A stretch of DNA of 62,575 nt from an uncultured Flavobacteriales bacterium (GTDB lineage Bacteria > Bacteroidota > Bacteroidia > Flavobacteriales > Flavobacteriaceae), in assembly GCA_913058295.1 (NCBI GenBank), contig CAJXRD010000011.1, positions 1 through 62,575 on the forward strand, in the 5' to 3' direction. The position numbers were made by a program, and so were the translations under genes. The number at the start of each line of letters is the position of its first letter. The stretch's first letter is position 1. The notes below the pieces were generated by a model. That model was not told the origin of the DNA and did no database searches. It saw only the letters and a list, made by a program, of their open reading frames with translations. This document shows positions 1 to 62,575 of the stretch, piece after piece.

Positions 1-46
1 AGATGCTCAGGAGTCTCGTGGGCTCGGAGATGTGTATAAGAGACAG
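1..46. other. Illumina Nextera adapter left in the assembly
   Basis: Bases 28-46 are the 19-base Tn5 mosaic end used in Nextera kits, and bases 13-46 together form the 34-base read-2 transposase adapter. Bases 1-4 match the end of the P7 flow-cell oligo, and bases 5-12 (GCTCAGGA) look like an i7 index; its reverse complement TCCTGAGC matches index N704 as I remember it. This is library sequence joined to genomic DNA at base 47, not a biological transposon end. It shows that the contig starts at a tagmentation cut. Confidence 0.97.
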
Positions 47-384
47 AGATAATACCTTGGAATCGGTTGATTTCAATAGATCAATTAAATGAGTTGGATA
101 AAGAATCGTTTCATCAGCCTATAGCTATTTTTAAGCATTCATCACGTTGTGGAGTTAGTAGTATGACTTTAAGACAATTTGAAAGCAATTTTAATATTGA
201 AATAGATAATGTTAAACTCTATTTTTTAGATTTAATTGCTTTTAGAGAGGTCTCTAATGAGGTAGCTATTCGGTTTCAAGTAATGCACCAGAGCCCACAG
301 CTAATAGTTTTAAAAAACGGAAATACCATACACCATAGTTCTCACTATAGTATAGATGCTGGCCTTTTTGAAAAATTTAATTAA
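47..384 (+). CDS. ytxJ: Bacillithiol-system redox protein YtxJ, 5'-truncated
   Basis: This is the C-terminal part of a YtxJ/BrxC-type monothiol protein (DUF2847), a thioredoxin-fold protein linked to bacillithiol redox control. Visible features are the FKHSSRCGVSS segment with the single active-site cysteine, the YFLDL strand and the HQSPQLIVLKNG segment near the end. Reading upstream of the TTG at 67 gives IIPWNRL, which matches the PW..L motif that precedes the fold in flavobacterial homologues. The frame is therefore open into the adapter, the TTG is not the start, and the true N-terminus (perhaps 15-20 residues) is missing. It converges with fahA, with five bases between the two genes. 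Confidence 0.85.
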
Positions 385-389
385 TTTAT

Positions 390-1667
390 TTATTCCTTGG
401 CAGGAAGAACTTTACCACTACAATTACCAAAACCAATTCTTAGTCCGTTTTTTTCACTGTAAGCATGCATGATTACGGTATCGTTATCATTGATAAATTT
501 TCTTTCTAGACCATTTTTTAATTGCACAGGATTTTGACCTCTCCAACTAAGTTCTAACATAGAACCATATTCTTCTTTGGTTGGACCAGAAATAGTTCCA
601 GATCCCATCATATCTCCAGAGCGAACATTACATCCATTAACTGTATGGTGAGTTAGCTGTTGTGCCATAGACCAATACATGTATTTGAAATTAGAATTAG
701 CAACAATAGTTTCTTCTTCTCCTTCTGGTTGGATTCCTACTTGTAATTTAATGTCAAAGTTTTTATTTTTCCCATGTTGCAAATAGGCTAGTGGAGTAGG
801 ATCTTGCGTTGGACCATTTGTTCTAAATGGCTCTAAAGCGTCTAAAGTAACAATCCAAGGGGAAATGGTAGAAGCAAAACTTTTTCCTAAAAAGGGACCT
901 AGGGGAACATATTCCCATGCTTGAATATCTCTAGCACTCCAATCGTTAAATAATACCAATCCAAATATATAATCTTCTGCTTCATCTATAGTTACTCTTT
1001 CACCTAGATGATTTGCATCGGTGGTGATAAAAGCCATTTCTAATTCGAAATCCACTAATTTTGAAGGACCAAATCCAGGTATTCCGTCATCTCCAGGTTT
1101 AGTTTGACCTACAGGTCTATATATAGGTGTTCCGGAAGGTATTATAGAAGAACTTCTTCCATGATAGCCAATTGGAATTCTAAGCCAGTTTGGTAATAAT
1201 GCATTCTCTGGATCTCTAAATAAAGACCCAACATTTGTTGCATGTTCTTTACTCGCATAAAAATCGGTATAATCACCAACATCTACAGGTAGTTGCATTT
1301 CTATTTCATCTAAAGTAAATAGTACTATGCCTTTATGTTCAACATTATCTTTTAGTTGGTTGTTTCCATCAAGAAATATATCTGAAATACGGTTTCTTAC
1401 TAATCTCCATGTTTTCCTTCCATCTGCAATAAAATCATTAAGACTGTCTTGCATGAAAATATCATCCGTTAAGCCAATACCATCAAAATATCCTAATTGA
1501 TGTAATGCACCTAGGTCAATTGCGTAATCTCCAATTCTAGTTCCAATAGTTATTATATCTTCACGAGTAAGAAATACTCCAAACGGAATATTTTGAATAG
1601 GAAAATCTGTATTAGTTGGGATATCCAACCAGGTACTTCTATTGGGGTCATTTGCTGAAAGAGGCAT
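390..1667 (-). CDS. fahA: Fumarylacetoacetase
   Basis: Cleaves fumarylacetoacetate to fumarate and acetoacetate, the last step of tyrosine degradation through homogentisate. At 425 residues it has the usual family length. The metal and catalytic residues known from the mouse enzyme line up: Asp135 and His142 in YTDFYASKEHATNVG, Glu208 and Glu210 in DFELEMAF, and Asp242 and Lys262 in NDWSARD and PFLGKSF, with the expected spacing. A short N-terminal domain precedes the catalytic barrel. It is divergent from glyA. No homogentisate dioxygenase or HPPD gene is beside it; phhB at 35347 is the only other gene of phenylalanine/tyrosine metabolism seen here. Confidence 0.96.
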   Translation of the reverse strand: MPLSANDPNRSTWLDIPTNTDFPIQNIPFGVFLTREDIITIGTRIGDYAIDLGALHQLGYFDGIGLTDDIFMQDSLNDFIADGRKTWRLVRNRISDIFLDGNNQLKDNVEHKGIVLFTLDEIEMQLPVDVGDYTDFYASKEHATNVGSLFRDPENALLPNWLRIPIGYHGRSSSIIPSGTPIYRPVGQTKPGDDGIPGFGPSKLVDFELEMAFITTDANHLGERVTIDEAEDYIFGLVLFNDWSARDIQAWEYVPLGPFLGKSFASTISPWIVTLDALEPFRTNGPTQDPTPLAYLQHGKNKNFDIKLQVGIQPEGEEETIVANSNFKYMYWSMAQQLTHHTVNGCNVRSGDMMGSGTISGPTKEEYGSMLELSWRGQNPVQLKNGLERKFINDNDTVIMHAYSEKNGLRIGFGNCSGKVLPAKE

Positions 1668-1698
1668 AGTATAAAATTAATGTTAGTAAAAACTTTAC

Positions 1699-1746
1699 CA
1701 AAGATATAATTTTAGTTATACTAAAAGAATGCTTTTACTATTTTTG
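1699..1746. promoter_or_regulatory. Divergent -7 elements for fahA and glyA
   Basis: CAAAGATA at 1699-1706 reads TATCTTTG on the minus strand and fits the Bacteroidetes -7 consensus TAnnTTTG, 31 bases before the fahA start. TATTTTTG at 1739-1746 fits the same consensus on the plus strand, 26 bases before glyA. Neither has a clear TTG at the -33 position. Confidence 0.5.
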
Positions 1747-1772
1747 ACAAAATAATTTTCAAAATACATATT

Positions 1773-3047
1773 ATGCAAAGAGACGAACAGATATTTGAAT
1801 TAATAGAATTGGAAAAGCAAAGGCAATTAAACGGTTTAGAATTAATCGCTTCCGAAAACTTTGTTAGTGATCAAGTAATGGAAGCTGCTGGATCTGTTTT
1901 AACCAATAAATATGCTGAAGGGTATCCTGGGAAAAGATATTATGGTGGCTGCGAAATAGTTGATGAAGTAGAACAATTGGCTATAGATAGAGCAAAAACT
2001 CTTTTTGGAGCAGAATATGTAAATGTACAACCACACAGTGGATCACAAGCAAATACGGCTGTTTTTGCAGCTTGCTTACAACCAGGTGATACTTTCTTAG
2101 GTTTCGATTTATCTCACGGTGGACATTTAACACATGGTTCTACAGTTAATTTTTCCGGAAAATTATACAATCCAGTATTCTATGGGGTAGATAAGGAAAC
2201 AGGTAGAATTGACATGGATGTAGTTGAAGAAATTGCATTGAGAGAAAAACCAAAAATGATTATTGCAGGAGCTTCTGCATACTCCAGAGAATTTGATTAT
2301 AAACGTTTTAGAGAAATTGCAGATAAAGTAGGAGCAATACTATTTGCAGATATGGCTCATCCTGCGGGATTAATTGCCAAAGGAATAATAGGAGATCCGC
2401 TTCCTCACTGTCACGTTATTACTACAACTACACATAAAACACTTAGAGGACCAAGAGGGGGAATGATATTAATGGGGAAAGATTTTGAAAACCCATTTGG
2501 CTTAAAATTAAAAAATGGGAACCTTAAAAAAATGTCTTCTTTATTAAATAGTGGCATTTTTCCTGGAAATCAAGGTGGGCCATTAGAACATATAATTGCA
2601 GCTAAAGCTATTGCATTTGGCGAAGCATTAACCGATGAGTTTCTACATTATGTAGTACAAGTTAAAAAGAATGCTAAAGTATTAGCAAAAAGTTTTGTAG
2701 ATAAAGGCTATGATATTATTTCTGGTGGAACCGATAATCATATGATATTAATTGATCTTCGGAATAAGAATATTTCAGGAAAACAAGCCGAAGAGGCTTT
2801 AGGTAAGGCGGCAATAACTGTAAATAAAAACATGGTCCCTTTTGATGATAAATCACCTTTTGTTACTAGTGGTATACGAATAGGTACACCAGCTGTAACT
2901 ACGAGAGGTCTTTTAGAGGTGGATATGTTACAAGTTGTAGATTTAGTAGATGAAGCTATTTGCAACTTTGAGGATGATAATAAGCTTGAAGAAATTTCAG
3001 AAAAAGTAATGACTTTAATGGCAGGAAGACCTTTGTTTGTTTGCTAG
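1773..3047 (+). CDS. glyA: Serine hydroxymethyltransferase
   Basis: PLP enzyme that interconverts serine and glycine while charging tetrahydrofolate with a one-carbon unit. Its 424 residues cover the whole family fold. The PLP lysine is Lys222 in [16 protein letters not shown]. Other conserved blocks are LIASENF near residue 24, [11 protein letters not shown] near 84 and [10 protein letters not shown] at 191-200. The ATG start is preceded by a fitting -7 element at 1739. It is monocistronic: a stem-loop follows it, and the cold-shock gene has its own promoter. Together with gcvT (36475) it covers glycine and one-carbon flow. Confidence 0.97.
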
Positions 3048-3081
3048 TTTATTAAAGTAATATTCATTAACAACCGCAGTA

Positions 3082-3108
3082 AATAGGATGATTACATCCT
3101 ATTTTATA
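3082..3108 (+). terminator. Probable glyA terminator
   Basis: AATAGGATG (3082-3090) pairs with CATCCTATT (3095-3103) over a four-base loop, followed by a short T-rich run. It lies 35 bases after the glyA stop. The T tract is weak. Confidence 0.55.
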
Positions 3109-3181
3109 ACATTTTAGATAGTTGTTAATCATGTAGTTATAGAAGATTTTTGAGCAAGTATCTTAATAAATTATTAAATAA

Positions 3182-3211
3182 TTGATATTTATTTTTTAAA
3201 TACTATCTTTA
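3182..3211 (+). promoter_or_regulatory. Promoter of the cold-shock gene
   Basis: TTG at 3182-3184, a 19-base spacer and TATCTTTA at 3204-3211 fit the Bacteroidetes TTG-N19-TAnnTTTG pattern with one mismatch in the last base. The element ends 25 bases before the start codon. Confidence 0.6.
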
Positions 3212-3236
3212 CACTTTAATAATATAATATTTAATA

Positions 3237-3428
3237 ATGAGCACAGGTACCGTAAAATTCTTCAACAATGCCAAAGGATTTGGTTTTATTACAGAAGATG
3301 ACACAAACACAGAACATTTTGTACACATTTCAGGACTTATTGATGAAGTTCGTGAAGATGATAAAGTAGAATTTGAGTTAAAAGAAGGTAAAAAAGGAAT
3401 GAACGCAGTAAATGTGAGAGTTCTTTAA
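3237..3428 (+). CDS. Cold-shock protein (CspA family)
   Basis: A 63-residue single cold-shock domain that binds single-stranded RNA or DNA and probably melts mRNA structure in the cytoplasm. RNP1 is KGFGFIT at residues 14-20, and RNP2 is the EHFVHIS segment, which has Glu-His where most CspA proteins have Asp-Ile. The N-terminal GTVKFFNN strand is typical. It stands alone between its own promoter and a strong stem-loop terminator, as expected for a highly expressed small gene. Confidence 0.95.
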   Translation: MSTGTVKFFNNAKGFGFITEDDTNTEHFVHISGLIDEVREDDKVEFELKEGKKGMNAVNVRVL

Positions 3429-3451
3429 TTAAACTTTTTTTTAGAAAAGAC

Positions 3452-3481
3452 AAAAACCCTTTCCATTGGAAAGGGTTTTTT
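3452..3481. terminator. Bidirectional terminator after the cold-shock gene
   Basis: AAAAACCCTTTCC (3452-3464) pairs perfectly with GGAAAGGGTTTTT (3468-3480) over a three-base loop. It has A and T tracts on either side, so it can stop both the cold-shock gene and the convergent lipoprotein gene. Confidence 0.92.
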
Positions 3482-3518
3482 TGTTTAAAACAGTTTTACT
3501 TTATAATTAATATAGTTG

Positions 3519-5072
3519 TTAATCTTCTTCGTCTGGGAATACAACACTTTCGTAAGCACCTGCATCAGGATTGTCACTATTACGAGGGCTGCCATTTAAA
3601 TCATCTGTTGGAGCAACACCTCCTAAGCCAATACCATCTGCACCAGAAGTGCCTGTTTCTATATTAAAATCATTTTCATCTGTATTATAAAATATTGGGT
3701 CAGCGTTTCTAACAATATTAGTATAGATCAAATCATTTGCAAAATCATAATTCGGATCGTCATCAAAATCTCCAAATGGATCATCAAATTTAATCAGACT
3801 ATTTGTAAAGTTAAAATTAAATGCAGCTGAAGAATCTTCTACCAAGCCTAGCTCTCTAGATTCACTTCCGTAGATAATACAGTTATTAAAATTTGCTTCG
3901 ATAAGATCTGCTACTGCAAACTCTGTATCGCTAACCTGTAATACATTATCAATAGAAACAGTAGGGAAGAGGCGGAAACCATTACTCCAATAATTGGCAA
4001 ATGTGGAATGGTTAAAGTTATATTTCCCTCCTAAAGAACAAGATAAAGAGGTTTGTCCACAGTTATTTATAACCATATTTTCACCATAAACATCACCCGT
4101 TCTAGCCAATAAACCAACATTAGAGATATTGTAGATTTCAACATTTTTTAAGGTAAGTGTACGGTCTCCATCATTACTATCCATTAAAATCCCTACAACA
4201 GAATTTTTAATCGTAGTATAATTAAATTCATGATTTGTACTACCTTGTGTTAACCAGATGGTACCCCATTGGCCAGGTATATCTGAGAAACCAGGTTCTA
4301 ATCTATCCCCTTCAAATATTACTTGATTTTCTAATAATTCTGGGTCAACACTAGCCTCCCCATTAACCTTCATGCTACCTTGATTTGCAACTAAAATTCC
4401 GCTATTTGCATGAAAATGCACTCTCGCTCCAGCATCAACAGTTAATATTTTGTTTGGAGCAACTGCAGCGTAACCATAAATCACATAAGGTTTTTCGTTG
4501 GTAAAATTAAGTTCATCATCGTCTAAATAAAATCCTTCAATTAAAATGTCTTCACCTTCTTCATCTAGACCTAAGCTAATAGTTTCGATAGTGCCATCTT
4601 TATATTGTTCGGGAAAAAGAAAAACCGCATCTTGAACCAAAGTAACTAGATCAACATCTTGTTGATTTCCTCCAGTATCAAATAAGATTTTATCTGTATA
4701 TAAAAATGAATTATCTGGGTTCGGAAAATTATTAATATCGATAGTAGTTTCAATAAAAATAAAGATACTATCCTTTGCCAAAACAAGAATGTCTTCAAAA
4801 GATTTTCCAGGTAATCCATCTACATTTAAGCGGTAATTAGAAGCCTCTCCTTGTTCCAATTGAATAGCAGGAATATTGATATCATCATCACTTCTATTAT
4901 AAACTTTCATAGTACGTGTGCTTGATCCAATATTAGTAAATATCGTATCTAAATACACTGTGTCTTGCGAAAACTCTAAGTTTCCAGTACTCGAAACGCT
5001 TTCAAAATCGTTACGACAAGAACTCCATAAAACTAGGCAACATACAAGCGCCAAACCATATAAATATCTCAA
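3519..5072 (-). CDS. Surface lipoprotein with right-handed beta-helix
   Basis: A 517-residue lipoprotein of unknown substrate. The N-terminus is a lipoprotein signal ending in the lipobox LWSSC, so the mature protein begins at Cys19. An Ig-like region with DTIFTNIGSSTRTMKVYN (about 42-60) is followed by a beta-helix of roughly 250 residues (for example GSMKVNG, NHEFNYTTIKNSVVGI, LKNVEIYNISNVGLLAR). The end, SPRNSDNPDAGAYE, is a common ending of such helices. The start is TTG; no ATG lies close enough to keep the signal peptide. It is 78 bases downstream of the gene at 5151. It could be a polysaccharide- or surface-binding protein, but the sequence does not settle this. Confidence 0.8.
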   Translation of the reverse strand: MRYLYGLALVCCLVLWSSCRNDFESVSSTGNLEFSQDTVYLDTIFTNIGSSTRTMKVYNRSDDDINIPAIQLEQGEASNYRLNVDGLPGKSFEDILVLAKDSIFIFIETTIDINNFPNPDNSFLYTDKILFDTGGNQQDVDLVTLVQDAVFLFPEQYKDGTIETISLGLDEEGEDILIEGFYLDDDELNFTNEKPYVIYGYAAVAPNKILTVDAGARVHFHANSGILVANQGSMKVNGEASVDPELLENQVIFEGDRLEPGFSDIPGQWGTIWLTQGSTNHEFNYTTIKNSVVGILMDSNDGDRTLTLKNVEIYNISNVGLLARTGDVYGENMVINNCGQTSLSCSLGGKYNFNHSTFANYWSNGFRLFPTVSIDNVLQVSDTEFAVADLIEANFNNCIIYGSESRELGLVEDSSAAFNFNFTNSLIKFDDPFGDFDDDPNYDFANDLIYTNIVRNADPIFYNTDENDFNIETGTSGADGIGLGGVAPTDDLNGSPRNSDNPDAGAYESVVFPDEED

Positions 5073-5150
5073 AGGGCTATTTTTTTTAATTTCAGTAAAA
5101 ATATAACTTTTTAGTTAGCAAATTATTGTTTGCTGAAATGTTTTTTAATT

Positions 5151-7574
5151 CTAATAATTAACATAAACATCTCCAATAAAAGGTTCTGGGAATTGAGGGT
5201 CATTTAATTGAAGAACATAATAGTAAACTCCTACAGACACAAGACTATTGTTAAAAAGTAAGCCTTCATTTGAAATACCATTCCAAAATCCATCTTTATT
5301 AAATCCTCTATAAATTAAGCTTCCATAGCGATTATAAATTTGTAATTCGAAGTTTATATAAATATTTAATAAGTTATTAATTTCAAATTCATCATTTATA
5401 GAATCTCCACTAGGGGAAAAACCTTCAGGAATGTTTGGTATACAATTTTCAGTCATGATTATAAATGAAGAAGTAGTAAAACATATTTCATTTTCTAGTC
5501 GAACATAAATGGTTTGAGGGTCAGAAATGTTTTGATAGCTTCCAAGATCATTTATTTCTTCAATTCCTTGAATAGCATTTTCTTCGGAAATATGGTAAGA
5601 AATAGTATCATTGTCATCTTCAGAAATTAGAGAGTTTTGTTGTGTTAAATCAAAAGTTGCAGTATCAAAGCCTTCATCGCATTGCAATAAATTTGGAAGT
5701 TCTACGATAGGGGAAATAGAACCAAACTCAACATTGGTAATGTATTCGTTATTTGTTTCAATTAACTCTTCCACAATCCCATTTCCAGTTCCATCATCAT
5801 CTACAACCAATGTGAATGCAAAATTATTTGGTGTTTCATCCGGAAGAAATAATTCAATAAAATAAGATTCACTGCCGTTTATTGGAATCGGATTTTGTGT
5901 TTGCATTTGTGCAAATAAAATATCATTTAAATACAAAGCAATAGGAGTGTTACTTGGCAGTATATCAGTTGCATCTATGTTATATACAGTGTATTCAAAA
6001 AATAGATTACGTTCTCTACAAGCATATAAATTATTGTCTATGGTTATGGTTGCATCTGGCAAAGGGCAAAGAATTACCTCAATTTCAAAGGAATCTATTA
6101 AAAAACAATCTCCATTATCAACTCTAATATAAATGGCTTCTGGGTTTTCAGAATTTAAATATTCTTCAGGATTTTCAATTGCATTTTCATTTACTTGAGC
6201 ATCTTCTTCTGTATTATGGTAAGTTAATTGATAAATAGGATCGATTAATAGTGTCGCTTCTGTCAAGTTGAAAAGTTCAATTCCAATAACATCACATTGT
6301 TCAAGATCTTGTAAATTTTCTACTATAGGATTAATAAGTAAATGCATTTCTAACTCAAATTCGTTGTTATTTTCATTGAGTTCGTTTACTATTCCTGTTC
6401 CGTCACCAATATCATCCACCATAATTTTAAGGGTAAAATCAACTGGAATACTTTCGGGAATGTTTACAGAGATAGTTCCGTTTTCAAATTCATTTATTAG
6501 TAAATCTATAGTAGTTTCTGATTGACCAATTAATGTGCTATTTGCGTAGAATGCTATTGGAGTTTCACTTGGTAGTATTGCAGTACTATTCATATTATAA
6601 ACAGTATAATCTATATCGAAACCACGATTGCCACAGTCTGTATTTTCAATAGGACTGTTAAGCTCTATAGTAGCATCTGGAAGCTCTGTATTTAAAACAG
6701 TTATAATATTGTTTACTAACACCATATCTTGTCCAGAAGTAAGCGTAATAATAGCGTCTTGATCACCGGGACTTATATTGTCTTCAATGTTATAAAAATC
6801 AATGTCCATATTATATAATTGGTCTGAACCAGTAAAACTATTCGTACTATTAAATGCATTGTCTTCAGGGTTTAGAGGAGGGTTACTAATAATGTTACCA
6901 TTAATTTGAAGAGTTTCATTAACGGCAAGAGACGCATCTCCTTCCCAAGCTAAAAAACCAATTTTTGCACCGGTATTGTCAAGTACATTTAAGTTTTCTA
7001 GGCTAATAGAAAGGGTTTGGCTATTTACAGAAACAATTTCTAATCCATCAAAAATATTTACTTGATTGAGTGGTAAATTAGAGTCTTCATATATAACATT
7101 AATAGCCCAGCCACCAAAGTTTGTTGTATTTTCGCAATATTGTAATACTAAGTTTGTAAGATCAAGCTCGGATAGAGTATAAGTGCCAACACCAGAATTT
7201 TGCAAAATTTCAGTGACATCTGCAAAAGCAGCAAAATAAATCAAACTTGCATTTAAATTTACATTAAATAGCCTTTCTGAAACAACAGGAATATCATTCA
7301 ATAAAACTTCAGTGTCACCTGTACCAATTCCAGCCCAATATAAATAGGCAGCTATAATCTCATTTTCTGGATCTAATTGAAACTCAGCACTGCTTTCTGT
7401 TAATATTTCACAGGGTGTAGTCCCTCCAGTATTTTCACCTATGTTTAAGGTATTTCCAAAAGCCATATAGTCATAACTACCGTTAAATTGCTGAAATAAG
7501 GAAATTTCTTGTGCAAAAATTAAAACAGGAAATAAGAAAAGAGAAAGACAAAAAATAGTCTTTAATTTCAGCAT
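5151..7574 (-). CDS. Secreted CARDB-repeat protein with type-B T9SS sorting domain
   Basis: An 807-residue secreted protein. The signal peptide is MLKLKTIFCLSLFLFPVLIFAQ. Residues of about 40-285 form a domain resembling DUF3344 (AYLYWAGIGTGD, SLIYFAAFADVTEIL, GGWAINVIYED). Two CARDB-like units follow at about 297-415 and 510-625; both start PDATI and end near NE.NNE(F/Y). Each is followed by a segment rich in DLEQCD or NLLQCDEG. The last ~95 residues (GFSPSGDSINDEFEI ... IYNRYGSLIYRG) are the gliding-motility-associated type-B domain that directs export by the type IX system. The ATG at 7574 was chosen over a TTG at 7619 because it starts the signal peptide. It probably sits on the cell surface as an adhesin-like protein. 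Confidence 0.85.
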   Translation of the reverse strand: MLKLKTIFCLSLFLFPVLIFAQEISLFQQFNGSYDYMAFGNTLNIGENTGGTTPCEILTESSAEFQLDPENEIIAAYLYWAGIGTGDTEVLLNDIPVVSERLFNVNLNASLIYFAAFADVTEILQNSGVGTYTLSELDLTNLVLQYCENTTNFGGWAINVIYEDSNLPLNQVNIFDGLEIVSVNSQTLSISLENLNVLDNTGAKIGFLAWEGDASLAVNETLQINGNIISNPPLNPEDNAFNSTNSFTGSDQLYNMDIDFYNIEDNISPGDQDAIITLTSGQDMVLVNNIITVLNTELPDATIELNSPIENTDCGNRGFDIDYTVYNMNSTAILPSETPIAFYANSTLIGQSETTIDLLINEFENGTISVNIPESIPVDFTLKIMVDDIGDGTGIVNELNENNNEFELEMHLLINPIVENLQDLEQCDVIGIELFNLTEATLLIDPIYQLTYHNTEEDAQVNENAIENPEEYLNSENPEAIYIRVDNGDCFLIDSFEIEVILCPLPDATITIDNNLYACRERNLFFEYTVYNIDATDILPSNTPIALYLNDILFAQMQTQNPIPINGSESYFIELFLPDETPNNFAFTLVVDDDGTGNGIVEELIETNNEYITNVEFGSISPIVELPNLLQCDEGFDTATFDLTQQNSLISEDDNDTISYHISEENAIQGIEEINDLGSYQNISDPQTIYVRLENEICFTTSSFIIMTENCIPNIPEGFSPSGDSINDEFEINNLLNIYINFELQIYNRYGSLIYRGFNKDGFWNGISNEGLLFNNSLVSVGVYYYVLQLNDPQFPEPFIGDVYVNY

Positions 7575-7637
7575 AGTATTTTTCTTTTCAAGATACAAAA
7601 TATTTGAAAAGTCAAGCAACTCTGAATAAATTAGATT

Positions 7638-8474
7638 TTAAAGGTCTCTTCTTTTTAAAATTAGGTAAGACCAATAGATAAAAAGAAAGGTCCAGACTAA
7701 AACAATAAGAACCGTTAGAGGTTGTACCGAATAATCTTTATCGAAAGCTTCTCCTAATTGGCTAGCTGCAGATTGTACTGCCCCCAGTCTTGTAAAAGGT
7801 TCTTTTATTAGATTTGCCATAGATTCTAATGGAAAAAACTGACTAATATTTTCGGCAATGTCGGTGTCTTTAAATATTCTCCATTTTAATAAGGCGTAAA
7901 TAATTTTTTCTACGATACTCCAAATTAATAAGAACCCTAATGCAAAAGCAGAACGTTTTACTAATACTCCTAAAAACAAACAGAATGAAAAGAATCCTAA
8001 GAGTTTTATAAAGAAGGCGAATAAGTATTCTATATCGCTAAATATAATACCAAATTCATTATAATCTGAAAACATTAATCCTAATATAAGCGATATAATA
8101 AAAACGAATATTGTCGATACAAGAGCAAATCCTAATACAGTTAAAAATTTTGAAAGAACAAATTCCTTTTTGCTAAGTCCATCGATTAAATTTTGTTTTA
8201 GGGTTCTGTGGCTATATTCATTTGCCATCATAGATACAATAACAATTGCTAGGAATAATTTTAAAATTGCTGCAATCCAGGTGTTAAAATGCCAAATAAA
8301 TGGAAAATTAAAAATTCCCTGATCGGCAATTCTAAAATGAAATTCGCCAAAATTGAATTCTATAGAAGCAATTAATGCTATAAAAGTGATTAATATGAAG
8401 TATACCAAAGTAATTACTTTAGCAGATTTATTATACTTGAGTTTATGGAGTTCTATGGTAAGTAATCGTAACAT
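7638..8474 (-). CDS. ABC-2 type transporter permease
   Basis: A 278-residue integral membrane protein with about six hydrophobic segments, including VITLVYFILITFIALIA near residue 20, VLGFALVSTIFVFIISLIL near 115 and VLIVLVWTFLFIYWSYLIL near the end. The size and TM pattern fit the permease of a BcrA/NatA-type ABC exporter. It follows the ATPase gene with six bases between them, so the two are translated from one message. The substrate cannot be told from sequence; such pairs export peptides, antibiotics or Na+. Confidence 0.85.
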   Translation of the reverse strand: MLRLLTIELHKLKYNKSAKVITLVYFILITFIALIASIEFNFGEFHFRIADQGIFNFPFIWHFNTWIAAILKLFLAIVIVSMMANEYSHRTLKQNLIDGLSKKEFVLSKFLTVLGFALVSTIFVFIISLILGLMFSDYNEFGIIFSDIEYLFAFFIKLLGFFSFCLFLGVLVKRSAFALGFLLIWSIVEKIIYALLKWRIFKDTDIAENISQFFPLESMANLIKEPFTRLGAVQSAASQLGEAFDKDYSVQPLTVLIVLVWTFLFIYWSYLILKRRDL

Positions 8475-8480
8475 GAATGA

Positions 8481-9380
8481 CTAGTTTAGGTTTTTTGTAA
8501 TTTCAAGGAATTGCTCTTCAAGGCTTTCTTTTCTATGTACTAAATAAGATAATGAAATTCCTTTGTTAAAAAGAATTGTATTTAACTCCGAGCTATCTAA
8601 AGGCTCCTTTAGATTTGCAATTAGTACATCTCCTTCTTTTTTAATACTATCAATGCTTTCGATATTATCTAAAGTTTGATATAATAAATTCATGTCTTTA
8701 CTTTTTAATGTAAAGAACCCATGACTTGAATTCATTTGATCCACACTACCTGTATAAAGGCTTTTTCCTTTTTGTAATATTACAACGTGAGTACAAACTT
8801 TTTCTACTTCATCTAATAGATGAGAAGCGAGTAATATGGTGGTTCCTTGAGAAGCAATTTTTTTAATTATCTCTCTTATCTGATGAATTCCTTGAGGATC
8901 TAATCCATTTGTAGGTTCATCTAATATTAAAATTTCTGGATCATTTAGTAGGGAAGAGGCTATTGCAAGTCTTTGTTTCATCCCTAATGAGAAGGTTTTG
9001 AACTTACTGTTCTTTCGGTCTAATAAGCCAACAATCTCAAGCTTTTCATCAATTTTGTCGGTAGGAACCTCCTTGATTTTGCATACCAAATTTAAATTTT
9101 CAGCAGCAGTCATATAAGGATAGAAATTAGGTCGTTCAATAATTGCACCTACTTTTTTTAAAGCCTGATGTGTAGTTTCACTTCCACGAAACCAACTAAA
9201 TTCTCCATTGGTTTTGTTAACCACATTCAAAACAATTCCTAAAGTTGTAGACTTTCCACTTCCGTTGGGACCCAAAATACCGTAGACATTCCCTTTTTCT
9301 ATTGTAAAAGATAAATTGTCAACTGCGGTTAGTGAACCGTATTTTTTGGTGAGATTTTTAATCGATAGTATTTCTTCCAA
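8481..9380 (-). CDS. ABC transporter ATP-binding protein
   Basis: A 299-residue ATPase partner of the permease at 7638. Walker A is GPNGSGKST at about 37-45, the signature is FSLGMKQRLAIA and Walker B is ILILDEPTNGLDP, followed by the switch histidine in LLASHLLDE. A C-terminal extension of ~80 residues is typical of BcrA/CcmA-type exporters. The start is TTG; the preceding region has no in-frame ATG, and the next one would remove the first strand (LSIKNLTKKYG). Confidence 0.92.
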   Translation of the reverse strand: MEEILSIKNLTKKYGSLTAVDNLSFTIEKGNVYGILGPNGSGKSTTLGIVLNVVNKTNGEFSWFRGSETTHQALKKVGAIIERPNFYPYMTAAENLNLVCKIKEVPTDKIDEKLEIVGLLDRKNSKFKTFSLGMKQRLAIASSLLNDPEILILDEPTNGLDPQGIHQIREIIKKIASQGTTILLASHLLDEVEKVCTHVVILQKGKSLYTGSVDQMNSSHGFFTLKSKDMNLLYQTLDNIESIDSIKKEGDVLIANLKEPLDSSELNTILFNKGISLSYLVHRKESLEEQFLEITKNLN

Positions 9381-9516
9381 AGTTTATGATTTATGATTAG
9401 TAATAAAACAAATTGACATAACAATTGGTTTTACTGACAGTATGACGAGCCAATAAAGAAAATGTTACAAATAATAAAAAGAGAAAATTAAACCTTAGAA
9501 GTTTTTGAAGCAAATA

Positions 9517-10257
9517 TTAAAAAGTGAGCTTTTTCTTTCTAAGTTCAAAGTTTTGACCCAAATAAACTTTACGTACCATTTCGTCATTCGCTAGATCTTC
9601 TGGTTTTCCATGTTTTAGGATACTTCCTTCAAACATTAAATAAGTGCGATCTGTAATAGCTAGAGTTTCTTGAACATTATGATCTGTGATAAGTATTCCA
9701 ATATTTTTAGTCACCAGTTTTGCTACAATTCGTTGTATGTCTTCAACTGCAACAGGGTCAACACCAGCAAAGGGTTCATCAAGTAAAATAAAATGCGGAT
9801 CGGTAGCTAATGCACGAGCAATTTCGGTTCTTCTTCTTTCACCACCACTTAATAAATCTCCTCTACTTTTTCGAATATGTCCTAAGCCAAACTCTTCTAT
9901 TAAAGATTCCATTTTATCTTTTTGTTCTTTTTTTGAAAGAGAAGTAAGTTGTAAAACACTTAAGATATTATCTTCAACACTAAGTTTTCTAAAAACAGAA
10001 GCCTCTTGAGCTAAGTAGCCAATCCCATGTTGTGCTCTTTTATACATTGGGAACTTGGTGATTTCTTCTTTATCTAAGAATATTTTTCCGCCATTGGGTT
10101 TAATAAGACCAACAATCATATAAAAAGAAGTAGTCTTTCCAGCACCATTAGGCCCTAAAAGACCTACGATTTCTCCTTGATTAACTTCTACAGAAATGCT
10201 TTTTACAACTTTTCTGCCTTTATAAGATTTAATAAGATTTTCGGCTTTTAATTTCAT
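9517..10257 (-). CDS. lptB: LPS export ABC transporter ATP-binding protein
   Basis: Cytoplasmic ATPase of the LptB2FG complex that extracts lipopolysaccharide from the inner membrane. In 246 residues it shows Walker [10 protein letters not shown] (about 35-43), the LptB-type signature [16 protein letters not shown], Walker [14 protein letters not shown] and [10 protein letters not shown]. The SGGERRR signature separates LptB from general exporters such as the gene at 8481. It follows tatC with a 50-base gap and probably shares a message with tatC and kdsD, an envelope-biogenesis cluster. Confidence 0.95.
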
Positions 10258-10307
10258 AGACTAATTGACTTATTAATAAGGATGACTAAATTAAAATATT
10301 CTATTAA

Positions 10308-11147
10308 TTAAACCCCCTGTTCCTTTTGTTTTTTATTTTCCTTTTTAATTACTGCTTTTGAAATATAAATACTAATTTCATATAAAATCACAATAGGAAT
10401 GGATACAATAATTTGACTTGCAATGTCTGGTGGTGTAATTATAGCAGAAAGGATTAACACAATTACCAATGCAAATTTTCGATATTTACGTAAATATTCT
10501 GGCGTAACAATTCCAATCTTTGTTAATATGTATATTATAATAGGTAATTCAAAAATAAGCCCACTTGCAATAACGGAAGCACGAACAAGAGCTATATAAC
10601 TACTTAAGTCAAAATCATTATGCACTTGACCACTAACTTGATACGTTCCTAAGAAATTTATGGATAGGGGAGTAACAATATAATAACCAAATAAAACACC
10701 TGTAAAAAATAAAATAGAGGAAATAAAAATAAAACCTTTAGCAGAATTTCGTTCTTTAGTTCTAAGTCCAGGGCTTAAAAACTTCCAAAATTCATAAATA
10801 ATATAAGGAAAAGCTACAATAAAACCTGCGGTAATAGAAGTCCAAATATGTGCAGAAAACTGTCCCCCCATAGTTCTGCTTTGAACCCTAAATGGAAGCT
10901 CTTCAAAACAAAAACTATCTTTAAAACCAATAGTTTGAGCGATTTTACACAATAGTTTGTAGGTTGGGAAATCCGCACTTTTTGGTCCGAAAATAAGAAC
11001 ATCAAAAATAAAGTCTTTAGCTAGAAAAGCCAAAGTTGCAAGAATAACTACAGCTAAAGTAGATCTTATTAGATGCCACCTCAATTCTTCTAGATGATCA
11101 AGAAAAGACATTTCTTTTTCTGAACTTAAATTTTGGGATTTAGTCAT
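10308..11147 (-). CDS. tatC: Sec-independent protein translocase TatC
   Basis: Twin-arginine translocase subunit that recognises the signal peptide of folded substrates. At 279 residues it has six membrane spans. The N-terminal FLDHLEELRWHLIRS carries the conserved acidic and arginine residues, and the loop FEFWKFLSPGLRTKERN (here YEFWKFLSPGL) is family-typical. Its start overlaps the kdsD stop by one base (TAATG), a sign of translational coupling. A long periplasmic insert (about 50-95, containing two Cys) precedes span 2, as in other Bacteroidetes TatC. No tatA is visible in the window. Confidence 0.95.
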   Translation of the reverse strand: MTKSQNLSSEKEMSFLDHLEELRWHLIRSTLAVVILATLAFLAKDFIFDVLIFGPKSADFPTYKLLCKIAQTIGFKDSFCFEELPFRVQSRTMGGQFSAHIWTSITAGFIVAFPYIIYEFWKFLSPGLRTKERNSAKGFIFISSILFFTGVLFGYYIVTPLSINFLGTYQVSGQVHNDFDLSSYIALVRASVIASGLIFELPIIIYILTKIGIVTPEYLRKYRKFALVIVLILSAIITPPDIASQIIVSIPIVILYEISIYISKAVIKKENKKQKEQGV

Positions 11148-12112
11148 TAAATTATACCTTCATTAGTAAGGTTATGAATATGGACCATTCCTTTATAGAT
11201 GCCATTTTCTTCAGAGAGTAACTGCGTAATACCAAACTTATCCATAATTTCTATTGCTTCAACAGCCATAGCATCATTATCAATAGTTTTTGGATTTATA
11301 CTCATAATGTCTTTAGCAGTTAGGCCTTTAAAGCTATCTGTTGTGGTTAACATTCGACGTAAATCGCCGTCTGTAATAATACCTAAAATTTTATCATCTT
11401 CAACAACAGCAGTAACTCCAAGCATTTTTTCAGTAATTTCAACAATTACATTTTTAATATCGGTGTCAGGATGTACTTGTGGTTTTTCATTTAACTTAGT
11501 CAAGTCACTAACGCGCAAATACAATTTTTTACCTAAGGATCCACCTGGATGAAATTTAGCAAAATCTTTACTCGAAAACCCTTGTAAATCTAACAAGCTC
11601 ATAGCTAAAGCATCACCAATAACCAATTGTGCTGTAGTACTAGTTGTTGGAGCTAAATTATTTGGACAAGCTTCTTTTTCAACATATGCATTAAGTACAT
11701 AATCCGCATGTTGTCTTAAAAATGAATCTCCATTAGAAGTAATCGCAATTAATTTATTTCCTCTTGTTTTAATTAAGGGGACTAAAACTTTTATTTCTGG
11801 AGTATTTCCACTTTTTGAAATGCAAATAACAGAGTCATTTTCTTGTATAGTACCTAAATCCCCGTGTATGGCATCTGCAGCATGCATAAAAATAGCAGGA
11901 GTTCCTGTTGAATTAAGAGTTGCTACAATTTTTGCAGCAATGATAGCGCTTTTGCCAATTCCTGTGATGATTACTCTACCTTTAGAATTATAAATAAAAT
12001 CTACAGCTTCAGCAAACTCTTCATCTACTAAATCTATTAAATTTGTAATTGCTTTACCTTCAGTTTCTATAGTCTTTTTTGCAACTAAAATTATTTGTTC
12101 TTTTTTATTCAA
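11147..12112 (-). CDS. kdsD: D-arabinose-5-phosphate isomerase (KpsF/GutQ family)
   Basis: Isomerises ribulose 5-phosphate to arabinose 5-phosphate, the first committed precursor of Kdo. Its 321 residues hold an N-terminal SIS domain (TGIGKSAIIAAKIVATL, HAADAIHGDLG, SKSGNTPEI) followed by two CBS domains (about 210-321; TAVVEDDKILGIITDGDLRR). The start codon is TTG at 12112, with no in-frame ATG nearby. A complete promoter lies at 12225-12255. It heads the kdsD-tatC-lptB run. The KdsB domain encoded at 32170 acts later in the same pathway. Confidence 0.94.
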   Translation of the reverse strand: MNKKEQIILVAKKTIETEGKAITNLIDLVDEEFAEAVDFIYNSKGRVIITGIGKSAIIAAKIVATLNSTGTPAIFMHAADAIHGDLGTIQENDSVICISKSGNTPEIKVLVPLIKTRGNKLIAITSNGDSFLRQHADYVLNAYVEKEACPNNLAPTTSTTAQLVIGDALAMSLLDLQGFSSKDFAKFHPGGSLGKKLYLRVSDLTKLNEKPQVHPDTDIKNVIVEITEKMLGVTAVVEDDKILGIITDGDLRRMLTTTDSFKGLTAKDIMSINPKTIDNDAMAVEAIEIMDKFGITQLLSEENGIYKGMVHIHNLTNEGII

Positions 12113-12224
12113 AATTATTAGTCTTTTTTATATTAGTTACTATGTCAGAAATTAGTATATTTAGAATGCAAAAAATATTTAAATTGCATCTACGTTATAA
12201 GATACCTTTTTCTTGTAAAGGTTG

Positions 12225-12255
12225 CAAAATTACAATTGTTAGTTAGTTAATGCAA
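12225..12255 (-). promoter_or_regulatory. Promoter of the kdsD-tatC-lptB run
   Basis: On the minus strand TTG (12253-12255), a 20-base spacer and TAATTTTG (12225-12232) match the Bacteroidetes promoter. The leader to the kdsD start is about 105 bases. Confidence 0.65.
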
Positions 12256-12303
12256 TATTTTATTTTAATAACAGAAAAAAAATCATAATATCATTTTAAT
12301 AGA

Positions 12304-14499
12304 TTGACAGAATTAGAAATTTACAAAGCATTAAAGAAGTATTTTGGATTTACAAAATTCAAGGGACTCCAAGAGGAAGTAGTTAAAAGTGTTCTTGATA
12401 AAAAAGACACTTTCGTTATAATGCCAACAGGGGGAGGTAAATCTCTTTGTTTTCAACTCCCTGCATTTATGAATGAAGGAACAGCGATTGTTGTTTCACC
12501 ATTAATAGCATTAATGAAGAATCAAGTTGATGCATTAAGGGCACTTTCTTCTGAAGAAGGTGTAGCCCATGTACTTAACTCCTCACTTAATAAAACGGAA
12601 GTTAAACAAGTAAAAAGCGATATCGTTAGCGGAATAACAAAACTTTTATATGTTGCTCCAGAATCCTTAACTAAAGATGAAAATGTGGAATTTTTGCAAT
12701 CGGTTAAAATATCGTTTGTAGCTATAGATGAAGCGCATTGTATTAGTGAATGGGGACATGATTTTCGTCCAGAATATAGAAACCTTAAAAAAATAATTGA
12801 ACGTATTGATGATAGTATTTCAATAATTGGCTTAACAGCAACAGCAACTCCAAAAGTTCAAGAAGATATTTTAAAAAATTTAGGAATACAAGATGCCAAC
12901 ACTTTTAAGGCTTCCTTTAATAGACCTAATCTTTATTATGAAATACGGCCTAAAACAAAAGACGTAGATAAAGACATTATCCGATTTGTTAAAGAACACG
13001 AAGGTAAAAGTGGAATTATATATTGCTTAAGCAGGAAGAGGGTAGAAGAGTTATCACAAGCACTTCAAGTTAATGGAATAAAAGCGGTTCCTTATCATGC
13101 AGGCTTGGATTCTAAAACAAGAGTACGACATCAAGATATGTTTCTTATGGAAAATATTGATGTTGTAGTTGCTACCATAGCTTTTGGTATGGGAATAGAT
13201 AAACCAGATGTGCGATTTGTAATTCATAATGATATACCTAAGAGTATTGAAAGTTACTATCAAGAAACTGGTAGAGCAGGTAGAGATGGAGGAGAAGGGA
13301 TTTGCCTGGCTTTTTATTCTTATAAAGATATTGAGAAACTTGAAAAGTTTATGAGTGGTAAGCCTGTGGCAGAACAAGAAATCGGCCACGCATTATTGCA
13401 AGAAGTAGTAGCGTATTCTGAAACTTCTATGTCTAGAAGAAAATTTATTCTTCATTATTTTGGAGAAGAATATGATAATGAAACTGGTGAAGGAGGAGAC
13501 TTGGATGATAATATGCGTTACCCGAAAAAGAAGCATGAAGCACAAAAAGATGCTGTTAAAATTTTAAATGTTGTAAGTAAAACAAATCAAATTTATAAAA
13601 GTAAAGAAGTCGTAAATGTTATAATAGGGCATTCTAATGCACTTATAAAATCTCATAGAACAGAAAATCAAGATTTTTTCGGATCTGGTAAAGAAGAAGA
13701 AGGTCCTTATTGGATGGCATTAATACGTCAATTATTAGTTGCAGGATTTCTTCGGAAAGACATTGAAACTTATGGATTAATTAAGATTACCGAAAAGGGG
13801 AAAGAGTTTTTGGAAACCCCTCATTCATTTATGATGACCGAAGACCATTCTTTTAAAGAGGCTAATGATGATAATATTATTGTTAATCAAAAGGGAGGAC
13901 AAGCAGCGGATGAAAAACTATTTAAACTTCTAAAAAACGAAAGAAAAAAAGTTGCAGACAAGTTGAGTTTACCGCCATTTGTAATATTTCAAGATCCTTC
14001 CTTAGAAGATATGTCTCTTAAATATCCATTAACACTTACCGAAATGGCAAATGTACATGGGGTAGGTGAGGGAAAGGCAAAAAAATATGGAGCATCATTT
14101 GTTGCTCTTATTGCAAAATATGTTGAAGAAAATGAAGTTATGCGACCTGACGATTTTATTGTTAAGTCTACAGGAAGTAATAGTGCATTAAAACTATATA
14201 TAATTACTAATGTCGATAAAAAATTACCACTTTCAGATATTGCCGATGCCAAGAAAATGGATATGAATGATCTTATTAAGGAAATGGAAGCTATAGTAAA
14301 TAGTGGAACAAAACTTAATATTAATTATGCTTTGGATGAAATCTTAGATGAAGATCAACAAGATGAAATTCATGATTATTTTTTAGAAGAGGCAGATACA
14401 GATGATATTGAAACAGCAATGGAAGAGTTTGATGGAGACTATGAAGAAGAGGAGTTGCGTTTATATCGTTTGAAATTTTTTAGTGAGGTTGCCAATTAA
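12304..14499 (+). CDS. recQ: ATP-dependent DNA helicase RecQ
   Basis: A 3'-to-5' DNA helicase in recombination and fork repair. It is 731 residues long: helicase motif I is PTGGGKS at about 41-47, motif II is DEAH (AIDEAHCISEWGHDFR), motif III is TATATP and motif VI is QETGRAGRDG. A RecQ-C-terminal winged-helix region and an HRDC domain (about 540-615) follow. The acidic tail (EEADTDDIETAMEEFDGDYEEEE) is common in flavobacterial RecQ. The zinc-binding part is changed: I do not see the usual four-cysteine cluster after motif VI. The start is TTG; a stop lies six codons upstream and no ATG is available before motif I. Confidence 0.94.
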   Translation: MTELEIYKALKKYFGFTKFKGLQEEVVKSVLDKKDTFVIMPTGGGKSLCFQLPAFMNEGTAIVVSPLIALMKNQVDALRALSSEEGVAHVLNSSLNKTEVKQVKSDIVSGITKLLYVAPESLTKDENVEFLQSVKISFVAIDEAHCISEWGHDFRPEYRNLKKIIERIDDSISIIGLTATATPKVQEDILKNLGIQDANTFKASFNRPNLYYEIRPKTKDVDKDIIRFVKEHEGKSGIIYCLSRKRVEELSQALQVNGIKAVPYHAGLDSKTRVRHQDMFLMENIDVVVATIAFGMGIDKPDVRFVIHNDIPKSIESYYQETGRAGRDGGEGICLAFYSYKDIEKLEKFMSGKPVAEQEIGHALLQEVVAYSETSMSRRKFILHYFGEEYDNETGEGGDLDDNMRYPKKKHEAQKDAVKILNVVSKTNQIYKSKEVVNVIIGHSNALIKSHRTENQDFFGSGKEEEGPYWMALIRQLLVAGFLRKDIETYGLIKITEKGKEFLETPHSFMMTEDHSFKEANDDNIIVNQKGGQAADEKLFKLLKNERKKVADKLSLPPFVIFQDPSLEDMSLKYPLTLTEMANVHGVGEGKAKKYGASFVALIAKYVEENEVMRPDDFIVKSTGSNSALKLYIITNVDKKLPLSDIADAKKMDMNDLIKEMEAIVNSGTKLNINYALDEILDEDQQDEIHDYFLEEADTDDIETAMEEFDGDYEEEELRLYRLKFFSEVAN

Positions 14500-14535
14500 T
14501 TATTTTTCTTCTCTGTTAATACTTTATAAATATTA

Positions 14536-14566
14536 TTTGAATTAATTTATTGAATATGTACCTTTG
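14536..14566 (+). promoter_or_regulatory. Promoter of the dual PPIase gene
   Basis: TTTG (14536-14539), a 19-base spacer and TACCTTTG (14559-14566) give an exact Bacteroidetes promoter. A poly-A run just before the ATG may serve as the translation signal. Confidence 0.75.
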
Positions 14567-14610
14567 CGCCTGCTTATTAAAAAGATAGGCTTTATTTAAA
14601 AAAAAAAATA

Positions 14611-15543
14611 ATGCAAGACGGTATTTACGCAAAAATTACTACAGAAAAAGGAGAAATCCTTGTTAATCTAACTTACAAAAGAACTCCTGGAACAGTAGGG
14701 AATTTTGTAGCACTAGCTGAAGGAGCTTTAGAAAATGAAGCAATCCCTCAGGGAACTCCTTATTATAACGGTTTAAAATTTCATAGAGTAATACCAGATT
14801 TTATGATTCAAGGAGGTGATCCACTAGGTACCGGAGTTGGTGGCCCTGGTTATAACTTTGATGACGAATTTCATCCTGAATTAAGTCATAATGCTCCAGG
14901 TGTTTTATCTATGGCAAATTCTGGCCCTGGATCTAACGGAAGTCAGTTTTTCATTACTCATATAGAAACTCCATGGTTAGACAATAAACATTCTGTTTTT
15001 GGTAATGTAGTTGAAGGGATGGATGTAGTAAATGCTGTTGAACAAGGGGATTCTATGATTGAAGTTGCTATTGTTCGTGTTGGAGATGAGGCTGAAAAAT
15101 GGAATGCAGTGGAAACATTTAGAAAATTCACCGGCGCAAAAGCAGAACGTGAAGCATCAGCGAAACAACAACAAAATGATTTAATGGGTGAACTTTCTGA
15201 GGGTTTTGATGAAACCGAAAGTGGTCTTCGTTATAAAGTAATTCAAAAAGGAGATGGTGTGCAACCTGAAAAAGGACAGACGGTAGCTGTACATTATAAA
15301 GGTATGTTTTCAGACGGAGGAGTTTTTGATGATTCTTATAAAAGAGGTGCACCAATCGAATTTCCTGTTGGAATGGGTAATGTTATTCCAGGTTGGGATG
15401 AAGGAATATTGTTATTGAATAAAGGAGACAAAGCTCGATTTGTAATCCCATCTCAATTAGCATATGGAGAAGCTGGAGCTGGAGGAGTTATTCCACCAAA
15501 TGCTACTTTGGTATTTGATGTTGAATTAATGGAGATTAAGTAA
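14611..15543 (+). CDS. Dual peptidyl-prolyl isomerase: cyclophilin-FKBP fusion
   Basis: Two unrelated prolyl isomerase folds in one 310-residue cytoplasmic protein. Residues of about 1-160 are a cyclophilin (KFHRVIPDFMIQGGDP, GSNGSQFFITH, HSVFGNV). A charged linker of about 40 residues leads to an FKBP domain at about 205-310 (GQTVAVHYKGMF, PGWDEGI, FVIPSQLAYG, VFDVELMEI). Established knowledge: proteins of this architecture were described as dual-family immunophilins, including one from Flavobacterium johnsoniae. No signal peptide is seen. It has its own strong promoter and shares a bidirectional terminator with the redoxin gene. Confidence 0.95.
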   Translation: MQDGIYAKITTEKGEILVNLTYKRTPGTVGNFVALAEGALENEAIPQGTPYYNGLKFHRVIPDFMIQGGDPLGTGVGGPGYNFDDEFHPELSHNAPGVLSMANSGPGSNGSQFFITHIETPWLDNKHSVFGNVVEGMDVVNAVEQGDSMIEVAIVRVGDEAEKWNAVETFRKFTGAKAEREASAKQQQNDLMGELSEGFDETESGLRYKVIQKGDGVQPEKGQTVAVHYKGMFSDGGVFDDSYKRGAPIEFPVGMGNVIPGWDEGILLLNKGDKARFVIPSQLAYGEAGAGGVIPPNATLVFDVELMEIK

Positions 15544-15562
15544 TTCTCTTAAAATATATTTT

Positions 15563-15598
15563 AAAAAAGCAGTTCATTTTGTAATGGGCTGCTTTTTT
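15563..15598. terminator. Bidirectional terminator between PPIase and redoxin genes
   Basis: AAAAAAGCAGTTCATT (from 15563) pairs with AATGGGCTGCTTTTTT (to 15598) over a four-base loop, allowing one G-T pair. It has A and T tracts on either side and lies between two convergent genes. Confidence 0.88.
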
Positions 15599-16155
15599 TA
15601 TTTTATCCACTTTATATTACATCCAACACTTGGTTTTTGATCTTTTCTTTGTGGGCTATTGATTAAGACATTATCTAATGCTTCCCTTAAATCTCGTCCA
15701 TTTACTTGTATCATGTTTCCAGGGCGAGAATTATCTAATTGCCCTCTATATATAAGTTTTAATTCCGAATCAAATAAATAGAAATCAGGAGTGCAAGCAG
15801 CATCATAAGCTTTTGCGACTTCTTGTGTTTCATCGTATAAATAAGGAAAAGTATAATTGTTTTTTTCTGCTGTAAGTGTCATTTCTTCTGGAGAATCTTC
15901 AGGGTAATTATTAACATCATTGCTGCTTATTGCAACAAAACCAAAACCATTAATTCGATAATCATTAGAGATTCTAACTATCTCTTCATTTACATGTTTT
16001 ACAAAAGGACAATGATTACAGATAAACATAACGACAGTTCCTTTCTTTCCGCTAATAGAATCCAAAGAAACCATTTCCGAACTAATGGTGTCTAATAAAT
16101 TGAAATATGGAGCTTTTGTTCCTAAAGGCATCATGTTTGAAGGTGCTAATGACAT
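15598..16155 (-). CDS. Thioredoxin-fold peroxiredoxin-like protein
   Basis: A 185-residue AhpC/TSA-type thioredoxin-fold protein of the PRX-like group. The active site MFICNHCPFVKHVNEEI has a CNHC motif in the position of the peroxiredoxin or thioredoxin cysteines. Other family marks are KGTVVMFI, FVAISSNDVNNYPEDSPE and YRGQLDNSRPGN. No signal peptide is present, so it should be cytoplasmic. The electron donor and substrate are unknown. It lies alone between the PPIase terminator and a divergent csaA. Confidence 0.88.
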   Translation of the reverse strand: MSLAPSNMMPLGTKAPYFNLLDTISSEMVSLDSISGKKGTVVMFICNHCPFVKHVNEEIVRISNDYRINGFGFVAISSNDVNNYPEDSPEEMTLTAEKNNYTFPYLYDETQEVAKAYDAACTPDFYLFDSELKLIYRGQLDNSRPGNMIQVNGRDLREALDNVLINSPQRKDQKPSVGCNIKWIK

Positions 16156-16261
16156 TTTTTGTTTTTTTTAATATTATTTGCTATTCCAACTATTTATTTT
16201 AAAAAATCTAATTTAAAGTTACAATATATTTATATTTAAACTTTAGTATAAATAGAATAAT

Positions 16262-16597
16262 ATGAATTCACTTTCCTGGAATGATTTTGAAAAAGTAGAT
16301 ATGCGTGTTGGTACCCTAATAGAAGTTAACGATTTTCCTAAAGCAAGAAACCCCTCTTATATATTAACGGTAGATTTTGGAGAGGAACTTGGAATTAAAA
16401 AAACATCTGCACAAATAACTGTCCTTTATAATAAGGAAGAATTAATTGGCAAGCAGGTGATAGCAGTAGTTAATTTTCCTAAAAAGCAGATTGCTAACTT
16501 TATGAGTGAATGCCTAGTATTAGGGGTAGTTAATGATAAAGAAGTATGTTTAATTAGTCCAGAAAGTAATTCCAAAAACGGACTGCGAATACTTTAA
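16262..16597 (+). CDS. csaA: CsaA-type tRNA-binding domain protein
   Basis: A 111-residue single EMAP/OB-fold protein resembling CsaA, a putative export chaperone that also binds tRNA. Characteristic segments are FEKVDMRVGTLIEVNDFPKARNP cut by the strand-2 turn, GIKKTSAQITVLY, GKQVIAVVNFP and MSECLVLGV. The length and the final INGLRIL-like end (KNGLRIL) match the family. It converges with tryptophanase, leaving four bases between stop codons. Confidence 0.93.
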   Translation: MNSLSWNDFEKVDMRVGTLIEVNDFPKARNPSYILTVDFGEELGIKKTSAQITVLYNKEELIGKQVIAVVNFPKKQIANFMSECLVLGVVNDKEVCLISPESNSKNGLRIL

Positions 16598-16601
16598 TAT
16601 T

Positions 16602-17984
16602 TTAGCTTGTTAGTTTTTCTAACTTAACAGTAAAATGTCTCATTATTGGTGCTTCATCCACAATTTTATATCCTCTTTTTGCTTGGTCCTTATAGTCATA
16701 AATGTTTTTTAAAACTGCAGCTATGTATCGCATGTGGTTTAAGGAATAGGTTCGTCGGGGTATTGCAAGTCTTACTAATTCCAATTCTGGATATCTGTTT
16801 TTATGAGTAAATGGATCTCTATCTGCTAATATAGTTCCAATTTCTACACTTCTAATTCCACCAACAATATAGAGTTCAATTGCTAAGGCTTGTGCTCTAT
16901 ATTCACTTCTTGGTATAGTTGGGACAAATTTATTGGCATCTAAAAAAATAGCATGCCCTCCAAATGGTTGTTGTACTGGAATACCATAATCTACTAACTG
17001 TTTTCCTAAAAAAGCAACTTGTTCTACTCTTGTTTCCAAATAATCAAATTCTGTTGCCTCATCTAATCCAACGGCTAATGCCCCCATATCTCTACCGTTT
17101 AATCCTCCATAGGTGATAAATCCTTCGTACATGATATTGAAAACTGTAGCCTTTTTATAGACATCTTCGTTGTTTAATGCAATAAAACCTCCCATATTTA
17201 CTAGCCCATCTTTTTTTGCACTCATCGTCATTCCATCTGCATATGAAAACATTTTTTTTGCGATTTCTTTGATACTATGGTTTTTATATTCTTCCTCTCT
17301 AATTTTTATGAAATATGCATTTTCGGCAAAACGAGCAGCATCAAAATATAATGGCTTTTTAAACTTTTTACAAACTTCAGAAACTTGCTTAATATTTTCT
17401 ATTGAAACGGGTTGTCCTCCAGCAGAGTTACAAGTAATAGTTACAATGACAAAGGGAATTTTATTTTCAATATCATTTATTAAAGCATGTTCTAGCTTTT
17501 CAATATTTACATTCCCTTTAAAAGGATGATAAACAGTAGTGTCGAAAGCTTCATCTATGGTACAATCTAATGTGGTTGCTTTTCTAAACTCTATATGGCC
17601 TTTAGTAGTGTCAAAATGTGAATTCCCTGGAATTATATTACCTTCTTTTACCAATACAGAAAACAACACGTTTTCTGCAGCCCTTCCCTGATGGGTTGGC
17701 AGAAAATAAATAAACCCTGTAATTTTCTTTACAGTATCTCTTAATTTTAAAAAGGATTGAGAGCCTGCATAACTTTCATCACCCTTCATCATTTCAGCCC
17801 ATTGATTGTCACTCATGGCTCCAGTTCCCGAATCGGTTAAAAGATCGATAAAAACTTTTTCAGAAGTTAAGTTAAATAGGTTATAATCTGCTTCTTTAAT
17901 CCATTCTTTTCGTTGCTCAATGGTAGATGGTTTTATATATTCCACCATCTTTGTTTTATAGGGTTCTGCGTAGGGTAGCTTCAT
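16602..17984 (-). CDS. tnaA: Tryptophanase
   Basis: PLP lyase that splits tryptophan to indole, pyruvate and ammonia. With the ATG at 17984 it has 460 residues; a TTG at 18035 is upstream of the -7 element and is rejected. The PLP lysine is probably Lys258 in TMSAKKDG. At four positions it follows tryptophanase rather than tyrosine phenol-lyase: FDTTKGH (Asp125), TCNSAGGQPVS, VEIGTILADRDP and RHFTVKL. No tnaB permease and no obvious TnaC leader is next to it. Indole signalling is possible but is inference. Confidence 0.9.
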   Translation of the reverse strand: MKLPYAEPYKTKMVEYIKPSTIEQRKEWIKEADYNLFNLTSEKVFIDLLTDSGTGAMSDNQWAEMMKGDESYAGSQSFLKLRDTVKKITGFIYFLPTHQGRAAENVLFSVLVKEGNIIPGNSHFDTTKGHIEFRKATTLDCTIDEAFDTTVYHPFKGNVNIEKLEHALINDIENKIPFVIVTITCNSAGGQPVSIENIKQVSEVCKKFKKPLYFDAARFAENAYFIKIREEEYKNHSIKEIAKKMFSYADGMTMSAKKDGLVNMGGFIALNNEDVYKKATVFNIMYEGFITYGGLNGRDMGALAVGLDEATEFDYLETRVEQVAFLGKQLVDYGIPVQQPFGGHAIFLDANKFVPTIPRSEYRAQALAIELYIVGGIRSVEIGTILADRDPFTHKNRYPELELVRLAIPRRTYSLNHMRYIAAVLKNIYDYKDQAKRGYKIVDEAPIMRHFTVKLEKLTS

Positions 17985-17999
17985 TTTAAATCGTTTGTA

Positions 18000-18007
18000 C
18001 AAAGATA
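18000..18007 (-). promoter_or_regulatory. -7 element of tnaA
   Basis: CAAAGATA reads TATCTTTG on the minus strand, 16 bases before the tnaA ATG. A TTG lies farther upstream than usual (spacer 25), so only the -7 box is claimed. It supports the shorter start. Confidence 0.5.
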
Positions 18008-18134
18008 ATAATAGCCTTCTTTTTTGATATGACAATTGTCAGTATGGAAGGTGCAAATATTCTAAATCTAGGATAATTTGATTAGAAGAGTAAAATTAAT
18101 TGTCATTTACACGAATTTTGTTAGCCTAAACTTT

Positions 18135-18164
18135 TTGATAATCAATAAATAAGCAGTAATTTTG
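18135..18164 (+). promoter_or_regulatory. Promoter of rpsA
   Basis: TTG (18135-18137), a 19-base spacer and TAATTTTG (18157-18164) form an exact Bacteroidetes promoter in the 330-base gap between tnaA and rpsA. Confidence 0.78.
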
Positions 18165-18171
18165 CACTCCT

Positions 18172-18314
18172 TTTAACGGTAAATCAAGAATTAAAGGGGA
18201 TTAGATAAAATAAAATAAACTCTTCTGTGTAACAACCGTGTAGTTTTCTTGAAAAACACAGAATACAAAAACCATATTTTCAGTTAATTAGATATTGAAA
18301 ATAATTTATTAGCA
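18172..18314 (+). promoter_or_regulatory. Long rpsA leader with a stem
   Basis: From the predicted start just after the -7 box to the rpsA ATG there are about 143 untranslated bases. TTCTGTGT (18223-18230) can pair with ACACAGAA (18256-18263) over a 25-base loop. No obvious ORF is present. A leader of this length fits autoregulation by S1, known for E. coli rpsA, but the structure here is only a candidate. Confidence 0.4.
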
Positions 18315-20186
18315 ATGGCTAAAAAAGAAACAAAAGAAGAAGTGCAAGATGTAGCTGTAGTAGAAGCAAAAGCTGAAACTGTTGAAGCAACTCCTGCTAA
18401 AGAAGAACCAAAAAAAGAACTTTCATTAAAAGAAAGAGATCCTGAAGCATTTTTAAATGACTTTAACTGGCACAATTACCAAGAAGGTATTGATCCAATT
18501 GATGATGGGAAACTGGAAGAATTTGAGAAATTAGTAGCAGACAACTTTGTAGACACACTTAATGATGAAGTGGTGGAAGGTGAAGTAGTTTTTGTTACTG
18601 ATCGTGATGCTATTATTGATATCAACGCAAAATCTGAAGGTGTAATTTCTTTAAATGAATTTCGTTACAATCCAGGACTTAAGGTTGGGGATAAAGTAGA
18701 AGTTTTAATTGATGTTCGTGAAGACGCAACTGGTCAATTAATTCTTTCTCACCGTAAAGCAAGAACAATTAAAGCTTGGGAGCGTGTTAATAAAGCACAT
18801 GACGAAGGAACTATTGTTAATGGATTCGTAAAATGTCGTACTAAAGGTGGTATGATTGTAGATGTATTTGGTATTGAAGCTTTCTTACCAGGTTCACAAA
18901 TCGATGTGAAGCCTATTCGTGATTATGATGTATATGTAGATAAAACAATGGAATTCAAAGTGGTTAAAATTAACCATGAATTCAAAAACGTTGTTGTTTC
19001 TCATAAAGCACTTATCGAAGCGGATATTGAAGAACAGAAAAAAGAAATTATTGGTCAATTAGAAAAAGGACAAGTATTAGAAGGTGTTGTTAAAAACATC
19101 ACATCTTATGGTGTATTTGTTGATTTAGGTGGAGTTGATGGATTGGTGCATATTACAGATCTTTCTTGGTCTCGTATTAACCATCCAAACGAAATCGTTG
19201 AACTTGATCAAAAACTTAATGTTGTAATACTTGATTTTGATGAAAACAAATCTCGTATCCAATTAGGTCTTAAACAACTTAGCAAACATCCTTGGGATTC
19301 CTTAGGGGAAGAGGTAAAAGTTGGTGATAAAGTAAAAGGTAAAGTTGTTGTTATTGCTGATTACGGTGCGTTTATTGAAATTACTGAAGGTGTAGAGGGG
19401 CTTATTCACGTAAGTGAAATGTCTTGGTCAACACATTTGCGTAGTGCTCAAGATTTTGTTACTGTAGGTGATGAAGTTGAAGCAGTTGTTCTTACATTAG
19501 ATCGTGAGACTCGTAAGATGTCTCTTGGAATCAAACAAATGACTCCAGATCCATGGACTGATATTACTAAAAAATATCCAGTTGCTTCTAAGCATAAAGG
19601 TATCGTTCGTAACTTCACTAATTTCGGTGTATTTGTTGAAATGGAAGAAGGAATTGATGGTCTTATATATATTAGTGATTTATCTTGGACTAAGAAAGTT
19701 AAGCATCCAAGTGAATTTACCAATATTGGTGATGAATTAGAAGTTGTTGTTTTAGAATTAGATGTGGAAGGACGTAAATTAAGTTTAGGTCACAAACAAA
19801 CAACAGAAAACCCTTGGGATAAATATCAAGATGAGTTTGCAGTAGGTACTAAGCATACTGGAACAATTGCTGATATAGTTGAAAAAGGAGCTGTTGTTAA
19901 CTTTAATGATGATATTACTGCCTTTATACCAACTCGTCACTTAGAAAAAGAAGACGGTACAAAACTTGGTAAAGGAGATGAAGCAGAACTAGAAATAATT
20001 GAATTCAACAAAGAATTTAAGAAAGTAGTTGCTTCACATATGACTATTCATAAAGAAGAAGAAGCTAAGATTGTAAAGCAAGCTGTTAAGAAGCAAGCTG
20101 CACAAGCTGCAGAAAACAAGCCAACACTTGGTGATGCAAATGATGCGCTTCAAGCTCTTAAAGATAAAATGGACGGAAAGAAATAA
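18315..20186 (+). CDS. rpsA: 30S ribosomal protein S1
   Basis: RNA-binding ribosomal protein that helps load mRNA on the 30S subunit. The 623 residues contain six S1 repeats, visible at VEGEVVFVTDRDAIIDI, VNGFVKCRTKGGMIVDV, LEGVVKNITSYGVFVDL, VKGKVVVIADYGAFIEI, HKGIVRNFTNFGVFVEM and HTGTIADIVEKGAVVNF. Repeats 3 to 5 are the best conserved, each ending near GLIHVSEMSW. A Lys/Glu/Ala-rich N-terminal extension of ~45 residues and a similar tail are Bacteroidetes features. It is monocistronic, with a strong promoter and terminator. Confidence 0.97.
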   Translation: MAKKETKEEVQDVAVVEAKAETVEATPAKEEPKKELSLKERDPEAFLNDFNWHNYQEGIDPIDDGKLEEFEKLVADNFVDTLNDEVVEGEVVFVTDRDAIIDINAKSEGVISLNEFRYNPGLKVGDKVEVLIDVREDATGQLILSHRKARTIKAWERVNKAHDEGTIVNGFVKCRTKGGMIVDVFGIEAFLPGSQIDVKPIRDYDVYVDKTMEFKVVKINHEFKNVVVSHKALIEADIEEQKKEIIGQLEKGQVLEGVVKNITSYGVFVDLGGVDGLVHITDLSWSRINHPNEIVELDQKLNVVILDFDENKSRIQLGLKQLSKHPWDSLGEEVKVGDKVKGKVVVIADYGAFIEITEGVEGLIHVSEMSWSTHLRSAQDFVTVGDEVEAVVLTLDRETRKMSLGIKQMTPDPWTDITKKYPVASKHKGIVRNFTNFGVFVEMEEGIDGLIYISDLSWTKKVKHPSEFTNIGDELEVVVLELDVEGRKLSLGHKQTTENPWDKYQDEFAVGTKHTGTIADIVEKGAVVNFNDDITAFIPTRHLEKEDGTKLGKGDEAELEIIEFNKEFKKVVASHMTIHKEEEAKIVKQAVKKQAAQAAENKPTLGDANDALQALKDKMDGKK

Positions 20187-20207
20187 GTTCGTTTTTAAGA
20201 TAAGTAC

Positions 20208-20240
20208 AAAAGCCTCTCTATAATTAGAGAGGCTTTTTTT
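20208..20240 (+). terminator. rpsA terminator
   Basis: AAAAGCCTCTCT (from 20208) pairs with AGAGAGGCTTTT over a short loop and is followed by a run of T. Confidence 0.92.
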
Positions 20241-20250
20241 ATGGTATAAA

Positions 20251-20280
20251 TTGAAAAATTAAAAAAAAGAACTACTTTTG
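20251..20280 (+). promoter_or_regulatory. Promoter of the pyrR-pyrB-rnz operon
   Basis: TTG (20251-20253), a 19-base spacer and TACTTTTG (20273-20280) match the Bacteroidetes consensus exactly, 28 bases before the pyrR start. No PyrR attenuator stem is visible in so short a leader. Confidence 0.78.
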
Positions 20281-20308
20281 TATCCTGAACAATAGTTTAG
20301 AATTTCCT

Positions 20309-20848
20309 ATGAGTCAAAAAGTGTTACTCAACGCAAAAGAAGTGCAAATAGCTCTTCACAGATTGGCTTGTCAATTAATTGAAAATCACGATACATTTAA
20401 TAATACAGTTTTGATAGGTATACAGCCACGTGGTGTTTTTTTCGCAGAACGAATTAAAACACTTCTAGAAACTGAATATAAAGTAAAGAATATAGAGTTA
20501 GGCTACTTAGACATTACCTTTTACAGGGATGACTTTAGGCGAAGTGATAAAACTTTAGAGGCAAATAAGACTAAGATTAATTTTATCGTGGAAGATAAAA
20601 ATGTAATCCTTATCGATGATGTTCTTTATACGGGAAGAAGTATTCGTGCAGCTCTTACAGCAATACAATCTTTTGGCAGACCTTTAGAAATTGAATTATT
20701 AACCTTTATAGACAGACGTTTTAGTAGGCATTTGCCTATACAGCCTGACTATAGAGGAAGACAAGTAGATTCAATTAATGATGAAAAGGTTAGGGTTTGT
20801 TGGGAAGAGAATGATGGAAAAGATGTAGTTTATTTAATAAATAATTAA
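20309..20848 (+). CDS. pyrR: PyrR bifunctional regulator / uracil phosphoribosyltransferase
   Basis: A 179-residue type-I phosphoribosyltransferase fold. The PRPP-binding motif is VILIDDVLYTGRSIRAAL (about 108-125), and TVLIGIQPRGVFFAERI holds the substrate loop. In Firmicutes PyrR binds pyr mRNA; here it sits directly before pyrB, but the leader is too short to show an attenuator, so regulation is inferred only from its position. pyrB begins two bases after its stop. Confidence 0.94.
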   Translation: MSQKVLLNAKEVQIALHRLACQLIENHDTFNNTVLIGIQPRGVFFAERIKTLLETEYKVKNIELGYLDITFYRDDFRRSDKTLEANKTKINFIVEDKNVILIDDVLYTGRSIRAALTAIQSFGRPLEIELLTFIDRRFSRHLPIQPDYRGRQVDSINDEKVRVCWEENDGKDVVYLINN

Positions 20849-20849
20849 T

Positions 20850-21788
20850 ATGAGTGAATTAAGTGTAAAACACTTACTGGGAATTAAATATATAACCGAA
20901 GCCGATATTCATCTAATCTTCGAAACCGCAGATCATTTTAAAGAAGTAATTAATAGGTCTATAAAAAAAGTCCCTTCTTTACGAGATATTACCATAGCAA
21001 ATTTATTTTTCGAAAATAGTACCAGAACAAGGCTTTCCTTTGAACTTGCTGAAAAACGATTATCTGCAGATGTGATTAATTTCTCTGCTTCTTCCTCTTC
21101 AGTTAAAAAAGGAGAAACACTTATTGATACGGTAAACAATATCTTATCCATGAAGGTGGATATGGTAGTGATGAGACATCCAAATCCAGGAGCAGGTGTG
21201 TTTTTATCGAAACATATAAACGCAAGTATTGTAAATGCAGGCGATGGAGCACATGAACACCCAACTCAAGCACTTTTAGATTGTTACTCTATTAGAGAGA
21301 GATTGGGAGATGTAGCTGGAAAAAATGTGGTGATAGTTGGGGATATACTTCATTCTAGAGTAGCGCTTTCCAATATATTTGCACTTCAAAAACTAGGAGC
21401 TAATGTAAAGGTATGTGGGCCAAAAACTCTTTTACCAAAATTTATAGGAAGCTTAGGGGTGGATGTAGAAACAGATATGAAAAAAGCATTGCAATGGTGT
21501 GATGTGGCAAACATGCTAAGAGTTCAGAATGAGCGAATGGATATAAATTATTTTCCAACAACAAGAGAATACACGCAACAATTTGGGCTTAATAAGGCGA
21601 TGTTAGACTCGTTAGATAAAGAGATTGTTGTAATGCATCCAGGCCCTATAAATCGTGGTGTAGAAATCACTAGTGATGTTGCTGACAGCAAACAAGCTAT
21701 TATATTAGATCAAGTTCAAAATGGAGTTGCAATTCGTATGGCGGTAATGTATTTACTTGCTTCAAAAATTAATAAAAATGAAAATTGA
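20850..21788 (+). CDS. pyrB: Aspartate carbamoyltransferase catalytic subunit
   Basis: Condenses carbamoyl phosphate with aspartate, the second step of pyrimidine synthesis. The 312 residues show the carbamoyl-phosphate motif FFENSTRTRLSFELA (about 52-66), HPNPGAG, DGAHEHPTQALLD and VMHPGPINRGVEI. The ATG follows pyrR by one base. The next gene starts within its last codons (11-base overlap). No pyrI regulatory subunit is seen, so the enzyme is probably a simple trimer controlled through PyrR. Confidence 0.96.
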   Translation: MSELSVKHLLGIKYITEADIHLIFETADHFKEVINRSIKKVPSLRDITIANLFFENSTRTRLSFELAEKRLSADVINFSASSSSVKKGETLIDTVNNILSMKVDMVVMRHPNPGAGVFLSKHINASIVNAGDGAHEHPTQALLDCYSIRERLGDVAGKNVVIVGDILHSRVALSNIFALQKLGANVKVCGPKTLLPKFIGSLGVDVETDMKKALQWCDVANMLRVQNERMDINYFPTTREYTQQFGLNKAMLDSLDKEIVVMHPGPINRGVEITSDVADSKQAIILDQVQNGVAIRMAVMYLLASKINKNEN

Positions 21789-22113
21789 AAATCATGACAA
21801 CTTTGTTGTCTTTGAAGATGAGCAAAATAATTTTGAAAAGTTTGCCTCTTTTTTAGAGTTTCAGATTCCTAATAAATTTAAGAATCAAAACGTTATCGTT
21901 AATTTACTAGCTAACAAAGAATTATCATTAGATAACTTATTGTTTTTTTTAAAGGTATCCAATATTCATAGAGCAACGAAACATTCGTTTGTTATTATCA
22001 ATGATGCAATAAATCCAGATGATTTACCAGATGAAATGACCATCGTTCCAACCCTTCAAGAAGCAGGAGATATTGTAGAAATGGAAGATATTGAACGAGA
22101 ATTAGGTTTTTAA
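21778..22113 (+). CDS. Conserved small protein between pyrB and rnz
   Basis: A 111-residue soluble acidic protein that I do not recognise beyond its usual position in Flavobacteriaceae beside ribonuclease Z. The ATG at 21778 was chosen over a TTG at 21757; it overlaps the end of pyrB by 11 bases. Visible features are an alternating strand-helix pattern, the NIHRATKHSFVIINDA strand and a strongly acidic C-terminus ending MEDIERELGF. The pattern resembles a small STAS-like alpha/beta fold, but this is a weak inference. The tight coupling to pyrB and rnz suggests co-translation. Confidence 0.75.
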   Translation: MKIENHDNFVVFEDEQNNFEKFASFLEFQIPNKFKNQNVIVNLLANKELSLDNLLFFLKVSNIHRATKHSFVIINDAINPDDLPDEMTIVPTLQEAGDIVEMEDIERELGF

Positions 22114-22122
22114 AATTTAACG

Positions 22123-23028
22123 ATGGAGCTTACCATATTAGGTTGTTATTCTGCTACACCACGAGTCAATACTAGCCCAACAGCTCAAGTTCTAAATATT
22201 AAAAACCATCTTTTTTTAATAGATTGCGGCGAGGGTACTCAAGTACAGCTAAGGCGCTGTAAAGTTAAGTTTTCAAGAATACGACACATTTTTATTTCAC
22301 ATTTGCATGGAGACCATTATTTTGGTTTAATTGGACTGATATCCACTTTTGCACTGATTGGAAGAGATGCTGAACTTCATATTTATGGCCCAAAAGGAAT
22401 TAAAGAAATTACTTTACTTCAGTTAAAACTTGGAAAATCTTGGATTAAATATCCATTATTCTTCCATGAATTGGAAAGTAAAGAATCACAAGTTATTTAT
22501 GAGGATGATAAGGTTTCGGTAGAAACAATACCATTAAAGCATAGAGTGTATACCAATGGTTTTCTATTTAAAGAAAAAATAGGAGATAGAAGACTAAATG
22601 TAATTGAAGCTAAGAAAGCAAAAATTGATGTAAGCTATTATCAAAAGATTAAACAGGGATTTGATGTTGAAAATGAAGAAGGAGACATAATATTAAATAA
22701 AGACATTACTTTTGACCCTGAAAAGCCAAAATCTTACGCCTTTTGTAGTGATACTGCTTATTATCCAGAATGTGTTCCTCAAATTAAGAATGCTACTGCT
22801 TTATATCATGAATCCACTTTCTTGGAAGAGCACAAGTCTATGTGTGCTCCAACAAAGCATAGTACCGCAAAACAAGCTGCATTAATAGCTAAAGAGGCGA
22901 ATGTTGGAAGATTAATTTTAGGTCATTATTCAACCCGTTATACCAGTATAGATAAATTTAGTGAAGAAGCTGAGCCAGTTTTTGAAAATGTAGAATTGGC
23001 AGAAGATGGAAAGGCTTTTGTGATTTAA
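22123..23028 (+). CDS. rnz: Ribonuclease Z
   Basis: Endonuclease that trims the 3' end of tRNA precursors. It is a 301-residue metallo-beta-lactamase fold with the zinc motif SHLHGDHYFGL (HxHxDH type) at about 61-71, SDTAYYPE near 206, the HEST segment (YHESTF) and the final histidine in LILGHYSTRY. The exosite KRRL/GDRRLN region is short. It begins nine bases after the preceding small gene. The window's tRNA-Arg encodes no CCA as far as can be seen, in agreement with a need for 3' trimming. Confidence 0.95.
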   Translation: MELTILGCYSATPRVNTSPTAQVLNIKNHLFLIDCGEGTQVQLRRCKVKFSRIRHIFISHLHGDHYFGLIGLISTFALIGRDAELHIYGPKGIKEITLLQLKLGKSWIKYPLFFHELESKESQVIYEDDKVSVETIPLKHRVYTNGFLFKEKIGDRRLNVIEAKKAKIDVSYYQKIKQGFDVENEEGDIILNKDITFDPEKPKSYAFCSDTAYYPECVPQIKNATALYHESTFLEEHKSMCAPTKHSTAKQAALIAKEANVGRLILGHYSTRYTSIDKFSEEAEPVFENVELAEDGKAFVI

Positions 23029-23106
23029 TTCATCCTTTAATAAAATTTTTATTTTTCAATCAAACAATTTATTACATTATCGTAACTTGCAGTATAAAGT
23101 AAAAGT

Positions 23107-23751
23107 ATGTCTCAAAACCTTCATGATTACAGACGTTCCTACGAGAAAGGAACCTTGACAAAGGCTAGTGTTGACCCTAATCCTTTGCAGCAATTCAGAA
23201 CTTGGTTTTATGAAGCCAAAGAAACCATAGGGGAAGGCGAAGTTAATACCATGTCTCTTAATACAATTGGTTTAGATGGTTTTCCAAAAGGTAGAATTGT
23301 CCTTTTAAAAGAGTATAATGAGAATGGTTTCTATTTTTACACTAATTATAATAGTGAAAAGGGATTGTCTATAAATGCAAATGAAAAAGTATCCTTATCT
23401 TTTTTTTGGCCACTATTAGAAAGGCAAGTTATTATTAAGGGTTTGGCTACTAAAACTTCAGCCAATGCTTCCTCAAACTATTTTGACTCTAGACCAATTG
23501 GAAGTAAGTTAGGAGCTTTAGTTTCTAATCAAAGTAATGTTATAGAGAATAGAGAAGTTTTATCTGATAAATTAAAGCAATTAGAAGAAGAATATAAAAC
23601 TAAAGAAATTGAAAGACCAGATTTCTGGGGAGGCTATTTAGTGGCTCCTTTAACTATAGAATTTTGGCAGGGCAGACCTAATAGATTACACGATAGAATA
23701 CTATTTACATTGGAAGATTATGATTGGAAAATTGAGCGATTGTCACCTTGA
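23107..23751 (+). CDS. pdxH: Pyridoxamine 5'-phosphate oxidase
   Basis: FMN-dependent oxidase that converts pyridoxine or pyridoxamine phosphate to PLP, the cofactor of GlyA and TnaA in this window. The 214 residues include NTIGLDGFPKGRIVLLKE, FYTNYNSEKG, the FFWPLLERQVIIKG strand and the C-terminal FWQGRPNRLHDR motif with the substrate-binding Arg and His, ending IERLSP. It stands alone with a 78-base gap before it. Confidence 0.96.
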   Translation: MSQNLHDYRRSYEKGTLTKASVDPNPLQQFRTWFYEAKETIGEGEVNTMSLNTIGLDGFPKGRIVLLKEYNENGFYFYTNYNSEKGLSINANEKVSLSFFWPLLERQVIIKGLATKTSANASSNYFDSRPIGSKLGALVSNQSNVIENREVLSDKLKQLEEEYKTKEIERPDFWGGYLVAPLTIEFWQGRPNRLHDRILFTLEDYDWKIERLSP

Positions 23752-23812
23752 TTAAAGGTTTAATTAAAACAATATAAATGCTTGTATTATAAATGTTTAA
23801 AAATATATAATT

Positions 23813-24307
23813 GTGAAAACACTTTATTTGTTGCGCCATGCGAAATCTTCTTGGAAACACAATGTAGATGATCATAAACGCCCTTTAAAAGGGAGGGGAA
23901 AAAGGGATGCTATATTGGTATCTAATTATGTGAAAAATAAAATAGACCCACCACAAAAAATAATTACTAGCGATGCTAACAGAGCAAAAACTACCGCTAA
24001 CTATTTTAAAGATGCCTGGGCAATTTCAGATGATAACTTTATAACGAATCATGAATTATACGATTTTGGTGGACAAAAAGTTTTAGATGTTATTAAGAAC
24101 TTGGACAATAACAATGACAGTGTAATGATAGTTGGTCATAATCACGCTTTTACTTCCATTGCAAATATGCTTGGTGATACTAATATTAATAATATTACTA
24201 CTTGTGGTTTTGTAATTATAGAGTTTAATATAGATTCTTGGGAACATGCAAATTATGGAACAACATTAAACATAATTTTTCCTAGAGATTTAAAACCAAA
24301 AGTTTAA
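23813..24307 (+). CDS. sixA: SixA-type phosphohistidine phosphatase
   Basis: A 164-residue histidine phosphatase of the phosphoglycerate-mutase superfamily. The catalytic motif is LLRHAKSSW with His9, followed by ITSDANRAKTTA and the second histidine in MIVGHNHAF. The start is GTG. It lies five bases before the Ppx/GppA gene, a pairing that suggests a role in polyphosphate or phosphate signalling. SixA of E. coli acts on histidine phosphotransfer domains; the partner here is unknown. Confidence 0.9.
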   Translation: MKTLYLLRHAKSSWKHNVDDHKRPLKGRGKRDAILVSNYVKNKIDPPQKIITSDANRAKTTANYFKDAWAISDDNFITNHELYDFGGQKVLDVIKNLDNNNDSVMIVGHNHAFTSIANMLGDTNINNITTCGFVIIEFNIDSWEHANYGTTLNIIFPRDLKPKV

Positions 24308-24312
24308 TTAGA

Positions 24313-25218
24313 ATGTTGCAGATAGAAAAATATGGAGCAATTGATATTGGTTCTAATGCTATAAGGCTATTAGTTACTACAATTATCCATCAAGAAGGAA
24401 ATGAACCTCGTTTTAAGAAAACATCTTTAATGAGAGTTCCTATCCGTTTGGGAGCTGATGTATTTGTAAAAGGGAAAATTTCTAAGGATAATTATAAAAG
24501 AATGAAAGATGCTTTAAAAGCATTTGATTTAATTATGAATATTCATAATGTAAAACGATATCGGGCTTGTGCTACATCTGCAATGCGAGAAGCTTCTAAT
24601 GGAAAAAAGATTACTGAGAAATTATTTAAAAAAACAGGAATTAACATAGATATTATAAATGGAAATGATGAGGCTGCCATTATAGCTACAACAAATATCA
24701 AAGAGTATTTAAAACATGATAAAGTATTTCTTTATGTCGATGTTGGTGGGGGTAGTACGGAGCTTACAATCTATGCTAATAAGCATACTGTTGCATCTCG
24801 ATCTTTTAAATTAGGTACAGTACGTTTAATTAATAATTTAGTTGAGAAAACTACTTGGAATCAAGTAAAAGAATGGATTCAAGATAATACCAAAGAATAT
24901 GATCATATAACGCTATTAGGAACTGGAGGTAATATCAATAGTACCTATAAGTTTAGTGGTACAAAAACAGGGATTCCGCTTAGTTATTCCTATTTAAAAG
25001 AACATTACAAGTATTTAAGTACTCTTACTTATGAAGAGCGTATCGTAAATTTAGATATGAATCCAGATCGTGCAGATGTAATTATTCCCGCATTAAAAAT
25101 ATATACTTCGGCAATGAAATGGAGTGGAGCTACATCAATTTATGTCCCTAAAATAGGACTATCTGATGGGATAATTCGTAGTTTGTATAATGAGCAATTG
25201 GAAAACAAATCGAATTAA
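24313..25218 (+). CDS. ppx: Ppx/GppA family phosphatase (exopolyphosphatase)
   Basis: An ASKHA-fold phosphatase that hydrolyses polyphosphate or pppGpp. The 301 residues cover only the two N-terminal domains: GAIDIGSNAIRLLV (about 8-21), RACATSAMREASNG, FLYVDVGGGSTEL and LLGTGGNINS. The C-terminal HD-like domain of the long E. coli enzyme is absent, as in other Bacteroidetes short forms. The stop overlaps the convergent miaE stop by four bases. Confidence 0.9.
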   Translation: MLQIEKYGAIDIGSNAIRLLVTTIIHQEGNEPRFKKTSLMRVPIRLGADVFVKGKISKDNYKRMKDALKAFDLIMNIHNVKRYRACATSAMREASNGKKITEKLFKKTGINIDIINGNDEAAIIATTNIKEYLKHDKVFLYVDVGGGSTELTIYANKHTVASRSFKLGTVRLINNLVEKTTWNQVKEWIQDNTKEYDHITLLGTGGNINSTYKFSGTKTGIPLSYSYLKEHYKYLSTLTYEERIVNLDMNPDRADVIIPALKIYTSAMKWSGATSIYVPKIGLSDGIIRSLYNEQLENKSN

Positions 25219-25796
25219 CCATGAATGGTTTCATTTGTCCCTAAATTTTTCATGATTTCAGCTTCAAAAACAAGTAAATCTTGCCACTTTTCATCTACTT
25301 CTTTACGGTCACCATATTTTCTAGCAAAATTTAGAAACAGCATATAATGACCAGCCTCACTTGCCATCAAACTTCTGAAAAATTTTGATAACTCTTTATC
25401 TTTTAAATTATTGGCTAATAATTTAAATCGCTCACAGCTTCGAGCTTCTATTAGGGCAGCATATAATAGGCGATGTACTAATTGTGTTGTTCGACTGCCT
25501 CCTTTTGGAAAGAAAGAAAGGAGTTTTAGAACATAATGATCTTTACGATCTCTCCCTAAAATCCAATCTCTAGATATAATAATGTCATGAACTAATTCAA
25601 AATGACACATTTCTTCTTTAGCCAATTTTGGCATTTCCTGTACAAGTTCTGTATATTCAGGAAAGGAGACCATTAATGAAATAGCAGTAGAAGCAGCTTT
25701 AATTTCGCAAAAAGCATGGTCTGTTAAGATTTCTTCAATGTTTTTTTCTGCGATATTTACCCAGCGAGGGTCTGTTGGTAGTTTTAATCCTAACAT
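25215..25796 (-). CDS. miaE: tRNA-(ms2io6A37) hydroxylase MiaE
   Basis: Oxygen-dependent diiron enzyme that hydroxylates the isopentenyl group of ms2i6A at position 37 of tRNA. In 193 residues the ferritin-like ligand set is visible: EEMCHFELVHD (ExxH), LIEARSCERF and ASEAGHYMLF (ExxH). The N-terminal LPTDPRWV is family-typical. It is 10 bases downstream of dnaX on the same strand and probably cotranscribed. miaA and miaB are not in the window. Confidence 0.93.
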   Translation of the reverse strand: MLGLKLPTDPRWVNIAEKNIEEILTDHAFCEIKAASTAISLMVSFPEYTELVQEMPKLAKEEMCHFELVHDIIISRDWILGRDRKDHYVLKLLSFFPKGGSRTTQLVHRLLYAALIEARSCERFKLLANNLKDKELSKFFRSLMASEAGHYMLFLNFARKYGDRKEVDEKWQDLLVFEAEIMKNLGTNETIHG

Positions 25797-25806
25797 ATTC
25801 TTTTAA

Positions 25807-27576
25807 TTATAGATCCAGGTCAAATTCCTTTCTTAGTAAATCAATCATTGGATTTTTCTCCTTTAATTTTTCATATTTTTCAATAGGAGTATAAGCATAT
25901 TTTTTGTCTACTGTTTCATTTACAATAATCTCTAAGTCAATATCAAAGTTTTGAAGCGTTTCTTTTAAAAAGGAAAGTAGGTCGTACTTAGCCCGTTCCA
26001 CTTCTACTTTAATCGTATCGTTTGGGAATTCTAATAAAATAGTATGCTCTTTAAGTTTAGGAATTCCCATAGTTAAATGAGATAATAAATTGAATTTCCC
26101 TTGTTTCTCTACTTTTTTAGAATATTTATTCCAGGCTTCTAACATTTCTTTTTCTGAAAACACTTCAGTTGGGAGGTTTTTCGCCTGTGGTTTATTAGCT
26201 GCTATTTCTTCTTTTAGTTCTTGTTTTTTTTGAATACTTTTTAGGGAAAGTGCAGAAACTCTTTTAGCATTTCGTTCTGCTACTATTTGCGGACGTTCTT
26301 CAACTATTTGTCTAGTAGATTCTGGGGTGATTTCCTTAGAAATAACTTCTTTTTCAGGCTCTTGATATTCTTTCTTAGGTTCTGAAACAAGAGTTTTTTC
26401 TTCAACCAATACTTTTACTTCACCATTTTCATTAGAAAAATAGGAGGGAGGAATTACAAAGGAGTGGGAATTGTCTTTTCTGTTTAAATTAGGCTTTTTT
26501 TTTTCACCCGATGCATCAGGATTAAAAGTAATTGAAGCTAGTTGCATTAAGCACAATTCTACTAATAACCTTTGATTCCGACTTGTTTTGAACTTTAAAT
26601 CACAAGTATTTGCTATTTCTATACCTTCAATTAAAAAAGAAGGAGAAGTGTTTTTAGATTGGTTTAAGTACATGGCTTTAACCTGCTCACCAACTTCAAG
26701 CAAATCTATGGTTTCTTGATTTTTGCAAACCAATAGATCTCTAAAATGGGAAGCCAAACCCATTACAAAATGGTGACCATCAAACCCTTTGGCTAAAATA
26801 TCATTATATAATACTAAAGTACTAGGTATATTGTATTCTAAAAGCAAATCTGTAACCTGAAAAAAGTAAGTATAATCTAATACATTCAGATTTTCAGTTA
26901 CCGATTCACGGGTCATATTTTTTCCAGAGAAACTCACAACTCTATCAAAAATGGATAAGGCATCCCGAAGTGCACCGTCCGCTTTTTGTGCAATTACATG
27001 TAAAGCGTCGTCTTCTGCATTAATTCCTTCTGCTTTTGCTACGTTTTCTAGATGTCCCTTTATGTCCTTTACTGTAATTCTTCTAAAGTCGAATATTTGA
27101 CAACGAGAAAGTATGGTTGGAATTATTTTATGCTTCTCAGTAGTTGCTAAAATAAAGATGGCATGATTAGGTGGTTCTTCTAAGGTCTTTAAAAACGCAT
27201 TAAAGGCTGCAGAAGACAGCATATGTACCTCATCAATTATATATACTTTATAGTTCCCAACTTGTGGGGGTATTCGAACCTGATCTATTAAATTTCGAAT
27301 ATCATCTACAGAGTTATTTGAAGCAGCATCCAACTCGAAAATATTAAATGCAAAATCCTCATCTGGTTTTTCGGTACCATCTTGATTAATTTGCTTGGCA
27401 AGAATACGAGCACAAGTAGTTTTTCCTACTCCACGTGGGCCAGTAAATAATAAAGCCTGTGCCAAATGATCATTCTCAATGGCCTTTTCTAAGGTATTGG
27501 TAATAGCCTGTTGCCCCACTACTTCATTAAAGTGTGCAGGTCTATATTTTCTGGCTGATACTATAAAATGTTCCAT
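25807..27576 (-). CDS. dnaX: DNA polymerase III subunit gamma/tau
   Basis: Clamp-loader ATPase of the replisome. The ATG at 27576 (MEHFIVSARKYRP) gives 589 residues; a TTG at 27594 overlaps the -7 box and is rejected. Walker A is GPRGVGKTT, Walker B is YIIDEVHMLS and the SRC motif is LSRCQIFDFRR. The four-cysteine zinc module that normally follows Walker A is missing: between GVGKTT and LDAASNN the only cysteine is the one next to Walker A. A long low-complexity stretch (about 355-450) links to a C-terminal tau domain. No programmed frameshift site was recognised. Confidence 0.95.
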   Translation of the reverse strand: MEHFIVSARKYRPAHFNEVVGQQAITNTLEKAIENDHLAQALLFTGPRGVGKTTCARILAKQINQDGTEKPDEDFAFNIFELDAASNNSVDDIRNLIDQVRIPPQVGNYKVYIIDEVHMLSSAAFNAFLKTLEEPPNHAIFILATTEKHKIIPTILSRCQIFDFRRITVKDIKGHLENVAKAEGINAEDDALHVIAQKADGALRDALSIFDRVVSFSGKNMTRESVTENLNVLDYTYFFQVTDLLLEYNIPSTLVLYNDILAKGFDGHHFVMGLASHFRDLLVCKNQETIDLLEVGEQVKAMYLNQSKNTSPSFLIEGIEIANTCDLKFKTSRNQRLLVELCLMQLASITFNPDASGEKKKPNLNRKDNSHSFVIPPSYFSNENGEVKVLVEEKTLVSEPKKEYQEPEKEVISKEITPESTRQIVEERPQIVAERNAKRVSALSLKSIQKKQELKEEIAANKPQAKNLPTEVFSEKEMLEAWNKYSKKVEKQGKFNLLSHLTMGIPKLKEHTILLEFPNDTIKVEVERAKYDLLSFLKETLQNFDIDLEIIVNETVDKKYAYTPIEKYEKLKEKNPMIDLLRKEFDLDL

Positions 27577-27591
27577 AGATTTGAATGAAAA

Positions 27592-27599
27592 CAAAGATA
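27592..27599 (-). promoter_or_regulatory. -7 element of dnaX
   Basis: CAAAGATA reads TATCTTTG on the minus strand, 16 bases before the chosen ATG, the same spacing as in tnaA. It argues against the upstream TTG start. Confidence 0.5.
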
Positions 27600-27690
27600 A
27601 AAATAGTCTTCAGTTAATTAAATATTAGCCTTTCAATTTTTGTGTTATTTATTAACAATAAATTCCTCTTATTATTGAAAATAATTCAAT

Positions 27691-27698
27691 TACTTTTG
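27691..27698 (+). promoter_or_regulatory. -7 element of rnpB
   Basis: TACTTTTG matches TAnnTTTG and ends three to four bases before the mature 5' end of the RNase P RNA. A TTG at 27675 is too close (13 bases), so no -33 element is claimed. Confidence 0.6.
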
Positions 27699-27701
27699 CG
27701 C

Positions 27702-28011
27702 AGCAGACCGTCTCATCGTCCCGAAAGAGCTTGCTCATATCGGGGAGGAAAGTCCGGACACCATAGGAAAGCATAGCGGTTAACGACCGTCATTTCGATT
27801 TGTCGAGAGAGGAATAGTGCAACAGAAAGGATGTACAGGTAATGCTGTAGTGAAATCATGTAAACTCTATGCGGTGCAATGCCATGTAAACCTGTGCTTG
27901 AGGGTATCCGCCCAATACAGGAGGGTAGGCAGATAAAGCTTTTTGGTAACAAAAAGTTTAGATAAATGATGAGAATCTTTCGAGATACAGGATCCGGCTT
28001 ATAGGTCTGCT
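27702..28011 (+). ncRNA. rnpB: RNase P RNA component
   Basis: Catalytic RNA that cleaves the 5' leader from tRNA precursors. The ends pair (AGCAGACC at the 5' end with GGTCTGCT at the 3' end, helix P1). The hallmark P4 strands are present: GAGGAAAGTCCGGACACC near 27744, and ACAGAAA with AGGGTA-type segments downstream, then GAGATACAGGATCCGGC before the 3' end. The length of ~310 bases fits a bacterial type-A RNA with small peripheral helices. A T run at 28010-28017 ends the transcript. Confidence 0.95.
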
Positions 28012-28015
28012 TTTT

Positions 28016-28390
28016 TTATTTTAATGTTTTTAGCCATTTTTTACACTCATCTAAAGTGTAAAATGATTTATATGGTTTTGAATAAAACTTTTTAACAAAT
28101 ATTGAATTGTCATAAGATGCTTCTGAATGACATAATATTGCAACTCCCTTTAAGCCACTATTCTTGGAAACTTTAATGAATGCTGTTGGGGTTACCGTAT
28201 AATCATTTTTTCTATTTGATATAAACCCAAAACTTTTGCCTTGAAAATGACTTTCAAAAACGGAATGAATTTGCGCTAATTCTGGACTATCAAATACAAT
28301 TCCTTCTTTAACTGAGGATATAATGAGATCTTCATAAATTTCTAATACTGCAAAACTTAAATTTACGATAATAGGATATTCTGATTTCAT
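28016..28390 (-). CDS. Small orphan protein, paralogue of the gene at 42297
   Basis: A 124-residue soluble protein with no signal peptide and no family I can name. It shares with the protein at 42297 the segment FGFISNRKNDYTVTP (FGYITNRIHSYSVDP in the other), then a TSK- or VSK-type turn with a hydrophobic strand, and a C-terminal FYSKPYKSF...W (FYKNPFRHF...W). The predicted alternation of strands and helices resembles SpoIIAA/STAS-like folds, which is inference. It lies between rnpB, whose T run it overlaps, and rsmD, three bases away. Confidence 0.7.
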   Translation of the reverse strand: MKSEYPIIVNLSFAVLEIYEDLIISSVKEGIVFDSPELAQIHSVFESHFQGKSFGFISNRKNDYTVTPTAFIKVSKNSGLKGVAILCHSEASYDNSIFVKKFYSKPYKSFYTLDECKKWLKTLK

Positions 28391-28393
28391 AGT

Positions 28394-28933
28394 TTATTTT
28401 TTTTCAAAAAAACTAAATACGGAGCCCCCGTACCTTCTTGCTTCCGTAAAATTCTCTGAATTTGATAAATCGGTATGTTTGGAATGTTCTATTATTAAAA
28501 ATCCATCTTCATTTAGCCATTCATTGAGGAATATTTTTTTTATGATTTCTTCAAATCCTTTATCTCCAATATCGTATGGTGGATCTGCAAAAATTACATC
28601 AAATTTTAATTTGGATGTGGATAAGTATTTTAAGACATCCGCTTTAATTGTTTGTATAGGAAAGGAAAGTTCTTCGGAAATTTTATTTATATACTTTACA
28701 CAGCCGTAATGTTGATCTACTGAAACTATTGTTTCTGTCCCTCGTGACCCAAATTCAAAACTTATATTTCCTGTCCCGGAAAAAAGGTCTAATAAGGATA
28801 CTTCAGAAAAGATAATCTTATTATTTAAAATATTAAAAAGTGCTTCTTTTGCAAAATCAGTGGTAGGTCTTACTGGTAATTTATTTGGAGCTGCAAGACG
28901 TTTTCCTTTATATTTTCCTGAGATAATACGCAT
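28394..28933 (-). CDS. rsmD: 16S rRNA (guanine966-N2)-methyltransferase
   Basis: SAM-dependent enzyme that methylates G966 in the 30S subunit. The 179 residues contain MRIISGKYKGKRL at the N-terminus, the SAM motif LLDLFSGTGNISFEFGSRG (about 45-63), VSVDQ and the catalytic FADPPYD. The ATG overlaps the stop of the DUF3822 gene by one base (TAATG). Together with the two upstream genes it forms a tightly packed run. Confidence 0.95.
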   Translation of the reverse strand: MRIISGKYKGKRLAAPNKLPVRPTTDFAKEALFNILNNKIIFSEVSLLDLFSGTGNISFEFGSRGTETIVSVDQHYGCVKYINKISEELSFPIQTIKADVLKYLSTSKLKFDVIFADPPYDIGDKGFEEIIKKIFLNEWLNEDGFLIIEHSKHTDLSNSENFTEARRYGGSVFSFFEKK

Positions 28934-29763
28934 TATTGTGCAAGTTTAAGAAGTAGATTATGATGTGCTAAGCTTTTATTAGCATCTATTATTGGTAATT
29001 CTGTAGTATTGAAAAAGGATATGTGACGTATATATGCAAAAAGTATATTGTAATTAGGATCCAATTCTTCAACTTCACCAGATAAAACACAGGCAATCAT
29101 TTCTGGATTTAATTTTAATTGTTCTAAGCAAAATAATATATAATAGATAAAATCTTCTGGGGTTTTGAATTCATAGGAATTACAAAGTGTTAATTCTCCC
29201 TTATCTAAAATAAGAATATCGAACATATCTTTCCCTAAATTAATATATAACTTTGGTATTATGGTATGCTTTTCTTTATTTAAAATATGCTTTAATAATA
29301 ATGTTGAAGCATGATGGTATTTAAAATTACCATATCGATCAAACAAATAATTATTAATATTTATAAAAGGTATGTAAACAATCGTAATATCTGGATTTTC
29401 TAATTGATCAAAAGCAACATAATCTGTAGCTAAAATTTTTGAGTTTAACTTTAGATATTCGCTTGTCAATTTTTCATCAAACAGTGGAGTTGGGACTATG
29501 GCATAAAGTGAGGTTGCATAAATTATATTTACTTCGCAAAATTCATCTTGTAACTTTGTATGCTCAGAAATAACAGAAGTCATTTCAATTAACAATTCCT
29601 CAGGAGATCGAGGTTGAGGATAGCTTTTTTTAATGTATAAAACCTCTTCTTCTGTGTTTTGGTTTATTATTAAAAAAGAAAGTCCGGACAATGAAAATTG
29701 AACGGACAATCTATTATTTGATTTTGAATCGTTTGGTATGTTAGTTTCCTTTAGGTATGTCAT
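28933..29763 (-). CDS. DUF3822 family protein
   Basis: A 276-residue protein of the Bacteroidetes family DUF3822, which is usually found directly before rsmD. Typical features are the N-terminal LSVQFSLSGLSFLII strand, the central DYVAFDQLENPDITIVYIPF segment and an ASKHA-like pattern of strands (NLGKDMFDILILDKGELTLCN). That pattern suggests an actin/ribonuclease-H-like fold, which is inference. The ATG at 29763 is preferred over a GTG at 29784. It overlaps the upstream gene by 23 bases. The function is unknown. Confidence 0.82.
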   Translation of the reverse strand: MTYLKETNIPNDSKSNNRLSVQFSLSGLSFLIINQNTEEEVLYIKKSYPQPRSPEELLIEMTSVISEHTKLQDEFCEVNIIYATSLYAIVPTPLFDEKLTSEYLKLNSKILATDYVAFDQLENPDITIVYIPFININNYLFDRYGNFKYHHASTLLLKHILNKEKHTIIPKLYINLGKDMFDILILDKGELTLCNSYEFKTPEDFIYYILFCLEQLKLNPEMIACVLSGEVEELDPNYNILFAYIRHISFFNTTELPIIDANKSLAHHNLLLKLAQ

Positions 29764-30481
29764 AACCTTTTGGCCAGTTTCCACTAGTGTCTATATCTTC
29801 CAAATTACCTACCTTAACAGATGGTCCATTAATTCCATCTACTGAAATCAATTGTTCTTCTTGGTATAATAAATCTTTATCCTGATCACTTAGGATTACA
29901 CTTTTTGCTACTTTAGCTTCAAAGACTGAGAAGAAATCACCATTCTTTTCATATTTCCCTGCTTTAAGTTCAAATTTAGCTCCATCAGCTACATCAATTG
30001 GAATATTCATCATTGTTTTATAGCGATCGGTTGTTCCGAAAAGAGAATCTTTTACAGATGAAAATCCTAAAGTGTCAATAATGATAGCTTCTTTATAGTA
30101 TCCTTCGACACCATAAGCTTTGTTTTTCTCAACATCAGCAAAACTCGTATCACGTCTTTCAATAATAGCATATTGTGCAGTATCTATAAAACGAACTAAG
30201 CTATCAAAATTACCAGAAAAATTACCTGTAATTTCTTGAAAAGCTAATTCTGCAGATCTAATATCTTTTAAGTTTTCAATAACTTTAGCGTATCGAGCTT
30301 CTTTAACCTTGTTAAACTCAACTGGTCCATTAATAGATTTATATAAACTATAACCTAAACCTAGAATTGCTACCCATAAAATTATAGATATAACAGGGTT
30401 TAATTTTAGGGGAACGTACTTTTCTAATAAAACGGCAATACCTACGCAAATTAAGGTGCCAAGAACTATATTTAAAATCAT
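29741..30481 (-). CDS. Membrane-anchored conserved protein
   Basis: A 246-residue protein with two N-terminal membrane spans (MILNIVLGTLICVGIAVLL and a span around ISIILWVAILGLGYSLY), then a periplasmic or cytoplasmic soluble part with long helices (FNKVKEARYAKVIENLKDIRSAELAFQE). I know it as a conserved flavobacterial gene upstream of DUF3822 and rsmD but cannot assign a function. The helix before AFQEITGNF resembles type-IV-pilin-like N-termini in layout only. It overlaps the DUF3822 gene. Confidence 0.75.
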   Translation of the reverse strand: MILNIVLGTLICVGIAVLLEKYVPLKLNPVISIILWVAILGLGYSLYKSINGPVEFNKVKEARYAKVIENLKDIRSAELAFQEITGNFSGNFDSLVRFIDTAQYAIIERRDTSFADVEKNKAYGVEGYYKEAIIIDTLGFSSVKDSLFGTTDRYKTMMNIPIDVADGAKFELKAGKYEKNGDFFSVFEAKVAKSVILSDQDKDLLYQEEQLISVDGINGPSVKVGNLEDIDTSGNWPKGYDIPKGN

Positions 30482-30608
30482 AATATATAAATGAAGATTA
30501 CTTTTATTTTTATAATGGTATAACGCAAATCTACAATTTTTTTTTATTCGTAAAAGTATATTCCGAAAAAAACATAACTATCTTTATCCCTTTTAGCATA
30601 AATGAAAA

Positions 30609-32042
30609 ATGAATAGAGCTCAATTCCTTAACGATTTAGTAAAAGATTTCCCGCATTCCCCTACAGCTAAACAAGATACAACATTGCAATTAATTGCAGA
30701 TTTTGTTTTGAGTAAAAATAATAATGAAGTTTTTTTATTAAAAGGATACGCTGGTACAGGTAAAACTACGATAATTGGAACTTTAGTGAAAAATATCGGA
30801 AAAGTTCAAAGGTCTGCATTTTTATTGGCTCCAACAGGTAGAGCAGCAAAAGTAATTAGTAATTACTCAAAAAAGGAGGCATTTACGATTCATAAAAAAA
30901 TATACTATCCAAAAGCTCAAAAAGGAGGCGGAGTTTCATTTACATTACAAAAAAATAAACATCGAAATACTATTTTTATCGTAGATGAAGCTTCAATGAT
31001 ACCAGATATTAATCTAGAATCCAAGTTATTTGAGAATGGGTCTTTATTAGACGACTTAGTACACTATGTATATAGTGGTCATAATTGTAAGTTATTTTTA
31101 ATAGGAGATGTTGCACAATTGCCACCAGTAAAACTTGACGTTAGCCCTGCATTGGACCCCCATACTATCGAAAACCATTATAATAAAGAGGTAATCACCA
31201 TAGAGCTTGATGAAGTAGTACGACAGCAAAAGGATAGTGGAATTCTTTTTAATGCTACTAAGATTAGAAATCAATTAGAAAATGGTTTTTATGAAAATTT
31301 TAAATTGCAAGAATCCAACTTTAAGGAAGTTATCAGACCTTTAGATGGACAAGAATTAATGGATGCAATTAATGATTCTTATTCAAGTATAGGTAATGAA
31401 GATACTGTGTTTATTGTACGTTCTAATAAAAGAGCCAATTCATACAATCAAAATATAAGAAGTAGAATTCTTTTTCAGGAGCAAGAGTTAGCATCTGGAG
31501 ATTATTTAATGGTAGTTAAGAATAATTATTTTTGGGTAGAGAATCAAAGCGATGCAGGCTTTATTGCTAACGGAGATATTATTGAAGTTTTAGAGATATT
31601 TAGCATTAAAGAATTATATGGATTTAGGTTTGCTGAAGTAAACATCCGCATGGTTGATTATCCGGGAATGAAACCTTTTGAAACCGTTTTAATGTTAGAC
31701 ACATTATCATCAGAAACTCCATCTTTGCCTTATGAAGATTCGAACAGACTTTATAATGAAGTAATGAAAGATTATGAAAATTTAAGTTCTAAATATAAAA
31801 AATTTCTGTCGGTTAAAAAGAATGTTTATTTTAATGCATTGCAAGTAAAGTTCTCATACGCAATCACTTGCCATAAATCTCAAGGAGGCCAATGGGATAC
31901 TGTATTTGTAGAACAACCATATTTACCTAATGGTATTGATAAAGACTACTTACGTTGGTTATATACCGCTATAACAAGAGCCAAAAACAAATTGTATCTT
32001 ATTGGTTTTAAGGATGATTTTTTTGTTGACTCAAATAGTTAA
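30609..32042 (+). CDS. RecD-like AAA family DNA helicase
   Basis: A 477-residue superfamily-1 helicase. Walker A is LLKGYAGTGKTTIIG at about 41-55, Walker B is FIVDEASMIPD, motif III is LFLIGDVAQLPPV, and the C-terminal UvrD-like motifs are ITCHKSQGGQWDTVFV and YTAITRAKNKLYLIG. The architecture matches a stand-alone RecD2/Dda-like helicase; no RecBC genes are adjacent. It likely works in recombination or replication restart. It precedes the kdsB-kdnB fusion by 127 bases. Confidence 0.88.
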   Translation: MNRAQFLNDLVKDFPHSPTAKQDTTLQLIADFVLSKNNNEVFLLKGYAGTGKTTIIGTLVKNIGKVQRSAFLLAPTGRAAKVISNYSKKEAFTIHKKIYYPKAQKGGGVSFTLQKNKHRNTIFIVDEASMIPDINLESKLFENGSLLDDLVHYVYSGHNCKLFLIGDVAQLPPVKLDVSPALDPHTIENHYNKEVITIELDEVVRQQKDSGILFNATKIRNQLENGFYENFKLQESNFKEVIRPLDGQELMDAINDSYSSIGNEDTVFIVRSNKRANSYNQNIRSRILFQEQELASGDYLMVVKNNYFWVENQSDAGFIANGDIIEVLEIFSIKELYGFRFAEVNIRMVDYPGMKPFETVLMLDTLSSETPSLPYEDSNRLYNEVMKDYENLSSKYKKFLSVKKNVYFNALQVKFSYAITCHKSQGGQWDTVFVEQPYLPNGIDKDYLRWLYTAITRAKNKLYLIGFKDDFFVDSNS

Positions 32043-32061
32043 TAAAATGCAAATACTTCCT

Positions 32062-32069
32062 TATTTTTG
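32062..32069 (+). promoter_or_regulatory. -7 element of the KdsB-KdnB gene
   Basis: TATTTTTG fits TAnnTTTG, about 100 bases before the start codon. There is no well-placed TTG upstream, so this is a partial match. Confidence 0.4.
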
Positions 32070-32169
32070 CTTTGTTTTAAGACTTATTTAAAATATTTAT
32101 TTAAAAAAAAATAAATAAGCAACCAAAATTTAGAAAGCTCATCTAACAAAGAAATACTTAAACCATAGA

Positions 32170-33999
32170 ATGAAAATAATAGCAATGATTCCTGCACGAT
32201 ATGGTGCATCTCGTTTTCCGGGAAAGTTAATGCAAGATTTAGGAGGGAAACCTGTAATTGTTCGAACCTACGAAGCAGCTAAAGCAACCAATCTTTTTGA
32301 TGAAGTATATATTGTTACCGATAGTGAAGTGATTTTTACTGAAATAGAACTTCATGGCGGAAAGGCAATAATGAGCAAAAAAGATCATGACTGTGGTAGT
32401 GATCGTATAGCGGAAGCCGTAGAAGACATGGATGTTGATATTGTTGTGAATGTGCAAGGAGATGAGCCGTTTACCAGTAAAGAAGGTCTTGAGCAGGTTT
32501 TAAGTGTATTTGAAGGAGAAGATGCAGATAAAATAGATTTAGCATCATTAATGACTGAAATGCATGATTGGAAAGAAATAAGCGATCCAAATAGTGTAAA
32601 AGTAATTGTTAATAAAGAGAACTTCGCTTTATATTTTTCTCGGTCTCCAATTCCTTATCCAAGAGATAAAAATGCCGATGTTCAATATTATAAGCATAAA
32701 GGAATTTATGCATTCAGAAAACAGGCTTTAATGGATTTTTATCACCTTCCAATGCGAACATTAGAAGCTGCAGAAAAAATAGAATGTATACGTTACCTTG
32801 AATATGGTAAAAACATCAAGATGGCGATTTCTAATACTCAAGGAATAGAAATTGATACTCCAGAAGACTTAATACGTGCAAATAAAGCATTAAAAGAAGA
32901 TAAAGATATAAGTGTAAATAATAAATATAGAAACTTTCCTATGGTTCCAAAAGTAGTTTTTGGAAAAGGATGTTTCGACCAATTATCATCCATATTAGCA
33001 CCACAAAGAAAAAATAAAGCGCCATTTATATTTTTAGTAGATGATGCTTTTGAAAATGATCACCCATTAATTGATAGAATTAATTTACGATTTAATGATA
33101 AGTTATTATTTGTATCTGCTAAAGAAGAACCAACAACCGTTCAGGTAGATCAAATAGTAAAAGATATAAAATCAGAATTTAATTATAAACCTTCTGGAAT
33201 TATTGGAATAGGGGGTGGTTCTATTTTAGATTTAGCAAAAGCAGTATCTATTATGCTTACCAATAAAGGTAGTGCAGCAGATTATCAAGGTTGGGACTTA
33301 GTGAAGAAGAAAGCTGTTTATCATGTTGGGATTCCTACCATCTCCGGAACAGGAGCCGAAGTTTCTAGAACAACGGTACTCTCAGGTCCTGTACGTAAAT
33401 TAGGGATTAATAGTGATTACACACCTTTTGATCAAGTAATATTAGATCCAAATCTAACCATTGGAGTTCCTAAAAATCAATGGTTTTTTACAGGAATGGA
33501 TTGTTTTATTCATTGTGTAGAATCTCTTAATGGTACCTTTCTAAATGCCTTTAGCGAGAGTTATGGTGAAAAGGCATACGATCTTTGTAATGAAATATTT
33601 TTAAGTGATGAATTATCCGAAGTAGAGTCTAGAGGTAAATTAATGATGGCTTCATGGCATGGAGGAATGAGTATAGCTTATTCTCAAGTAGGAATCGCAC
33701 ATGCAATGAGTTATGGAATATCTTACGTTCTTGGTACAAAGCATGGCGTAGGGAACTGTATTGTATTCGATCATTTAGGAGACTATTATCCGGAAGGTGT
33801 TGCATTGTTTAAGAAAATGGTTGAAAAATACCAAATAGAAATTCCTCAGGGTATTTGTAAAGATTGTACAGAAAAGGAGATTGAAACAATGATTGAAATC
33901 GCATTAAGTTTAGTTCCATTATGGGAAAATGCTTTAGGAGAAGATTGGGAATCTATTATGACACGTGAGAAACTTAAAAGCATGTATTTAAAAATGTAA
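32170..33999 (+). CDS. kdsB: KdsB-KdnB fusion: CMP-Kdo synthetase plus Kdo 8-oxidase
   Basis: Two enzymes of Kdo sugar metabolism are joined in 609 residues. Residues 1-245 are a full 3-deoxy-manno-octulosonate cytidylyltransferase ([40 protein letters not shown]). After a linker of about ten residues, residues 253-609 are an iron-containing alcohol dehydrogenase of the KdnB type ([29 protein letters not shown]). Its likely metal ligands are Asp444, His448, His511 and His525. Established knowledge: in Shewanella KdnB oxidises Kdo at C8 and KdnA then aminates it to give 8-amino-Kdo. The reading frame is clean through the junction. No KdnA gene is in the window. An acyltransferase gene follows after seven bases. 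Confidence 0.9.
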
Positions 34000-34006
34000 A
34001 ATATTT

Positions 34007-34543
34007 ATGTTTTTATATAAGTTTATTTTTATTACTGCTTTAGGCTGGAAATTAGAAGGGGATTTTAGCCCTCAAATCAAAAAATCTTTGGTAATTGTTG
34101 TACCGCATACAAGTTGGTATGATTTCTTTATTGGTGTATTTACTAGAGGTATTTTAAAAACACCTGTCAATTGGGTAGGTAAGAAGGAATTATTTATGTG
34201 GCCTTTTGGATATTACTTTAGATACATGGGAGGCGCTGCTTTAGATAGAACTTCTGGACAAAACAAAGTTGATGCGATTGCTCATATTTTTAATGCTAAT
34301 GAAGAGTTTAGAATGGCTATGGCACCAGAAGGAACTCGAAAAAAAGTAGATGCTTGGAAAACAGGCTACTATTATATTGCACAAAAAGCCAATATTCCAA
34401 TCATTCCTGTAGCTTTTGATTATGAACATAAAGAAGTACGTATAGGAAAACCATATTTTATTACTAATAATATAGAAAAAGATACAGAATTTCTTCGTTC
34501 CTTTTTTAAAGGAGTAAAAGGTAAGAATCCAGAATATTCATAA
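34007..34543 (+). CDS. 1-acyl-glycerol-phosphate-type acyltransferase
   Basis: A 178-residue PlsC-like acyltransferase. The catalytic motif is PHTSWYDF (HxxxxD); MAPEGTRKKVDAWKTGYYYIA gives motif III, and IPIIPVAFD motif IV. One short N-terminal hydrophobic segment could anchor it to the membrane. Its length is below that of PlsC (~240). It begins seven bases after the KdsB-KdnB gene and ends at a terminator, so the two are cotranscribed. It may acylate a glycerolipid or a lipid A component; which one is open. Confidence 0.88.
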   Translation: MFLYKFIFITALGWKLEGDFSPQIKKSLVIVVPHTSWYDFFIGVFTRGILKTPVNWVGKKELFMWPFGYYFRYMGGAALDRTSGQNKVDAIAHIFNANEEFRMAMAPEGTRKKVDAWKTGYYYIAQKANIPIIPVAFDYEHKEVRIGKPYFITNNIEKDTEFLRSFFKGVKGKNPEYS

Positions 34544-34546
34544 ATT

Positions 34547-34574
34547 AAAAAAGCCGCTAATTAGCGGCTTTTTT
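34547..34574. terminator. Bidirectional terminator after the acyltransferase
   Basis: A perfect inverted repeat with 14-base arms (AAAAAAGCCGCTAA and its complement) and no spacer. It lies between convergent genes and works for both strands. Confidence 0.93.
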
Positions 34575-34594
34575 ATGGTCGTATTTATTTTTTA

Positions 34595-35311
34595 TTATTC
34601 CGATTCATCCATAGAATGGTATACATTCTGAACATCATCGTCTTCTTCTAATTTTTCCAAAAGCTTTTCCACATCTGGTATTTGTTCTGCACTCAACTTT
34701 TTGGTCACCTGTGGAATGCGTTCAAAGCCAGAAGAAAGAATTTCGATTTCTCTAGATTCTAATTCTGCTTGAATGGCACCAAAGTTTTCAAAAGGAGCAT
34801 AGATTAAAATTCCATCATCATCAGCAAAAACTTCATCGGCGCCAAAATCGATAAATTCTAATTCTACTTCTTCAGGATCTAACCCTTCCGAAGGTATCCT
34901 GAAATTACAAGTATGATCGAACATGAAAATTACAGATCCCGAAGTCCCAAAGGTACCATCACATTTATTAAAATGGGAGCGTACATTTGCCACTGTCCTG
35001 TTATTATTATCGGTTGCTGTTTCCACCAAAATTGCAATACCGTGTGGAGCGTAGCCTTCAAAAATCACTTCTTTATAATCGCCTTGCCCTTTTTCGGAAG
35101 CTTTCTTAATGGCTCTTTCTACATTATCTTTCGGCATATTCACCGACTTGGCATTTTGTATAACAGCACGTAATCGTGAGTTAGAAGCTGGATCTGGTCC
35201 TCCTTCTTTTACAGCCATTACAATGTCTTTTCCAATTCTAGTAAATGCTTTGGACATTGCTGACCAACGTTTCATTTTCCTTGCCTTTCTAAATTCGAAA
35301 GCTCTTCCCAT
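34595..35311 (-). CDS. YebC/PmpR family protein
   Basis: A 238-residue member of the YebC/TACO1 family, annotated as a transcriptional regulator and shown elsewhere to help ribosomes through stalling motifs. Visible segments are MGRAFEFRKARKMKRWSAMSK at the start, LRAVIQNAKSVNMPKDNVERA, GYAPHGIAILVETATDN and the acidic end (KLEEDDDVQNVYHSM). The family's usual HSKW segment is changed to MKRW. It lies alone, 35 bases downstream of phhB, and ends at the shared terminator. Confidence 0.93.
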   Translation of the reverse strand: MGRAFEFRKARKMKRWSAMSKAFTRIGKDIVMAVKEGGPDPASNSRLRAVIQNAKSVNMPKDNVERAIKKASEKGQGDYKEVIFEGYAPHGIAILVETATDNNNRTVANVRSHFNKCDGTFGTSGSVIFMFDHTCNFRIPSEGLDPEEVELEFIDFGADEVFADDDGILIYAPFENFGAIQAELESREIEILSSGFERIPQVTKKLSAEQIPDVEKLLEKLEEDDDVQNVYHSMDESE

Positions 35312-35346
35312 AGTTTATTGTTTAATTACAAAAATAAAAAAATGCA

Positions 35347-35628
35347 TTAACTTACCAATGCATCTATGATTTTTGCTAGTTCAAAATCTTTATTTGTCAC
35401 ACCCTCAGCCTCATGAGTAGTCAAACTTATCTGTAAAGTATTGTAAACATTAGTCCAATCTGGATGGTGGTTTAATTTCTCAGCTTCGAAAGCAATTCTT
35501 GTCATTACAGAAAAAGCATCTTTAAAATCCCTAAATTCAATGGAGGTATGAATTGCATTTTCTTGATAAGTCCAATCTTGAAAATCTTTTATTTTTTCTA
35601 AAACTATTTTTTCGCTTAATGCTTCCAT
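35347..35628 (-). CDS. phhB: Pterin-4a-carbinolamine dehydratase
   Basis: Recycles 4a-hydroxytetrahydrobiopterin made by aromatic amino acid hydroxylases. The 93 residues contain the family motif LNHHPDWTNVY ... ISLTTHEAEGVTNKD with the catalytic histidines. Its ATG lies one base after the stop of the SDR gene. Phenylalanine hydroxylase is not in the window; fahA (390) belongs to the same degradation route. Confidence 0.94.
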   Translation of the reverse strand: MEALSEKIVLEKIKDFQDWTYQENAIHTSIEFRDFKDAFSVMTRIAFEAEKLNHHPDWTNVYNTLQISLTTHEAEGVTNKDFELAKIIDALVS

Positions 35629-35629
35629 T

Positions 35630-36472
35630 TTATTTTATTAAAGTTGTTATTTCCTCTTTTAATGTACAATCATTGATAACTTGAGATACTGTTATTCTGT
35701 AATTTCTTGGCAGTTTATTTTCCTTAGGAAGTATTGCTAAATAGGCTTCTTCATTCGAAGTAAATATTTGCCTAAATATTACTTTGTTAAGAGACAGTAT
35801 TTCTGATAATTCCTTAAACAAATCACTATGATGAATCACATCGTTACTTGCTAAATGAAAAATGCCAACCTTGTTTTTATTGATGATATAATGAATTTGC
35901 TGAGCGATTTTATCAGCTGTAGTAATGCTTACGATTAGGTTAGGATAAACTTCGAAATCCGCTTGATGCTGAGAAGCTTTTTTTAACTGTATGAGTCTTG
36001 GTGAATTTACTCCTAATACTAAGGGCAACCTAAGTATTGTATATTTGGATTGGGGTAAAGTAGCTATTAATTTTTCGACCGAAACTTTGAACCTACCATA
36101 TTCACTTTCTGCCAAAACAGAATCGCTTTCGTAAGAAGGAAATTCATGTTTCGCATCAAATACATTTACTGTAGATAAATATAATAGTCGGCATTTTTCC
36201 TGCTCTAATGTATATTCGACTAATTGTTGATGAATATTATATTGTGATTCAAAATCTCCTCTAAGACTGGATATAATATAATTAGGCTGTACCTTCTCTA
36301 AAATGGTATTTATATTGTCCTTCTCCATATCGAATTTGTACAATACTTTATTATCATCAAATTCTGGTTTAGAAGAAAAATATGTTCCAGAAACATTAAA
36401 ATAGGGTAGTAGCTCTTTATAAATAGCATTTCCTATAAATCCACTAGCACCAAGAATGAGAACTCTATTCAA
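35630..36472 (-). CDS. SDR-family NAD(P)-dependent sugar epimerase/reductase
   Basis: A 280-residue extended short-chain dehydrogenase. The N-terminus VLILGASGFIGNAIYKEL is the nucleotide-binding glycine motif. YGRFKVSVEKL holds the Tyr-xxx-Lys pair (residues YGRFK), and LYLSTVNVF the catalytic Ser/Thr. The overall pattern is like RmlD, the dTDP-4-dehydrorhamnose reductase, but the substrate is unknown. The start is TTG three bases after the gcvT stop, with no ATG available. It is coupled to gcvT and phhB. Confidence 0.82.
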   Translation of the reverse strand: MNRVLILGASGFIGNAIYKELLPYFNVSGTYFSSKPEFDDNKVLYKFDMEKDNINTILEKVQPNYIISSLRGDFESQYNIHQQLVEYTLEQEKCRLLYLSTVNVFDAKHEFPSYESDSVLAESEYGRFKVSVEKLIATLPQSKYTILRLPLVLGVNSPRLIQLKKASQHQADFEVYPNLIVSITTADKIAQQIHYIINKNKVGIFHLASNDVIHHSDLFKELSEILSLNKVIFRQIFTSNEEAYLAILPKENKLPRNYRITVSQVINDCTLKEEITTLIK

Positions 36473-36474
36473 AA

Positions 36475-37560
36475 TTAGGCTTTATAAAATGGTAATTTAA
36501 TAATGGTAGCAGGCACAGCTTTTTTTCTAATCTGTATATTGATTTGTGTGCCTATTTTTTTATGCTCTGTAGTTACATAACCCATTCCAATACCTTTGTT
36601 TAAAGATGGTGACATAGTTCCACTGGTTACATCTCCAATAATATTTCCTTGATCATCAACAATGTCATAACCCTGTCTTGGAATTCCACGTTCATTCAAT
36701 TCAAAGGCAATAAGTCTTCTAGAAGTTCCTTCTTCTTTTTGAGCTTTCAGATTTTCTGAATTAGTAAAATCTTTTGTGAATTTTGTAATCCATCCTAACC
36801 CTGCTTCAATTGGTGAAGTAGTATCGTTAATGTCATTGCCATAAAGGCAATATCCCATTTCTAATCGCAATGTATCTCTTGCTGCTAATCCTATAGGTTT
36901 TATTCCGAAGGCATCACCCGCTTCAAACACTTTGTTCCAAACTTGTTCTGCATCACTATTCTTACAATAGATTTCAAAGCCACCACTTCCAGTATATCCT
37001 GTAGCGCTTATAATAACATTTTCTATTCCTGCAAATTCTGCTACTTTAAAATGATAAAATTTAATTGCACTTAAATCTTCCGAAGTTAAAGACTGCATTG
37101 CTGCAACTGCTTTTGGTCCTTGAATAGCTAATAAAGAATAGTCATCAGAAACATTTCGCAATTCAGCATTCATGGTGTTTTGACTGCTAATCCATTTCCA
37201 ATCTTTTTCAATATTAGAAGCATTTACTACTAACAACCATTTTTCAGCATTGAAACGGTAAACTATTAAGTCATCTACAATACCACCTGTTTCATTAGGG
37301 AAACAGCTATACTGCGCTTGATCGTCAACAATTTTTGAAGCATCATTACTGGTAACTTTCTGTATTAGATCCAAAGCATTTGGGCCCATTACCAAAAACT
37401 CTCCCATATGAGAAACGTCAAAAACGCCTACCGACTTACGAACAGTTTCATGTTCTGCATTTACGCCTTCGTAAGATACAGGCATGTTATATCCCGCAAA
37501 AGGAACGATTTTAGCATCTAATGCTTCGTGTATATGTGATAGTGCAATGTTTTTTGTCAT
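36475..37560 (-). CDS. gcvT: Aminomethyltransferase (glycine cleavage T protein)
   Basis: Transfers the methylene group from aminomethyl-lipoyl GcvH to tetrahydrofolate, releasing ammonia. The 361 residues contain [14 protein letters not shown], the folate-binding NDASKI region ([15 protein letters not shown]), [26 protein letters not shown] and [18 protein letters not shown]. It heads the gcvT-SDR-phhB run. gcvH and gcvP are not in the window. GlyA (1773) uses the same one-carbon pool. Confidence 0.96.
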
Positions 37561-37619
37561 AATAATTTACCTGTAGGAACAGGATTCTCATTTAATTAAA
37601 ATAAATTCTAAATGTTTTA

Positions 37620-37627
37620 CAAATATA
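37620..37627 (-). promoter_or_regulatory. -7 element of gcvT
   Basis: CAAATATA reads TATATTTG on the minus strand, 60 bases before gcvT. No TTG at the right distance. No glycine riboswitch pattern was recognised in the leader. Confidence 0.4.
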
Positions 37628-37706
37628 TTATAATCAATAAACGTAAGGGAATTTTTACTTGATTCTTTTCAAGAAGCTTGCTAACTTGCAGGAAGAAATT
37701 TTATCT

Positions 37707-39248
37707 ATGAAAATATTTTCAAACCAGCAGTTTTACAAAGCGGATGCTATAACTATAGAAAACCAAAAGATGCAATCTGTAGACTTAATGGAACATGCAG
37801 CAACATTATGTTTTAACTGGCTGCATGAAAAATTAAATGGAGCACAGGTTGCTATTCATGTTTTTTGTGGTATTGGAAATAATGGTGGGGATGGACTTGT
37901 TATGGCTAGGCTGTTATTAATTCATGGATATCATGTAAATGTTTACATCGCCAACTTCACAGATAAACGTTCCCCAGATTTTTTAATAAATTACAATTTA
38001 ATTAAAGAAGTAAGTAACGAGTGGCCCACTTTAATGACTTCTGAAGAAGATTTACCTAAACTTAATAATGAGGATATTATTATTGATGCACTCTTCGGAA
38101 TTGGTTTAAATCGTCCGCCAGAAGGATGGGTAAAGAATTTAATACTGCATATCAATAAATCGGAAGCATTTGTATTGGCAATTGATATTCCTAGTGGATT
38201 GTATTCCAATAAAAAAATAGAAGATAAAGAAGCTATCGTAATAGCAGATCATACCTTGACATTTCAAGCTCCAAAACTAGCATTCTTTCTACCTGAAACT
38301 GCAGAGTTTTGTTTATCTTTTGATGTTTTGGATATTGGACTCGATCAAGATTTTTTAAATTCTGAATCACCAATTGCTAGATTATTCGATAAATATGAAG
38401 CTCAAGAACTTTACAAGCCAAGAAATAAATTTGACCATAAGGGAAATTATGGCCATTGCTTAGTAGTAGGGGGTAGTTATGGTAAAATAGGAGCTACAAT
38501 TTTAGCTAGTAAAGCAGCACTAAAAATAGGGGCAGGGATGCTAACTGCATTTGTGCCAAAATGCGGATATTCTATTCTTCAATCATCTTTGCTAGAAGCT
38601 ATGGTAATCACAGATAACTCTAATAATTTTATCGAATCTATAGATATAAACTTTACACCTTCAGCTATTGGGATTGGTATGGGAATGGGTACTGATAAAA
38701 AAACAGTTTTGGCTTTTAAAAATTTTCTTTTAAATACAAAGTCCCCATTAGTCTTGGATGCAGATGCATTGAATTGTATTTCTGAAAATAAAGAATTACT
38801 AAAATCAATTCCAAAAGATTCTATTTTAACTCCTCATCCTGTAGAATTAAAGAGACTGATAGGGGATTGGGAAGATGATTTTCAAAAAATTGAAATGGCA
38901 AAAAATTTTTCTGAAAAGCATCAAATTGTAATACTGATTAAAGGAGCAAATACAATTATTGTTGATAAGCGAGAAATTTATATAAATGTAACAGGAAACC
39001 CAGGAATGGCTACCGCTGGCAGTGGGGATGTATTAGCTGGTATTTTAACAGGATTGTTGTCTCAGGGTTATTTGCCTTTAGAAGCAGCTTTATTTGGTGT
39101 TTATATACACGGAAGTGCTGGCGATATTGCATCGGAACATCTGGGCTTTGAAGCTATACTTGCTTCAGATATAATTGATACTATAGGTGCTGCTTATTTA
39201 AATTTATTTATGGAAGAAGCAAAAGAAGAGACTAAATCTAAAGCATAA
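37707..39248 (+). CDS. nnr: Bifunctional NAD(P)H-hydrate repair enzyme
   Basis: Repairs hydrated NAD(P)H. Residues of about 1-210 are the epimerase (NnrE/YjeF N domain: FCGIGNNGGDGLVMAR, IIDALFGIGLNR, AIDIPSGLY), and residues of about 230-500 the ADP-dependent dehydratase (NnrD: NYGHCLVVGGSYGKIGA, LDADALNCIS, LTPHPVELKRL, NPGMATAGSGDVLAGI). The ATG at 37707 gives 513 residues; a TTG at 37659 only adds unrelated residues. It is monocistronic, with a terminator after it. Confidence 0.95.
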   Translation: MKIFSNQQFYKADAITIENQKMQSVDLMEHAATLCFNWLHEKLNGAQVAIHVFCGIGNNGGDGLVMARLLLIHGYHVNVYIANFTDKRSPDFLINYNLIKEVSNEWPTLMTSEEDLPKLNNEDIIIDALFGIGLNRPPEGWVKNLILHINKSEAFVLAIDIPSGLYSNKKIEDKEAIVIADHTLTFQAPKLAFFLPETAEFCLSFDVLDIGLDQDFLNSESPIARLFDKYEAQELYKPRNKFDHKGNYGHCLVVGGSYGKIGATILASKAALKIGAGMLTAFVPKCGYSILQSSLLEAMVITDNSNNFIESIDINFTPSAIGIGMGMGTDKKTVLAFKNFLLNTKSPLVLDADALNCISENKELLKSIPKDSILTPHPVELKRLIGDWEDDFQKIEMAKNFSEKHQIVILIKGANTIIVDKREIYINVTGNPGMATAGSGDVLAGILTGLLSQGYLPLEAALFGVYIHGSAGDIASEHLGFEAILASDIIDTIGAAYLNLFMEEAKEETKSKA

Positions 39249-39249
39249 A

Positions 39250-39282
39250 AAAAACTCCCTTCAAAAATGGAAAGGAGTTTTA
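39250..39282. terminator. Terminator between nnr and the TlpA-like gene
   Basis: AAACTCCcTTC pairs with GAAaGGAGTTT with one bulged pair, and has A and T runs on both sides. It serves two convergent genes. Confidence 0.82.
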
Positions 39283-39303
39283 ATTTTTTAAAGAATGTTC
39301 TTA

Positions 39304-40668
39304 TTATAATAAGCCATCCAATATTCCTCTAATATCATTACTAGAAGGTCTAGGAGCATCTGAATTAACAATATTTCCTTCCCCATCTATTAGAATAAAA
39401 CGTGGGATTCCTTTTATACCATAATCGGTTACAAATTTAGACTTCCAATCGTTATCAGCCATTAATTGAATACCGCCTAATTCTTTGTCAGATACCATAC
39501 TTCTCCATGCGTCATAATCTTTTTTCTCATCGATGGAGATGCTTACAAATGCAATGTTTTTTCCGTGATATTCACTTTCAACTTCTTTTAAATAAGGAAT
39601 TTCTCTTTTACAAGGTCCACACCAAGTAGCCCATACATCTACATAAACCACTTTCCCTTTTAAATCTGCCAAGCTAGTTTCTCCACCCTTATGGTTTTCA
39701 TAAGTAAAGGCAGGAGATGTGTTTCCGGGAGTTAGGTTTTTTAATAAATTGAACCTTTCTGTTACTGCTGCAAGATTTTCTTCGTTTTGGTTTGCACCTT
39801 TATATAAGTTATAAACATCCTCTAAAGATTTATTAGGTTTCATACCATATCGCAAGTAATTATACATTAAGTCATCTTTAGTAGTTCCTTTCGGAAAGTT
39901 TTCATCAACAACTTGTAAATATGCTAAGGCGATATCGATATCTTTATCTTCAGACAATTCATTTGCCAATCTGCCGAAATGAGATGCTGCTAAACGCTTG
40001 TATGCATTAGAATTCTCATAAGCATTGGTATCTGCAAAATTAAATTCACTTACAGAATTATAATAGGTGTCAGAAACCGAAAAATCTTCCTCTTTAGTGA
40101 AATACACATAGTATTCATCATAATTCTCACGATTGTTTAAATGAGCATATTCTAATTCTTTAGTTTCTTTTGCTTTAAATTCATCAGATATTCCTTCTGT
40201 AGAATTTAATAAATCTACATAACTAGAATTCATTTTTTCTGTTTGAGAAATAAATTCGGATTCTGGTAAAGAATATACTTTATCAAAAGCCATTTCTTTT
40301 TCAGAAAGTAAATATTTAGCTGCTAAATAATTGTTTTCTGAAGCTGTATCCCCAGTATAAGACAAAGTTTCGTCAAATTCTTTAGCATTTAAAGTAAGTC
40401 CAAGGTTTGTTCCTTGTACAAGGAAAACAGGCGAACTTTCTCTGCCAACACGTATGGTATAGTAGTCGTTTTTATTTATTTTTAAAGTATCACTAAAAGT
40501 CCCATCATCTGCTATTGAAAGTTCTGCTTCAAAGTCATTTCCAAATACTTTCACAGAGTTAGAAGGACTGTTTTCTACAGTTCCATTAAACACAACATAA
40601 GTTGGTTTTGCTTCCTCTTTACAAGAAAAAAGTGCAATAGCAATTAATAATATAAGTAGTTTTTTCAT
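39304..40668 (-). CDS. TlpA-like thioredoxin lipoprotein
   Basis: A 454-residue envelope lipoprotein with a C-terminal thioredoxin domain. The signal ends at LIAIALFSC (lipobox cysteine at about 16). The first ~100 residues resemble the DUF4369-type strand-rich domain common before Bacteroidetes thioredoxins. A helical middle part (about 110-310) follows, then a TlpA/ResA-type domain (about 315-454) with the active site VWATWCGPCKREIPYL and the cis-proline segment GIKGIPRFILID. It probably reduces disulfides in the periplasm. It shares a terminator with nnr. Confidence 0.92.
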   Translation of the reverse strand: MKKLLILLIAIALFSCKEEAKPTYVVFNGTVENSPSNSVKVFGNDFEAELSIADDGTFSDTLKINKNDYYTIRVGRESSPVFLVQGTNLGLTLNAKEFDETLSYTGDTASENNYLAAKYLLSEKEMAFDKVYSLPESEFISQTEKMNSSYVDLLNSTEGISDEFKAKETKELEYAHLNNRENYDEYYVYFTKEEDFSVSDTYYNSVSEFNFADTNAYENSNAYKRLAASHFGRLANELSEDKDIDIALAYLQVVDENFPKGTTKDDLMYNYLRYGMKPNKSLEDVYNLYKGANQNEENLAAVTERFNLLKNLTPGNTSPAFTYENHKGGETSLADLKGKVVYVDVWATWCGPCKREIPYLKEVESEYHGKNIAFVSISIDEKKDYDAWRSMVSDKELGGIQLMADNDWKSKFVTDYGIKGIPRFILIDGEGNIVNSDAPRPSSNDIRGILDGLL

Positions 40669-40780
40669 CAGAATATTTTAAATTTTAGGCTAAAATACAT
40701 TATTATATTTCTGTTTTGTTAAATAGTAAAAATCTTAACAATAAATTGGTATTTTTGTTTTCCAAAAAAATATTTTATCT

Positions 40781-42292
40781 ATGTCATTGATTCATTATAT
40801 AAGTACAGAAATACTTGATTTATCTACTATAAAAGAGATTGTTGAAGAAAACAAAAAATTAAGCCTTTCTGAAGAAGCAATTCTTAATATTAAAAAATCC
40901 CATACTTATCTTAGTTCAAAAATCGAGAACAATGAATCCCCTATATATGGTATAAATACTGGCTTTGGCTCCTTATATAATGTAAAGATTGCACCTGAAG
41001 ATTTATCAAAACTTCAAGAAAACATTGTCATGTCTCATGCTTGCGGTACTGGAGATTTAGTGCCGAAGGAGATTGTAAAACTAATGTTGCTTTTAAAAAT
41101 CCAATCTCTTAGTTATGGCTACAGTGGAATTCAATTAGATACTGTTAACCGATTAATAGACTTTTATAATTCTGATGTAATACCTGTTATTTATGAGTTA
41201 GGTAGTTTGGGTGCTTCTGGAGATTTAGCTCCTTTAGCACATCTTTCATTACCATTAATTGGAAAAGGATTGGTTTATGTGAATAATGACATTGTAGACG
41301 CCGATATTGTTTTAAAAGAAAATAATTGGAATCCAATAAAATTACAAGCAAAAGAAGGTTTGGCTTTGCTGAATGGTACTCAGTTTATGAGTGCTTATGG
41401 AGTATATTGCTTACTTAAAAGTTATAAGCTGTCCTATTTGGCTGATTTAATTTCATCGGTATCCATTGATGCATTTAACTGCAATATGAGCCCGTATGAC
41501 CCATTAGTACATTTTGTAAGGCCCCATCGTGGTCAGATTAAAACTGCCGAACGTATAAATGAGTTATTAGATGGAAGTGAAATTGGACAATTAAAAAATA
41601 AGAGCGTTCAAGATCCATATTCTTTTAGATGTATTCCGCAGGTTCATGGAGCAACTAAAGACACTGTCACTTTTGTAAATAAAACCTTTAAAACGGAAAT
41701 TAATTCGGTAACAGATAATCCTAATATATTTATTGAAGAGGATAAAATCATTTCTGGTGGAAATTTTCATGGACAACCCTTAGCATTAGGTTTGGATTAT
41801 TTAGGAATTGCGATGGCAGAACTAGGAAGTATATCAGAAAGAAGAACTTTTCAATTAGTTTCTGGTCTACGAGATTTACCTGCTTTTTTAGTTAAAAACC
41901 CAGGATTGAATAGTGGGTTTATGATTCCGCAATATACTGCAGCAAGTATTGTAAGTATAAACAAACAATTGGCAACACCAGCCTCTGTAGATTCTATTGT
42001 TTCCTCTAATGGACAAGAAGATCACGTTAGTATGGGTGCAAATGCAGCAACCCAATGCTTAAGAATTGTCGATAATTTAGAGCGAATATTAGCGATAGAG
42101 TTAATGAATGCTTCTCAAGCACTTTCGTTTAGAGAGCCCCATAAATCTTCCTCACCTATAGAATCCTTTATTAAAAGTTATAGAGAAGTAGTAGCTGTTA
42201 TTGATGAGGATAGACTTTTAGCAATTGATATAAAAAACACGATTTCATACCTACAAACAATGCGTATTGAAGGGGATATATTGTTTGAATAA
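40781..42292 (+). CDS. hutH: Histidine ammonia-lyase
   Basis: Deaminates histidine to urocanate. The 503 residues form the aromatic ammonia-lyase fold with the MIO-forming triad Ala145-Ser146-Gly147 in GSLGASGDLAPLAH. Tyr56 in YGINTGFG and His86 in IVMSHACGTGD match the HAL active site; the Ser-His pair argues for histidine rather than phenylalanine or tyrosine as substrate. Weak -7 box (TATTTTTG at 40750). No hutU, hutI or hutG adjoins it, so the pathway genes are elsewhere or the substrate differs. Confidence 0.9.
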   Translation: MSLIHYISTEILDLSTIKEIVEENKKLSLSEEAILNIKKSHTYLSSKIENNESPIYGINTGFGSLYNVKIAPEDLSKLQENIVMSHACGTGDLVPKEIVKLMLLLKIQSLSYGYSGIQLDTVNRLIDFYNSDVIPVIYELGSLGASGDLAPLAHLSLPLIGKGLVYVNNDIVDADIVLKENNWNPIKLQAKEGLALLNGTQFMSAYGVYCLLKSYKLSYLADLISSVSIDAFNCNMSPYDPLVHFVRPHRGQIKTAERINELLDGSEIGQLKNKSVQDPYSFRCIPQVHGATKDTVTFVNKTFKTEINSVTDNPNIFIEEDKIISGGNFHGQPLALGLDYLGIAMAELGSISERRTFQLVSGLRDLPAFLVKNPGLNSGFMIPQYTAASIVSINKQLATPASVDSIVSSNGQEDHVSMGANAATQCLRIVDNLERILAIELMNASQALSFREPHKSSSPIESFIKSYREVVAVIDEDRLLAIDIKNTISYLQTMRIEGDILFE

Positions 42293-42296
42293 TATA

Positions 42297-42668
42297 TTAC
42301 TTTTTTGAGACTTCTTTTTTGACCCAAGAAATTGCATCTTCTAATTCGATGAAATGGCGGAATGGGTTTTTGTAAAATATTTTTTCTAGTCGTGTATTGG
42401 AAATGTTAATTTGTTTAGAGGAGACAACGGCAAAAGCAACAAGGTTTTCAATTTTTGAAGTTTCATAGTAAATACTTGGGTCTACAGAATATGAATGTAT
42501 TCTATTGGTTATGTATCCAAAGTTTGAATTTTTAAAATACTTTGTAGCAATTCCCAATAGCAAATCGTTTTTTTCTGCAGTAAGAATAATGCCTTCAAAC
42601 ATAGTAGCAATAATGTAATCTGAATAGACTTCTATTTTACAAAAATCATAATTTAGTGTAGTTTTCAT
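42297..42668 (-). CDS. Small orphan protein, paralogue of the gene at 28016
   Basis: A 123-residue soluble protein with no named family. Shared with the gene at 28016: an N-terminal strand plus YSDYIIATMFEGIIL (EDLIISSVKEGIVFD in the other), FGYITNRIHSYSVDP, and a C-terminal FYKNPFRHFIELEDAISWVKK. It converges with hutH (four bases between stops) and is divergent from the secreted protein at 42780. Having two copies in one 62-kb window suggests a small family in this genome. Confidence 0.7.
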   Translation of the reverse strand: MKTTLNYDFCKIEVYSDYIIATMFEGIILTAEKNDLLLGIATKYFKNSNFGYITNRIHSYSVDPSIYYETSKIENLVAFAVVSSKQINISNTRLEKIFYKNPFRHFIELEDAISWVKKEVSKK

Positions 42669-42736
42669 CTTTTACTTCTACTATTATGTTACTAAAGGTG
42701 CAAATTAATATTTTTAGATGTTTTTATGTTTATTAA

Positions 42737-42764
42737 TTGCTATCAATAAATTTCTTTAATTTTG
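42737..42764 (+). promoter_or_regulatory. Promoter of the type-A secreted protein
   Basis: TTG (42737-42739), a 17-base spacer and TAATTTTG (42757-42764). It overlaps a possible TTG start at 42762 and so supports the ATG at 42780. Confidence 0.5.
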
Positions 42765-42779
42765 AAAAAACTCCAACCA

Positions 42780-43670
42780 ATGTTTCAAAAGGTATTTTTC
42801 TTATTTGTTTTTATATTTAGCACCCAACTTTGGGGTCAAGCATATCAACCTCTTTTAGATGACATTAATGAATGGCAGTTTACAACCTGTTATTTTGGCT
42901 GTTTAACAGATGTTTATTATACTGATGGGGATACTATAGTAAATGGGAACCCACACAAAATTCTAGATGGATATCATTATGTTTCTAGAACTTTTTTATT
43001 AAGAGAAGAGGTAGAGAATAAAAAAGTTTTTATGACTATCGTTAACGATGATGGTAATGATGAATATCTTTTATATGATTTTTCATTAGATGAGGGGGAT
43101 GAAATTAACTTGTATAATCCAATTAGTCCATTTCCTGAAGATGCAGGAGTTTTTGTTTTAGATTCTATTCGCTTAAGGGAATTAGTAGATTCAAATGAAT
43201 ATAGGCATTATTACTTATCACCGATTCCTTCTAATACGATAAGTACTGATCCAGCAACTTGGATTGAAGGATTAGGTTCACTTTCGATAATAAATGCACC
43301 AGGAGGTTTTCCAGATATAAATGCGGTTGGTAATTTAAGTTGTTATTTCAAAAATGAAGAATTATTTTATTCAAACTTGGATTCCATAGATGTTTGTAAG
43401 CCAATTCATTTGGGATTGATAAAACCAATTCAAGATATTAATGAAGTAGAAATTTATACTTCAGAAGCAATTAGCTATTTGAATAATTCTGATAATGTTA
43501 AGCGAATAGATGTTTATAATATTAGTGGTAAACTTTTAAAATCAGTTAATAATATAGATAATAAATCTTTGATTTCAATTGACTTATCAATGTATGAAAG
43601 AAACATTTATATAATTGTAGCAATGAGTGTTGTAAATGAAAAAAGAACTTTTAAAATAGTAAATAAATAA
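42780..43670 (+). CDS. Secreted protein with type-A T9SS sorting domain
   Basis: A 296-residue secreted protein. The signal peptide is MFQKVFFLFVFIFSTQLWG, then QAYQPL. The middle (about 25-200) is a beta-rich module with WQFTTCYFGCLTDVYY and DEYLLYDFSLDEGDEI, without a domain I can name. The last ~80 residues (VYNISGKLLKS ... SMYERNIYIIVAM ... KRTFKIVNK) have the layout of a type-A T9SS sorting domain, although the usual PNP turn is absent. The ATG at 42780 was chosen because the upstream TTG lies inside the -7 box. The function is unknown. Confidence 0.8.
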   Translation: MFQKVFFLFVFIFSTQLWGQAYQPLLDDINEWQFTTCYFGCLTDVYYTDGDTIVNGNPHKILDGYHYVSRTFLLREEVENKKVFMTIVNDDGNDEYLLYDFSLDEGDEINLYNPISPFPEDAGVFVLDSIRLRELVDSNEYRHYYLSPIPSNTISTDPATWIEGLGSLSIINAPGGFPDINAVGNLSCYFKNEELFYSNLDSIDVCKPIHLGLIKPIQDINEVEIYTSEAISYLNNSDNVKRIDVYNISGKLLKSVNNIDNKSLISIDLSMYERNIYIIVAMSVVNEKRTFKIVNK

Positions 43671-43672
43671 CA

Positions 43673-43999
43673 CTAATTACTACAGTTAACACAGGTGATG
43701 GCTTGTGGCATTAATAATATTCTGCCCAAAGGAATCGGTTTTTTACATCGCATACAGATTCCAAAATCTACATCATCAATTTTTGTTAGTGCAACTTTAA
43801 GATTGTTTAATTTAGTTTCTGCATTTGTAAGTGCGGCTTGATTAACAGATCTATTATTTATTGCATCCATTCTTGAAATTCTACCAATAGCATTTTCTGG
43901 AGCAATTGGCTTTGTAAGCTCCCTGTATTTCTCAATCGAATGTTGAGTGTTTAGAATTTCTTCCTTTATCCGATTTTTTATTTGCTCTTTATGATCCAT
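43673..43999 (-). CDS. TraR/DksA-type zinc finger protein
   Basis: A 108-residue relative of DksA. A helical coiled-coil part (about 1-75) is followed by a C4 zinc finger, FGICMRCKKPIPLGRILLM ... TCVNC, with cysteine pairs about 17 residues apart. DksA proteins bind the RNA polymerase secondary channel with ppGpp. Here the tip lacks the two acidic residues (DxxDxA) of E. coli DksA as far as I can see, so a DksA role is uncertain. It lies downstream of clpC behind a terminator. Confidence 0.85.
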   Translation of the reverse strand: MDHKEQIKNRIKEEILNTQHSIEKYRELTKPIAPENAIGRISRMDAINNRSVNQAALTNAETKLNNLKVALTKIDDVDFGICMRCKKPIPLGRILLMPQAITCVNCSN

Positions 44000-44005
44000 T
44001 TATAA

Positions 44006-44046
44006 AAAAAAGTAGCATCTATAAATAATATGGATGCTACTTTTTA
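44006..44046 (-). terminator. clpC terminator
   Basis: AAAAAAGTAGCATC pairs with GATGCTACTTTTT over a 13-base loop. On the minus strand it ends in a run of T just before the DksA-like gene. Confidence 0.88.
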
Positions 44047-44065
44047 TCAATATTATATTGTTCTA

Positions 44066-46618
44066 TTATGATTCTGTCTTCTTTGCTTGCTTAGTAATTT
44101 CTATGGTTAATTCTTTGGTTTTTTTATCCAAGTCCATTTTAATACTATCTCCTTCTTTTAACTTAGAATTTATGATTGATTCTGCTAAGGCGTCTTCAAT
44201 ATATTTCTGAATAGCCCGCTTTAATGGTCTTGCACCGTATTGCTTGTCAAAGCCTTTGTCTGCAATGTAATCCTTTGCAGCTTTGGTAAGTTTAATATGG
44301 TACCCTAACTCATCTATTCTATTGAAAAGATTAGCCAATTCAATATCAATAATTTTATAAATATCTTCTCTTTCTAATGAATTGAAAACAATAACATCAT
44401 CTACTCGGTTTAAAAACTCAGGAGCAAATGTCTTTTTAAGAGCATTTTCAATAACACTTTTTGCATGAGCATCTGCCTGAGTAGTCTTAGCAGAAGTACC
44501 AAATCCAACACCTTGTCCAAAATCTTTTAATTGTCTAGAACCAATATTAGAAGTCATGATAATAATAGTGTTTCTGAAATCAATTTTTCTTCCAAGACTA
44601 TCTGTTAAAAAACCGTCATCTAGAACCTGCAATAACATGTTAAATACATCTGGATGTGCTTTCTCAATTTCATCTAATAAAACAACCGAATATGGTTTAC
44701 GTCTTATTTTTTCTGTTAACTGCCCACCTTCTTCATAACCTACATATCCTGGAGGAGCACCAACTAAACGAGAGATAGCAAATTTCTCCATATATTCACT
44801 CATGTCGATACGAATTAATGAGTTATCTGAGTCAAAAAGTTCTCTAGCTAACACTTTAGCTAGCTGTGTTTTACCAACCCCTGTTTGACCTAAAAATATA
44901 AATGACCCAATAGGTTTGTCAGGGTCTTTTAAACCAGCTCTATTTCTTTGAATTGCTTTTACAATTTTTGCAACAGCATCATCTTGACCAATTACTTTTC
45001 CTTTAATTCGATCTGGTAATGCGGAAAGTTTTGTGCTTTCAGTTTGCGCAATTCTACTTACAGGAACTCCTGTCATCATAGATATCACTTCAGCAACATT
45101 TGCTTCAGAAACAGTTTCCTTATGTAATTCAGATTCTTTTTCCCAAGCTTCTTGTTCTATTTTAAGTTGGTTTTCAAGATTCTTTTCATCATCTCTAAGT
45201 TTGGCAGCTTCTTCATATTTCTGTTTTTTGACCACAGAGTTTTTCAATTCTCTCACCTCTTCTAATTTCCCTTCAATAGTTAATATTTTTTCAGGAACAT
45301 GAATGTTTGTAATATGTACTCTAGAGCCAGCTTCATCCAAAGCATCAATAGCTTTGTCTGGTAAAAAGCGCTCTGTCATATACCTATTGGTTAATTTAAC
45401 ACAGGCCTCTATAGCATCATCTGTATAAATAACATTATGATGAGCTTCGTATTTGTCTTTTATGTTTTGAAGGATTTCTATAGACTCTTCAACAGAAGTC
45501 GGTTCAACAATAACCTTTTGAAAACGTCTTTCTAAAGCGCCATCTTTTTCAATGTATTGTCGATATTCGTCTAATGTAGTTGCGCCAATACATTGCAGTT
45601 CCCCTCTAGCTAAAGCTGGTTTAAACATGTTGGAAGCATCTAAAGAGCCTGTTGCTCCACCTGCACCAACGATAGTATGAATTTCATCTATAAATAAAAT
45701 GATGTCATCATTTTTTTCTAGTTCATTCATCACCGCTTTCATCCTCTCCTCAAACTGTCCACGATATTTTGTTCCAGCAACTAAACTTGCTAAATCTAAA
45801 GTTACAACACGCTTATCGTATAAAATACGAGATACTTTTCGTTGTACTATTCGTAATGCCAATCCTTCTACAATAGCAGATTTTCCAACACCAGGTTCTC
45901 CAATAAGAAGTGGGTTGTTCTTTTTTCTTCTACTTAATATTTGAGAAACTCTTTGTATTTCATCTTCACGACCAACTACCGGGTCTAATTTACCATCTAC
46001 AGCAAATGCAGTAAGGTCTCTTCCAAAGTTATCTAAAACAGGAGTTTTAGATTTCTTATTTGATTTCGCGGAACTTCCAGAAAAAATATTTTCTCCTCCT
46101 TTTTCTTCAGAGGTAGAATCATCATCACTAGGAAAAGATTCGGAAGTTGGGCTATCTATAAAATCATCATCGTTTGTTATCATTAGTTTAAATTGATCTT
46201 TTACACCGTCATAATCCACTTTCATTTTATTTAACAATTTTGTTGTTGGGTCGTTTTCATTTCTAAGTATGCACAATAATAAATGTGCAGTATTAATGGA
46301 AGTACTTTGAAATAATTTTGCTTCTAAAAAAGTAGTTTTTAATGCTCTTTCTGCTTGCCTAGTCAAATGAAGATTTGTTTTGTCGTTTTCATTTGATAGT
46401 AATTTTGGATTTGCAGGGCTTAAAATTTCAACTTTCTTACGTAAATGGTTTAGGTCTATTTCTAAGTTTGACAATATAGAAACTGCTTTGCCATTTCCAT
46501 CACGAAGTAATCCCAGCATTAAATGCTCAGTTCCTATAAATTCATGACCTAAACGTAGCGCTTCTTCTTTACTAAAAGCGATCACATCTTTTACTCTTGG
46601 GGAAAAATTATCATCCAT
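44066..46618 (-). CDS. clpC: ClpC ATP-dependent unfoldase
   Basis: Hsp100 unfoldase that feeds proteins to ClpP. The 850 residues contain two N-terminal Clp repeats (about 1-150), a low-complexity acidic linker, AAA domain 1 with Walker [10 protein letters not shown] and Walker B LFIDEIHT, a UVR-type middle coiled coil ([16 protein letters not shown]), and AAA domain 2 with [12 protein letters not shown] and [13 protein letters not shown]. The UVR motif marks ClpC rather than ClpA or ClpB. No mcsA or mcsB is adjacent. The gene is divergent from gyrA. Confidence 0.96.
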
Positions 46619-46764
46619 ATTTCAATTTCTTAACGTCTAAAAATAGTTTAATTACTTTAATAAGACAAAAACTATACCCTATTAAGATGATTAGAGGTAA
46701 AAAGACAAAAAAACTTACTAAAAACAAAATAATAAAATCGATAGTTATTAACGGTTTTCGTTCT

Positions 46765-46772
46765 TATTTTTG
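46765..46772 (+). promoter_or_regulatory. -7 element of gyrA
   Basis: TATTTTTG fits TAnnTTTG, about 100 bases before gyrA in the 255-base divergent gap with clpC. No clear -33 TTG. Confidence 0.45.
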
Positions 46773-46873
46773 TTAATAAAATAGTGATTTTTGAAAGTTA
46801 TTTTACATCTATAAAGATACAATTAATGTATATTGCTTTTTTAGAATATTAACATAAAAATTAAAGAATATAT

Positions 46874-49423
46874 ATGGCTGAAGGCGAAAAATTGATCCCA
46901 ATAAATATTGAGGATGAAATGAAATCGGCTTACATTGATTATTCAATGTCAGTTATCGTGTCAAGAGCATTACCAGATGTTAGAGATGGAATGAAACCAG
47001 TTCACAGACGTGTTTTATTTGGGATGCATGAGTTAGGTATTAAAGCTACAGGAGCACATAAAAAATCTGCAAGAATAGTTGGGGAAGTTTTAGGAAAGTA
47101 TCACCCACATGGGGATACTTCTGTTTATGATGCAATGGTACGAATGGCTCAAGAATGGAGCCTTCGTTATATGTTGGTAGATGGTCAAGGAAATTTTGGA
47201 TCTGTCGATGGAGATAGTCCAGCTGCAATGCGTTATACAGAAGCGCGTATGCAAAAGATTTCGGAAGACATGCTGGCAGATATTGACAAAGAGACAGTAG
47301 ATCATCAATTAAACTTTGATGATACCTTAAATGAGCCAACAGTACTTCCTACTAGAGTTCCGGGACTACTAATTAATGGTGCTTCGGGTATAGCTGTTGG
47401 TATGGCTACTAATATGCCTCCTCATAATTTAACAGAAGTTATTGACGGTACTATTGCGTATATAGAAGATAATGATATCGATATCGATGGATTGATGCAG
47501 CATGTAAAAGCTCCAGATTTTCCAACAGGTGGAGTTATTTATGGATATGAAGGAGTAAAAGATGCTTTTCATACGGGTAGAGGAAAAATTGTAATGCGTG
47601 CCAAAGCTTCATTTGAAGAAGTTAATGGAAGAGAATGTATTGTTGTTTCTGAAATTCCTTACCAAGTGAATAAGGCAGATATGATCAAAAAAACTGCTGA
47701 TCTTGTTAATGATAAAAAAATAGAAGGTATTTCTAATATTAGGGATGAGTCCGATAGAAAAGGAATGCGTATAGTTTATATTTTAAAGCGTGATGCAATT
47801 CCAAATATTGTACTCAATATGCTATTTAAGTATACCGCTTTGCAATCTAGTTTTAGTGTAAACAATATTTGTTTAGTAAAAGGTAGACCCCGTTTATTAA
47901 ACTTAAAAGAATTGATTCTTTATTTTGTAGAGCATCGTCATGAAGTTGTAGTAAGACGAACAGAATACTTATTAAGAAAAGCGGAAGAAAGAGCACATAT
48001 TTTAGAGGGTTTAATAATAGCTTCAGATAATATTGATGAGGTAATTCGTTTAATTCGCTCTTCAAAAAATGCGGATGAAGCTCGCGCAAAATTGATTGAA
48101 GCGTTTGAGCTTTCTGAAATTCAGGCAAAAGCAATTGTAGAAATGCGCTTGCGTCAACTTACTGGTCTAGAACAAGATAAGTTGCGTAATGAGTATGAAG
48201 AATTAATGAAAACCATACAGGGTTATAGAGACATTCTAGCTAGTAAAGAACTTAGGATGAGTATCATTAAAGATGAATTGTTAGAAATTCAAACTAAATA
48301 CGGTGATGAACGTCGTTCGGTTATAGAATATGCTGGTGGTGATGTAAGTATTACAGATTTAATACCTGATGAAAAAGTAGTAATTACCATTTCTCACGCT
48401 GGGTATGTTAAACGCACATCTCTTACAGAATATAAAAAACAGAATAGAGGAGGAGTTGGAGCAAAAGCTTCATCTACTCGAAACGAAGATTTCTTAGAAC
48501 ACTTATTTGTAGGAACTAATCATCAATATATGTTGTTCTTTACTCAAAAAGGAAAGTGTTTTTGGATGCGTGTTTTTGAAATACCTGAAGGTAGTAGAAC
48601 TTCTAAAGGAAGGGCTATTCAGAACTTAATTAATATTGGTCCTGATGATAAAGTGAAAGCATTTATTTGTACTCAAGATCTTAAGGACGAAGAATATATA
48701 AATAATCATTATGTGATTATGGCTACTAAAAAGGGGCAAGTTAAAAAGACACCATTAGAGCAATATTCTAGACCAAGAACTAATGGGATTAATGCCATTA
48801 CTATAAAAGGAGGAGATGAATTGCTAGAAGCAAAACTAACCACAGGGGACAGTCAAGTAATGTTAGCAATTAGATCTGGAAAAGCCATTCGCTTTGAAGA
48901 AGAAAAAACTCGATCAATGGGTAGAAATGCTTCTGGAGTTAGAGGGATTAGATTAAGTGATGATTCTGATGAAGTAATTGGAATGATTACGATTAATGAT
49001 TCTGAATCTAATGTTTTAGTGGTTTCAGAAAATGGTTATGGTAAACGTTCAAGTTTAGAAGATTATAGAATTACCAATCGAGGAGGAAAAGGAGTGAAAA
49101 CGATTAGTGTTACTGATAAGACAGGAAGCCTAGTAGCAATTAAAAATGTTACAGATAATGATGATTTAATGATTATCAATAAATCTGGTATTGCAATTCG
49201 ATTAGCTGTAGAAAGTTTACGAGTAATGGGTCGAGCAACCCAAGGTGTCAGATTGATAAAAGTTAGGGATGGAGATGCTATTGCTGCAGTTGCAAAAGTG
49301 ATGTCTGACGATGATGATGTTGAAATAGATGAAGATGGGAATATAATTGTTTCTGAAAGCGACGAGACAACTTCCGATCTATCTGAAGAAACAAACCAGG
49401 ATGCAACTAGTGAAGAAGAATAA
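46874..49423 (+). CDS. gyrA: DNA gyrase subunit A
   Basis: Breakage-reunion subunit of gyrase. It is 849 residues long with the catalytic Tyr121 in MRYTEARM and the quinolone region [10 protein letters not shown]. The E. coli Ser83 position is Thr82 and the Asp87 position is Asp86. The GyrA-box equivalent [10 protein letters not shown] (about 530) opens the C-terminal beta-pinwheel of repeated blades (for example [23 protein letters not shown]). A long acidic tail follows the last blade. The TPR gene starts 30 bases later, a common flavobacterial arrangement. Confidence 0.97.
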
Positions 49424-49453
49424 TTCAAATAATTTATTATAAATACAAGTAAA

Positions 49454-50719
49454 ATGAAAAAACAAATTTTAATAGCAGGAATGATAATGATTTCTGCAAT
49501 AACTTTTGGTCAAAAGAAAGAAATAAAGAGTGCTGAAAAAGCAACAAAATCTGGCGACTTTACCGAAGCAATTTCTATTTTGAAAAAAGCAGAAACTCTT
49601 GTTAGTAGTGCTGATAAATCAGTAAAATCTCAATACTATTTAGCAAAAGGGAATGCGTATATGGGTGCTGCTGAAGAAAATGATTTAGATAAGTTAAAAA
49701 TAGCTGCAGAATCTTTTTCAAAAGCACAAGAAGTTGATCCTAAAGGCAAATATGTTTCAGAATTAGAGACAGCAATGGATAATTTACGAGTTGTTCTTGT
49801 AAATGGCGCTGTAGTAGATAGAGATAAAGGGAGTTATAAGTCAGCATCAGAAAAATTATATGCTGGCTATCAAGTAAGTAAAAAAGATACGTTATATCTT
49901 TATTTCGCAGCTAGTAATGCAGTTAGAGCTAAAGAATATGACAATGCATTAAAGTATTATCAGCATTTAGTAGATATTGAATATACTGGAATTGCAACTA
50001 CTTACTTTGCAATAAATAATGAAACTAATGTAGAAAGAGAATTTGACACTAAAGATGGGAGAAACAAGGCTATAAAAGATGGTTTGTATTCAAAGCCTAG
50101 AGATGAAAAATCGGAATCTAAAATAGGGGAAATATTAAAGAATATGACCTTAATTTATAATACTACTGGAGATACTGAAAAAGCAGCAGGATTAATTAAG
50201 AAAGCAAGAAAAGAAAATCCAGACAATCTAGCTTTAATGCATGCTGAAGCAAATATGTATTATGGAGCTGGTGATATGGTAGCCTATAAAAAGATTATTT
50301 CTGAAATCATCGAAAAAGACCCAGAAAATCCAGAACTATATTTTAATTTGGGGGTAGCTAGTAAGAAGAATGACGAAACTGAAGCAGCTCTAAAATATTA
50401 TGAAAAAGCATTAGAATTAGATCCAAACTATGAAGCGGCTCTTATTAATATTGCACAAATAGTACTAGACAAAGATCCAGCAATGATTGAGGAAATGAAT
50501 GCATTAGGAACATCTACTGCAGATTATAACCGTTATGATGAAATACAAGAGGAAAGAAATAACATGTATAAAGAAGCTTTGCCTTATTTAGAAAAAGCTT
50601 TAACATTAAGTGAAGGTAAAGTTCAATTAATTAGAACTCTTAGAGATATTTATAGTCAATTGAGTATGGATGATAAAGCGAAAGAAATGAAAGCTCTATT
50701 AGAAAAATTAGAGGAATAG
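49454..50719 (+). CDS. Secreted TPR-repeat protein
   Basis: A 421-residue tetratricopeptide protein exported by the signal MKKQILIAGMIMISAITFG. At least five TPR units are visible, the clearest at PELYFNLGVASKKNDETEA and LKYYEKALELDPNYEAALIN (about 285-320), with earlier degenerate ones near 35, 90 and 165. It probably serves as a scaffold in the periplasm. It is likely cotranscribed with gyrA and ends at a strong terminator. Confidence 0.87.
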   Translation: MKKQILIAGMIMISAITFGQKKEIKSAEKATKSGDFTEAISILKKAETLVSSADKSVKSQYYLAKGNAYMGAAEENDLDKLKIAAESFSKAQEVDPKGKYVSELETAMDNLRVVLVNGAVVDRDKGSYKSASEKLYAGYQVSKKDTLYLYFAASNAVRAKEYDNALKYYQHLVDIEYTGIATTYFAINNETNVEREFDTKDGRNKAIKDGLYSKPRDEKSESKIGEILKNMTLIYNTTGDTEKAAGLIKKARKENPDNLALMHAEANMYYGAGDMVAYKKIISEIIEKDPENPELYFNLGVASKKNDETEAALKYYEKALELDPNYEAALINIAQIVLDKDPAMIEEMNALGTSTADYNRYDEIQEERNNMYKEALPYLEKALTLSEGKVQLIRTLRDIYSQLSMDDKAKEMKALLEKLEE

Positions 50720-50743
50720 TATTAAACTTCTTAGTTATTATAT

Positions 50744-50777
50744 AAAAAAAGACTGTCTTACTAGACAGTCTTTTTTT
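50744..50777. terminator. Bidirectional terminator after the TPR gene
   Basis: GACTGTCT (50751-50758) pairs with AGACAGTC (50763-50770) over four bases, extended by A and T runs on both sides. The end overlaps the stop of the convergent NlpC/P60 gene. Confidence 0.9.
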
Positions 50778-51525
50778 ATATAATACGTTTAATGACTCTT
50801 AATTTATGAGTGTGTTTTCTCATTTGATAATTAAAAATACCGGAATGATCTAATCTGTCAACTCGTACTTGGCCATGGGCATGGATGATATAATTGTCCT
50901 CCATTATAATCCCAACATGAGTAATATTTCCTTCTTCATTATCAAAAAAGGCTAAATCTCCAGGTTCGCTTTCCTCTATAAAACTTAACGAATCTCCCTG
51001 TGTAGCTTGTTGACTAGCGTCGCGAAGTAATTTATGACCATTTAATTTATAAACCATTTGTGTAAAACCACTACAGTCAATTCCAAAAGGAGTTTTTCCG
51101 CCCCATAAATAAGGACTATTTAAATACAGGTGAGCAGTTTCTATAATTTCAGATTTTGGTTGAATCCCATGAACAATATTACCTTCATAGTGATGCCCCA
51201 AATATGCTGCAGAATTTACAGTAGATCCTAAACAAATAGAAAGTAAGTTGTTTTCAGAAGTTGTAAGAATATCTACCAAATTTGTAGAGAGATTCTTAGT
51301 ACTTTTTTCTAGTTTATTATAATCTTCTTCAGATATAATCAAGTATTGTTTATTGTCTATCCATCCTTCATAATTATCAAAGGATAACCGAATTCGGCTC
51401 CACTTTTTTCTAATTTCTAAAACCTTAAATGATTCTCCATATAAAACCTGAGAAACCATTTCACTTGCATCTGAAGCTATAGCTCTAAGCGGAACAATAC
51501 TCAAATTACAAAGGCCGTAGTTCAT
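50776..51525 (-). CDS. NlpC/P60 peptidoglycan peptidase
   Basis: A 249-residue C40 peptidase that probably cuts the stem peptide of peptidoglycan. Residues of about 1-120 form SH3-like domains (NLSIVPLRAIASDASEMVSQVLYGE, WSRIRLSFDNYEGWIDNKQY). The peptidase follows with the catalytic cysteine in FGIDCSGFTQMVYKL, the histidine in ITHVGIIMED and the third polar residue in IIHAHGQ. There is no clear signal peptide, so it may recycle peptidoglycan fragments in the cytoplasm or leave by another route. Confidence 0.92.
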   Translation of the reverse strand: MNYGLCNLSIVPLRAIASDASEMVSQVLYGESFKVLEIRKKWSRIRLSFDNYEGWIDNKQYLIISEEDYNKLEKSTKNLSTNLVDILTTSENNLLSICLGSTVNSAAYLGHHYEGNIVHGIQPKSEIIETAHLYLNSPYLWGGKTPFGIDCSGFTQMVYKLNGHKLLRDASQQATQGDSLSFIEESEPGDLAFFDNEEGNITHVGIIMEDNYIIHAHGQVRVDRLDHSGIFNYQMRKHTHKLRVIKRII

Positions 51526-51569
51526 TTAATATAAATTAATATAAAAAGGTTTAAAAATCAAAATAGAAA

Positions 51570-52745
51570 TTATCTTTCAATTACCATAGCCGATGCACCT
51601 CCGCCACCATTACAGATAGCTGCTGCACCAACTTTAGCATTGTTTTGCTTTAATACGTTTATAAGTGTAATTAATATTCTAACACCACTACAGCCTAAAG
51701 GATGCCCTAAAGAAACAGCACCACCATTAACATTTACATTGGAATCGTTTAATCCAAGTATTTCCATATTTGCTAATCCTACAACTGCAAAAGCTTCATT
51801 GAATTCAAAATACTCTACATCTTCCAAAGAAATATTGGCTTTTGCTAGAGCTTTTGGCAAAGCTTTAGATGGCGCAGTTGTAAACCATTGAGGTTCATGT
51901 GCTGCATCCGCATAACTTTTTATGGTAGCCAAAGGAGTTAAACCTAATTCATTTGCTTTTTCTTCACTCATTAATACCATTGCTCCAGCACCATCATTAA
52001 TAGTGGAAGCATTAGCAGCAGTAACAGTGCCTTCTTTAGTAAAAACAGCGCGCAAGTTTGGGATTTTTTCCATTCTTACATTCTTATATTCTTCATCTTC
52101 TGAAAAGATAACAGGTTCTCCTCGTCTTTGTGGTATTTCTACAGGAACTATTTCTTCATTAAATTTTCCATCTTCCCAAGCTTTAGCTGAACGCTTATAA
52201 GATTGAATAGCATAATTATCCTGATCTTCTCTAGAGAATTCATGTTCTGTAGCACATAAATCTGCACAAACACCCATAGCGTTTTGATCGTATGCATCTA
52301 CTAATCCATCTTTTTGCATACCATCTTCCATGGCTTTCGGGCCAAATTTATGACCATTTCTTAAATGGACATAATGAGGGATGTTACTCATACTTTCCAT
52401 TCCACCAGCAACAACAACCTCTGAATCACCTAAGGCAATAGCCTGAGCTGCATTCATTACTGCTTTCATACCAGAAGCACAAACTTTATTGATAGTTGTA
52501 CAAGGAACTGTATCTGGAATTCCAGCACCTAATGCAGCTTGTCTAGCAGGAGCTTGTCCTACACCAGCCTGAACTACATTACCCATAAAAACTTCTTCTA
52601 CAAGAGTTGGGTCAAGATTGATTTTATTTAAAGCACCTTTAATGGCAACAGAACCTAATTTAGTAGCTGTTAAACTAGATAAACTTCCCATAAAACTACC
52701 GATTGGAGTTCTTACTGCAGCGACAATTACAACTTTTTTACTCAT
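51570..52745 (-). CDS. Acetyl-CoA C-acetyltransferase (thiolase)
   Basis: Condenses or cleaves acetoacetyl-CoA. The 391 residues carry the nucleophilic cysteine in TTINKVCASGMKAVM (about 88), the NGGAVSLGHPLGCSGVRI histidine block, and the second cysteine in AICNGGGGASAMVI. The sequence is closest to AtoB/PhbA-type biosynthetic thiolases, but FadA-like substrate use cannot be excluded. It lies alone, with a -7 box (TAAATTTG) at 52782-52789 on the minus strand. Acetoacetate from FahA could enter here after activation. Confidence 0.93.
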   Translation of the reverse strand: MSKKVVIVAAVRTPIGSFMGSLSSLTATKLGSVAIKGALNKINLDPTLVEEVFMGNVVQAGVGQAPARQAALGAGIPDTVPCTTINKVCASGMKAVMNAAQAIALGDSEVVVAGGMESMSNIPHYVHLRNGHKFGPKAMEDGMQKDGLVDAYDQNAMGVCADLCATEHEFSREDQDNYAIQSYKRSAKAWEDGKFNEEIVPVEIPQRRGEPVIFSEDEEYKNVRMEKIPNLRAVFTKEGTVTAANASTINDGAGAMVLMSEEKANELGLTPLATIKSYADAAHEPQWFTTAPSKALPKALAKANISLEDVEYFEFNEAFAVVGLANMEILGLNDSNVNVNGGAVSLGHPLGCSGVRILITLINVLKQNNAKVGAAAICNGGGGASAMVIER

Positions 52746-52827
52746 TTGTATTTATAATTTTTATTTATAGAATAAGAAGTGCAAATTTACACATTTAATA
52801 TTAAAAATATTCTTGATATTAGTGTAA

Positions 52828-52859
52828 TTGGGATTAATCTAACGATATTTATACCTTTA
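52828..52859 (+). promoter_or_regulatory. Promoter of pgpH
   Basis: TTG (52828-52830), a 21-base spacer and TACCTTTA (52852-52859), one mismatch from the Bacteroidetes consensus, 19 bases before the pgpH start. Confidence 0.5.
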
Positions 52860-52878
52860 TTACTTATAGTAATTTTCA

Positions 52879-54924
52879 ATGAGTACAATCTTTTCATTTT
52901 TTTCTAAAAATCAATCGTTTATTTATAAGATATTCTTATTTGTAATCGCCACAATATTAATCATATACTTATTGCCAAAGGGAGGGCAGTTTAAATATAA
53001 TTTTCAAAAAGGAAAACCTTGGCAGTACGAAAACCTATATGCTCCATTTAGTTTTACAATTAAAAAAGACAAGGAAAGTTTAGAAAAAGAAATAGAGGCT
53101 ATAAAAAATGACATCACTCCATTTTTTGATAAAGACACCCTTAAAGTTAATGAGATAAAAGCCCTATACACAGATTTATTCTTAGAATCTTATAGTGATA
53201 GTATTTCTATAGAACCCAAAGAAGAAGTTTATGAATTAGGGAATACTATAATTGATAGACTTTATTCTATTGGAGTTACTAATGAAGCTTATCCTTATAA
53301 AGAAGATAAAATTATTTACTTAAAAAGTGGAAGTGAAGTTGAGGAAGTTACTTATCAGCAATTACAAAACATTGAAAACATAGATGCTATAATTAATGAA
53401 GAAATAGATAAGGTTAAAAAATATGATTATGAAAGCTATCTAAATGAAATTTTGTCTAGAGTTGTTTCTTCTAACTTATCATACAATCATGAATTAACAG
53501 AATCCACTATAGACTCTAGAGTAGAAACTATAAATCCTAATCGAGGTGTTATCGAAAAAGGAAGCCGAATTATTGCAAAAGGAGAAGTAGTTGAAGGCAA
53601 TAAATTTCAAATTTTGACTTCTTTAAAATCCGAGTTCCAGTCTCAAGTTTGGAGTACCTCTAATTATTATTGGTTGTTATTGGGATATTCTTTATTGGTT
53701 TTTTTAGTTTTTTTAATGTTATTTCTTTTTCTTAAAAACTATAGACAAGAAATCTATGAAAATAATACTAAGGTAACTTTTATATTTTTCAATATAATAG
53801 CCATGGTTTTTATGACTACTATTATTGTAAAGTATGATGCTACATATGTTTATATAGCTCCCTTATGTATTTTACCTCTGGTTCTTAAAACCTTTTTTGA
53901 TGCGCGTTTAGGACTTTTTGTACATGTATTAACATTATTGCTTTTAGGTTTTATTGTGCCTAATAGTTTCGAGTTTTTGTTTTTACAAATTATAGCTGGA
54001 ATAGTAACAGTATTGACAATATCAGAACTTTATAAGCGTGCCAATTTATTTATATCAGTTGGTCAAATAACCTTAATTTATATTGTAGGATATTTTGCTT
54101 TTTTCATCATTCAAGAAGGAAATATTGAGTTGATAGAATGGGAGTATTTTTATTATTTTGTTTTATGTGGACTCTTAACTTTATTCGCTTTTCCACTAAT
54201 TTATATTTACGAAAAAATATTTGGATTAGTATCTGATGTATCTCTGCTAGAATTGAGCGATACAAATTCTAAATTACTCAAAGAACTATCTAATAAGGCA
54301 CCAGGGACTTTTCACCATTCTCTTAATGTGGCTAATTTAGCAGAAGCTGCTGCAAATGAAATTGGAGCTAATGCAATGTTAGTGAGGGTAGGAGCTCTTT
54401 ATCATGACATTGGAAAAATGGTAAACCCTACCTATTTCACTGAAAATCAAATAGCCTCTATCAATGCTCATGATGAATTAGATCCAAAGGAGAGTGCGCA
54501 AATAATCACTGATCACGTTATTAATGGAATTGAGATTGCTCGAAAAAACAAGCTTCCAGATCGTATTATTGATTTTATTAGAACTCATCATGGGACTAGT
54601 ATCGTATACTATTTTTATTCAAAAGAAAATGAAAATATTGGTTCTGCAGATAAAAAAGATTTTTCATATCCAGGTCCAATTCCTTTTTCTAAGGAAACTG
54701 CAATATTAATGATGGCGGATAGTGTAGAGGCTGCAAGTAAAAGTTTGAAAGAGCCAACATCTTCAAAACTAGATAACTTTGTGGAGAAGATTATTGATGG
54801 CCAAATGGAACAGGGACAATTTCTAAATGCGAATATTACTTTCAAAGAAATTCAATTAATCAAAAAAGTATTGAAAAAGAAATTGAATAATATCTATCAT
54901 CTAAGAATAGAATATCCCGAATAG
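52879..54924 (+). CDS. pgpH: PgpH-type 7TM-HD phosphodiesterase
   Basis: A membrane HD-domain protein; in Listeria PgpH degrades c-di-AMP. In 681 residues: one N-terminal span (KIFLFVIATILIIYLLP), an extracytoplasmic 7TMR-HDED domain (about 40-255), seven membrane spans (about 265-445), and a cytoplasmic HD domain. The HD motifs are FHHSLNVANLAEAAANEIG and VGALYHDIGKM (His-Asp), with IRTHHGTS and MMADSVEAASKS further on. It is followed after four bases by a SRAP gene. Confidence 0.92.
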   Translation: MSTIFSFFSKNQSFIYKIFLFVIATILIIYLLPKGGQFKYNFQKGKPWQYENLYAPFSFTIKKDKESLEKEIEAIKNDITPFFDKDTLKVNEIKALYTDLFLESYSDSISIEPKEEVYELGNTIIDRLYSIGVTNEAYPYKEDKIIYLKSGSEVEEVTYQQLQNIENIDAIINEEIDKVKKYDYESYLNEILSRVVSSNLSYNHELTESTIDSRVETINPNRGVIEKGSRIIAKGEVVEGNKFQILTSLKSEFQSQVWSTSNYYWLLLGYSLLVFLVFLMLFLFLKNYRQEIYENNTKVTFIFFNIIAMVFMTTIIVKYDATYVYIAPLCILPLVLKTFFDARLGLFVHVLTLLLLGFIVPNSFEFLFLQIIAGIVTVLTISELYKRANLFISVGQITLIYIVGYFAFFIIQEGNIELIEWEYFYYFVLCGLLTLFAFPLIYIYEKIFGLVSDVSLLELSDTNSKLLKELSNKAPGTFHHSLNVANLAEAAANEIGANAMLVRVGALYHDIGKMVNPTYFTENQIASINAHDELDPKESAQIITDHVINGIEIARKNKLPDRIIDFIRTHHGTSIVYYFYSKENENIGSADKKDFSYPGPIPFSKETAILMMADSVEAASKSLKEPTSSKLDNFVEKIIDGQMEQGQFLNANITFKEIQLIKKVLKKKLNNIYHLRIEYPE

Positions 54925-54928
54925 ATTT

Positions 54929-55651
54929 ATGTGTTTCGATATATCCTCCACAAAAATTAATAAGTTGGTTAAGAAAAACCAAAATGCTACATTTTATAAG
55001 GATTTCAATTATGAGCCCTTTTTTCATTACAATGGATTTCTGCATCCAACAGTATCTATTATAAAATTAGGGCAGCCAAAAACAATTTATCCATCAACTT
55101 GGGGTCTTGTTCCAGATTGGGGCTTGGATGATATTTCAAGTTTCAGAAAAAAATACAATACTCTTAATGCAAAAAGCGAAACTTTATTCACTTCCAATAT
55201 GTATAGAGAAAGTGCTTTAGATAAAAGGTGTTTGATTATTGCAGATGGTTTTTTTGAACCACATCGTTCTTATGATGAATCTATCCCATATTATTGTTAT
55301 ATCCCTTCTTCTGAATTCCAGGATGGTAGAGATGTATTTGTGTTTGCAGGAATTTATAATGAGTTGAATAATACATCAAGTTGTTCTATTCTTACTACGG
55401 AAGCGAATGATTTCTTTTCAGAAATTCATAATGTTAGGAAAAGAATGCCAATTGTTTTAGATGAAGGTCTAAAAGGGGAGTGGTTGAATGAAAAATTAAA
55501 TAAAAATCAAATTGCGGAAATTATGAAAGAAGGGTTTACTAAAAAGGAATTTAAAGCACATTCAGTTTCTAAGGCATTATACCATAAAAAGAGCAATACT
55601 AATATCTCCAGTATATTAGACCAAGTTATATATAATACGCTTTTCGATTAG
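54929..55651 (+). CDS. SRAP domain protein (HMCES/YedK-like)
   Basis: A 240-residue SOS-response-associated peptidase-like protein; YedK and human HMCES crosslink abasic sites in single-stranded DNA through Cys2. Here Cys2 (MCF) is present, along with the NAKSETL segment, RCLIIADGFFEPH (glutamate of the active site) and the histidine in IHNVRKRMPIVL. It starts four bases after pgpH, implying a shared message. Its stop overlaps the convergent DUF4421 gene by four bases. Confidence 0.92.
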   Translation: MCFDISSTKINKLVKKNQNATFYKDFNYEPFFHYNGFLHPTVSIIKLGQPKTIYPSTWGLVPDWGLDDISSFRKKYNTLNAKSETLFTSNMYRESALDKRCLIIADGFFEPHRSYDESIPYYCYIPSSEFQDGRDVFVFAGIYNELNNTSSCSILTTEANDFFSEIHNVRKRMPIVLDEGLKGEWLNEKLNKNQIAEIMKEGFTKKEFKAHSVSKALYHKKSNTNISSILDQVIYNTLFD

Positions 55652-56715
55652 TTCTTATCTTGTAGTATAGGAACTTTATCCTCAATTAAATCTATAGGTT
55701 TACTTACTTGTTTAGGAGCTTTAAAACGATAGCCAATAAAAACATGAAAATTATACTTAATGGGTTGAAGATTAATATTTTCATCATTATACTTTTCGCT
55801 ATTCAGATTATAATTAAAACCAGAACCAAAATAATATTTTTCCCCATTATATCCCGCTGAAGCACCACTGCTTAGAGCAAAAAACATTTCATTACTTTTT
55901 TTCTTATCTATACTTTCTTCTGAATGATAGGTAGTTTCATAAAAATCAATCCCAATACCTGGATTTGCTCGGATATTTGCATACCAATAACTGTGAATTA
56001 TATAGGTATAATGGTATCCAGCATTAAGAACAGCACTAAAGCCATTATATTCATTATAATTAGATTTATAAAAGATATTGCCATTATCACCCTTAACTTT
56101 ATCAGTTCCTGCTACATCATAAAAATTATAATTTATTCCTACAGAAAAGGAGCCGGCAGATTTTAACTGAATTTCTGTGTTAGATTCAACTGCCTTTACA
56201 GAATAATTTTTATTAAAATTATAATGTGAGGATCCAGATAATATGTTTGTAGTTAAGTTTGGCAATTGAATTCTAAAATCTGAATCGAACATTTCAAAAT
56301 CATTCGTATTTGCTATATAAAACCCTCTGGTATAATTGTATTCAAAACGATGAGTCCATTTGTCAAATAAAAGCTTTAATCTAATTCTAAAAAAATCTGT
56401 TTCGCCCTTGTTTTCTATTTCACTATCAGATAATCCTGGTCGAACTCCTAGTCTAACCGATAAAAATTTATAGCTAAAAACAAAGCCCAAACTAGCTTTT
56501 AAATTTGTCTTAATAACCGCTTTTTCGCCTTCATAAGGCATAAAGTACTTTACCTGGTCGTTCGTTATATCAAATTTGATGTTTAATTGTTTGTTATGAT
56601 CCTCTATATATAAATTGCTAGTATCTATTATAGTACTGTCTTTTTCCTTATTGTTTTGTGCTAAAAGGAATGTTGTGTTTAACAAAACTAAAAATAGTAA
56701 GTAGGTTTTATTCAT
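55648..56715 (-). CDS. DUF4421 outer-membrane protein
   Basis: A 355-residue protein with the signal MNKTYLLFLVLLNTTFLLA and a strand-rich body like an outer-membrane barrel. The family mark of DUF4421 is the YFMPYEGEKAVIKTNLKAS and FSYKFLSVRLGV region (about 57-95). Alternating aromatic strands continue to GYRFKAP at the end, followed by a 25-residue hydrophilic tail. It is the last of five envelope genes on the minus strand and follows the gene at 56741 by 25 bases. The function is unknown. Confidence 0.82.
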   Translation of the reverse strand: MNKTYLLFLVLLNTTFLLAQNNKEKDSTIIDTSNLYIEDHNKQLNIKFDITNDQVKYFMPYEGEKAVIKTNLKASLGFVFSYKFLSVRLGVRPGLSDSEIENKGETDFFRIRLKLLFDKWTHRFEYNYTRGFYIANTNDFEMFDSDFRIQLPNLTTNILSGSSHYNFNKNYSVKAVESNTEIQLKSAGSFSVGINYNFYDVAGTDKVKGDNGNIFYKSNYNEYNGFSAVLNAGYHYTYIIHSYWYANIRANPGIGIDFYETTYHSEESIDKKKSNEMFFALSSGASAGYNGEKYYFGSGFNYNLNSEKYNDENINLQPIKYNFHVFIGYRFKAPKQVSKPIDLIEDKVPILQDKN

Positions 56716-56740
56716 TTAAAATATAGGTTAAAAAAATATT

Positions 56741-57772
56741 TTATAATAAAAAACGATAATTTAAAGAAATAAGAAAGGATTTTCTGTCACCAATTAATCC
56801 TGCTTCAGACCTTAGCATCCAATGTTTATTATACTGATATTGAATACCAATTAGACCATTCCACCTTTCTTTAACCTGTTTGTCCATTCCATATTTAATA
56901 ATCGTTTCACCATCTGCGCTTTCAATTTTATCAACGATGTCTGGTATTGGGCTTCCATCAACTAATATTTTTTTAGGAGCGGAAAGACCATCGTACCATT
57001 CATTATATTCAGCTACAAATGCATCTCTATCCTCCCAAACTTCAGATGGTAAAGCGTCAATTAGTTTAATTTGACCTTGAGTATCTGAGTTCATTTGAAT
57101 ACTCATAGCGCCAGCCCATAATGCAATATTACTTTCCGGTTTGTTTTTAAAAACAAATGTATGACCCAAGCGAATACCTAGCACATTGGTTCTTACGGGT
57201 TTATCTAATAATTCTGGTTGATTCCAAGTCCAGTTAGCATCTACAGAAAACCAAACAGGACCAATACCACCAGCACCTAAAACACCAACACCAACAGTAT
57301 TAAAACTTTGGTCTACTACAGATTTAAAATTTAAAGGAGCAACAATATTAACTTCTGTATGAGATTCTCCATATCCAAATATGCCATATACATTTAAAAA
57401 TGGCAAAATCCATAAATCTGGTCTTACATTAATCGAGAATGATGTGTTTGTATTTTGCCCAAATTCGACAAATCCTATATCTGTGAGAGGCAAATCAATA
57501 TTATCAGACTTAATACCAAGTTGTAGATTTTCAAAGACTAAGCTTTGATCCATCCACATATAGTTTGCCATTAAGCCAGCAGGATAAGGAATGTCAAAAC
57601 CTTTTGTATATGCACCTTGCCCTAAAATAGGGAAGAGATAGTTGTATTCCACTTGTTTTAAGCTATCCGTATAAACCTGATGTTTGGTTTTTACTTTAGT
57701 TGAAACGTATTGTGCTTGTGATTGATTGGAGTATAAAAATATACCCATCAAAACTAAAAGTGTGATTCTCAT
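56741..57772 (-). CDS. Putative outer-membrane beta-barrel protein
   Basis: A 343-residue exported protein (signal MRITLLVLMGIFLYSNQSQA). Repeated amphipathic strands and a last strand ending in FLISLNYRFLL with a C-terminal leucine fit a barrel. A helical insert (about 230-290, VWEDRDAFVAEYNEWY) interrupts the strands. No family name is recognised with confidence. The ATG overlaps the stop of the upstream gene by four bases (ATGA). Confidence 0.72.
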   Translation of the reverse strand: MRITLLVLMGIFLYSNQSQAQYVSTKVKTKHQVYTDSLKQVEYNYLFPILGQGAYTKGFDIPYPAGLMANYMWMDQSLVFENLQLGIKSDNIDLPLTDIGFVEFGQNTNTSFSINVRPDLWILPFLNVYGIFGYGESHTEVNIVAPLNFKSVVDQSFNTVGVGVLGAGGIGPVWFSVDANWTWNQPELLDKPVRTNVLGIRLGHTFVFKNKPESNIALWAGAMSIQMNSDTQGQIKLIDALPSEVWEDRDAFVAEYNEWYDGLSAPKKILVDGSPIPDIVDKIESADGETIIKYGMDKQVKERWNGLIGIQYQYNKHWMLRSEAGLIGDRKSFLISLNYRFLL

Positions 57773-58578
57773 AAATTATTGTTTTTTTTATTTTTCTTGG
57801 CTTCTTTTTTCTCTTGTTTTTTCGCTTCCTTTTTTTCTGAATTTTTATCCTTTATTTTATTAATCTCATCTTTTTTCTCTTGACTAATTCCAAAAGGAAT
57901 ATTTAATTTTAAATATAAAGAGTTATTTCTTTTCCCAGAAACGTCTTTATATACGTTAGTTAACCCATATTGATAACGTACACCAACCGTCCAGCCAAGA
58001 CCTTTTAAAAAACGATATCCAATTCCCCCTACAAGCCCAACATCAAAACGATTAACATCCTCTTTATTATTCTCTTTAATTCGCCCGGAATCACCACCTT
58101 CCTCATAATTGTATTCTATCCAAGCCTTATACATCAGTCCAAATTGAGGACCAGCCTCGACATGGATATGGTTTTTAAATTTATACTTAAGTAAAGTGGG
58201 GACCAAAAAATAACTTATTTTTTGACTATAATTACCATTGTTAAAATTTTCTTCTTCAAAATTATAAATAGAGGCTCCTAAAAATTCAAGATCAGATTGG
58301 GTCAAATTATCAGTACCAACAGAAGACTTTACTAAAACTCCTGTATTAAAGAATAACTGGTCCTTCATTTTAATATCAAAATAAAAACCTAAATTCCATG
58401 CTCTTAAATATTTGTCGGTTTCTAAATTTGAAATATTAGAAAAGTTAATTCCTCCATCAAGGCCAAATTCTATTTTTCCAGTATTTAGTTTATCACCCAA
58501 TAATAATGCAATTAATACTTGGGATTGAAGATTGTAAACAAAAAATATAAAGAAAATTGCAAAAAAATATTTTTTCAT
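57769..58578 (-). CDS. PorT-like outer-membrane barrel with lysine-rich tail
   Basis: A 269-residue barrel protein of the outer-membrane beta-barrel (PorT/OMP_b-brl) type: signal MKKYFFAIFFIFFVYNLQS, then GLDGGINFSNISN, VEAGPQFGLMY, GLVGGIGYRFLKGLGWTVGVRY. The last ~40 residues are almost only Lys, Glu, Ala and Asn, following the last strand. The ATG at 58578 was chosen over a TTG at 58599. It overlaps the next gene by four bases. Confidence 0.8.
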   Translation of the reverse strand: MKKYFFAIFFIFFVYNLQSQVLIALLLGDKLNTGKIEFGLDGGINFSNISNLETDKYLRAWNLGFYFDIKMKDQLFFNTGVLVKSSVGTDNLTQSDLEFLGASIYNFEEENFNNGNYSQKISYFLVPTLLKYKFKNHIHVEAGPQFGLMYKAWIEYNYEEGGDSGRIKENNKEDVNRFDVGLVGGIGYRFLKGLGWTVGVRYQYGLTNVYKDVSGKRNNSLYLKLNIPFGISQEKKDEINKIKDKNSEKKEAKKQEKKEAKKNKKNNNL

Positions 58579-58650
58579 TTTTATTGGATTTAATATCAAA
58601 AGTAGAGATTTATTTGCTTTATCAATTTGTAATTTACTAATTAAATACTT

Positions 58651-59760
58651 TTATTTTAACCAAGATGAACCAAATACCACATAAACTGCCCAATCTTCTG
58701 GTCCTCTAGCAACATCAAGTCCCATTTTAAGACCAAATATACGCGCTAAAGTATATCTAAATCCAGCACCAGCATTCCAAACAAACTCTTCAGGTTGATA
58801 ATTATTTTTTTCGTTAAATGTATTGCCAACACCTACAAATGCGACCATGCCCCATCGATAATTTATACTAAAGAGTTGTTCTGTTTCTATTAATGCAGTT
58901 ATATCTCCTTGGTATCTTAGTGCTGGAACCCCTCGTAATTCTATATAAGGTTTTGCATAAAAAGGAATATCTCCTGTTGCAATACGTGATGCGACCCTTA
59001 TACCAGGAACCCAAAACTCACTAACTGGATAATAATAAAGGGAATAGAAATTAAGTGTTCCCCAATTTTTATCACTCCCAATTAATTCTAAATTTTGATC
59101 ATAACTTAAATGTACTTTTGAACCTTTCGTGGGAGAAAAGATATTGTCAAAGCTTTCAAATTCTCCTATTATAGAAACTCCACTATTCCATAAATCAAAA
59201 TCTGAGATATTCACTTCTGGAAATTCAGGGTTTAATAGAAAGTCAATATTAATTTTTGAAAGTTGGTATTTTCCTCCTAAAAAAAAGTTGCTTTCTTTAA
59301 TTCTAAAAACTGCTTGTTGTAAAAAGAAATAACTGTTTAAATTAAACTCTCTAGAGCTTTCTGGAAACAATTGACTATAATAGGTTAGATTAACATCTGC
59401 ATAAGCAAGTAATCCCCGATATCTAATGCGATCATTTTTCCAGTAACCAGAATAGCCACCTCCTACAAACCATGTTCCATTTTCGGTATAACCACCAGCT
59501 AAACCAACTAAGTCAGGCTTTTGAAATTTTTGATTGTCATTGTTTTCTTTCGTAATAAAATAGAGACCTGCAGCAGCTAAACCAAAACCTACTGCGGGTT
59601 CGGTAATTGGAGAAAGAATGGGTAAAACCCCATGTAATTCACCCAAAAACTGACTTAAGTCGATTGCCCCATCAATAGAGTCTCTGTGTTTTTTTAATAT
59701 TTGAGAATTTCCGATAGAACAATTTCCTATAAAGAAAATAAGTAAAAATAAGTATTTCAT
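58651..59760 (-). CDS. BamA/TamA-like surface-antigen barrel
   Basis: A 369-residue protein with the signal MKYLFLLIFFIGNCSIGNS and only the barrel part of the Omp85-like bacterial surface antigen family: FGLAAAGLYF, GEFESFDNIFSPTKGSKV, ELRGVPALRYQGD and the closing GLDVARGPEDWAVYVVFG. The POTRA repeats of BamA are missing, so it is not the main assembly factor. The ATG at 59760 lies one base after the stop of the transporter gene. A longer TTG start at 59859 would overlap that gene by ~100 bases and was rejected. Confidence 0.82.
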   Translation of the reverse strand: MKYLFLLIFFIGNCSIGNSQILKKHRDSIDGAIDLSQFLGELHGVLPILSPITEPAVGFGLAAAGLYFITKENNDNQKFQKPDLVGLAGGYTENGTWFVGGGYSGYWKNDRIRYRGLLAYADVNLTYYSQLFPESSREFNLNSYFFLQQAVFRIKESNFFLGGKYQLSKINIDFLLNPEFPEVNISDFDLWNSGVSIIGEFESFDNIFSPTKGSKVHLSYDQNLELIGSDKNWGTLNFYSLYYYPVSEFWVPGIRVASRIATGDIPFYAKPYIELRGVPALRYQGDITALIETEQLFSINYRWGMVAFVGVGNTFNEKNNYQPEEFVWNAGAGFRYTLARIFGLKMGLDVARGPEDWAVYVVFGSSWLK

Positions 59761-59761
59761 A

Positions 59762-60712
59762 TTAACCTTTATTCTTTGCTTTATTTTTATCAAACCATAT
59801 AAAAGTATAGCCCAAAAGATAGGTAGTAAAATCTGCTCCGCCTGAAGTATATAAACCATTTGTAACTACTAATTTAAGAGAACCTAATTTGTTTAAACGA
59901 TAAGAACCAGTAATGCCATATTTTGAATTTTCTTGATTGTTATCTTGCTCTATATTATTAATAGAAGTTTCCCCATAAGCAACTTGACCTATAGATGCAG
60001 ATAACCAAAACTTAGAGTTAAATATATAAGCAACGTGTAATTGAGTGCTTAATAATGGTTTTTGACTTAATGTGTTTCCATTATTAAAAGAGGTGTTTTC
60101 TGTAAAAAACCAAGAGTCTAAATGAAGTTCTAAAACAATTTTTTTAGTAAGTAGATAAGAACCAGCCACTTTTACTTGAAAACCCCATCTATTGGCCCCC
60201 ATATTTATAAGTTTAGTGTCGTCATATTGGCCTAATGGTACTTTAATTTTTAATGCTGTACCCAATTTAAATTTTTTCTTTTCTCGATCTTTAAACTCTT
60301 TTATACTTAGGGCTTTATCACCAATTAATATCATGGATAACCTTAGCGTTGGATCGTGAAGTCCATTTTTATAAACCGTTGTATCCACTTTAGATACCAA
60401 AGTATTTAAGTTACCAAATGAATAAGTCCCAACAATATCAAACTTAGCTGGTTTATTAAGTAATTTAAAACTTCGACCATAAAAGCCTGCCACTGAATTC
60501 AATTTGGCGTTTAGGTTTTTAATCTCTTGGGCATTTAAAAGAATATCCCCATCTGAATAGCCATAGGCTGTACCTGCAAAATTTGTTTTTAGGGGTACTG
60601 AAGATAAAAATCTTGGTTCTAAATCTTGTGCTTGTAGTGGAGCAATAAATAGCAACCCAATTAAGCTAATTATAAATATTTTTAATCTGTTCTTGAAAAT
60701 AAAATAAGACAA
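59762..60712 (-). CDS. Outer-membrane transporter of the MetA-pathway (phenol degradation) family
   Basis: A 316-residue outer-membrane protein resembling Phenol_MetA_deg transporters: DLEPRFLSSVPLKTNFAGT, AYGYSDGDILL, LRLSMILIGDKALSIKEF, KVPLGQYDDTKLINMGANRWG and the final GYTFIWFDK. The signal ends in FIAPLQAQ. The start is TTG, with no ATG before the signal. It leads the run of five envelope genes and is followed after one base by the BamA-like gene. The substrate is unknown; the name records homology only. Confidence 0.85.
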   Translation of the reverse strand: MSYFIFKNRLKIFIISLIGLLFIAPLQAQDLEPRFLSSVPLKTNFAGTAYGYSDGDILLNAQEIKNLNAKLNSVAGFYGRSFKLLNKPAKFDIVGTYSFGNLNTLVSKVDTTVYKNGLHDPTLRLSMILIGDKALSIKEFKDREKKKFKLGTALKIKVPLGQYDDTKLINMGANRWGFQVKVAGSYLLTKKIVLELHLDSWFFTENTSFNNGNTLSQKPLLSTQLHVAYIFNSKFWLSASIGQVAYGETSINNIEQDNNQENSKYGITGSYRLNKLGSLKLVVTNGLYTSGGADFTTYLLGYTFIWFDKNKAKNKG

Positions 60713-60744
60713 GTTTAGGAAGTTTTTGAGTTAGTCAATAAATT

Positions 60745-60752
60745 CAAAGGTA
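60745..60752 (-). promoter_or_regulatory. -7 element of the outer-membrane gene run
   Basis: CAAAGGTA reads TACCTTTG on the minus strand, 33 bases before the TTG start at 60712. A TTG upstream is at 16 bases, slightly close. Confidence 0.45.
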
Positions 60753-60949
60753 AAATAAAATTAAACGGCAAAAAATTAATAATACTACCAAGCCAGATGA
60801 TTTTCATATTGGATGATTTCATATACGTGTTTATCCTTTTACAAATAATTAGCATACTTTTATTTAAATTAATAATAGAAAATATTTATTATGACAGTGC
60901 AGCCACTCAATTATTAAACACTATAAACACTGAATTAGTAATACCAGTA

Positions 60950-61510
60950 ATGAAACAAAAAAACTATAAAGTATTTAAATCTGAAAGTAAGAATTAAAAT
61001 TTAAATATTGTGGGAATACGCTCTTCAGTAAAGATACTAGACATAATTAATGATGTTTTGTTTTTATTTTGGAAGTATAATGGAATATGGCATGAAAGAA
61101 AAGATATTATTACCACTGACCCTGGATTATACTACCTTAATAAACCTATTAGGGATACAAGGGGTACTGCAATTATGAAAGAGCAGCAAGTAAGAGGTTC
61201 TCATAAAATTGGGAAACATCAAGTTAAATACTTAGCCTTGAAGCAACAAAAACCAATAACTGTGATAAGAGATTTTGATAGAGATAATGAATTGTACTAG
61301 TTATCTGGCTTAGAAGAAAAAGGAAACTTTGGTATTAATATTCATAATTCAAGAAGTATAAAGCCCAAGATATTTCATAATTGGAGCGCAGGTTGTTCTG
61401 TTCAATAAGATCCTCAATCCTATAAAGAGTTTATGCAAATCTGTAAAAACTCTAGAGATGTTTGGAGTAATAGCTTTACCTATATGATGATGCACGAGAT
61501 GGATATATAA
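60950..61510 (+). pseudogene. Decayed phage-type cell-wall enzyme (YkuD-like)
   Basis: One reading frame from ATG 60950 to TAA 61508 is broken by three stops: TAA 60995, TAG 61298 and TAA 61406. Translated through them it resembles a phage-associated family of ~190 residues: MKQKNYKVF at the start, NIVGIRSS, TTDPGLYYLNKPI, GTAIMKEQQVRGSHKIGKH, VIRDFDRDNE, FGINIHNSR and WSAGCSVQ. The His and Cys of the last two segments are spaced like an L,D-transpeptidase (YkuD) site, which is inference. All three stops fall in positions where the family continues, and no frameshift is needed. It is probably recent decay by base substitution. Confidence 0.78.
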
Positions 61511-61521
61511 CCATCTTTGAA

Positions 61522-62145
61522 TTATAATTTGTTTAAATTTTTTCTTATACCGACAGCTACTAATTTCCCTAATTGTCCATAAGATTTAAATACTTTAGTA
61601 TCCTGATTAACATTTTTATAAGCTCCAGAATTAATTTCATTATATCGAACCTTTAAAAGTATATTATCAGGTTCATTACTATTGTAAATAGATATGTTTA
61701 CTGTGATTTTTGAATTAGCTATATTTTCATCATTGCTATATTCGGTATAAATTTTAATAGTATGTATTTTCATTACATAATCAACAGCTTTTAAATTTGT
61801 ATAATCAACATTATCTAAATTTTTCCCAACTTTTATATTGGCTTTTTTTAAATAATAATTAAACCTCTCGATAAATTCAGGTTCATAATATTTCTCTCTA
61901 TCAGAATACCAATCTTTTTTAAATTTTTCCCCTTTGCCACTTTCAATGCTATTGTACTCTTGAACTTTATAATTAAGAAACTCTTTTTCGGTGTCGTAAT
62001 CAGGGACTTTTATGTTAGAATAATCAAATATCAAATTATATGCAGATATCCCTTTTAAATTTGAATAATCCCCCTCTAATATTTCAACATTTTGAGAAAA
62101 TAAAGTTGCTGAAAGTATCATTATAAATAAAGGTATATGTTTCAT
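61522..62145 (-). CDS. Secreted protein of unknown function
   Basis: A 207-residue exported protein with the signal MKHIPLFIMILSATLFS. The mature part starts QNVEILEGDYSNLKG, resembling a group of small Bacteroidetes secreted proteins that I cannot name. The middle is rich in Lys, Tyr and Glu (SDREKYYEPEFIERF), and the end (YGQLGKLVAVGIRKNLNKL) is helical. It is intact although it lies between two broken genes, so it may be cargo of the same lost element or a resident gene. Confidence 0.72.
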   Translation of the reverse strand: MKHIPLFIMILSATLFSQNVEILEGDYSNLKGISAYNLIFDYSNIKVPDYDTEKEFLNYKVQEYNSIESGKGEKFKKDWYSDREKYYEPEFIERFNYYLKKANIKVGKNLDNVDYTNLKAVDYVMKIHTIKIYTEYSNDENIANSKITVNISIYNSNEPDNILLKVRYNEINSGAYKNVNQDTKVFKSYGQLGKLVAVGIRKNLNKL

Positions 62146-62319
62146 GTATTTTAAAGTTTAATATTTTTTTGAATCTCTTTTTCATTTTAAATTTAGTTAA
62201 AAATTTGATAATCAGCACCTTTTTAACAAAAATTAAGAGATTATTCTTGTGTTAAAAGGGGGTTTATATCCTAAATAATAAAGGGTTTATCCTTTTTTAG
62301 CATTGAATTATTATAATGC

Positions 62320-62400
62320 AGATTGGTAAAAGCAGGTGGTAGAGAATTAGCTGGTTTAGTGAAAAGAAGAAACGAAGAAGGAGTTTTATATTTCGGTTAA
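62320..62400 (+). pseudogene. Remnant of a phage-type lysozyme (GH24) C-terminus
   Basis: Twenty-six codons read RLVKAGGRELAGLVKRR then NEEGVLYFG and a stop. This resembles the C-terminal helix of T4-like/GH24 lysozymes (W..AGG..L.GLV.RR..E). Upstream the frame meets a TAA two codons before, and no ATG or other part of the enzyme is left. It lies in the 377-base gap between the secreted protein and the tRNA; nothing else is recognised in that gap. Confidence 0.6.
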
Positions 62401-62484
62401 TTTTAATCAAGAAAATTCTCTAATTGAAAATAAAAATAGGGGAGTTTTTGAATTATTTTTGGACTACTATAATTATAAAAAAAC

Positions 62485-62517
62485 AAACCCCTTAATATAC
62501 AATATATTAAGAGGTTT
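62485..62517 (-). terminator. Terminator of the tRNA-Arg transcript
   Basis: AAACCCCTTAATATA pairs with TATATTAAGAGGTTT with one mismatch over a short loop. Read on the minus strand it is followed by a T-rich run (62470-62484), and it lies seven bases past the tRNA 3' end. Confidence 0.85.
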
Positions 62518-62522
62518 TGATG

Positions 62523-62575
62523 TGAGCCCGACAGGATTCGAACCTGTGACCGCCTCCTTAGAAGGGAGGTGCTCT
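62523..62575 (-). tRNA. tRNA-Arg (anticodon TCT), 5' part missing
   Basis: The minus strand reads the end of the D arm (AGAGC), the anticodon arm CCTCC-CTTCTAA-GGAGG with anticodon TCT, the variable loop, the T arm ACAGG-TTCGAAT-CCTGT and the 3' acceptor strand CGGGCTC with discriminator A. About 53 of ~74 bases are in the window. The 3' CCA is not encoded (the next bases are CA then a different sequence). Confidence 0.93.

Follow-up and report, generated by a model that had tools for sequence, protein, structure and literature searches.

A KdsB–KdnB fusion gene in Flavobacteriaceae as a probable bifunctional enzyme of CMP-8-amino-Kdo synthesis

An amine on the innermost core sugar, as in 8-amino-Kdo (Kdo8N), alters the charge of the cell surface and would, in marine bacteria, affect the stability of the outer membrane. 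In the 2013 work of Gattis, KdnB reportedly oxidises Kdo at C8 in an O2- and metal-dependent manner, and the KdsB of Shewanella is said to act on Kdo8N. PMC6357163 refers to Kdo8N as a hallmark of Shewanella, and PMC5125639 cites Gattis 2013; one of PMC6357163, PMC5125639 and PMC4052302 also describes Kdo8N as confirmed in “other bacterial species,” none of which is named there. The relevant passages in these three papers concern Shewanella, and we found none on Kdo8N chemistry in any Bacteroidota. The solved KdnB of Shewanella oneidensis (5k8c) and its counterpart Sden_2133 of S. denitrificans (3rf7) each consist of one domain, with 358 and 375 residues, respectively.

In the window analysed here, a stretch of 62,575 nucleotides from an uncultured Flavobacteriales bacterium, KdnB instead forms the C-terminal half of a fusion with KdsB. 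Positions 32170-33999 of the forward strand hold a single frame of 609 codons with zero internal stops, encoding a complete KdsB (CMP-Kdo synthetase), a short flexible linker and a complete KdnB (Kdo 8-oxidase) in this order. An earlier sequence-only reading had proposed one clean frame, the identity of both halves and a linker of about ten residues; the ORF check as well as profile, PDB and structure comparisons bear this out. We infer that the product is quite probably a bifunctional enzyme of CMP-8-amino-Kdo synthesis, which would be served by KdnA in trans.

The KdsB domain (CMP-Kdo or CMP-8-amino-Kdo synthetase; residues 1-241, 32170..32892, + strand) matches PF02348 with E 5e-50, and scores of 190 bits for residues 1-234 against TIGR00466 kdsB (curated cut-off 155.2) and of 269 bits for residues 1-244 against NF003952 (cut-off 193) are both above threshold, while Foldseek superimposes it on 1h6j with a TM of 0.86 normalised by target. 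Like the KdsBs of Escherichia coli (3k8d) and Aquifex aeolicus (2y6p) and like KpsU (1gq9), it is a complete domain with the PARYG, QGDEP, and DTPEDL motifs, but unlike these it is joined to KdnB. The catalytic motifs are invariant in 40/40 aligned fusions, as are the Mg-A site residues Asp98 and Asp229, and judging by the motifs the two aspartates would be the counterparts of D95/D219, given as Mg-A ligands of A. aeolicus KdsB in PMC3149649. This is the only KdsB match in the window genome, and a search of the 97.6%-complete draft found no second one. The KdnB domain (Fe-ADH fold; residues 252-609 plus stop, 32923..33999, + strand) is homologous over its whole length to 5k8c and 3rf7, with 52–54% identity in structural alignment. 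Its metal site was correctly read from the letters, as Asp444, His448, His511, and His525 match the Asp/His ligands of 5k8c, are kept in both Shewanella proteins and are invariant in 40/40 aligned fusions.

The transaminase KdnA had been expected to lie outside the fusion, and the genome search placed it on another contig. Of the DegT-family matches in the window genome, three are strong and six weak. The strong one on contig C40 has KdnA of S. oneidensis (5k8b) as its best PDB hit (E 2e-146; next hit 4e-53) and represents its orthologue, whereas a second strong match is not KdnA. The earlier assignment to the Kdo to 8-amino-Kdo pathway was judged right. KdsA of this genome is above the cut-off, and the WaaA homologue is below the NCBIfam cut-offs. 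Tests of 34 other fusion genomes detected KdnA in 33, made up of 28/28 chosen from 78 loci and five of six of the same genus, one of the latter being cut by a contig end; the exception, G013, is a fragmented, 87%-complete genome. When 58 relatives were sorted by hand, 34 had both KdnA and KdnB, one had KdnB only (G013), none had KdnA only and 23 had neither. In the plasmid collection, KdnB gave no match at E 1e-60.

In the proposed route, the KdnB domain would oxidise Kdo at C8 to give the aldehyde, KdnA, encoded by its own gene, would convert this 8-aldehyde to Kdo8N by transamination, the KdsB domain would activate Kdo8N with CTP to CMP-Kdo8N, and WaaA would transfer Kdo8N from CMP-Kdo8N onto lipid A. 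The fusion would thereby hold the oxidase of the committing step and the enzyme that activates the sugar at a 1:1 ratio and in proximity, and KdnA would bind or visit it in trans. Judging by gene content, there are hints that Kdo8N, known from Shewanella, may be made by many marine Bacteroidota as well.

The fusion is widespread beyond the window genome. An open fused frame was found in 78 of 80 loci of the genome collection, two of the 78 being cut by contig ends and the remaining 2/80 being split; these 80 are the best-scoring of 348 relatives, which biases the fused proportion towards full-length matches. Carriers include Aequorivita, Ulvibacter, Cochleicola, Altibacter, Aureisphaera, Aureitalea, Marixanthomonas, Patiriisocius, Luteirhabdus, Planktosalinus, and Aquimarina. 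After removal of duplicate and incomplete loci, 78 were fused, 17 had adjacent genes and 33 had at least 300 nt between the two. Of 18 same-genus relatives, six carry the fusion, 11 carry adjacent separate genes and one, an 83%-complete draft, has neither. A stop at the junction in sister genomes had been named beforehand as evidence against a fusion, and such a stop does occur in the 11 split relatives; since the frame runs on without interruption in the two closest relatives, at 98% and 92% identity, however, the fusion is real and lineage-specific. Combined open-frame length was rejected as a proof of fusion, as it lumps same-frame neighbours (in G011, 671 versus 250 and 367 in the ORF check). 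In one split relative, G018 (L211), kdnB was matched in two frames, reflecting either an assembly error or decay.

A simple operon fusion, in which the stop and start between two neighbours were lost and the halves act independently with co-expression as the sole gain and no channelling, is about as likely as not. In the 11 same-genus relatives with split genes, 15–208 nt separate the kdsB stop and the start of the matched KdnB, and their KdnBs begin with M-S/A-VNN where the window reads I-SVNN, the place of the KdnB Met being taken by ATA (Ile247, 32908-32910). The linker (residues 242-251, 32893..32922, + strand) is poorly conserved among 40 aligned fusions and floppy in the predicted structure (pTM 0.62; pLDDT <50 at residues 243-257). 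Against such a simple joining stands the frame kept open in the 78 non-redundant loci, down to about 70% identity, which may, however, simply reflect the difficulty of splitting, and the scarcity of internal starts, with 25/79 fused loci having no ATG, GTG or TTG in the linker and only 4/79 having an ATG. The window linker likewise contains no in-frame ATG, GTG or TTG, and KdnB is thus probably made here only as part of the fusion. The stretch that spans the KdsB and KdnB motifs measures 28 residues in 64/79 fused loci and 37 in seven, Aquimarina among them. For the bifunctional enzyme that we prefer, channelling is possible; the flexible, poorly conserved linker favours co-production over a rigid tunnel, and the 11 split relatives indicate that fusion is not required.

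With regard to the origin of the fusion, a tree of 94 rows united 44 fused and 11 same-genus adjacent rows in one clade (support 92/81), next to a clade of 29 gapped rows. Parsimony on this tree needed two changes, yet an AU test did not reject a grouping of all 44 fused rows (p 0.27). The fusion may have arisen once or several times, or some lineages may have split it again later.

A more elaborate option is a KdsB–KdnB–KdnA complex, which would pass on both the 8-aldehyde and Kdo8N and for which the fusion would serve as a scaffold. Two of the three enzymes are indeed fused, fusion genomes nearly always keep KdnA, and kdnA, kdsB, and kdnB are direct neighbours in both G343 and G768, the same enzymes as here but encoded by separate genes. 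In the window genome, however, KdnA is found on another contig, and none of the loci inspected showed it linked to the fusion; we regard such a complex as rather unlikely.

It is more improbable still that the KdnB half acts on another substrate, e.g., a different sugar alcohol, or carries out an NAD-linked dehydrogenation. Kinship is no proof of substrate, and in G130 (L202) a diverged KdnB (48% identity, long branch) lies beside a Gly-type KdsB in a genome with no KdnA match at E 1e-60, where it was perhaps re-purposed or is decaying. Nevertheless, among solved Fe-ADHs the half is closest to KdnB in sequence and structure, with residues 252-607 matching 5k8c at E 3.5e-131 and residues 252-606 matching 3rf7 at E 9.9e-133, whereas the next Fe-ADH follows at E 1.6e-26; the grouping with a clade far from KdnB, raised as a counter-scenario by the sequence-only reading, was thus seen in neither comparison. 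The close co-occurrence with KdnA and the joining to KdsB likewise argue for Kdo as substrate. Finally, the window comes from a 95-contig draft, but an assembly or sequencing artefact can practically be dismissed, as the identical open junction recurs in isolates and MAGs across many separate records.

Alignment of the KdsB rows further pointed to residue 227 (Glu, codon GAA, 32848..32850, + strand) as a candidate specificity residue. It is located two residues before Asp229, the likely Mg ligand, and an acidic side chain at this position could, as a hypothesis, pair with the 8-ammonium group of Kdo8N. Glu was present in 70 of 71 KdsB rows of KdnB-positive Flavobacteriales (fused rows thinned), the sole exception being G130, and Gly in 19/19 chosen rows of KdnB-negative Flavobacteriales. 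The five solved KdsB chains compared, two of which are the same E. coli enzyme, all have Gly at this site, 1gq9 and 3k8d among them. Unlike the window genome with its single KdsB, G343 keeps two, of which the copy flanked by kdnA and kdnB has Glu and the other Gly. Glu227 was also found in all of ten genomes of other families positive for KdnA and KdnB, whose KdsBs show 49–64% identity.

In more distant families, KdnB-positive genomes carried Pro (eight of family f7, including G381, in which KdnA was detected in pieces only), Cys (three others) or Ser (one); the two KdsB copies of G764 have Ser and Thr, and three f32 genomes with weak KdnA/KdnB matches have Gly, Ala or Ser. Among 30 phylum-set control genomes picked by handle number, 19 had a KdsB, with Gly in nine, Ala in six, Ser in three and Glu in one. 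Taken over 127 rows, residue 227 was Glu 74, Pro 8, Cys 3, and Ser 2 times in pathway-positive genomes and Gly 30, Ala 6, Ser 3, and Glu 1 times in pathway-negative ones. A closer set of 90 rows gave Glu in 63/63 pathway-positive and 1/27 pathway-negative rows, G130 having been re-scored as pathway-negative afterwards. Phylogeny-corrected independent-pairs tests yielded three and four supported pairs and never an opposite one, which is not significant in these underpowered tests. Glu227 thus marks an extensive group of KdsBs associated with KdnA/KdnB and is not universal; as a specificity switch it is a candidate that fails in distant KdsB lineages. G570 (L300) has a Glu-type KdsB, and a search of this genome found no KdnA and no KdnB at E 1e-70; a recent loss of the pathway, or another reason for Glu, is possible.

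More speculatively, Glu227 could adapt KdsB to the amino sugar, and the cell would then make mainly or only CMP-Kdo8N. Extended to a large marine clade of Flavobacteriaceae, this would mean that Kdo has been replaced by 8-amino-Kdo, with the sole KdsB retuned by a Gly-to-Glu exchange beside the Mg-binding Asp, permanently joined to the committing oxidase, and plain CMP-Kdo hardly made; we offer this picture tentatively and lean slightly against it.

The enzymes and the pathway are already known. The sequence-only reading knew of no published account of the fusion, and in the open-licence PMC literature searched, with passages from PMC6357163, PMC5125639, PMC4052302, PMC12058783, PMC5036845, PMC8510873, and PMC3220709, none was found either; the same search yielded no account of the fusion's spread, the whole pathway in Bacteroidota or Glu227. 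The gene evidence predicts Kdo8N in many Bacteroidota, for which the natural KdsB–KdnB fusion provides a handle, and Glu227 offers one assayable residue for how a CMP-sugar synthetase distinguishes an amino sugar from Kdo.

Other Flavobacteriaceae show the order kdsB, HAD gene, kdnB, plsC, with the same enzymes encoded by separate genes. A HAD-type hydrolase motif was present in 28 of the 33 gapped loci and a CAT-like acetyltransferase in 3/10 of those inspected by eye, one gene of each kind having been assigned by Pfam; L032 103-1449 and similar unfused loci show the HAD and sometimes the acetyltransferase between kdsB and kdnB, and the latter enzyme could act on the amino sugar. In the window genome, the best HAD match is on contig C6 (58% identity). 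Next in the probable operon, beginning 7 bases past the fusion stop, is a PlsC-like acyltransferase gene (34007..34543, + strand; PF01553). Such a gene follows kdnB 3′ on the same strand in 112/128 loci, and 13 of the 16 loci without a match have less than 700 bases of room; this constancy suggests a link of the acyltransferase to the same lipid A product.
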